Below are positions 1-33,707 of a stretch of DNA of 33,707 nucleotides, piece by piece. The notes beneath the pieces are model-generated. The model was not told where the DNA came from. It searched no databases and was given only the letters and a program-made list of their open reading frames with translations. A program made the position numbers and the translations under genes. Every line of letters starts with the position of its first letter. The first letter of the stretch is position 1. The stretch is from Leptolyngbyaceae cyanobacterium SM1_4_3 (GTDB lineage Bacteria > Cyanobacteriota > Cyanobacteriia > Elainellales > Elainellaceae): positions 1-33,707 of the forward strand of contig JAAUTN010000032.1 of NCBI GenBank assembly GCA_012031415.1, read 5' to 3'.

Positions 1-191
1 TAGGTCTCTAGCGATCCTTCGAGTTTTGGTCATTGGGCTAGCAGCGTGGCTCCGAGGGCTACCATTCGGTGTCAAGCACCAGGGGAAACTGGGTTGCCAC
101 GCTCCTTCCTAAAAATATAGGCACCCAAGCTACAAAACGGTGTTCGTTTCACCTTAGGGGCGACGGGTTACCTACCTCTGTAAGATACAAG

Positions 192-255
192 GGGCGTAGC
201 ATTCGGGCAAAAATCTCCGATAGATTCCAGGGACTATCTGCCGAATGCTACGCCC
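192..255. repeat. Palindromic MITE-like or REP-like element
   Basis: GGGCGTAGCATTCGG (192-206) is the exact reverse complement of CCGAATGCTACGCCC (241-255). An inner pair, GATAG (219-223) and CTATC (234-238), extends the fold. The result is a 64-base hairpin with a 15-base-pair outer stem. Intergenic palindromes with a GGGGCGTAGCATTCGG-type end are, from memory, dispersed in many copies in some filamentous cyanobacteria. No transposase is nearby, so any mobilisation would have to be in trans. Confidence 0.7.
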
Positions 256-367
256 TTACCGTAGGTATTCGCCAAATAACTTTTTTCTGTTTCAGCAGCA
301 AAGGTTTCTACTAAATTAGGGTTTTCAAAAGGTTTCTAGGTCAATGGCACTGGACTTAAGGGGGGCA

Positions 368-400
368 AGATCTGCGACTTCTTCGAGAAGTCGCAGATCT
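368..400. repeat. Perfect 15-bp hairpin palindrome
   Basis: AGATCTGCGACTTCT (368-382) and AGAAGTCGCAGATCT (386-400) are exact reverse complements around a TCG loop. No T-run follows on the plus strand, and what follows on the minus strand is not a clear T-run either, so it is not a typical intrinsic terminator. It could be a dispersed REP-type palindrome or a protein-binding site. Confidence 0.65.
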
Positions 401-608
401 GAGCGCTGCATTTCTACTTCTTTCAGTGCTAAATCATTTGGCCGACACTACACAGAATCTTGATTAGCAGTGTGGGTTACTAACTTTTGAGATGACAAAT
501 TTTTGCTTACGTTTTGGCAAAACGCCCTAAAATCTTAAAGAACACTGGTCGTCTAGTAGGCAAACGGCGCTGTGGCAATCGTAGAATGAGCTTCAGGTGG
601 AGTGGGGA

Positions 609-700
609 GTGAGCGTCGTACTCTGGTAATGTAACGCTCACCAACTGTTCAAGGTAAAAATTGGAAAACCTCCAATTTGTGATAAGTGGTGAGCGGAGGA
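609..700 (+). promoter_or_regulatory. Structured mRNA leader with alternative hairpins over the RBS
   Basis: ACGCTCAC (634-641) pairs perfectly with GTGAGCGT (609-616). Almost the same segment, CGCTCACCA (635-643), pairs perfectly over 9 bases with TGGTGAGCG (687-695), whose last base is the first base of the Shine-Dalgarno GGAGGA (695-700). The two pairings exclude each other. A third hairpin, AAATTGGA (658-665) with TCCAATTT (671-678), sits between them. The layout resembles a translational switch or attenuator for the export operon. The complementarity is seen directly; regulation is inference. Confidence 0.4.
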
Positions 701-707
701 ATGGGCG

Positions 708-1565
708 TTGTTGGGATTGATCAAAGGACTAGTTCACAAAGCCAGCAAGATAAAGCGCTGGTTGCCAATCCGGGAGTCGGATTGGACTCAATTAAGTTTG
801 CTCAAGGCGTTGGTACAGCGAGACTTAGAGGCTCGCTACAAAGGGTCGATTCTGGGAAATGTCTGGCCGCTGTTAAACCAACTCTCCCAGCTTCTGATCT
901 ACACCTACGTTTTCTCAATTGTTTTACGGGTCAAGCTAACCCTCAACGGTTTGCCAGAAAACAATCTTACCTTTGGACTGTGGCTATTTGCCGGACTGCT
1001 ACCCTGGATTGCTTTTACGAGCGGGTTGGTTCCAGCGGCAGGTTCAGTCGTGGCACAAACCAATTTGGTCAAAAAAGTAGTATTTCCGCTAGCTTTATTG
1101 CCTTTGGTTCCAGTTCTTTCGGCATTTGTCGAGAGTACGTTGGGTTTGGTGGCGCTAATCGTGTTTGTCGCAGTAATTAGTCAGACAGTACACGCGACTC
1201 TATGGTTGTTGCCGCTGGTGTGGATGCCTCAATTGCTGCTAACCGCAGGGCTAGCCTACTTGACCGCAGGACTTACCGTTTTTCTCCGAGACATTCCCCA
1301 AACTTTAGGAATTGTTCTAAACCTGTGGTTTTACGTGACCCCAATTGTCTATCCGGCAGACATCATTCCTGAACGGTTCAGGAGCTTAGTGTTTTGGCTC
1401 AATCCGATGGCGGCGATCGCTGAAACCTATCGTGACCTCGTTCTGGTCGGGAGAGTTGCCCACTGGGGAGAATGGGGGCTTGCCACAGGAATATCTGTGG
1501 TCGCATTTACTGGTGGTTTGTGGGTATATGGGCGGCTGCGTCCAGCATTTGCCGATGTCCTTTAG
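708..1565 (+). CDS. wzm: Polysaccharide ABC exporter permease (Wzm/TagG-like)
   Basis: An integral inner-membrane protein of 285 residues with about six hydrophobic segments and the layout of the ABC-2 polysaccharide export permeases (Wzm, TagG, RfbA), which are usually 255-290 residues. The N-terminus is cytoplasmic and amphipathic, with RDLEARYKGSILGNVWPL as a typical family stretch before the first membrane segment. The C-terminal part has the family-like YVTPIVYPADIIP and LNPMAAIAETYRD stretches. The start is a TTG at 708: the frame is closed by a stop at 690-692, and GGAGGA at 695-700 lies 7 bases upstream. An ATG at 701 is in another frame. The adjacent Wzt-like ATPase forms its partner, and together they would flip a completed lipid-linked glycan across the inner membrane. 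Confidence 0.88.
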   Translation: MLGLIKGLVHKASKIKRWLPIRESDWTQLSLLKALVQRDLEARYKGSILGNVWPLLNQLSQLLIYTYVFSIVLRVKLTLNGLPENNLTFGLWLFAGLLPWIAFTSGLVPAAGSVVAQTNLVKKVVFPLALLPLVPVLSAFVESTLGLVALIVFVAVISQTVHATLWLLPLVWMPQLLLTAGLAYLTAGLTVFLRDIPQTLGIVLNLWFYVTPIVYPADIIPERFRSLVFWLNPMAAIAETYRDLVLVGRVAHWGEWGLATGISVVAFTGGLWVYGRLRPAFADVL

Positions 1566-1588
1566 AAATTGCTGACGTATAACGTGTA

Positions 1589-2884
1589 ATGGATGAGATT
1601 GCGATTTCATTAAAGAACGTTTCAAAGTGCTTCAAGCGCTATGCTAAGCCAGCAGATCGCCTCAAGGAGATTTTACTGCCGAAAAAGAGTCATGCTCAGA
1701 TGTTTTGGGCGTTGCGCGATATTAGCTTGAATGTCGCCAGAGGTGAAGCTCTCGGAGTTATTGGTCAAAACGGCTCTGGCAAAAGTACGCTACTTCAAGT
1801 CATTGCTAAAACTCTAACTCCGACCGCAGGAGAAGTCTTTGTCAATGGGCGAGTTTCGGCTCTGCTAGAACTTGGGAGTGGTTTCAATCCAGAGTTTACA
1901 GGCAGGCAAAATGTATTTTTTAATGGACAAATTTTAGGACTTAGCCAAGAAGAAATTGCGACTAAGTTTAATGAAATAATCAAATTTGCCGAAATCGGAG
2001 ACTTTATAGAACAACCTGTAAAAACATATTCTAGTGGAATGTTTGTTAGGTTAGCTTTTGCTGTTGCAGTCAGTGTTAATCCTGATATTTTGATTGTTGA
2101 CGAGGCGCTAGCAGTTGGTGATATTTACTTTCAGCAGAAATGTTTTGAAAGAATCCAAGAACTTAAGCATCAAGGAACAACTCTTCTATTTGTTTCTCAC
2201 GACTCTACCGCAGTGTACAAACTCTGTGGTAGAGCGGTTTTAATGGAATCAGGAAAGGCCATACTGGATGCAAAGCCAAAACAAGTTATTGATTTATATG
2301 AGGCAAAACTTCTAAAGAGAAGAGATACGCACTCTGAATCTGTAGACATTCAGATGTTAGCTAAGCCTGACTCATCTGCTCAGGAAACAACCTCTTCTGA
2401 TGAGGTTTTAGAGGAAGTGATTATTCAGTCTTCGGAAGTTGTTGTTGAATTTGTAAAGCTTTTAGATGAGAATGGTCAGATTGTTGATTCAGTAATCAGT
2501 GAGCAAACTTTACAATTATCAATCGGTATACTGCTTCTCCAAAGTTTTGACGACCTCCATATTGGCTTTAAAGTTCGAGACAGAACTGGGGAAGTTATTT
2601 TTGAAACTAATACGTTTGCAATGAGGAAGAAGCTTGGCAAGGTCTATAGCGGAACTTCTTTGGAAGTAATTTTTGGATTTCATGTTCCCTTAAGCGAAGG
2701 CGAATACACAATCTCATTGGGTGTCGCTGATGGTGGATTTGGAGAGGGGCTATTTAGGCGATCGCTAGTATATGCTCACAACTCTGCTGCCTTTAATGTT
2801 CTAAGAAACAATGATTCCATTCACTGGTCAGGCATTGTAAATCTTAATCCTTCCATCTCGATCAATAGCTCTGCTTATGTTTGA
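1589..2884 (+). CDS. wzt: Polysaccharide ABC exporter ATPase with C-terminal glycan-binding domain (Wzt-like)
   Basis: The cytoplasmic ATPase partner of the preceding permease, 431 residues. The nucleotide-binding domain fills roughly residues 1-240: Walker A GQNGSGKST (59-67), a degenerate signature YSSGM (147-151), Walker B ILIVDEA (167-173) and the switch histidine in FVSHD (H204). Residues about 270-420 form a beta-rich extension like the Wzt C-terminal domain, which in E. coli O8/O9a and Raoultella O2a binds the modified non-reducing end of the glycan and so couples chain completion to export. Short TagH-type ATPases lack it. The presence of several methyltransferases downstream fits recognition of a methylated terminus. 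The stop overlaps the next start by 8 bases. Confidence 0.9.
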   Translation: MDEIAISLKNVSKCFKRYAKPADRLKEILLPKKSHAQMFWALRDISLNVARGEALGVIGQNGSGKSTLLQVIAKTLTPTAGEVFVNGRVSALLELGSGFNPEFTGRQNVFFNGQILGLSQEEIATKFNEIIKFAEIGDFIEQPVKTYSSGMFVRLAFAVAVSVNPDILIVDEALAVGDIYFQQKCFERIQELKHQGTTLLFVSHDSTAVYKLCGRAVLMESGKAILDAKPKQVIDLYEAKLLKRRDTHSESVDIQMLAKPDSSAQETTSSDEVLEEVIIQSSEVVVEFVKLLDENGQIVDSVISEQTLQLSIGILLLQSFDDLHIGFKVRDRTGEVIFETNTFAMRKKLGKVYSGTSLEVIFGFHVPLSEGEYTISLGVADGGFGEGLFRRSLVYAHNSAAFNVLRNNDSIHWSGIVNLNPSISINSSAYV

Positions 2885-4729
2885 GTTGATTATTCAAAAA
2901 GCAAAACAGTCAAATTATGACTTTAGAAAAGGCGCTAATCCATCTGATCCATTAGCGCATCTTTTTGATGATTGGGTTGATTACTATAAGCTGAAATGGG
3001 CGATCGCCAATGTGCTAAAACCTACTTCAATTCTGGAAATAGGCGTTCGATTTGGTTATTCAGCGCAAGCTTTTTTGTATGGAAATCCTGATGCTCGATA
3101 CGTTGGTATTGACTTAGATACAAACTCCTATGGAGGCGTGAAAGGAGCAATCAACTGGGCAAAAGAGACAACCCAATCGTTTGACGCTGACTTTATCATT
3201 GCAGATACCCAAACCCTAGAGTACCTACCGGGAAATATTTACGATCTGGTTCATGTTGATGGACAGCAAGACGGAGATGGTTCTTTTCATGATCTGGAGC
3301 TTGCTCTTAAACAGGGGCGGTATGTATTGGTGGACGGGTACTTTTGGACAAGACAAAATTACGTCGCGGTCAGCGACTTTCTGTTCCGATATGCTAACTT
3401 ATTGGACTTTTACGGCGTAATTCCTGGCTATGCAGGAGAATTATTGATTAAAACTTCTCCCTCTTGTCTGGAGCAACTTAGTCATGGGCAAAGCTACAAA
3501 TCTAATTCCAGCCTCGCTATTCGTCAGGCCTATACTGCCGACTACTACACTAAGGATTGCGGCGGGTTTGATACATATAGACGAAACAAAGGCAAAAGAC
3601 TAGAAGATCCAAGATTGCAAGCGATCGCAACAATTTCTAGCTTGAAAACTAAAGGCTATGTACTGGATATTGGGTGTGGGCGCGGTGAGCTAACTTACTA
3701 TTTTGCTCGACAAGGGTTTAAAACTACCGCAATTGACTACTCAGCAGATGCGATTCAATTAGCAGTGAAATGTTTTGATGAGTCTAAGAATTTGTTAACC
3801 AATGTCAGTTTTTTTGTGATGATGCTTGCACTGTTCCGCTACAAACTCAATATGATTTAGCCGTTGCTTCCGACGTAATTGAACACTTATCGCCTGATGA
3901 GGTTGACACACTTTACCAAAAATTAGCAAAGCATTTAAAGGTGAACGGTTTGTTTGTACTGCACACTTTCCCTAATCTCTGGTACTACAAATATGAGTAT
4001 CCCAGGAGAAGAAAGATAGCTGCCTCTGTAGGAGCCTATTTGCCCCCAGAACCTCGTACTAACTATGAGCTTTGGATGCATATTAATGAGCAGTCTCCAA
4101 GAATACTTAAACAGCAATTGTCAAAGCATTTCAAATATGTATTGTTTTGGTTTGGAGACATCAGCAACCTCGGTGGAAGTTTGCTTAAGAAGTTCTCTAT
4201 TAAAGACATACGTTCTGCTCATAGCTTGTTTGCGATCGCATCCCATCAACCTATTGATTCAGACCTGCTAAAATCCCGATTGCATATGGCTCCTTTACCA
4301 GCTATTCAACCGGATGAAATAAAAATAACGGTCAAGGACTGTCCTAAAAGCGTAGAGATTCAAAGCGAGTTTGTTGTCGATGTGGAAATTACGAACAAAA
4401 GCCGTTTTGTTTTGAATAGTTGTAATCCTAATCCAGTTCATCTCTCATATCACTGGTTAGATAATAAAGCAATCAAAACCATAGTCTTTGAGGGAGAGCG
4501 AACTCAGCTAATTCCACCTCTAGACAAAGCACCTCAAAAAGCTTTTATTTCTCTCTCTGCCCCTGCAAACCAGCACGTGTACGAGTTAAAAGTTGACGCA
4601 CCACTAGAAGCAGGTGATTATTTACTCAGAATTACACTAGTGCAGGAGGGAATTCGTTGGTTTGACCAAGAGCCTGTCGGACTAATAGAAGACATTCACA
4701 TCTCCGTTAATAGCAAGCAGTCATTATGA
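2877..4729 (+). pseudogene. Tandem methyltransferase with C-terminal beta-sandwich, split by a frameshift
   Basis: Two reading frames (2877-3860 and the frame ending at 4729) are parts of one protein. The first frame gives an N-terminal Rossmann methyltransferase-like domain (SILEIGVRFGYS, about residue 51-62; HVDGQ about 126-130) and starts a second class I methyltransferase (VLDIGCGRGE, 262-271). It then loses frame at a T7 run (3809-3815). The -1 frame continues exactly where the domain should: CDDACT, then YDLAVASDVIEHLSP, then LHTFPNLWYY. Joined length would be about 617 residues. Nucleotides about 4306-4720 encode a beta-sandwich ending in YELKVDAPLEAGDYLLRI and LVQEGIRWF, a module I associate with polysaccharide-cluster proteins. 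One missing T, ribosomal slippage on T_TTT_TTT, or true inactivation are all possible. It overlaps the next gene by ATGA. Confidence 0.8.
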
Positions 4730-6108
4730 TTGAAACTAATAATCCTAAAATTGACGTAAACGTATTGATGCAAAAGGTACAGGAAGAAGTTGTTAAGCGC
4801 CGTGACTTCAATCCTGTAGAAATAGCAATTAGCAGTATGAACACAATTACCACCACCAGCATCAGCCAAGCAGAAGCTCAATTAAGCGTTGCTGAAACTT
4901 TCTCAGAGGTTCCGACAAAATTTCCAGATAAATTTAATTTTCTATTTGCAGTCTTTAAACCCCTGCAAAAACTTGTTCTCAAAGTTTACGGGTTTTTGTT
5001 TAAAAAACAGCGAGTAGTCAACTCCTCCCTGGCTCAAGCACTTAGAATCTCTCTTGACATCAACCAGCGATTAAGCCAGCAGGTTTCTACTCTTCAAATG
5101 CAATTAAATAAATTGGCAGATCGAGTAGATTCAATTGACAGGCAAACTGCGGATATTAGCATTAGTGCGGACGAACGCTTATCAATAGTAGACAGCCGTC
5201 TTGCAGCTACAGACGAACGTTTCTCTGCCGTAGATGGACACTTTTCTACTATGGATAGTCGTTTCACAACTCTGGATCAAAAGCTTTCTTCTACCCATGA
5301 GTACTATGTAAGGAATGAAAACTACATCAAGGATGACTTGACGCAACAAAAGCGCCTGATTACTTTGTTTCTAGAGGAAGCTCGAAGGCGGCTTCCTGAA
5401 CCTTTTGAGCAGGAGCAATTGCAAGTCTTTGAGAATGAAGGGAAACATCAGTTAGACGCATTCTACGTTGCTTTTGAGGATTATTTTCGAGGCAGCTATC
5501 AGGACATTTCTAACCGACTAAAAGTGTATTTACCGGTTTTAGAACACGCAAAGCTTGATACATCAAATTTCCCAATTCTAGACATTGGCTGTGGACGAGG
5601 TGAATGGTTAGAACTGTTGCAGAAATCTGGCTATGCAGCAAAAGGGCTAGACATTAACAGAGTAATGTTAGACCGATGTCGCTCAAAAGGGTTAGAGGTG
5701 ATTGAGGCAGATGCGTTAGTTCACTTAAAGTCTTTGCCCGCACAAAGCTTGTCAGCTGTAACAGGTTTTCATATTATTGAACACTTACCACTCGTAGAGT
5801 TAATCACCTTGTTTCAAGAAATACTTAGGGTGTTGAAATCGGATGGTTTAATCATTATGGAGACTCCTAACCCTCAGAATGTCTTGGTAGGAAGCAACAA
5901 CTTCTACATGGACCCTACTCACCTCAATCCTTTACCTAGTCCGCTAGCTAAATTTATGCTTGAAAACGCTGGATATCAGGCTGTTGAGATCATGAATCTC
6001 AATGCCTATGCTGATTCGTTTAAAGTGAGCGGCTCGGAAATTGCGAATCGATTTAACGATTATTTTTATGGTCCACAAGATTATGCAGTCATTGGTTATA
6101 AGCCATGA
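4726..6108 (+). CDS. SAM-dependent methyltransferase with N-terminal heptad-repeat coiled coil
   Basis: 460 residues. Residues about 70-95 are hydrophobic and basic, perhaps a membrane-contact segment. Residues about 105-215 look like a coiled coil, and 150-191 are six consecutive exact seven-residue units of the form xRFSxxD (for example ERFSAVD, GHFSTMD, SRFTTLD). Residues 260-460 are a class I methyltransferase with motif I LDIGCGRGE (285-293), acidic GLDIN after strand 2 (307-311), GFHIIEHLP (347-355) and METPNPQNV (378-386). The family is common in O-antigen clusters. By analogy with E. coli WbdD it may cap the chain with a methyl group, and the coiled coil could set chain length; WbdD also carries a kinase, which is absent here. 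Start and stop both overlap neighbours by ATGA. Confidence 0.85.
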   Translation: MIETNNPKIDVNVLMQKVQEEVVKRRDFNPVEIAISSMNTITTTSISQAEAQLSVAETFSEVPTKFPDKFNFLFAVFKPLQKLVLKVYGFLFKKQRVVNSSLAQALRISLDINQRLSQQVSTLQMQLNKLADRVDSIDRQTADISISADERLSIVDSRLAATDERFSAVDGHFSTMDSRFTTLDQKLSSTHEYYVRNENYIKDDLTQQKRLITLFLEEARRRLPEPFEQEQLQVFENEGKHQLDAFYVAFEDYFRGSYQDISNRLKVYLPVLEHAKLDTSNFPILDIGCGRGEWLELLQKSGYAAKGLDINRVMLDRCRSKGLEVIEADALVHLKSLPAQSLSAVTGFHIIEHLPLVELITLFQEILRVLKSDGLIIMETPNPQNVLVGSNNFYMDPTHLNPLPSPLAKFMLENAGYQAVEIMNLNAYADSFKVSGSEIANRFNDYFYGPQDYAVIGYKP

Positions 6109-8435
6109 AGCCTTTGGGTATCGTCACTCCCTGGTTTGGTAAAGATTTAAAGGGCGGAGCCGAGCAGCAAGCTTGGCAAGTAGCAACACGATTGGCAGCG
6201 CAAGGCCATGCGGTTGAAGTGCTAACAACCTGCTGCCGCTCATTCTTAGACGATTGGACATCCAATTACTACAGACCTGGAGTAAAGCAAGAACAGGGCA
6301 TAAAAGTTCGACGTTTTCGAGTCGATCGCCGCAATGAAGCTGCCTTCGCTCGCGTAAACAGTCTAATGTTAAATTTGCCGTCCTCAACCTTAAAACCTCA
6401 GGTTAATCCGGTCAGTCCAGAAGATTCACTGATTTTTGCTTCTGAGAATATTAACTCTAATAAATTACTCAGCTTTTTAAAGCGAAATAAAGACCAGTAC
6501 CATGCTTTTCTTTTTCTTCCATATCTGTACGGCCCTATTTTAAATGGGCTACCTATTGTTGCAGATCGGGCTTTTTTACAGCCTTGTTTACATGATGAAG
6601 TTTATGCCTACCTGCCTGAAGTTGCTAACACTTTTTATTTGGCTTGCGGTTTGCTATTCATTAGTGAAGGGGAAGCCCAGCTAGCGACACGGCTGTATGG
6701 CCCAGGAATTATTTCCAAAAGCTCTGTTGCAGGTGCAGGGATAGAAGCAGGCTCTAGCTTCGATGAAAATCTTATCAGTGTGGGCAGTTTTGGGGTTAAG
6801 CAACAGCGGTTTGTTCTGTGTCTAGGTCGTCGTGATTCAGGAAAAAACACTGACTTGTTAGTTAAAGCCTTTGCCCACTCTAAACAAAGGAATCCTAATT
6901 CTAACTTGAGGTTGGTTTTGGCAGGTCCGGGTAATCAGTCCTACAGCGGATTAGCACCAGATTTAATCGATTTAGGTTTAGTAGAGGAAAGAGAAAAGGA
7001 ATCACTATTAGCCAATTGTCTAGCTTTATTTCAGCCTAGCCAAAATGAAAGCTATTCTCGCGTGATCATGGAGGCTTGGTTCTATAAGCGACCTGTGGCG
7101 GCTCATCGAAACTGTTTGGCAACGGCGATCGCTGTCGAAAAAGCTCAGGGTGGGTGGTTAGCAGAAACCGAGTTAGAGTGGTCAGAGCTATTTGACAAGA
7201 TTGACCAGATCGGAGACGAACACCTGGCAAAATATGGGATTAAAGGGCAGGCATATGCTGAGGAAAATGCAGCCTGGAACAAAATTATTCAGCGTTATGA
7301 AGTTGCCTTAAACCTAACTAAAAAAGCGGTTGGTTCACCCTTTCAATCTCATTCTAGAAAGCTGAGAGAAATTCATCAATTATTGCCTAATCTTGCCTAC
7401 GGAGACGCGATTTCAAATCATGCGATTGAGATTCGCAACTATCTTCGCCAATGTGGATACCGTTCAGAAATTTTTGTCCGCTATATTGACCAACGCGTTG
7501 CTCACGAAGCGACTCTATTTAGTCCACAAAAACTCGATCATCAAGCAGGATTAATCTACCATCACTCAATTGGCTCAGAGTTGACGAAATATGCGATCGC
7601 TCATTCTGGGTCTAAGTGCCTGGTCTATCACAACATTACACCCGCCGAATTTTTCTTACCCTATCGTCCTGATATTGCGAAGCTCTTAGAAGATGGTCGA
7701 GCCGAACTCAAACAGCTAGCTCAGCATTTTCCAATATCAGTTGGGGACTCTACCTTTAATGTAGAAGAACTGCTAGAAGTTGGTTTTACAGAGTCAGAAG
7801 TTTTGCCAATTATAGTGAATCCAAAAAAATGGGATGCCGCAGCAGATGCTTCTCTAATGCGACAATTGCAAGACGGCAAAACCAACCTACTTTTTGTGGG
7901 TCGTATCGCCCCCAATAAACGACAAAACGATTTGATTGAAGCGTTTGCCCATTATTTAACTTTTGACCACGAGGCGCGTTTAATTTTGTTGGGCGGATAC
8001 GGTTTGACTGACCCTTACTATTTTCACTTGCTCAATTTAATTGACAAACTAAACTTAGCAAACTACGTTCTGCTTCCAGGACTAGTTACAGAACCTCAGC
8101 TACTAGCTTATTACCGAACAGCCCATCTATTCTGGTCAATGAGTGACCATGAGGGATTTTGTGTACCGCTTGTCGAATCGATGTGGTTTGACATTCCAAT
8201 CCTTGCCTATAAAAGTAGTGCGGTTCCTGAAACATTAGGCTCAGCAGGATTGATTTTCACTACCAAAAGTGACTTAGTGCAGGTAGCAGCTCTGGCAAAA
8301 TTAGTAGTAAAAGACAAAGAATTAAAATCCGAAATCATTACAGCACAGCGTCAGCGACGGAATGATTTTCTAACTGAGTTAGGACATAGTAAATTAGATA
8401 ATTTGATTTCAAAAATGGAAAATGTATCTGTATGA
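6105..8435 (+). CDS. Bifunctional glycosyltransferase, two GT4 (GT-B) domains in tandem
   Basis: 776 residues made of two GT-B fold transferases, about 1-400 and 415-776, each near the normal GT4 size. The first has the N-terminal glycine-rich loop GGAEQQ (about 17-22), LCLGRRDSGKN near 240 and QNESYSRVIMEAW near 313-325. The second has LLFVGRIAPNKRQNDLIEAF near 594-613 and the EX7E-like SDHEGFCVPLVESMW near 678-693. Both halves keep the family's catalytic-motif region, although in the first the EX7E context is N-E-S rather than H-E-G. It presumably adds two successive sugars of the repeat at the cytoplasmic membrane face. The N-terminal domain is clearly related to the GT4 at 9382. Substrates cannot be read from the sequence. 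Confidence 0.87.
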   Translation: MKPLGIVTPWFGKDLKGGAEQQAWQVATRLAAQGHAVEVLTTCCRSFLDDWTSNYYRPGVKQEQGIKVRRFRVDRRNEAAFARVNSLMLNLPSSTLKPQVNPVSPEDSLIFASENINSNKLLSFLKRNKDQYHAFLFLPYLYGPILNGLPIVADRAFLQPCLHDEVYAYLPEVANTFYLACGLLFISEGEAQLATRLYGPGIISKSSVAGAGIEAGSSFDENLISVGSFGVKQQRFVLCLGRRDSGKNTDLLVKAFAHSKQRNPNSNLRLVLAGPGNQSYSGLAPDLIDLGLVEEREKESLLANCLALFQPSQNESYSRVIMEAWFYKRPVAAHRNCLATAIAVEKAQGGWLAETELEWSELFDKIDQIGDEHLAKYGIKGQAYAEENAAWNKIIQRYEVALNLTKKAVGSPFQSHSRKLREIHQLLPNLAYGDAISNHAIEIRNYLRQCGYRSEIFVRYIDQRVAHEATLFSPQKLDHQAGLIYHHSIGSELTKYAIAHSGSKCLVYHNITPAEFFLPYRPDIAKLLEDGRAELKQLAQHFPISVGDSTFNVEELLEVGFTESEVLPIIVNPKKWDAAADASLMRQLQDGKTNLLFVGRIAPNKRQNDLIEAFAHYLTFDHEARLILLGGYGLTDPYYFHLLNLIDKLNLANYVLLPGLVTEPQLLAYYRTAHLFWSMSDHEGFCVPLVESMWFDIPILAYKSSAVPETLGSAGLIFTTKSDLVQVAALAKLVVKDKELKSEIITAQRQRRNDFLTELGHSKLDNLISKMENVSV

Positions 8436-9382
8436 CTCGTTACAATAATGCTTTCTATAAACTACTCAATAAATTTAATAGAAAAAGCAAAAAGCCTTGT
8501 CCTGACCCCAACGCACTTTTTCCACTGAATCCAGAGTTGCCTTTGCCCGAAGGTGTCTCTGAAAGCGAACTGTTTGATTTTCTGAAGTCAGTTTTAGTGA
8601 AGGATGCACCTCCCCAGGAGATGGCAAATTATTGCCAACAAGATTTTCGTAGATTTGTTTATACCTATGGGTTAGCAAGAGATTTAACTGGAAGGGGGCT
8701 TGAGCTAGGTTCAAATCCTTACTTCACAACAATGCTATTAAAAGAATTCACACAAATAAATTTGTCTTTAGCCAACTATTTTAATTCCGAATTAGGTCCT
8801 AGTATTGAGCAGGGCGTATCGTATCAGGATTTTAGAACGAAAGAAAATACACTAATTCAGCTCAAGTCAAGCCAGTTTAATGTTGAAGAAGAAAAGTTTC
8901 CTTTTGTAGATGAAGAGTTTGACGTAGTTTTTTTCTGCGAAATCATAGAGCATCTACTCATAAACCCCATTGCGGCTCTCAAAGAAATTAAGAGAATTCT
9001 AAAGCCAAACGGAGCGCTGATTTTAACTACGCCAAATGTGAGTAGGTTAGAGAACGTTGCAAGAATGATTGCTGGAGAAAATATCTACGATCCCTACTCC
9101 GGCTATGGCCCTTATGGCAGACACAACCGGGAATATAACAAACATGAACTTTATCTGTTGCTAAGCTACTTAGGCTTTGACGTTGATGCCATGTTTACGG
9201 CTGACGTGCATTTTAATAACGCGAATGCCTATGCACCAGTAGTTGATTTTTCAGCGCTGCTGAAAAATCGAGAGCAGGATTTGGGACAGTATATCTTTAT
9301 TAGAGCCTTAAATGTTAGAGAGGCAGGCAATAAAAAACCTGCTTTTCTATATAGAAGTTGTCCTGCTGATGAGATAGAGTAA
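8432..9382 (+). CDS. Class I SAM-dependent methyltransferase
   Basis: 316 residues, soluble. Motif I is LELGSNPYF (90-98), an unusual variant of the E/DxGxGxG loop. It is followed by FDVVFFCEIIEHL (about 158-170) and the post-motif LKPNGALILTTPNVSRLENV, typical of methyltransferase family 11/23 proteins. A further conserved-looking segment, DPYSGYGPYGRHNREY, recalls methyltransferases that act on sugars or on glycan-linked substrates in O-antigen loci. Residues 1-60 are a poorly conserved lysine-rich head. It overlaps the preceding gene by ATGA and its stop shares one base with the next start (TAATG). Its position between two glycosyltransferases suggests internal or terminal O-methylation of the polymer; the acceptor is unknown. 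Confidence 0.8.
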   Translation: MTRYNNAFYKLLNKFNRKSKKPCPDPNALFPLNPELPLPEGVSESELFDFLKSVLVKDAPPQEMANYCQQDFRRFVYTYGLARDLTGRGLELGSNPYFTTMLLKEFTQINLSLANYFNSELGPSIEQGVSYQDFRTKENTLIQLKSSQFNVEEEKFPFVDEEFDVVFFCEIIEHLLINPIAALKEIKRILKPNGALILTTPNVSRLENVARMIAGENIYDPYSGYGPYGRHNREYNKHELYLLLSYLGFDVDAMFTADVHFNNANAYAPVVDFSALLKNREQDLGQYIFIRALNVREAGNKKPAFLYRSCPADEIE

Positions 9383-10545
9383 TGCCCAGAGTTGCTTTTG
9401 TCATTCAACGTTGTGGTTTAGAAGTCAATGGTGGTGCGGAAGTTCTCTGCCTCAAAATTGCACAGCATATGTCTGAGTACTGGGACTTGGAGATATTAAC
9501 AACCTGTGCATTAGATTATGTCACTTGGGAAAACTATTACCCACCAGGAATAGAAGAAGTTTTAGGTGTCAAAATACGTCGCTTCCGAGTAGAACAGCAG
9601 CGAAATATTAGTGAATTTAATCGTCTATCTGAAAAAATTAATTCTCGATTGGAGACGGCTTCAATTGAGGAACAAGAAGCCTGGATGCGATCTCAGGGAC
9701 CCTGGACACCCGATCTCATTTCTTACGTTGAACAACATCAGCAGGAGTATGATGTGTTCATATTTTTTACCTATTTGTATGCAACCACTTATTTCGTTTT
9801 GCCACTAGTTGCTGAAAAGTCCTATCTTGAGCCTTTAGCTCATGACGAATGGACTATTTACATGAGCATATGGAATAGTTTTTTCAAAAAGCCGCGTGGT
9901 TTTATTTTTAATACGGTAGAGGAACAGCGCTTTCTCAAAACTCGTTTTCCGGACGTTGACTTGGAAGGGGCGATCGCCGGAATGGCCGTGGAACCGCCAG
10001 AAACTTCTAGCGCAAGCCAATTCAGGCAGCAGCATAAAATTAATGAACCCTTTTTGCTATATGTTGGCAGAATTGATCCCTCTAAAGGCTGCGAAGAACT
10101 ATTTAACTATTTCATCTCGCTCCGCAAACAAGAACCTGGATCAAGAAAGCTAGTGCTGTTGGGTAAGCCAACCATGCCCGTCCCAAAACACCCAGACATC
10201 ATAGCGCTTGGCTTTGTGGATGAGCAAACTAAATGGGATGCTTTAGCAGCTTGCGATGTACTAGTAATGCCTTCACCTTATGAAAGTCTTTCTATTGTCT
10301 TATTAGAAGCTTGGGCAGTAGGAAAACCCGTCTTAGTGAATGGGAAATGTGATGTGTTATTAGGGCAGTGTCAAAGGTCTCAAGGCGGGCTTTGGTATAA
10401 CAACATCCACGAATTCCAGTTAGCTATAGAAACGATGAATCATCGAGTTAGAAGACTGCTAGGAGCGCAGGGAAAATCCTTCGTAGAAGTGAACTATGTT
10501 TGGCCGGAAATTCAGAAACTATATTTAGGTTTGTTTTCTAATTAG
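9382..10545 (+). CDS. Glycosyltransferase family 4
   Basis: 387 residues with a GT-B layout. The N-terminus has NGGAEVLCLKIAQHM and the paired stretch EILTTC...NYYPPG...VKIRRFRVE, which matches the first domain of the double transferase at 6105 almost position by position (VLTTC, NYYRPG, VRRFRVD), so the two are paralogues. The C-terminal nucleotide-sugar domain has LLYVGRIDPSKG near residue 225 and PSPYESLSIVLLEAWAVGKP near 298-317, containing the EX7E pattern. It probably acts at the cytoplasmic membrane face in chain extension. It ends the first tightly coupled block, and 276 bases without a gene follow. Confidence 0.87.
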   Translation: MPRVAFVIQRCGLEVNGGAEVLCLKIAQHMSEYWDLEILTTCALDYVTWENYYPPGIEEVLGVKIRRFRVEQQRNISEFNRLSEKINSRLETASIEEQEAWMRSQGPWTPDLISYVEQHQQEYDVFIFFTYLYATTYFVLPLVAEKSYLEPLAHDEWTIYMSIWNSFFKKPRGFIFNTVEEQRFLKTRFPDVDLEGAIAGMAVEPPETSSASQFRQQHKINEPFLLYVGRIDPSKGCEELFNYFISLRKQEPGSRKLVLLGKPTMPVPKHPDIIALGFVDEQTKWDALAACDVLVMPSPYESLSIVLLEAWAVGKPVLVNGKCDVLLGQCQRSQGGLWYNNIHEFQLAIETMNHRVRRLLGAQGKSFVEVNYVWPEIQKLYLGLFSN

Positions 10546-10821
10546 GTAGGTACCGTTAGCAGACCAATTTCTGCGTCTGAAAAGGTAGGAAATTTGAAAA
10601 CTTAAACCGCCAAGACTATTTCCCTACTTCTCTAACCTAAACTTGAGATTCACTGAGTTGTGCTGTATTGTTGTCTTGTCAATTTTCTGTAAGTCTGTAA
10701 ATTCTCCTCAAGATTCTCAAGACTATGTTCAAGAAACATGACACAATCTGAAGTTGAATAAAATAATGGCTGTCAATTCGTCCAGGTTATTTTGTTTTGT
10801 AGCAAATAGCACGTAAATCCA
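10546..10821 (+). promoter_or_regulatory. Gap between cluster blocks, possible promoter
   Basis: No gene is visible. The stretch is AT-rich and separates the two coupled gene blocks. A weak sigma70-like pair, TTGTCA (10676-10681) and TAAATT (10698-10703) with a 16-base spacer, could drive the second block. A short pair GCAGA/TCTGC near 10560-10577 is too small to be a confident terminator. Two in-phase repeats of TCTCAAGA-like sequence near 10706-10722 are noted only as composition. Confidence 0.3.
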
Positions 10822-11811
10822 GTGACTATACTGACGCAAATCCCTGAAGTTAGCATCGTCGTTCCTGCCTTCAACGAAGAGCAAACGTTGGAAATTTTGC
10901 TCGATCGCATCCTGAATGTTGTCGAACAGATTCCTGACCAGAAGTTTGAAATCATCTTCATTGATGACGGCAGTACTGACCGCTCCTGGCTTATTCTTCA
11001 AAGTCTTGCTGCAAAAGAGGCGCGAGTACGCTGCTTTCGGTTACGCCGCAACTTTGGTAAAGCTGCTGCCTTATCGATAGGAGCCAGCATGGCAAGGGGT
11101 GACATCCTGATAACAATGGATGCCGATTTGCAGGACGATCCTAAAGAGATCCCGCGATTTCTAGAGAAACTCGAAGAAGGATACGATCTGGTCTCCGGTT
11201 GGAAAAGAAATCGCAAAGATCCCCTGTCTAAAACGCTTCCTTCAAAGATTTTCAATACTGTTATTTGCTCGGTGAGTGATGTAAAATTACGGGACTTTAA
11301 CTGTGGCTTTAAAGCAGCACGTAAGGAAGTCTACCAAAACATTTCCCTTTACGGCGAATTGCACCGTTACATCCCTTTATTAGCTCACAACCTCGGCTAC
11401 AGGGTAGGCGAAATTCCTGTTCTTCATCACCCTCGAGCCGCAGGAAAGTCTAAGTACGGTCTAGAGAGGTATGCGCGTGGCTTCCTCGATTTGTTAACGG
11501 TATTAACCATCACGCGATACGGCCGTCGCCCAGGACACCTATTTGGAGGAGTAGGATTAATCAGCGGTATGGCTGGCTTTTTTATCCTAAGCTACCTCAC
11601 AGGAGTATGGATTTTTACTAGCGATCCGATTGGAGGGCGGCCATTGCTTTTACTTGGAATTATGTTAGAGATTTTATCAGCACAATTGCTCTCTCTCGGA
11701 ATGTTGGCAGAGCTAGTCTTAAACTGTAGCCCATCGCAACCAACGCATCTACTGATATCCGACAGCAGTGATATAACTACTGCTTGTAATAAGGAGAAAA
11801 GTTATTTATGA
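10822..11811 (+). CDS. Glycosyltransferase family 2, dolichol-phosphate-mannose-synthase-like, membrane anchored
   Basis: 329 residues. The GT-A domain occupies about 1-225: VSIVVPAFNEE (10-20), FIDDGSTD (46-53) and the metal-binding DAD of ITMDADLQDDP (D100, D102). The conserved GELHRYIPLLA and KSKYGLERY segments place it with DPM1/GtrB-type enzymes, which charge polyprenyl phosphate with one sugar. Two C-terminal membrane segments lie near residues 235-260 and 270-295. The start is GTG at 10822; no better in-frame ATG precedes the VSIVVPAFNE strand and the Shine-Dalgarno is weak. It overlaps the following methyltransferase by ATGA. It could supply a lipid-linked sugar to a membrane transferase such as the large protein at 12607. 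Confidence 0.9.
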   Translation: MTILTQIPEVSIVVPAFNEEQTLEILLDRILNVVEQIPDQKFEIIFIDDGSTDRSWLILQSLAAKEARVRCFRLRRNFGKAAALSIGASMARGDILITMDADLQDDPKEIPRFLEKLEEGYDLVSGWKRNRKDPLSKTLPSKIFNTVICSVSDVKLRDFNCGFKAARKEVYQNISLYGELHRYIPLLAHNLGYRVGEIPVLHHPRAAGKSKYGLERYARGFLDLLTVLTITRYGRRPGHLFGGVGLISGMAGFFILSYLTGVWIFTSDPIGGRPLLLLGIMLEILSAQLLSLGMLAELVLNCSPSQPTHLLISDSSDITTACNKEKSYL

Positions 11812-12587
11812 AACCAGACGTTTTCAAGCAGTATCAGGCAGAGAGTGAAAACTGGTTAAAGCGTGGTCGCCGCAGCCTGCTTCATAGTTTGCTTCGAGAA
11901 GCAAACCAAACTGCTCGATCTACAAAGCCTCTCAATATTTTAGAAGTTGGGGCAGGAGTGGGGCAAAACATACCGACTTTACAGGAATTTGGACAGGTAG
12001 AGGTTGTTGAAGTTAGTGATATTGGTCTTGCTGCATTAAAAGATATTCCTAACATTAATCAAATTTACAGCACCCCTATTCCCTTTAACCTCAACAAAAC
12101 CTACGATATTATTTGCGCTTTAGATGTTGTAGAACATATTGAGGACGATAAAACTGCTGTTCAATGGCTTGTCGATCGCCTCAAACCAGACGGGTATCTA
12201 ATTACAACAGTACCCGCCTACCAGTGGCTATTTTCTGATCACGACATTGCTTTGGGGCATTACAGGCGATACACCCAAAGAACTTTCAATCGCATCCTTC
12301 CATCCGAACTGACTGTTCTAAAAAGCGGCTATTTTAATAGCGTCTTGTTTTTACTGGCTGCGGCGATTCGTCTTTTCAAACGCTTCACCAAACGTATTTC
12401 CCCTCAGAAAAAACCTGCTGAGCTTAAAAAAGAAAGCTCTACTGTTCCTCGCTGGATTGATTCAGCCTTTGGAAGTTTTCTGCTAGTCGAAACCAAAGTA
12501 ATAGAAAGGAACCCTATCTTTCCTTTTGGTTTGTCGGTGTTTTGTTTGGCAAAAAAAACGACAACCGATAGTCCAAGTCACTTTTAA
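11808..12587 (+). CDS. Class I SAM-dependent methyltransferase
   Basis: 259 residues, soluble. Motif I is ILEVGAGVGQN (44-54), the acidic strand-2 end is VVEVSD, and motif II-like CALDVVEHIEDD is followed by LKPDGYLITTVPAYQWLFSDHD and the HYRRYT segment. This last set is characteristic of a methyltransferase family that often sits beside a GT2 transferase and a YbhN-like protein, as here. A hydrophobic stretch near residues 180-190 may touch the membrane. GGAG in AAGGAGAAAAG (about 11791-11795) lies upstream of the ATG. Substrate unknown; a lipid-linked sugar intermediate is plausible. Confidence 0.82.
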   Translation: MKPDVFKQYQAESENWLKRGRRSLLHSLLREANQTARSTKPLNILEVGAGVGQNIPTLQEFGQVEVVEVSDIGLAALKDIPNINQIYSTPIPFNLNKTYDIICALDVVEHIEDDKTAVQWLVDRLKPDGYLITTVPAYQWLFSDHDIALGHYRRYTQRTFNRILPSELTVLKSGYFNSVLFLLAAAIRLFKRFTKRISPQKKPAELKKESSTVPRWIDSAFGSFLLVETKVIERNPIFPFGLSVFCLAKKTTTDSPSHF

Positions 12588-12606
12588 TAACTCAGGCTTG
12601 ACGATT

Positions 12607-14880
12607 ATGAGAATAAAACTCAATAGAGTTAAAATACCTCAATACTTATCTGATTTCCGTGCTGGAGTAGCAGTGTATTTAGCTACTGTAGCTTTCTCAT
12701 GCATCTTATTATTCATATTCTTAGATCTAGGCAACTCAACGCTGTCAACTCCATTCAATTATGCTGGTGACGCTCTATATAAAAGCAACGAAGTAAAAAC
12801 TATGATGGACACCGGATGGCTTTTTCATAATCCATCTCTTGGTGCCCCTTTTGGCTATAACAGGCTTGATTTTCCAAGATTTGACTCTCTCAACTACCTA
12901 CTCATGAAGGTCTTCTTGATCTTCACTCAGGACTATGCTGTAATCATCAACTCATACTACTTACTTTCGTTCATTCTTTGTGCTTTAAGTGCTTTATTCG
13001 TCATGAAGCACTTTAAAGTATCTAATTTTGTTGCTTTTTACGGTTCAATCCTTTTTGCATTTCTCCCCTACCCTTTCTATCGAGGAATACCACATTTCTC
13101 GAACGCGGCATACTATATGATACCGCTTTCGGTAATGGTTTTGCTTTGGACATCGCTAGGACTATTTTTCAAAGACGGCAAGATTTCCAAGAAGTATCTT
13201 CTGTCCGCATTTGTAATATCGTTTTTAACCTCACTGCAAATGCCATACAACGGCTTCTTCATGGCCGTACTCACTCCCGCAGCAGGTTTATCTGGACTCC
13301 TAAAAACTAAAAATTTTCGATCGCTTCTTATAGCCGCTTTTATCTGGTTCTCGATCGCAAGCGCTTTTACAATTGAGCAAATACCCAGAATTCAATATCA
13401 ATCCACTCATGGCGTTAATGCTAGCGTTGCAAAACGATCTGTTACGGAGGTTGAGCTTTACTCTCTCAGGCTTTCTCAACTTCTCTTGCCTCACTTTAAG
13501 CACAGAATTGACGAACTTGCCGATGTGAAAGATAGGTTTGACGATACATTTTTACATACTAACGAGAACAAGACCTCATATCTTGGTATGTGGGGTGCAA
13601 TGGGATTCTTATTTCTCTTATTTTTTGTCATTTTTTCCAAAGTTGATAAGCTTGAAACTACGTATTTTCGGAATATTTCTGCCTCATCAATTCTGGCTTC
13701 GCTCAGTGCGCTCAACATAGTTGCTTTCTCATACGCAACTTTTGCTGGCTTTAGCGCAATGTTTGCCTTTTTTGTAGAACCTAAAATTCGGGCTACAAAT
13801 CGAATATCGGTCTACGTAGCATTTCTGTCAGTATTTGCACTTTGTGTAGTATTAGATACTGTCAGGCGCAATGTCAAGCCAAGAAAGAGAGTTTTTGTTA
13901 ACGCCTTTTTGACAGTCATCTTCTTTATTAGCCTTTTGGATCAAACCTCTCCAAAATTAATTCCCAAGTACGATGCAATCAATGAGAACTATAAACATGA
14001 CAGGCAATACTTTAGCCTCTTAGAGGAGCGTTTGCCTGATAATGCCGCTGTTTACCAAATGCCTTACGCCTTCTACCCAGAACGCGGGCCCATCAGTAAA
14101 ATGACGGATTATGACCACTTAAAGGCGTACTTTCATACATCTAGTCTGAGATGGAGCTATGGTTCAGCTAGAGGACGGCAGGGATATTACTGGAATATGG
14201 ACTTGGCAGAGCGCTCTCCAGCCGAGTTGATTCAAAGACTACAAGATTTTGGGTTTTCAGCAATTTATATCAACAGACTTGGTTTTGAGGATCGTGCAGA
14301 AACGCTCATTAATGATTTGTCAAACCTACTGAAGCAAGCGCCTTTGATTAGTGACAATGAGCGATACGCAACGTTCTTTCTACCCAGTGCAGATGTTGCT
14401 GACCCGCCTAATCTTGCTGAACCCTACAAGCTTGGGGACACAATCCGCTTTTCTTCAGAGTCGCATCCTATGGTTTTTTATTCACTGGGTTGGGCCAAGC
14501 CAGAGACTTGGGGAACATGGACGCTTGGAAAAGATGCTCGGTTAGCTATGCAGCTTGATGGTTCGCCGCCCTCTGATGATGTAGAGCTTTCGGCAGTCGT
14601 TCAAGCTTATGTCACTGAAGAACACCCTGAGCTTGATGTAGAGGTGATTGTCAATGGAGAGCAGGTTGACCAGTGGGAATTTGTGTATGGAGAGAGTGCA
14701 GGTGGTGGACGAAAGGCTGTAGTTCCAGCAGATTTAGTTGCGAAGCAAAATCCCCTTGAGATTGTCTTTAAGATTCCTGATGCCAAATCTCCTGCCGAGC
14801 TAGGTGTTTCCAGTGATGGACGTGTGCTTGGTCTTGGAGTGCATGAGCTGCGCTTAGACAATATCAGCAGTCCTTTGTAG
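12607..14880 (+). CDS. Large polytopic membrane protein, GT-C-like, with C-terminal soluble domain
   Basis: 757 residues from the ATG at 12607; the frame is open back to 12526, inside the preceding gene, but translation from 12607 places the first membrane helix (AVYLATVAFSCILLFIFLDL) normally. About 10-12 hydrophobic segments fill residues 20-450, then a soluble domain of about 300 residues. After helix 1 comes a loop with AGDALYKS and a DFPRFDSLNY motif, the place where GT-C transferases carry their acidic catalytic residues. The later segment has YQMPYAFYPERGP, DYDHLKAYFHTSSLRWSYG and GFSAIYINRLGF. The end (AVVQAYVTEEHPELDVEVIV, then NPLEIVFKIPDA) reads as a beta-sandwich. I do not know a named family; a periplasmic-face glycosyl or phospho-glycosyl transferase using a polyprenyl donor is an inference from topology and neighbours. 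Confidence 0.7.
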   Translation: MRIKLNRVKIPQYLSDFRAGVAVYLATVAFSCILLFIFLDLGNSTLSTPFNYAGDALYKSNEVKTMMDTGWLFHNPSLGAPFGYNRLDFPRFDSLNYLLMKVFLIFTQDYAVIINSYYLLSFILCALSALFVMKHFKVSNFVAFYGSILFAFLPYPFYRGIPHFSNAAYYMIPLSVMVLLWTSLGLFFKDGKISKKYLLSAFVISFLTSLQMPYNGFFMAVLTPAAGLSGLLKTKNFRSLLIAAFIWFSIASAFTIEQIPRIQYQSTHGVNASVAKRSVTEVELYSLRLSQLLLPHFKHRIDELADVKDRFDDTFLHTNENKTSYLGMWGAMGFLFLLFFVIFSKVDKLETTYFRNISASSILASLSALNIVAFSYATFAGFSAMFAFFVEPKIRATNRISVYVAFLSVFALCVVLDTVRRNVKPRKRVFVNAFLTVIFFISLLDQTSPKLIPKYDAINENYKHDRQYFSLLEERLPDNAAVYQMPYAFYPERGPISKMTDYDHLKAYFHTSSLRWSYGSARGRQGYYWNMDLAERSPAELIQRLQDFGFSAIYINRLGFEDRAETLINDLSNLLKQAPLISDNERYATFFLPSADVADPPNLAEPYKLGDTIRFSSESHPMVFYSLGWAKPETWGTWTLGKDARLAMQLDGSPPSDDVELSAVVQAYVTEEHPELDVEVIVNGEQVDQWEFVYGESAGGGRKAVVPADLVAKQNPLEIVFKIPDAKSPAELGVSSDGRVLGLGVHELRLDNISSPL

Positions 14881-14894
14881 GAGGTTCAGAATTA

Positions 14895-15668
14895 GTGTCA
14901 GATATGCCAGTCAATAATCTTGTCTCAGGAATGGCAACAGCGGTAAAGCAATTCTACGTTTTGCTCCTTAGAGGGCTACGTACCCTTGCTAAAAGGATAG
15001 GTCTATTAAAAGTATTAGAAGCCCATGAGAACAACCGCACTCTGTTCTGGCTTCGCAGTTTATTTGCCATTTATGATATGGACGACATGATCCGTTTGGG
15101 TGTGCCCTGGTGGACTTTTTCATCCATTGATTTAGTTGAACGTTTTCTGGCAGGTGTGCCGCAAGCACGTGTGTTTGAATACGGAGCCGGGGCAAGCACG
15201 CTTTGGTTAGCTCGACGTGCTGGTACTGTATACTTTCTTGAGCATGATGCCATGTACAAAAAGAGCCTCGATCGCTATACTGCTGGGCTGGCAAACGCCA
15301 AGGGCTTTTTAGAGGTTCCGGTTCCTGACAAATCGCCACAACCCTTCACGTCGAGTCGCTCGGACTTGCAGGGGATGAGCTTCAAAAATTATGTAAAGCA
15401 TCTTGATACTGTGGATGGACTGTTTGACCTGATTATTATTGATGGGCGCTGCCGAGAGCGTTGCCTGGAGCAGTCTTTGCCACATCTTAAAGAAACGGGG
15501 TGTATTGTGTTTGACAATAGTGGTAGAAAGCGCTACCGCAAGGTTATTGAACAGCTTAATTATCCTATGATTGAAACTCGTGGATTAACGCCTTCTTTAC
15601 CTTATCCGGGTCAGACTACTTTGATTTTCAAGTCGGTGGAAGTGCGAAATAAGCTTCAAGCTAAGTGA
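14895..15668 (+). CDS. SAM-dependent methyltransferase-like protein
   Basis: 257 residues. AGGAGG (14879-14884) lies 10 bases before the GTG at 14895, which I prefer to the ATG at 14904. A Rossmann core starts at VFEYGAGASTLWLARR (93-108), followed by VYFLEHDAMYKKSL, LIIIDGRCRERC and CIVFDNSGRKRY; the last is typical of FkbM- or family-24-like methyltransferases found in glycan loci. Residues 20-60 are basic and amphipathic. It sits between the large membrane protein and the YbhN-like gene, and its end overlaps the next start (GTGA). The acceptor is unknown. Some relatives in this fold may not be active enzymes, so the label is by fold and motif. Confidence 0.72.
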   Translation: MSDMPVNNLVSGMATAVKQFYVLLLRGLRTLAKRIGLLKVLEAHENNRTLFWLRSLFAIYDMDDMIRLGVPWWTFSSIDLVERFLAGVPQARVFEYGAGASTLWLARRAGTVYFLEHDAMYKKSLDRYTAGLANAKGFLEVPVPDKSPQPFTSSRSDLQGMSFKNYVKHLDTVDGLFDLIIIDGRCRERCLEQSLPHLKETGCIVFDNSGRKRYRKVIEQLNYPMIETRGLTPSLPYPGQTTLIFKSVEVRNKLQAK

Positions 15669-16621
15669 AAAAAGTCGTCTATCTGGTTGGCTATCTATTA
15701 GTTGGAATATCATTGGTTTTTCTTTTGAGAAACCTCGTAGTTAACTTGAAAGATATTCCTGGCTTTAAACTGACTTACCAATCCGTTTTAGCGTTAGCTA
15801 TATCTACGATTCTTTGTGCTAGTACGGTTGCAATTTTAAGTTGGGCTTGGAGTCTCTTAATTAGGGGAGGTAGTGTCTATTTGACAATAAGCCAAGCGTA
15901 TGTGATTATGGCTCAATCTCAAATTGGCAGATACTTGCCCGGTAATATTTGGCATTATGCTGGTCGCGTTGCTTTGGGTCGTCAATATGGAGTTTCTACT
16001 GAAGCGACCCTTCTCAGCACCAGCATGGAAACCGTGATGATTTTTGGGATGGCGCTCATCATATCGGCAACTGGTTTGCTATTTGATGAGCAGTTTTTCA
16101 GGGATGTAAAGATAGACTTCTACACAAAGAATCTAGCTGTTCTAATCGCTTCAAGCATTGCTTTAGTTGCAGTAATTGGCGCTGCAATTGCAGTTGTGTT
16201 TGCTGTCGCTAGACCAATCTGGACTTCTACCAAAAACTGGATTAGGGAACGTGCGCCCTACATTCATGCAGGACGTATTGGTATATCTAGTCTTCTTTAC
16301 GTTTCAATATTCTTTATATTTGGAACAGTTATTTCGCTGCTACTCAATCTGATTTGGCAAGTAGAGGTTGAAGTATCCTGGTTTCAATTCGTCTGGAGCT
16401 TTTCGATCGCCTGGGTTGCTGGTTTTGTTACGCCGGGTGCCCCAGGAGGTATAGGGGTTAGAGAAGCAATCCTGGTTACGCTGTATTCTCCAGTATTGGG
16501 AGAAGGATTAGCATTAGGTCTGTCGCTGATGTTGAGGGTGCTAACGAGCTTGGGAGACCTGGTTGCCTTTGGTTTAGCATACTATCTAAGTCAAACTCAA
16601 AATTTGAAATCTGTAAAATAA
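15665..16621 (+). CDS. YbhN/LPG-synthase-TM family integral membrane protein
   Basis: 318 residues, about eight membrane helices, no catalytic domain. The stretch RYLPGNIWHYAGR (about residues 95-107) and the near-C-terminal TPGAPGGIGVREA (about 256-268) are hallmarks of the UPF0104/YbhN family, the membrane half of lysylphosphatidylglycerol synthase (AglD/MprF flippase-like region). Such proteins accompany GT2 transferases in many surface-glycan loci and may move lipid-linked intermediates across the membrane; that role is inference. The start is GTG at 15665, overlapping the previous stop. It is followed only 4 bases later by the dehydratase gene. Confidence 0.85.
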   Translation: MKKVVYLVGYLLVGISLVFLLRNLVVNLKDIPGFKLTYQSVLALAISTILCASTVAILSWAWSLLIRGGSVYLTISQAYVIMAQSQIGRYLPGNIWHYAGRVALGRQYGVSTEATLLSTSMETVMIFGMALIISATGLLFDEQFFRDVKIDFYTKNLAVLIASSIALVAVIGAAIAVVFAVARPIWTSTKNWIRERAPYIHAGRIGISSLLYVSIFFIFGTVISLLLNLIWQVEVEVSWFQFVWSFSIAWVAGFVTPGAPGGIGVREAILVTLYSPVLGEGLALGLSLMLRVLTSLGDLVAFGLAYYLSQTQNLKSVK

Positions 16622-16625
16622 CCCC

Positions 16626-17591
16626 ATGACAAAGAAAGCCCTAATTACCGGATTAACTGGACAAGACGGCTCTTATCTTGCTGAACTTCTTTTGGAGAAG
16701 GGCTATGAGGTGTTTGGGTTGGTGCGTCGATCTAGTTCTGGCAATGTTGGGCGTATTGGTCATCTGTCTGATCAAGTTCAGATTGTTTCGGGCGACCTTC
16801 TAGATCAGTTTTCTTTGATGGATGCGATCGCCAGCGCTCAACCGGATGAGATTTATAATCTTGCTTCCCAGAGCTATGTCCCAATTTCTTGGACGCAACC
16901 CGCCCTCACCGCTGAGTATACGGCGATTGGGGTTTCCCGACTTTTAGAAGCGATTCGTCGTGGCAAGCCTGATGCTAAACTTTACCAGGCTTCTAGTAGT
17001 GAGGTCTTTGGTCAACCTGATGAATCTCCCCAGAACGAGCGTACCGCCTTTCGACCTCGTAACCCTTACGGTGTTGCCAAAGCCTACGCTCATTGGATGA
17101 CCATTAACTACCGTCAACAATACAATCTCTATGCCTGCTGCGGCATTACCTATACCCATGAATCTCCCCGACGCGGAACAGAATTTGTGTTTCGCAAGAT
17201 TACGCATGGGGTTGCCAGAATTAAGTTGGGCATGGATAACGATCTGAAGTTGGGAAATTTGGATGCCCGTCGAGATTGGTGCTACGCCAAAGATGCGGTG
17301 TATGCCATGTGGTTGATGCTGCAACAGGAGAAACCTGACGATTATGTGATTGCCAGTGGCGAAACTCGTTCGGTTAGAGAACTAGTTGAATGTGCGTTTA
17401 GTTATGTTGGTTTGAACTGGCAAGATTATGTGTCTGTTGATCCGGCTTTTTATCGTCCCGATGAGGTAGTACAATTGGTCGGTTCTATTGATAAGATCCA
17501 AAAAAATCTCAACTGGAAGCCTCAGTATTCTTTCGAGCAGTTAATTGAATTGATGGTTGATTATGACCTCAAGCAATTGAGCCATGCGTAA
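16626..17591 (+). CDS. gmd: GDP-mannose 4,6-dehydratase
   Basis: Converts GDP-D-mannose to GDP-4-dehydro-6-deoxy-D-mannose, the branch point to GDP-D-rhamnose and GDP-L-fucose. 321 residues; short-chain dehydrogenase fold with NADP loop TGLTGQDGSYLAE (8-20), SSSEVFG (123-129) and the catalytic Y148xxxK152 of NPYGVAK. THESPRRGTEFVFRKIT and KLGNLDARRDW are diagnostic for Gmd rather than the Rmd reductase, which lacks them. It is shorter than the roughly 370-residue E. coli enzyme, as many bacterial homologues are. No Rmd or fucose synthase is in the window, so the final sugar is undetermined. It closes the second block and is followed by a terminator. Confidence 0.93.
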   Translation: MTKKALITGLTGQDGSYLAELLLEKGYEVFGLVRRSSSGNVGRIGHLSDQVQIVSGDLLDQFSLMDAIASAQPDEIYNLASQSYVPISWTQPALTAEYTAIGVSRLLEAIRRGKPDAKLYQASSSEVFGQPDESPQNERTAFRPRNPYGVAKAYAHWMTINYRQQYNLYACCGITYTHESPRRGTEFVFRKITHGVARIKLGMDNDLKLGNLDARRDWCYAKDAVYAMWLMLQQEKPDDYVIASGETRSVRELVECAFSYVGLNWQDYVSVDPAFYRPDEVVQLVGSIDKIQKNLNWKPQYSFEQLIELMVDYDLKQLSHA

Positions 17592-17620
17592 CGGCGGAAT
17601 CGAAAGGGATTTGAGGAAAG

Positions 17621-17660
17621 ATGAAACCCGACAGTTAAGCGCTTCGGGTTTCATTTCTTA
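17621..17660 (+). terminator. Rho-independent-type terminator after gmd
   Basis: ATGAAACCCGA (17621-17631) and TCGGGTTTCAT (17644-17654) form a perfect 11-base-pair stem with a 12-base loop, followed by a short T-rich tail (TTCTTA). It lies 30 bases past the gmd stop and should end the second block. Confidence 0.75.
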
Positions 17661-17793
17661 ATAGAAATAGACTGAAGGTAGGCGACAATAATCGAGATAG
17701 AATCAAGACTTTATCTATTTAGTTTTTATATTAGTTGATGTATCTGCCTGTACATAAAGGAAAGGTACCCGGTGTACTCAAATCGCACATCTG

Positions 17794-18954
17794 ATGTTGA
17801 AAGTTGTAGTTGATGCGACTCCGCTTCTTCCAAAACCCAGCGGAGTTGGTTTTTATGTTACAAATCTGATTCGGGCGCTTCATGCGTTGCAGGATCAAGA
17901 GAATTTTCAGCTAGGAATTGCCTACCAGCCGAGCCTCAAGAACTGGCTTCGCGGCAATCTTGAATTTCCAGATTCTATTCAGCAATATTCCAATCTTCAT
18001 CTGCTGCCGTTACCTGTTAGAATTCTCAATTTGTTAGCAACCGTTCCGAATCCACTCTTGTCCCATTTTGAGCAATCTTTTGGGTTGCCAGATATTGTTC
18101 ATGGCACTAACTATGCTGTGTATCCGTGCCAAAAGAGTTTAAGGGTCATGAACATCTACGACTTGACATTCATCAAGTACCCGAACTACGTCAACGCAGT
18201 TGTTAGGAGCTATGCGTCACGGATTCAGCAATGTCTTAAATGGACTGACTTGATTTTAACAATCTCAGAAAGTTCTAAGCAAGACATTATTGAATGTTTG
18301 AACATTAGCCCCAATCGGATTCAAGTTACTCCTTTAGCAAGCCGCTACCACACAAACTATTTATCTAAAGAATTAGCTAACAAGCTTGCTAATTCTATTG
18401 GTTATGATTTTTCTAAACCTTATATTCTTTTTGTTAGTACGATTGAACCTAGAAAGAATATCAATGTTTTAATTGGGGCATTCAATCTGCTGAAGCAGAA
18501 GTATAAGATTGACCATCACTTAATTTTAATTGGACAAAAGGGATGGCACTATAAACCAATTTTTGCAGAAATTGAGCGATCGCCCTGGAGCCATTGCATC
18601 CACCATCTCAACTATCTATCGGATGAGCTTGTTGCTTTGTTCTACTCGAAGGCGGATGTTTTTGTATATCCTTCTCACTACGAGGGGTTTGGTCTGCCAG
18701 TGCTAGAGGCGATGACGCTAGAAGTTGCCGTTGTCACGTCCAATACTTCGTCACTCCCTGAAGTTGCGGGAGATGCAGCGCTGTTGGTTGATCCAAACGA
18801 TATTACAGGGATAGCTGACGCTATTTTGCGCGTTGTTGGCGATCGCACCCTGCGCGAAGAACTAATTCGCAAGGGCAGAGCGCAAGCAAAGCGCTATTCG
18901 TGGGAAAGAACTGCCCAAGAAACCTTGAAAGCGTACCGATCGCTGCTAGCTTAG
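17794..18954 (+). CDS. Glycosyltransferase family 4, mannosyltransferase-like
   Basis: 386 residues, GT-B fold. The N-terminus DATPLLPKPSGVGFYVTNL has the SGVGxY donor-side loop of WbaZ/MtfB-like mannosyltransferases. HGTNYAVYP, then the linker motif LTISESSKQDII, lead into the second domain: LFVSTIEPRKNINVLI (about 209-224) and the EX7E region YPSHYEGFGLPVLEAM (about 291-306) with SLPEVAGDAALLVDP. It stands alone behind the gmd terminator with about 140 bases for its own promoter. Mannose or a GDP-mannose-derived sugar is a plausible donor given gmd upstream, but motifs do not prove it. Confidence 0.88.
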   Translation: MLKVVVDATPLLPKPSGVGFYVTNLIRALHALQDQENFQLGIAYQPSLKNWLRGNLEFPDSIQQYSNLHLLPLPVRILNLLATVPNPLLSHFEQSFGLPDIVHGTNYAVYPCQKSLRVMNIYDLTFIKYPNYVNAVVRSYASRIQQCLKWTDLILTISESSKQDIIECLNISPNRIQVTPLASRYHTNYLSKELANKLANSIGYDFSKPYILFVSTIEPRKNINVLIGAFNLLKQKYKIDHHLILIGQKGWHYKPIFAEIERSPWSHCIHHLNYLSDELVALFYSKADVFVYPSHYEGFGLPVLEAMTLEVAVVTSNTSSLPEVAGDAALLVDPNDITGIADAILRVVGDRTLREELIRKGRAQAKRYSWERTAQETLKAYRSLLA

Positions 18955-19062
18955 GCTGCTCTAGTTAAGCTGATGGCTTTGCCGACTAAGCAGTTTGCCT
19001 GCCAAGCAAAAGGACACAGCAACGCTGCGCCCTACAAACTTTTAGGAACTGATATAGCGTTA

Positions 19063-19078
19063 CGCCCTAACTAGGGCG
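19063..19078. terminator. Short hairpin between convergent genes
   Basis: CGCCCTA (19063-19069) and TAGGGCG (19072-19078) form a GC-rich 7-base-pair stem with a 2-base loop, between the stop of the GT4 gene and the stop of the minus-strand DUF3318 gene. There is no T-run on either side. It may act as a bidirectional transcript end, or be a small dispersed palindrome; GCGCCCTAC also occurs at 19027-19035. Confidence 0.35.
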
Positions 19079-19090
19079 CGTAGTGCCATA

Positions 19091-19732
19091 CTAAGCTTCA
19101 CTACGAGTAGACTTTGCTCTCGCTTTAGCCCTTGCGGCACTTTGCTTTAACGCTTCAAGGCGGGCTTCATATTTCTTGCGATTGCGTTTTTTAGGAGTTT
19201 GCTCAATCAAGATTTTGAGCGCACTGCCGAGACTTTTGTAGGCATTGGGCAGGGTGTAACCAAAGCGGGTAGCCAGGGCGATCGCCTTTTCATCCGCATC
19301 AATTGCCTGATTTAACACTTTCTCGCCGCTATTGCGCTGGTAGAGGCGATAGCCCGAAACGCCGCAAAGCACTAGTGCTAGAACCAGCAGTAGCCCATCC
19401 TGCACCCAAAGCTCACCAACCGCGCCACCCAGACCAATCGCCAGAGCCGCCATTTCCCAGCCGTCTCTGGGAATGGTGTCATTTTGAATGCGGGCAACTT
19501 CGTGCCAGAACAGCAGATTTCGCTGGTCAAGAGCCAGTTGGTCCCACTTCATCAGGTCTACCTGAACCTCAACCTGGTCTTTGCCGATTTCCTCGCAGGT
19601 AATCAGCGGTGGGTTGACAGCGGTAGACGCTTCAATAGAGACCCAGCTTCTAAGTTCGGGAGGCAGCAGAGTCTTTAACCGCCGCAACTCGCCCAGGTCA
19701 GCTCTGACAGTAGAGGTGGCAAATGAGGTCAT
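19091..19732 (-). CDS. DUF3318 domain membrane protein
   Basis: 213 residues. I recognise the cyanobacterial DUF3318 family from the N-terminus ELRRLKTLLPPELRSWV, the PPLITCEEIG turn and the FWHEVARIQND segment, which recalls a metallopeptidase-like HE motif though with no proof of activity. Two hydrophobic helices lie about residues 93-132 around a short WVQDG turn. The tail from about 170 is a basic, alanine-rich helix (KKRNRKKYEARLEALKQSAA) that may be a coiled coil or bind nucleic acid or membrane. Function unknown. It is divergent from the PadR gene and convergent with the GT4 gene. Confidence 0.85.
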   Translation of the reverse strand: MTSFATSTVRADLGELRRLKTLLPPELRSWVSIEASTAVNPPLITCEEIGKDQVEVQVDLMKWDQLALDQRNLLFWHEVARIQNDTIPRDGWEMAALAIGLGGAVGELWVQDGLLLVLALVLCGVSGYRLYQRNSGEKVLNQAIDADEKAIALATRFGYTLPNAYKSLGSALKILIEQTPKKRNRKKYEARLEALKQSAARAKARAKSTRSEA

Positions 19733-19769
19733 GATCTAGCCTTGGGATATTCAATATAGATCTAATTTA

Positions 19770-19806
19770 ACTAGTCTAAAACTAGTCTAACTAGTCTGAC
19801 TAGTTC
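19770..19806. promoter_or_regulatory. Four direct repeats of ACTAGT, candidate operator
   Basis: ACTAGT, itself a palindrome, occurs at 19770-19775, 19781-19786, 19790-19795 and 19799-19804, the first three as ACTAGTCT. Starts are 11, 9 and 9 bases apart, so sites lie on nearly one helical face. They sit in the divergent region between the DUF3318 start and the PadR gene, 125 bases before the preferred PadR start. A regulator, possibly the PadR protein itself, could bind here; no binding evidence exists in the sequence. Confidence 0.4.
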
Positions 19807-19930
19807 CACAAATTGATAAGGTACTAATTTGGAGTATAGCGGTCTTTATCAGCACACAAATGGTGCGATCGCTACCTACTTAGAAGGAAATTTATTCTGC
19901 ACAGTACTTAATCTAGCCAAGCCCTACCTC

Positions 19931-20236
19931 ATGGATGGTCGCGAGTTTTACTCCAGTTTGATCCGGCTTCACATTCTTCATCATGCAGTTCAGGAGCCAA
20001 TCTTTGGGGTAGGCATCATGGAGGAATTAGCCCGTCACGGCTACAAACTCAGCGCTGGGACGCTCTATCCCATGCTGCACGACATGGAGCGCAAGGGATA
20101 CCTGTTTTCTGTAGAAGAGCGATCGGGGCGGCAAAATCGACGACTCTATCGAGCCACAGATTTGGGAAAAGTTCAGCTAGAAGATGCCAAGAAAAAAGTA
20201 CGAGAACTATTTGGTGAATTGTTCGAGGAAGTGTGA
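19931..20236 (+). CDS. PadR family transcriptional regulator
   Basis: A winged-helix repressor of 101 residues from the ATG at 19931. The family core is plain: SLIRLHILHHAVQEPIFG (helix 1), MEELARHGYKLSAGTLYPML (recognition helix) and the wing KGYLFSVEERSGRQNRRLYR, followed by a short C-terminal dimerisation helix. The frame is open upstream to a TTG at 19829, but the extra 34 residues do not resemble PadR proteins. Most PadR proteins repress their own operon. The chromate transporter begins 85 bases downstream on the same strand, so regulation of that gene is likely. Confidence 0.85.
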   Translation: MDGREFYSSLIRLHILHHAVQEPIFGVGIMEELARHGYKLSAGTLYPMLHDMERKGYLFSVEERSGRQNRRLYRATDLGKVQLEDAKKKVRELFGELFEEV

Positions 20237-20321
20237 TTTTCGCTATCGAAACCCGATATACTAACTTTTGTAAAGATTGTGTGATGGCAACGAGTAAACT
20301 ACCGCTGAGGGTTTCGCAGCA

Positions 20322-21590
20322 ATGGATCAGCACACGAATCAAGACTCTGTGGCAGCCGAAGCTAGCCTGCCTGCATTGAGTCTATCTGCTCGATTGAAAG
20401 AACTGGCTCGACTGTTTCTAAGACTGGGTGCGATTGGTTTTGGCGGTCCTCAAGCGCACATCGCAATGATTCACGACGAAGCAGTCGTGCGGCGAAATTG
20501 GTTCACTGAAGAGCAATTCCTTGAAGGAGTCGCGGTTTGTGAAATGTTGCCTGGGCCAGCCTCAACCCAAATGGGAATTTACACTGGGTACATACGAGCG
20601 GGGCAATTGGGGGCACTGGTAGCAGGATTCTGTTTCATCTTGCCTGCTTTCCTAATCGTGACAACGCTGTCCTGGGCATATTTCCGCTTTCAGGATGTCC
20701 CTCAGGTTGATGATTTGTTTCTGGGTGTCTCACCTGTCGTAATTGCGATTATTTTTGGATTTTGCTGGAAGTTATCTAAGAAGGCGATTAAGGATTGGAA
20801 GGGAGTGGCGATCGCCCTCGCCGTCCTGCTGCTCATAGTCTTTTTCCAGGTCAACGTACTGCTGCAATTTATCCTGGCAGGCATCGTCGGGCTAATCGTC
20901 TACCGCCCTGATCCTCCTGCGGCCCCAGCAAATCGCACGGGTGGCTGGTTATTGCCGTTAGCTCCGATTATGCAAGGGTTGCCGATCGCCGCCGTACCTG
21001 CTGAAACTCTGGCAATGTCTGGCTTTTGGGGAATAGAGCGAATTCAAGAATACTTCTGGCCGCTGACTTTATTTTTTCTCAAGGTCGGCAGCTTCATCTT
21101 TGGCGGGGGATTAGTAATTATCCCCCTGTTGGAGTTTGAGGTGGTCAACCAGTTTCAATGGATGACTCGCAGCGAGTTTATTGATGGCGTTGCCATTGGC
21201 GAATTCACGCCCGGCCCAGTGGTGATTACTGCTGCCTTTGTGGGCTACAAGGTCGCAGGGGTTTTGGGTGCGTTGGTGTCGGCGATCGCCATTTTTACGC
21301 CCTCTTTCCTGCTGATCATGGGTGCCTCACCCTTCCTGATTCGGATTCGGCGCAATCCCCGAATTCGCAGTTTCTTGAAAGGCGTTACTCCGGCTGTATT
21401 GGGAGCGATCGCCGCTGCCGCCATTCCCCTTGCCCAGTCTGCAATTTTGCAGGATACGCCAGGACGAACAATCGTCGCGGCGATAGTTGGCGTGGTTGCT
21501 CTGGTTGCCTTGATTCGCTTCAAGCGCCCAACCTGGCAGTTAGTACCAGCGGGTGCCGTCGTCGGACTGATAGCGGGTGCTTTCCTATAG
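20322..21590 (+). CDS. chrA: Chromate transporter, long-chain CHR family
   Basis: 422 residues, inner-membrane exporter of the bidomain ChrA type, with two homologous CHR halves. Half one (about 22-210) has FLRLGAIGFGGPQAHIAMI and VCEMLPGPASTQMGIYTGY. Half two (about 240-420) has FLKVGSFIFGGGLVIIPLLE and IGEFTPGPVVITAAFVGY. The repeated GGP/GGG and PGP motifs are the family signature. About ten membrane helices are visible. Known members expel chromate and may move sulfate; substrate here is assumed from the family. Transcription with the PadR gene is likely. A palindromic repeat follows the stop. Confidence 0.92.
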   Translation: MDQHTNQDSVAAEASLPALSLSARLKELARLFLRLGAIGFGGPQAHIAMIHDEAVVRRNWFTEEQFLEGVAVCEMLPGPASTQMGIYTGYIRAGQLGALVAGFCFILPAFLIVTTLSWAYFRFQDVPQVDDLFLGVSPVVIAIIFGFCWKLSKKAIKDWKGVAIALAVLLLIVFFQVNVLLQFILAGIVGLIVYRPDPPAAPANRTGGWLLPLAPIMQGLPIAAVPAETLAMSGFWGIERIQEYFWPLTLFFLKVGSFIFGGGLVIIPLLEFEVVNQFQWMTRSEFIDGVAIGEFTPGPVVITAAFVGYKVAGVLGALVSAIAIFTPSFLLIMGASPFLIRIRRNPRIRSFLKGVTPAVLGAIAAAAIPLAQSAILQDTPGRTIVAAIVGVVALVALIRFKRPTWQLVPAGAVVGLIAGAFL

Positions 21591-21626
21591 CTTCAAATAG
21601 CTTCAAACTCTTCCCGCAACCCACAA

Positions 21627-21655
21627 GTAGGGGCGAACGGCCGTTCGCCCCCTAC
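21627..21655. repeat. GC-rich palindromic repeat after chrA
   Basis: GTAGGGGCGAACGG and CCGTTCGCCCCCTAC form a near-perfect palindrome; the inner 20 bases (21631-21650) are exactly self-complementary. It lies between the convergent chrA and dus genes and could end both transcripts, although there is no T-run. Similar GTAGGGGCGAA-type palindromes are dispersed in several cyanobacterial genomes. Confidence 0.6.
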
Positions 21656-21697
21656 CAAATTCGTGCCCGTCGCAAGGTATCCTTCCTGACAATCGCC

Positions 21698-22792
21698 CTA
21701 GCTTGCAATAGCCAGGGAGGTAGACTCCGAATCTACTTCAGCCGTTAATCGATCGAAACGGTTTGCGTCCAAATCAGCAGAAATTTCTGCAAGCTGCGCC
21801 AGCGCTCGGTCAATTAACTCACAGCCCTGATCAACGGTTTCAATGTTGCACAACTGCCCCCGCAGGTCAGCCGCTCCGGGAAAGCCTTTGGCATACCAGG
21901 TCATGTGTTTGCGGGCCTGACGAATGCCGCGATCGCCCTTATATTCCCACAGCATCTGCAAATGCTCTCGCGCACACTGAAGCCTTTCAGAGGCAGTCGG
22001 TGGCTCCCTGAGTTCACCACTCTTAAGGAAATGGTCAATTTCACCGACGAGAAACGGATAGCCCAGCGTTCCGCGTGAACACATTACGCCATCGGCTCCA
22101 GTTTGCTCCAAACAGCGAATGGCCGCCTCAACAGAAAAAATGTCTCCATTTGCAATTACCGGAATCGAAAGTACTTGTTTGACGCGACCGATCCATTCCC
22201 ACTTGGCAGGGCCGTTGTAGCCTTGAGCGCGAGTCCGTCCATGCAAGGTGAGCATCTGTGCGCCTGCATCCTGCATCCGTTGCCCAAACTCGACCGCGTT
22301 GATTTCTTTCTCTGTCCAGCCAATGCGGGTCTTGACCGTGACAGGGACTTTGACGGCCTTCACCACCGCTCGAACAATTGCTTCTGCCGTTTCAGGATCT
22401 CGCAGCAGTGATGACCCCCCGCCATTCTTAGTAATTTTGTTGACCGGGCAGCCCATATTGATATCTACGGTGTCTGCCCCTTCGTCAACCGCCATTTGTG
22501 CGGCTTCTGCCAAAAAGTCAGGACGGCAATCAAAAAGCTGAATGCTAATGGGGCGCTCATCGGGGTCAACTTCCATGAGCTTGGGCAACTGCTTGACGTA
22601 ATGCAGCCCCGTCGCGTTGACCATTTCGGTATACATCATAGATGCGGGCGCATAGCGTCGTACCAACCGCCGAAACACCAAATCGGTTACGCCTGACAAA
22701 GGCGATTGCAAAACGCGACTGTTGACCTCAAAGGAGCCGATGCTCAGAGGGATAGACAGTCGGGACTTCAATTCAGGAGACAAATGAACCAT
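21698..22792 (-). CDS. dusB: tRNA-dihydrouridine synthase
   Basis: A flavin enzyme reducing uridine to dihydrouridine in the tRNA D-loop. 364 residues from the ATG at 22792; the frame extends to a GTG at 22828, but MVHLSPELKS is a plausible start and neither has a clear Shine-Dalgarno. FMN barrel start is LQSPLSGVTDLVFRRL (28-43). The catalytic cysteine C115 sits in INMGCPVNKITKNGGG (111-126). VKTRIGW, LTLHGRTRAQGYNGPA and PVIANGDI complete the barrel, and a helical tRNA-binding tail follows MTWYAKGFPGA. Bacterial DusB-type proteins are usually 320-350 residues, so the tail is slightly long. Subtype is not certain. Confidence 0.9.
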   Translation of the reverse strand: MVHLSPELKSRLSIPLSIGSFEVNSRVLQSPLSGVTDLVFRRLVRRYAPASMMYTEMVNATGLHYVKQLPKLMEVDPDERPISIQLFDCRPDFLAEAAQMAVDEGADTVDINMGCPVNKITKNGGGSSLLRDPETAEAIVRAVVKAVKVPVTVKTRIGWTEKEINAVEFGQRMQDAGAQMLTLHGRTRAQGYNGPAKWEWIGRVKQVLSIPVIANGDIFSVEAAIRCLEQTGADGVMCSRGTLGYPFLVGEIDHFLKSGELREPPTASERLQCAREHLQMLWEYKGDRGIRQARKHMTWYAKGFPGAADLRGQLCNIETVDQGCELIDRALAQLAEISADLDANRFDRLTAEVDSESTSLAIAS

Positions 22793-25158
<2,366 letters not shown>

Positions 25159-25212
25159 TCGCAGCGCCGATCGCCTACTCCTGTTCTATTCAAACAGGCT
25201 GTTTCATTCAAA

Positions 25213-25256
25213 CAGGGATGCACTCTTGCTAAGCGGGGGTGCATCCCTGAACTTTT
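25213..25256 (+). terminator. Rho-independent-type terminator after dnaK
   Basis: CAGGGATGCAC (25213-25223) and GTGCATCCCTG (25239-25249) make a perfect 11-base-pair stem with a 15-base loop, followed by AACTTTTAA. It lies 55 bases after the dnaK stop. A smaller hairpin AAACAG/CTGTTT sits just upstream at about 25190-25202. Confidence 0.75.
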
Positions 25257-25290
25257 AATTCCTGCTCAAGTTTGTCCAGCTTAATCTCGC

Positions 25291-25487
25291 TCAATATAAA
25301 TTTGCGCCCCGCAGATTAGCCCCTTGCAGGGAAGCCCAACTCAAATTTGCGCCTCGAATGCTAGTGCGCGTCAAGGTCGCATTAATCAAATTTGTGCCCA
25401 TCATTCTCGCACAGCTCAGATCGGCATCTCTCAAGTCTGCATCTCTCAAGTCTGCTTCTTCTAAACTGGCTTCGTTGGCAAAGCTTT
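25291..25487 (-). pseudogene. C-terminal fragment of a pentapeptide-repeat protein
   Basis: On the minus strand the stretch encodes about 64 residues of A(D/N)LxX repeats: [43 protein letters not shown], then LQGANLRGANLY and a stop at 25293-25291. There is no start codon or head domain; the frame ends at its 5' side where an ilvD fragment of the opposite orientation begins (about 25488-25494). It is therefore a truncated gene at a rearrangement junction. It lies about 230 bases from the intact pentapeptide gene at 25715-26269 and may derive from a tandem relative. Confidence 0.75.
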
Positions 25488-25493
25488 TGCTCT

Positions 25494-25610
25494 TCGGGCG
25501 GCACCTACGGTTTGGTGGTTGGGCACGTTGCGCCAGAAGCCGCTGTGGAAGAGGCGATCGCCCTCGTTCAGGAAGGCGACACTATCCCCATTGATGCCGA
25601 TGCTCTCTAG
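25494..25610 (+). pseudogene. ilvD: Fragment of dihydroxy-acid dehydratase gene (ilvD)
   Basis: Codons from 25494 to the stop at 25610 read [16 protein letters not shown] followed by [17 protein letters not shown]. This matches the C-terminal part of IlvD, where GRFSGGTxGxxxGHxxPEA lies about 100 residues from the end and is followed by GGxIAxxxxGDxIxID. Only about 38 of roughly 560 residues are present, and VEEAIALV replaces the usual VGGTIALV, so this is a decayed remnant and not the working gene of branched-chain amino-acid synthesis. Its left end abuts the opposite-strand pentapeptide fragment. Confidence 0.75.
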
Positions 25611-25714
25611 CGAAATCTGTCAAACTTGTCTCCTCCAGTAGTGTTAGAGCAGTGACGGACAGGTTTGAACTTTAAGTTTCTTTTATCGAAGCATTCCGCA
25701 AAATGCTGCTTTCA

Positions 25715-26269
25715 TCAGGGTCTGGACCGATGTCCATCTGGGAAGACCGTTGTGCTATCTACATTTGCCCCATCTAGATCAACAGATTGGGCACGAAACA
25801 GATTACAGCGGCTCAGCTTTGCGCCAATCAGTTTTGCCTGGTCTAAGTTGCTGCTATCTAGGTTTGCTTCACTCAGGTCGGCAAAGCTAAGGTCAGCGTT
25901 ACGCAAATCGGCGCTTTGAAAATTTGCGCCAAACAGGTTAGCCCGCTCTAGTCGGCAATTGCGTAGATCGGCACGGAATAGGTTGGACTGCGTCAAGTCT
26001 GCATCGGTCAAATTAACAGCTTGAAATCTGATATTACTGAGTTCAGCACTGTGCAGTAAAACTTTTTGCAGATTGGCGCGACCTAAATTAGCGTAAGGCA
26101 TATAGACATGGCTTAAGTTACTTCCCTGAAAGTCAGCATCTTGCAAGTTGCATTCAAACAGGTGGGCTTGACTCAAATCTATATCCCGAAAATCTCGTCT
26201 GCCATTAGCGTATTCAGCCAATAGCTCTTCCGCACTCATCCTACGCATACTAAATTTTTTTGACACCAC
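25715..26269 (-). CDS. Pentapeptide-repeat protein
   Basis: 184 residues. GGAGG (26281-26277 on the minus strand) lies 7 bases before the GTG at 26269, supporting that start over in-frame ATGs at 26248 and 26239. A short head, MSAEELLAEYANGRRDF, precedes about 25 tandem A(D/N)LxX-type repeats (residues about 30-165), for example LFRADLRNCRLERANLFGAN and SFADLSEANLDSSNL. Such repeats fold into a right-handed square beta-helix. The head is shared by many cyanobacterial members of unknown role. There is no signal peptide, so it is probably cytoplasmic. It ends with a short non-repeat tail. Confidence 0.88.
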   Translation of the reverse strand: MVSKKFSMRRMSAEELLAEYANGRRDFRDIDLSQAHLFECNLQDADFQGSNLSHVYMPYANLGRANLQKVLLHSAELSNIRFQAVNLTDADLTQSNLFRADLRNCRLERANLFGANFQSADLRNADLSFADLSEANLDSSNLDQAKLIGAKLSRCNLFRAQSVDLDGANVDSTTVFPDGHRSRP

Positions 26270-26294
26270 AACCTCACCTCCCGCCGGGGAGATG

Positions 26295-26328
26295 GAACTG
26301 CCAGTTCAAAAAAACTGCCAGTTCAAAA
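26295..26328. repeat. Tandem 16-bp direct repeat with internal palindrome
   Basis: AACTGCCAGTTCAAAA occurs at 26296-26311 and again at 26313-26328, with only one base between. Each unit contains AACTG-C-CAGTT, a two-fold symmetric half pair. It sits 14-60 bases upstream of the pentapeptide-gene ribosome site on the minus strand, in its probable promoter region, and so may be a dimer-type operator. The regulator is unknown. Confidence 0.45.
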
Positions 26329-26339
26329 CAGGATTATTA

Positions 26340-26658
26340 AGCATTTGTACTCATTTGCAATAGTTTACAAAACGCAGATGGTTTTAGCGGCAGAGTTAAC
26401 GTTCTTTTTAGATTCTTCAGTTGGGGCGGAGGCGATCGCCGTCTCCGTTGGGGCTTGGCGCTGTGGTAGGCAATCGCCGCTTCTTGCTGCTGTGTCTGAG
26501 CACGGCGCTGGGCTATCATGCTGGGCGGCTTTATGAGTTAGCCAATTCTGGAGAACTTTACACCGCTTTTGCTCAATCTCCTCTAGCACATCTGTTAGGC
26601 TCAGCAGCCAACCTGGCTTAATTCAAGTATTGGTAACTATTAGCAAGTATTGGCAGCT
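26340..26658. other. Stretch without a supported gene
   Basis: No gene can be supported. A plus-strand frame ending at 26621 gives FLLLCLSTALGYHAGRLYEL and TAFAQSPLAHLLGSAAN, which reads like the end of a membrane protein, but its only start is a TTG inside low-complexity sequence and no upstream domain exists. It may be a gene remnant. Overlapping minus-strand frames are rich in Q, R and P and look spurious. One HIP1-like site lies near 26433-26440. Confidence 0.4.
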
Positions 26659-26825
26659 TCAGATATTGGTAGCAATAATGTTAGGACTCAAGTGTAAAAA
26701 TCTTGCTGTATTTGCGTCGGGGCGATCGCCCTGCCCAATCAAATCCACCATCCACTGAGCAAACCGAGCAACCGTAGGGAAAGAGTAAGCGATTCAGATT
26801 CTAACCAATCCTTAAATTCCATCAT
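26659..26825 (-). pseudogene. Small unknown gene, reading frame shifted by one base
   Basis: The ATG at 26825 (or 26822) gives MMEFKDWLESESLTLS, then the frame breaks at a CCC run near 26780. One added C continues as PTVARFAQWMVDLIGQG and ends LHLSPNIIATNI at a TGA (26661-26659), 55 residues in all. I recognise no family. The ATG shares its A with the TAA stop of the small gene just upstream (TAATG), an arrangement seen in translationally coupled pairs. The protein would be mostly helical and soluble. Without the added base it stops after about 28 residues. Confidence 0.45.
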
Positions 26826-27108
26826 TAGCGGAGGTCGTCATACCGATTCTTTGTAAAGCTGCACGGAATAAGGGACTTAACCCTGTCTCGCAAGAGTTGA
26901 TTCTGTGCAAGCTCAAATGGAACTGGTATCATGCCGTTTACCTCTAATGGGATTGGAATGAAATAGCCCTGTTCTCTGGGGTCATCTGCAACGTTGCGAT
27001 CGCCCTTCTCTAACCGGATCGCTAACACCTTTCCTGACCTTGAGAGATTAGATAATCTGCGATCGCCCGCTTAATGTCTTTTTCCTGCAAAATGATTTTA
27101 GTTTTCAT
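26825..27108 (-). pseudogene. Small unknown gene, reading frame shifted by one base
   Basis: From the ATG at 27108 the frame reads MKTKIILQEKDIKRAIADYL and then meets a stop at GGAAAGGTGTTAG (about 27022-27034). One added A gives GQEKVLAIRLEKGDRN and continues FIPIPLEVNGMIPVPFEL to a TAA at 26827-26825, 94 residues. The downstream part alone is an open frame of 67 codons. The N-terminal KIILQEKDIKRAIADYL resembles small cyanobacterial proteins I have seen but cannot name. With the overlapping 55-residue frame it forms a candidate two-gene unit. No membrane segment. Confidence 0.45.
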
Positions 27109-27257
27109 CCTGTTAGCCATACACAAATTCGTTCCTGAAACTCGTAACGCCAACTTGACTATATGGTGTAGTGGATTCTTTAGCAGATTGAACTCCCCCA
27201 AAGGCTGGATTTTATTGTGGAAAACAAATTATTTTCGTTATTAACGTTGGGATTGTC

Positions 27258-28109
27258 GTGAAACTAATTCAAACTGCTGTGGGGCGATCGCTCCTTTTAG
27301 GGCTGATCACGCTGGTGATGATTTTGGGGTTAAGTCGAGGGGCGATCGCCAAAATCGCCTCCTGGAGTTCGGGCGTTCCTCCGATCCTCATTAGCCAGTC
27401 CAACGAAGATAGCAGCGCCTCGGCCCAATCCATTCGCCAACCTGTAATGCTGCGAGGAATGCCGCTGCCAGAGCCACCCTTTCCAGAGCCAATTTTGCCA
27501 GGGGCAACGCCTTTTTGGGCTGGAACAACGACTTCGCCATCAGGCTACGTTCCCCGGCAGGAGAGCGCTCCGGCACATCCCACTAACTATGGTGAGCGGT
27601 TTACTCAAGATGCAAACGGTAGAAACGTCTCGAATGATTTGATTGTGGTGATTCATGAAACTGTCGGATCTGCCTCCAGCGCCATCAACACCTTTCAAAC
27701 GCCCCATCCGCGAGACGAAGACCAGGTTAGCTATCACTCATTAATCAAGCAAGACGGCACTGTAGTTTACATCGTGCCGCCTGAAATGAGAGCTTTTGGC
27801 GCAGGCAGTTCTGTCTTTGAAGGGGCCAATGGCTCTGAAACCGTGCAAACCAATCCTGCCTTTGCGTCTTCAGTCAACAACTTTGCCTATCACACTTCGC
27901 TAGAATCCCCTGCTGACGGGCGCGGCAACAGCCGAGGACACAGCGGCTACACCGAAGCGCAATATCAATCACTTGCCTGGGTGGTTGCCCAAACCCACGT
28001 CGCCAATCAAAGAATTACAACTCATCAAGCCGTCGATCGCTCAGGCACCCGTCGCGATCCCCGCAGCTTTAATGCACAGCGGTTCATAGAATTACTGAAT
28101 ACCTATTAA
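27258..28109 (+). CDS. Secreted N-acetylmuramoyl-L-alanine amidase (Amidase_2/PGRP fold)
   Basis: 283 residues, GTG start with a hydrophobic N-terminal signal or anchor (residues 11-31, LLLGLITLVMILGLSRGAIA), so it acts in the periplasm on peptidoglycan. A proline-rich linker runs to about residue 105. The zinc amidase domain fills 125-283: IVVIHETVG (H133), VSYHSLIKQDG (H160), and TTHQAVDRSGTRRDP, giving H256 and D267 as the remaining zinc ligands. NDLIVVIHET and the SGYTEAQYQSLAWVV helix are typical of the family. Its substrate cleavage (amide between MurNAc and L-Ala) is assumed from family. Its stop is one base from the 3' end of a minus-strand tRNA gene. Confidence 0.9.
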   Translation: MKLIQTAVGRSLLLGLITLVMILGLSRGAIAKIASWSSGVPPILISQSNEDSSASAQSIRQPVMLRGMPLPEPPFPEPILPGATPFWAGTTTSPSGYVPRQESAPAHPTNYGERFTQDANGRNVSNDLIVVIHETVGSASSAINTFQTPHPRDEDQVSYHSLIKQDGTVVYIVPPEMRAFGAGSSVFEGANGSETVQTNPAFASSVNNFAYHTSLESPADGRGNSRGHSGYTEAQYQSLAWVVAQTHVANQRITTHQAVDRSGTRRDPRSFNAQRFIELLNTY

Positions 28110-28110
28110 A

Positions 28111-28184
28111 TCGGGATGAAAGGATTTGAACCTTCGACCCCCTCGTCCCGAACGAGGTGCGCTACCAAGCTGCGCTACATCCCG
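28111..28184 (-). tRNA. trnP-CGG: tRNA-Pro (anticodon CGG)
   Basis: Read on the minus strand the sequence folds as a full cloverleaf. The acceptor CGGGATG (28184-28178) pairs with CATCCCG (28118-28112), with A at 28111 as the discriminator. The anticodon stem CCTCG/CGAGG encloses the loop TTCGGGA, giving anticodon CGG (plus-strand 28148-28150) for proline codon CCG. The T-loop is TTCAAAT. CCA is not encoded. C1-G72 is usual for bacterial tRNA-Pro. Confidence 0.95.
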
Positions 28185-28325
28185 TAATTGCAGATTTACG
28201 CTAGTCAACCTTAAACTAGACTACCACAGCGGCAGATCATCCAAGTTATTCCCTGGCGGCGCTGATTCCCTCGCTTCCTGACTCTTGCTAAGATTAGACT
28301 TATTACCGTTTTGGTGGTTTTTAGC

Positions 28326-29207
28326 GTGACTGTTAAGCCAGATTGGTTAAGGGTTAAAGCGCCTCAGTGGGAGCGGGTCGGTAATGTCAAGGAGATTTTG
28401 CGGGACCTATCGTTGAATACGGTTTGTGAAGAAGCTTCCTGCCCTAACATTGGCGAGTGCTTTAGTCACGGTACGGCAACTTTTTTGATTATGGGTCCAG
28501 CCTGCACGAGAGCCTGCCCCTATTGCGACATTGATTTTGAAAAGAAGCCTAAGCCGCTTGACCCCACTGAACCGTCTCGTCTGGCAGAAGCGGTTCGCCG
28601 GATGAACTTAAACCATGTGGTGATTACGTCCGTCAATCGCGATGATTTACCCGATGGAGGCGCAGATCAATTTGTTCGGTGCATTGAGGCGATCCGCGTT
28701 GTTTCTGCTAAAACTACGATTGAGGTTTTGATTCCAGACCTGTGCGGTAACTGGCAAGCGCTAGAGGTAATTTTGCAGGCGCGACCAGACGTGCTAAACC
28801 ACAATATGGAGACGATTCCCCGACTGTATCGGCGGGTGCGTCCTCAAGGAGAGTATGAGCGAACTCTGGAATTGCTGAGGCGATCGCACCACTTTGCGCC
28901 CTCCATTTACACCAAATCAGGCATCATGGTCGGTCTGGGTGAAACAGATACAGAAGTGCGCCAGGTGATGCAAGACTTGCGATCGGTCAACTGCGACATT
29001 TTGACGATTGGGCAATACCTCCAGCCTTCTTCTAAGCATTTGCCTGTACAGCAGTTTGTTACGCCCGACCAGTTTGCCGCATGGCAGCAATTTGGCGAAA
29101 CGATAGGTTTCCTCCAGGTTGTTTCTTCGCCCCTGACCCGCAGTTCCTATCATGCTGAGCAGGTGCAGGAGTTGATGCAGCGCTACCCCCGTGCGGCTAA
29201 ACCGTAA
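28326..29207 (+). CDS. lipA: Lipoyl synthase
   Basis: A radical-SAM enzyme inserting two sulfurs into octanoyl groups on lipoyl domains of 2-oxoacid dehydrogenases and the glycine cleavage H protein. 293 residues from the GTG at 28326 ([15 protein letters not shown]); the frame also holds a TTG and GTG at 28311-28316. The auxiliary cluster motif is C34-x4-C39-x5-C45 ([12 protein letters not shown]) and the radical-SAM motif C60-x3-C64-x2-C67 (CTRACPYC). [15 protein letters not shown] and [17 protein letters not shown] are further signatures, and the C-terminal [13 protein letters not shown] carries the RSSYHA serine ligand. Cyanobacteria often have two lipA genes; which one this is cannot be told. 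Confidence 0.95.
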
Positions 29208-29294
29208 TTTCACTTAACTTAATGAATAAAGATTGGGTGAAGTACCTGTGGGTTTGGGCATAATTGAGTTTGCTAGCGTCTAACTGGCTGATTC

Positions 29295-30056
29295 ATGACA
29301 TCCGAACCCTTTTTGACTGTTAACGACCAGCCCATTTCCCTGGGGCAAGCTATTCGCTATTTACAAACAGGGAGAAAATTTGACGCATTCATTGGCGAAA
29401 TCGTTCGTCAGTTTGTGGTTGACCAGGAGTTACAAACCCGTGAAGACCTTAAAATCAACACCGCCGCCGTTGAGCAAGCCGTGATTGATTTTCGCCTGGA
29501 GCAACAGCTTACCGACCCAAAGCAGTTCCAGGAATGGCTCTCCAGCAGCGGGATGGACTACGAAGCATTCCACAATCAGGTTTCTTCTGGCTTCAAGCTG
29601 CGAAAGCTCAAAGAGGACATCGCGCTTCCCAAGCTGCAAGAATTTTTCATTGAGCGCAAAATTTTTCTAGATCGGGTTGTCCTTTCCCGAATCATCGTGG
29701 CCGACAAGGAATTAGCTGAGGAACTGAGAAGCCAAATTGCGGAAGGCGCAAAGTTTGAGCAGCTTGCAAAGGAATATTCCCTCACTGACGACCGTATCGT
29801 GAACGGCATGGTCGGTCCAATCAGCCGAGGCACAATGCCAGATATGCTTCGCGCAGCGGTCGATCTGGCACAACCTGGAGAAATCGTTGGGCCGCTGGGC
29901 ATGGAAGATCGCTGGGCGCTGTTTCGCGTAGAAGAATTTCTGCCAGCCGCGTTGGACGATCTGCAATTAAGGCAAAGCCTGATGGATGAGCTATTTGAAC
30001 AATGGCTAATGGACAAAATTCAGGGATTGCCGATTAAGTTACAGGTGGGATCATGA
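29295..30056 (+). CDS. Parvulin-type peptidyl-prolyl isomerase
   Basis: 253 residues, no signal peptide. The N-terminal half (about 1-130) is a SurA-N-like helical chaperone region (LGQAIRYLQTGRKFDAFIGE). The rotamase domain covers about 132-225: VVLSRIIVADKELAEEL, FEQLAKEYSLTDDR, MVGPISRGTMPDML and EIVGPLGMEDRWALFRVEE. A cytoplasmic parvulin immediately before a type I secretion ABC gene is a recurrent cyanobacterial arrangement. It may prepare the exporter's substrate. The stop overlaps the next start by ATGA, so the two are probably co-translated. Confidence 0.88.
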   Translation: MTSEPFLTVNDQPISLGQAIRYLQTGRKFDAFIGEIVRQFVVDQELQTREDLKINTAAVEQAVIDFRLEQQLTDPKQFQEWLSSSGMDYEAFHNQVSSGFKLRKLKEDIALPKLQEFFIERKIFLDRVVLSRIIVADKELAEELRSQIAEGAKFEQLAKEYSLTDDRIVNGMVGPISRGTMPDMLRAAVDLAQPGEIVGPLGMEDRWALFRVEEFLPAALDDLQLRQSLMDELFEQWLMDKIQGLPIKLQVGS

Positions 30057-32578
30057 TTACCGATGACCAGCTAGCCAGGATTCCCTGGGGGTCTCCGCCG
30101 CTGAACTGGCTATCTTCCGAGCAGCAAGTTCGGCTTAAAGATCAGGCAAAGACTCGCTATTGCGGGTTAGGAGAGGTGATCTGGTCTACGGATACGCCTG
30201 GAAGTCAGTTTTTAGTGGTTTCAGGAAATGTGCGCCTGATCCCAGATGAGGGAAAGCCAACGGTGCTAAAGTCAGGCGACTGGTTTGGCGATTTTCCAGA
30301 ACTGACAGACCAGTGGAAAGCCAGAGCTTCCAGCAAAGAAGTGGTTTTGATTCAATGGGATTCGCAGGCGTGGAGGGCGATCGCCACTCCCGAAATCAAA
30401 CAGTTTTGGCTAACGCTGCGATCGCGCTATCAACCTGAATTCTCCACTGCGCCGCAGCCTGTTTCTGGCTTTCCGTTTGTGTCTGCCGTCAACACGGCTG
30501 CGGCCTGCCTGACCATGCTGTGTCATTACTTAGAAACTCCGGCCCAGTTGGAATGGGTGCAGCGCCAGCTCAGAGGACAGCGCCCTAAAGACCTGACCGA
30601 CACGGGCGAAAAGCTGGGACTGCAACTGCGGCGAGTGCTGGTGAGCAACTGGCAGGATTTGCGGCAGCTTACCCTACCGGGGCTGATGCGCTGGCGGCAA
30701 GAACGCTGGGTGGTGGTTTATGCGGTGAGGGGCGATCGCTTGATCATCGCTGACCCAATGAACCCTAACCAGACCTGCGAAAGCATTCCCAGAGCCATGC
30801 TGGAGGAAGTGTGGGACGGACAACTCTGGCAGGTAGAACTCGTTCAAAAGCAGGAAAGATTTAGCCTCACCTGGTTTTTGCCCGCCGTTTGGCGATTCCG
30901 TAACCTTCTGGGGGAAGTGCTGCTGGCTTCCTTCACACTGCAACTGTTGGGATTGGCAACCCCGATCATTACCCAGGTGGTGATCGACAAGGTGATGGTG
31001 CAGGAAAGCCTGGCCACGCTGGATGTTATGGCGATCGCCCTGCTTGCGGTTGCCATCTTCGAGGCGCTGCTGGGCACCTTGCGGATGTTTATCTTTACCC
31101 ACACGACCAATCGGCTCGATTTGGGGCTTTCTGCCCAGCTTTTTCGACATTTGCTGCGACTGCCGCTGTCTTACTTTGAGTCGCGTCGGGTGGGAGACAC
31201 CGTTGCTAGAGTGCAGGAACTTGAGGAAATCCGCCAGTTTCTCACCAGTACCGCCCTGACCGTCATCCTCGACAGCATCTTCTCGGTCGTTTATCTGGCC
31301 GTGATGTTCTATTACAGCGTTCGCCTGACCGGGGTAGCGCTGGCAGTGATCCCGCTGTTCGCCATTCTGACGCTGATTAGCACCCCCATCTTACGAAACT
31401 GGCTGAATGAAACCTTCAACCGCAGCGCTGACAGCCAATCCTTTCTCGTAGAAACGATCACGGGTATCCACTCGGTGAAGGCCCATGCCGCAGAGAAGGC
31501 ATCGCGCGATCGCTGGGAAGGACTCTACGCCCGCTTCATTCGCACAGGCTTCAAAGCCACCACCACTGCCAACATCAGCAACCACATCGGTGATTTCCTC
31601 ACCAGCCTCTCAGCCCTGCTGATCCTGTGGTTTGGGGCAAGGTTAGTCATCAATCAGGACTTCACCATTGGTCAACTCGTCGCCTTTCAAATGCTCTCTG
31701 CCAGAGTGACAGGTCCGTTACTGCGGCTAGTACAGCTTTGGCAAAACCTTCAGGAAGTGCTGCTCGCCGTTGACCGCATTGGCGACATTCTCAACGTCGC
31801 CCCTGAAGCTGAACCTGGAACAGGTCTGGTGTTGCCGCCGCTAAGAGGGCAAGTCAACTTTGACCAGGTATTTTTTCGCTACCAGGCAAACCAGGAACCG
31901 ATTTTGCGCGGCGTTTCCCTCAATGTAGAACCGGGGATGTTCGTGGGCATCGTCGGTCGCAGCGGCTCTGGCAAAAGTACGCTTTCTAAGCTAATTCAGC
32001 GGCTTTACCAATCTGAGTCTGGGCGAATTTTGATCGACGGTTTTGACATCAAAAGCGCAGATTTGGCTTCTCTCCGCCCTCAAATTGCCGTTGTGCTGCA
32101 AGAAGATTTCCTGTTCAACGGCTCAATTCTAGAAAACATTACGCTAGGAAATCCTGATGTGACGGCTGAGCAGGTCGTAGAAGCGGCTCGTCTTGCTGTC
32201 GCCCATGATTTTGTTTGCGATCTGCCCGATGGCTACGAAACAGGCGTAGGGGAACGAGGCACTGCTCTATCTGGCGGTCAGCGCCAAAGAATTACCCTGG
32301 CACGGCTGTTTCTCTCCCAGGCTCCAATCCTGATTCTCGATGAAGCCACCAGCAGCCTCGACGCAGAAACCGAACAGCAGGTGTTAGAAAACCTTCAGCG
32401 CGCTTCTAAAGATCGCACGATGTTTTTAATCGCCCACCGTTTTGCGCCACTAAAACGAGCCGACCTAATCCTGGTCATGGAAAAAGGCGTAATTGCCGAA
32501 CGGGGAACGCATGATTCGCTAATTCAGCAAAAAGGACTTTACTGGTCGCTCTATCAGCGACAGCAGATGTCTATTTAA
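30053..32578 (+). CDS. Type I secretion ABC exporter with cNMP-like and degenerate C39 domains
   Basis: 841 residues, HlyB/HetC-like. Residues about 10-115 resemble a cyclic-nucleotide-binding beta-roll (GEVIWSTDTPGSQFLVVSG). Residues about 135-265 are a peptidase C39-like domain whose catalytic residues are gone: the usual DCGxACL reads NTAAACL (Thr148 at the Cys position), and the His position reads R218 in ERWVVVY, leaving only the Asp-Pro (D234). It should therefore recognise substrate without cleaving it, as in HlyB. Six membrane helices span about 280-560. The ATPase has Walker A GRSGSGKST (635-643), LSGGQ (739-743), Walker B ILILDEA (759-765) and H795. No HlyD-type adaptor follows, since the next gene is on the other strand. 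Confidence 0.9.
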   Translation: MITDDQLARIPWGSPPLNWLSSEQQVRLKDQAKTRYCGLGEVIWSTDTPGSQFLVVSGNVRLIPDEGKPTVLKSGDWFGDFPELTDQWKARASSKEVVLIQWDSQAWRAIATPEIKQFWLTLRSRYQPEFSTAPQPVSGFPFVSAVNTAAACLTMLCHYLETPAQLEWVQRQLRGQRPKDLTDTGEKLGLQLRRVLVSNWQDLRQLTLPGLMRWRQERWVVVYAVRGDRLIIADPMNPNQTCESIPRAMLEEVWDGQLWQVELVQKQERFSLTWFLPAVWRFRNLLGEVLLASFTLQLLGLATPIITQVVIDKVMVQESLATLDVMAIALLAVAIFEALLGTLRMFIFTHTTNRLDLGLSAQLFRHLLRLPLSYFESRRVGDTVARVQELEEIRQFLTSTALTVILDSIFSVVYLAVMFYYSVRLTGVALAVIPLFAILTLISTPILRNWLNETFNRSADSQSFLVETITGIHSVKAHAAEKASRDRWEGLYARFIRTGFKATTTANISNHIGDFLTSLSALLILWFGARLVINQDFTIGQLVAFQMLSARVTGPLLRLVQLWQNLQEVLLAVDRIGDILNVAPEAEPGTGLVLPPLRGQVNFDQVFFRYQANQEPILRGVSLNVEPGMFVGIVGRSGSGKSTLSKLIQRLYQSESGRILIDGFDIKSADLASLRPQIAVVLQEDFLFNGSILENITLGNPDVTAEQVVEAARLAVAHDFVCDLPDGYETGVGERGTALSGGQRQRITLARLFLSQAPILILDEATSSLDAETEQQVLENLQRASKDRTMFLIAHRFAPLKRADLILVMEKGVIAERGTHDSLIQQKGLYWSLYQRQQMSI

Positions 32579-32611
32579 CCTACCGATTGGCGGCGACAAG
32601 TAGTAGCTAAT

Positions 32612-33610
32612 CTATGCATCAAACAGGTCATTGCAGAGCGAAACTTGCCAACCATTGTCTGTCAGGCGAAGCTTCAAGTCACTACAAGTTTGTAGGAATT
32701 TGATGTATTTACTGCCTAAATTCAGGTCTTTCATCACTTCTGTCACCGACTGTCCATGCAGTTGCTTAAATTGTGTACTTAGGGTCGAAATTGAAATGTA
32801 AGTACCTGGCAGCGGATCGGTTAAATCTTTTAGAATTCGAGTAATTTCCTGCTCCAGTGCATAGCCTGAACTTACCCCTGAACCTGTGGGAAAGTGAGTT
32901 TCAACCGCGCCTGTCGTGTAATTAGAAATGACTAGCGATTTGCCCTGCTTCACGACTGAATAAACGGCTAATCCACGAGTTCGCAAAATGTTAGATAGGT
33001 GGTTTAAGTCTGGATCTGATGAACAGATAATGATTTCTTTTGCAGTTGGGTAATGCACAAAGACAGATGAACCGATCGCCGTCATCTGCAAATCTGCGCT
33101 GTTTTTTCCTGAAGGAACATGAACCAACTGATAGCCTCGCTTGTGCAAAACTAGATCTCTTTTACTCATGTTGCTATTGCGCCAGTTAGCAAACGCAATT
33201 TTAATTTGAATGGGGAATTGACAAATACTCTGCAAAAACTTTTCGCCTTCAACGGTAAGACCGATGTTTTCAGCATCGACTAGTAAGATGGCGATCGCCC
33301 CTTCTCCCTTCCCTTCCTCATAACCCCCTGCTGAAACCCCAAAGATATTAGAACTACCATCCCACAATGGTGCTTGAGCTAGCAGCAAATGAACCCTTTG
33401 CAGCAGATCGCTAAACACACGTCCCCTAAAAAAATCAGGGACAAACAGCTTCCTTAGAAATCGAACTAATCCAAAGATGAACGTCTCTTTGCTCTCCAGA
33501 TGATCTAGTCTAGCGGTTAGCTTTTCGACAAAATCAGCTTGAACTTCTCGAAAGCTAAAATTTCTATATTTTGGAATGAGCCAGTGAGGTTTTTGTTGTT
33601 GAGTCACCAC
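32612..33610 (-). CDS. NYN domain plus OST-HTH/LOTUS domain protein, putative RNA nuclease
   Basis: 332 residues from a GTG at 33610 (an adjacent GTG is at 33607). Residues 105-225 are a PIN-like NYN domain with its acidic site: LLVDAENIG (D112, N115), SGKNSADLQMTA (D173) and IICSSDPDLNHL (D199, D201). Residues about 250-325 form a winged-helix OST-HTH (LOTUS) domain, seen in SVSGYALEQEITRIL-like and KYIKFLQTCSDL stretches, which binds RNA in eukaryotic MARF1/TDRD5 relatives. An N-terminal helical region (20-80) is of no recognised type. Bacterial NYN-LOTUS proteins are predicted RNA-processing nucleases; their targets are unknown. Convergent with the exporter gene. Confidence 0.88.
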   Translation of the reverse strand: MVTQQQKPHWLIPKYRNFSFREVQADFVEKLTARLDHLESKETFIFGLVRFLRKLFVPDFFRGRVFSDLLQRVHLLLAQAPLWDGSSNIFGVSAGGYEEGKGEGAIAILLVDAENIGLTVEGEKFLQSICQFPIQIKIAFANWRNSNMSKRDLVLHKRGYQLVHVPSGKNSADLQMTAIGSSVFVHYPTAKEIIICSSDPDLNHLSNILRTRGLAVYSVVKQGKSLVISNYTTGAVETHFPTGSGVSSGYALEQEITRILKDLTDPLPGTYISISTLSTQFKQLHGQSVTEVMKDLNLGSKYIKFLQTCSDLKLRLTDNGWQVSLCNDLFDA

Positions 33611-33707
33611 AACGACTTGGTAAATTAAAAGCTAATTTGCTCAACAACAAAAGTTCTCACGACAATAGCTCAGAGAATGTTTAAATTTGAATATCAAATA
33701 CTACGAT

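Follow-up and report, generated by a model that had tools for sequence, protein, structure and literature searches.

The leader of wzm in the DNA analysed here (the window, a stretch of 33,707 nt that is one contig of a 7.8 Mb genome, cyanobacterial by its relatives) contains two competing stems with one arm in common, both of which are conserved in a second species, and it shows strong, position-specific complementarity to the small RNA Yfr1, which is encoded in the same genome. On these computed features, wzm mRNA may be a Yfr1 target, and an antisense arm within the leader (635-643) may, in the present genus, compete for the target-like copies, a reading to which we give an even chance. All features below lie on the plus strand unless stated otherwise.

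The gene wzm (708..1565), which starts with TTG, encodes the ABC-2 permease of a polysaccharide exporter (PF01061) and is followed by wzt (1589..2884), which encodes the ATPase (PF00005, ABC_tran, and PF14524, Wzt_C domain). According to a Pfam scan of the first 10 genes, one of which had no Pfam match, the two genes lead a series of methyltransferase and glycosyltransferase genes. A match to wzm at E<=1e-110 was found in 77 of 388 genomes of the class, the own genome included; at E<=1e-60, wzm of the present type was detected in only 2 of 36 genomes of the family, and was missing from a third genome of the same genus, of 83% completeness.

Two competing stems and their conservation

The original prediction placed two alternative hairpins before wzm, in which CGCTCAC (635-641) pairs either with GTGAGCG (609-615) or, within a 9-bp helix, with the segment that runs into the Shine-Dalgarno (SD) sequence. 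The competing pairings are real. Letters and coordinates of the first pairing proved correct, and the helix, stem 1, is 8 bp long, one more than claimed, and joins GTGAGCGT (609-616) to ACGCTCAC (634-641). Stem 2 is present just as described and joins CGCTCACCA (635-643) to TGGTGAGCG (687-695) over 9 bp, the middle arm ACGCTCACCA (634-643) having 609-616 or 687-695 as its partner. The hairpin predicted between them (658-678) was also recovered, with an 8-bp stem formed by AAATTGGA (658-665) and TCCAATTT (671-678) around a 5-nt loop. Stem 2 is part of the minimum free energy (MFE) fold of 600-715 (-34.6 kcal/mol, z -2.86), and none of 200 shuffles was equally stable. When 541-707 was dinucleotide-shuffled 20,000 times, a 9-bp helix into the ribosome binding site (RBS) arose in 89 shuffles, but was accompanied by an upstream competitor of 7 bp or more in only 3, by helix criteria that were fixed after the sequence had been seen; the mutually exclusive helices are thus above chance.

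Exactly one homologous leader was found, that of Cyanobacteria bacterium FACHB-471 (L080), whose wzm is 93% identical. Both pairings are conserved in it and its arms have been kept selectively: 0 of 43 arm bases changed, compared with 14 of the other 56 bases of 609-707 (Fisher p 1.5e-4), and the difference persists when the RBS part is left out (0/34 in the arms versus 10/37 in the rest, p 7.5e-4). Counted in 20-nt steps, the two leaders differ at 25/60 positions in 546-605 and at 6/60 in 606-665, and third codon positions of wzm differ at 84 of 285. In the hairpin 658-678 all four changed bases (667-670) lie in the loop and the stem is intact, which favours an RNA structure over a DNA site. 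As no arm base was substituted between the two sequences, they carry no covariation evidence for or against the stems. A covariance model of the fold (R1), searched in 79 relatives with Infernal's stricter filters, recovered only the window and FACHB-471; the eight other listed matches (E 0.03 to 1) were taken as chance, and no related fold was found outside the genus.

Further upstream, a conserved block (486-545, 7/60 positions different in FACHB-471) is probably the promoter region, although a consensus scan of its plus strand gave no sigma-70-like match. Homology to FACHB-471 ends at 427, so the region upstream has been rearranged in one of the two strains; 427-465 retains only the final codons of an upstream gene, of which FACHB-471 has an intact copy (L080, 1858-2760). 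The noncoding start of the contig carries two perfect 15-bp inverted repeats (192-255 and 368-400), and the stretch beside the second of them (400-431) recurs, in the manner of a dispersed repeat, on other contigs of the own genome and of G002. At the far side of the window, a tRNA gene (RF00005) occupies 28111-28184 on the minus strand.

Several other origins and functions of the leader were considered and rejected. A dispersed-repeat origin was dropped on the finding that a 201-nt query matches the own genome once. An insertion with target-site duplication between two GTGAGCG copies was discarded, no terminal inverted repeat being visible by eye. Of two possible leader peptides, one would be encoded by an open reading frame (ORF) of 8 codons (586-612), which lacks an ATG in FACHB-471, and the other by an ORF that begins with GTG at 609, ends at 627-629 in the window and continues in FACHB-471.

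Accessibility of the Shine-Dalgarno sequence

Translational riboswitches sequester the SD sequence, and in them two exclusive helices share one arm. The wzm leader resembles them in having two exclusive helices with one arm in common, but differs in that its SD core is free, no conserved aptamer was found, and the fold is present in two species only. The original prediction had stem 2 run into the SD sequence GGAGGA as an on/off switch. Stem 2 does adjoin this sequence, but only G695 is paired, whereas the core GAGGA (696-700) and the 7 nt up to TTG708 lie outside the helix. Under several assumed 5' and 3' ends, forcing stem 2 gave a predicted probability of 0.79-0.92 in the window, and of 0.71-0.99 in FACHB-471, that GAGGA is unpaired; forcing stem 1 gave 0.65-0.71 and 0.50-0.87, respectively. 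The core is mostly unpaired and about equally open either way, and the notion of on/off occlusion is not supported. What stem 2 hides is the arm just upstream of the core, whose unpaired probability is 0.00 in the window, below 60/60 shuffles, and 0.21 in FACHB-471, a value matched or undercut by 15% of shuffles.

A self-contained riboswitch, that is, a ligand- or protein-sensing translational switch in which stem 1 would open the RBS and stem 2 would close it, could account for exclusive stems that are above chance and conserved. It would also agree with the standby-site model of PMC3936740, calibrated on E. coli, which charges stem 2 a penalty of about 4.7 kcal/mol in the window and 6.3 in FACHB-471. 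However, with stem 1 formed, 679-700 can likewise be freed only at a cost of 5.6 kcal/mol in the window and 6.6 in FACHB-471; since these costs are similar to the penalty, the states hardly differ and neither can be called ON. As far as the text of PMC3936740 goes, the leader is like the structured standby sites described there in that a tall helix extends right up to the SD sequence (proximal length 0), an arrangement penalised by the model, and unlike them in having a second, mutually exclusive stem with which the RBS is still weakly paired. In Rfam, no family matched the leader at its gathering score, and up to E 5 the only match was Xist_exon4, at chance level (11.7 bits; gathering score 100). 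Together with the position of the SD core outside stem 2 and a fold confined to the window and its sister among 79 relatives, this makes a self-contained switch improbable. The metabolite form of it was rejected for want of an Rfam match, of an aptamer conserved beyond two species, there being a single homologue, and of a state that sequesters the SD core. A riboswitch general to wzm leaders is not supported either, given that only 2 of 36 family genomes have this wzm and that a GC-rich 9-bp helix into the RBS is confined to the two leaders of the genus among the filtered leaders described below.

Temperature had been named as another possible trigger, but stem 2 is in the MFE fold of the window at 15, 25, 37, 45 and 55 C; the masking helix of the window is not predicted to melt in the physiological range as that of an RNA thermometer does, and in the same series the MFE fold of FACHB-471 switches to stem 1 at 55 C only. 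Depending on the ends taken, the window favours stem 2 over stem 1 by roughly 5 to 8 kcal/mol, whereas in FACHB-471 the two are within about 2 kcal/mol, either way. In equilibrium folds of the growing transcript, stem 1 is dominant up to about 690-693 in both species; at 695 the window goes to stem 2 and FACHB-471 alternates.

Complementarity of wzm leaders to Yfr1

Orthologue leaders were taken from 132 loci (>54% identity, at least 100 nt upstream, no N), of which 112 remained after removal of exact duplicates. Of these, 48 passed an RBS filter that required GAGG within the last 24 nt and an aligned start codon. The weak TTG start noted in the original prediction is present, but it is shared by 45 of these 48 filtered leaders and is therefore a family trait that is not particular to the window gene. 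At the RBS, many wzm leaders of cyanobacteria share an element of about GGTGTGTARGTAGTGAGYGAGGA-N8-TTG, which is complementary to the unpaired segment of Yfr1. A model of this element (R2), derived from an alignment (A3) of 23 of 29 non-redundant leaders, had its best match at wzm in 11/11 tested genomes outside the genus with an orthologue (E 2e-7 to 5e-4; 150 candidates scored per genome), which is partly so by construction because most searched genomes gave leaders to A3; the absence of other strong matches is informative. With the next match anywhere at E 0.0045, the element is uncommon before other genes, and this match (in G333) was dropped as lying within the coding frame of another polysaccharide region. 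In the present genus the copy is degenerate (R2 E 0.47 in the window and 1.3 in FACHB-471), and this local copy is the right arm of stem 2. The stems themselves appear to be a feature of the genus: CTCAC within 110 nt was found in 5/112 leaders, of which two belong to the genus, and other leaders lack the complementary arm. Among the 48 filtered leaders, a GC-rich 9-bp helix into the RBS occurs only in the two of the genus, a 9-bp case in L079 being all A-T, and the longest such helix of the 46 others is below its own shuffle mean in 33, ties with it in 2 and exceeds it in 11.

Other types of wzm leader were also observed. In a Leptolyngbya/Nodosilinea group (L061, L063, L067, L070, L096, L099, L100 and L109), a conserved block near GGTATGGTGTCTGTGG...GGTGGCGATTGTCCTGA replaces the TTG element, and a third type, with variants of GATTGGAGTCATCAATTGTTG and without the GTGAG element, occurs in L085, L089 (a Pseudanabaena biceps contig), L094 and L117.

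The sequence GTGAGCG, in two direct copies and one inverted (at 609, 635 and 689), might alternatively be a DNA operator with the RNA pairings as a by-product. The pattern GTGAGCG-N10..30-CGCTCAC occurs in 25/60 relatives and in several genomes outnumbers its reversed control, but several of its matches are longer terminator-type palindromes, and the hairpin 658-678 lacks GTGAGCG, yet has a conserved stem and a changed loop. Moreover, the family element takes its position from the start codon, with GAGG beginning 13 nt before it in 39/48 filtered leaders (12 nt in the window), and we consider an operator very improbable.

Yfr1 is found in nearly all cyanobacteria and is abundant, and its ultraconserved core is ACUCCUCACAC, as stated in the accessible text of PMC2190773. 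The wzm RBS element resembles the complement of this core. Yfr1 genes, which were first located by the core motif and then confirmed with Rfam (RF01116), are present in the own genome (L173, 57.9 bits) and in FACHB-471 (L185, 57.3 bits; gathering score 38), and their unpaired segment was paired with the leaders by RNAduplex. The strongest predicted site in the window lies at 594-614 (pairs 595-600 and 602-613, core complementarity 602-610), with a duplex energy of -27.0 kcal/mol that was reached by a fraction of 0.0003 of 3000 leader shuffles; at the same place in FACHB-471 the duplex has -25.0 kcal/mol (0.0007 of 3000 shuffles). Against shuffled Yfr1 segments the window site is modest (2.5% as strong), compared with 0.4% for FACHB-471. 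The Yfr1 11-mer alone gives a 9-bp match at 602-610 in both species, with one G-U pair in the window. The two sites (594-613) differ at 4 positions (3 substitutions and 1 gap), and in trials with 4 random substitutions an energy of -25 kcal/mol or better remained in 2.4% for the window site and in 0.6% for that of FACHB-471. For an 18-nt Yfr1 segment and 594-612, duplex energies were -25.1 (window) and -23.1 kcal/mol (FACHB-471); with opening costs of 6.9 and 6.1 kcal/mol for the mRNA and 1.0 for Yfr1, our own arithmetic gives a net of about -17 and -16 kcal/mol. A second, weaker predicted site lies over the RBS (685-702, -19.1 kcal/mol, about 10.9 kcal/mol to open).

Among 24 genes of the window, wzm is the strongest for Yfr1, the runner-up reaching -15.7 kcal/mol. 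In samples of about 400 kb from each of three genomes, wzm also comes out at or close to the top: control genes that equalled or surpassed it in the 45 nt and 120 nt upstream numbered 0/205 and 0/205 in G280, 0/229 and 1/229 in G333, and 3/256 and 0/256 in G001, respectively, and the three G001 genes in the RBS-proximal 45 nt and the one G333 gene at 120 nt count against a special place of wzm as a Yfr1 target. Across the family, mean duplex energies in the last 45 nt were -12.8 kcal/mol for the 112 leaders, -19.0 for the 48 filtered ones, -12.6 for shuffles of these 48, and -7.7 for 165 control ORFs of the same loci. The complementarity also depends on position. When 108 of the 112 leaders (at least 200 nt upstream) were thinned to 81, their mean was -12.3 kcal/mol versus -9.3 for shuffled Yfr1, with 0/300 shuffles as strong; the gain over shuffled Yfr1 was 3.3 kcal/mol at -40..-1 and stayed within 0.5 in windows upstream of -41 and from +20 on, all windows with a gain lying between -60 and +39. 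Taken individually, 25/81 thinned leaders were significant at p<=0.05 (median p 0.18), and composition contributes to the match because the leaders are G/T-rich and Yfr1 is C/A-rich. The family-wide peak is at -40..-1; in the window, the site overlapping the RBS is the second best.

Exact matching to the Yfr1 11-mer in the last 45 nt gave a weak signal: matches of at least 7 nt occurred in 23/112 leaders, compared with 3.0% of control ORFs (5/165) and some 7.7% of shuffles. In many Nostocales the exact match is interrupted by the C in GAGCGAGG, but energy-based pairing of the longer segment fits both forms, the Nostocales form (GGTGTG + AGTGARC) and the Oscillatoriales form (GTGGGTGAGGA) matching different parts of the same Yfr1 segment.

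Yfr1 as a candidate regulator of wzm

In Nostoc PCC 7120, Yfr1 targets include mraY (all4316), murC (alr5065) and amiC2 (alr0093), the predicted and tested targets are largely envelope and transport genes, and Yfr1 pairs in the initiation regions of envelope genes, according to the accessible text of PMC6974561. The same text describes mostly repression at the start site (10/11 tested) and one activation from a far-upstream site; the site of alr0093 is far upstream. Many wzm leaders are like these targets in their predicted complementarity, next to the start codon, to the conserved unpaired segment of Yfr1; wzm also has an envelope/transport function, and its duplex energies are in the same range as those of mraY, a validated target. 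Taken as the best over candidate in-frame starts, the latter were -19.6 to -26.6 kcal/mol in 7/8 genomes and only -13.3 kcal/mol in the own genome, where only a nearer start was found. The strong complementarity precedes an upstream mraY candidate start (mostly GTG) at L258-L260 and L262-L265, from several families, and these matches would extend the reported Nostoc target. The strongest site of the window is far upstream of the start, about 95-114 nt before it, and in this it is similar to that described for alr0093; it differs from the Nostoc targets reported there in this position and in overlapping a cis-antisense stem. In the accessible text of PMC6974561, wzm is not named among Yfr1 targets, and no publication joining Yfr1 to wzm in its title or the start of its abstract was found among the best-ranked literature matches.

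In many lineages, Yfr1 would thus meet a complementary element on the RBS of wzm, and pairing there should block initiation. The leader of the present genus holds two Yfr1-target-like copies (594-614 and about 685-702), and the antisense arm between them (635-643) can pair with either copy, giving the two exclusive stems. Yfr1 bound to 594-614 in the cell would take the left arm of stem 1 (609-613), free the middle arm and drive the leader into stem 2, so that the choice of stem would shift with Yfr1 and translation would change, with repression and activation both possible. When 597-613 was blocked in folds of 541-750, the probability of stem 2 rose from 0.22 to 0.97 in FACHB-471 and was 0.94 before and after in the window. 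Since stem 2 is already at 0.94, equilibrium folding predicts no Yfr1-driven shift in the window; such a fold change would be one of equilibrium in FACHB-471 and at most kinetic in the window. In addition, the finding that stem choice barely alters SD accessibility counts against this explanation.

The dominance of stem 2 in the window from 15 to 55 C and at equilibrium would also fit a constitutive leader structure, which would serve mRNA stability or a fixed level of translation without switching and would leave only the RBS-proximal element regulatory. The RBS element is indeed kept in genomes without the stems. However, the arms of stem 1 are conserved though this stem is barely populated at equilibrium in the window, and a purely constitutive role seems rather unlikely. 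As regards the trigger, the data point to a small RNA rather than to a metabolite, a protein or temperature, and the hairpins may decide how Yfr1 acts on wzm. A more elaborate form of Yfr1 targeting, which we regard as doubtful, is a three-way competition between Yfr1 in trans and the cis-antisense arm, in which Yfr1, binding about 100 nt upstream, would toggle the fold beside the RBS; the leader would then contain two copies of a small-RNA target site and an internal mimic of the small RNA.

Synechocystis mutants of slr0977, a wzm homologue, flocculate, as described in the accessible text of PMC3769361. If wzm is a general Yfr1 target, one constitutive small RNA would also set surface polysaccharide export, on which flocculation and adherence depend, and the genus-specific leader would show how a lineage absorbs a small-RNA interaction into its own mRNA.
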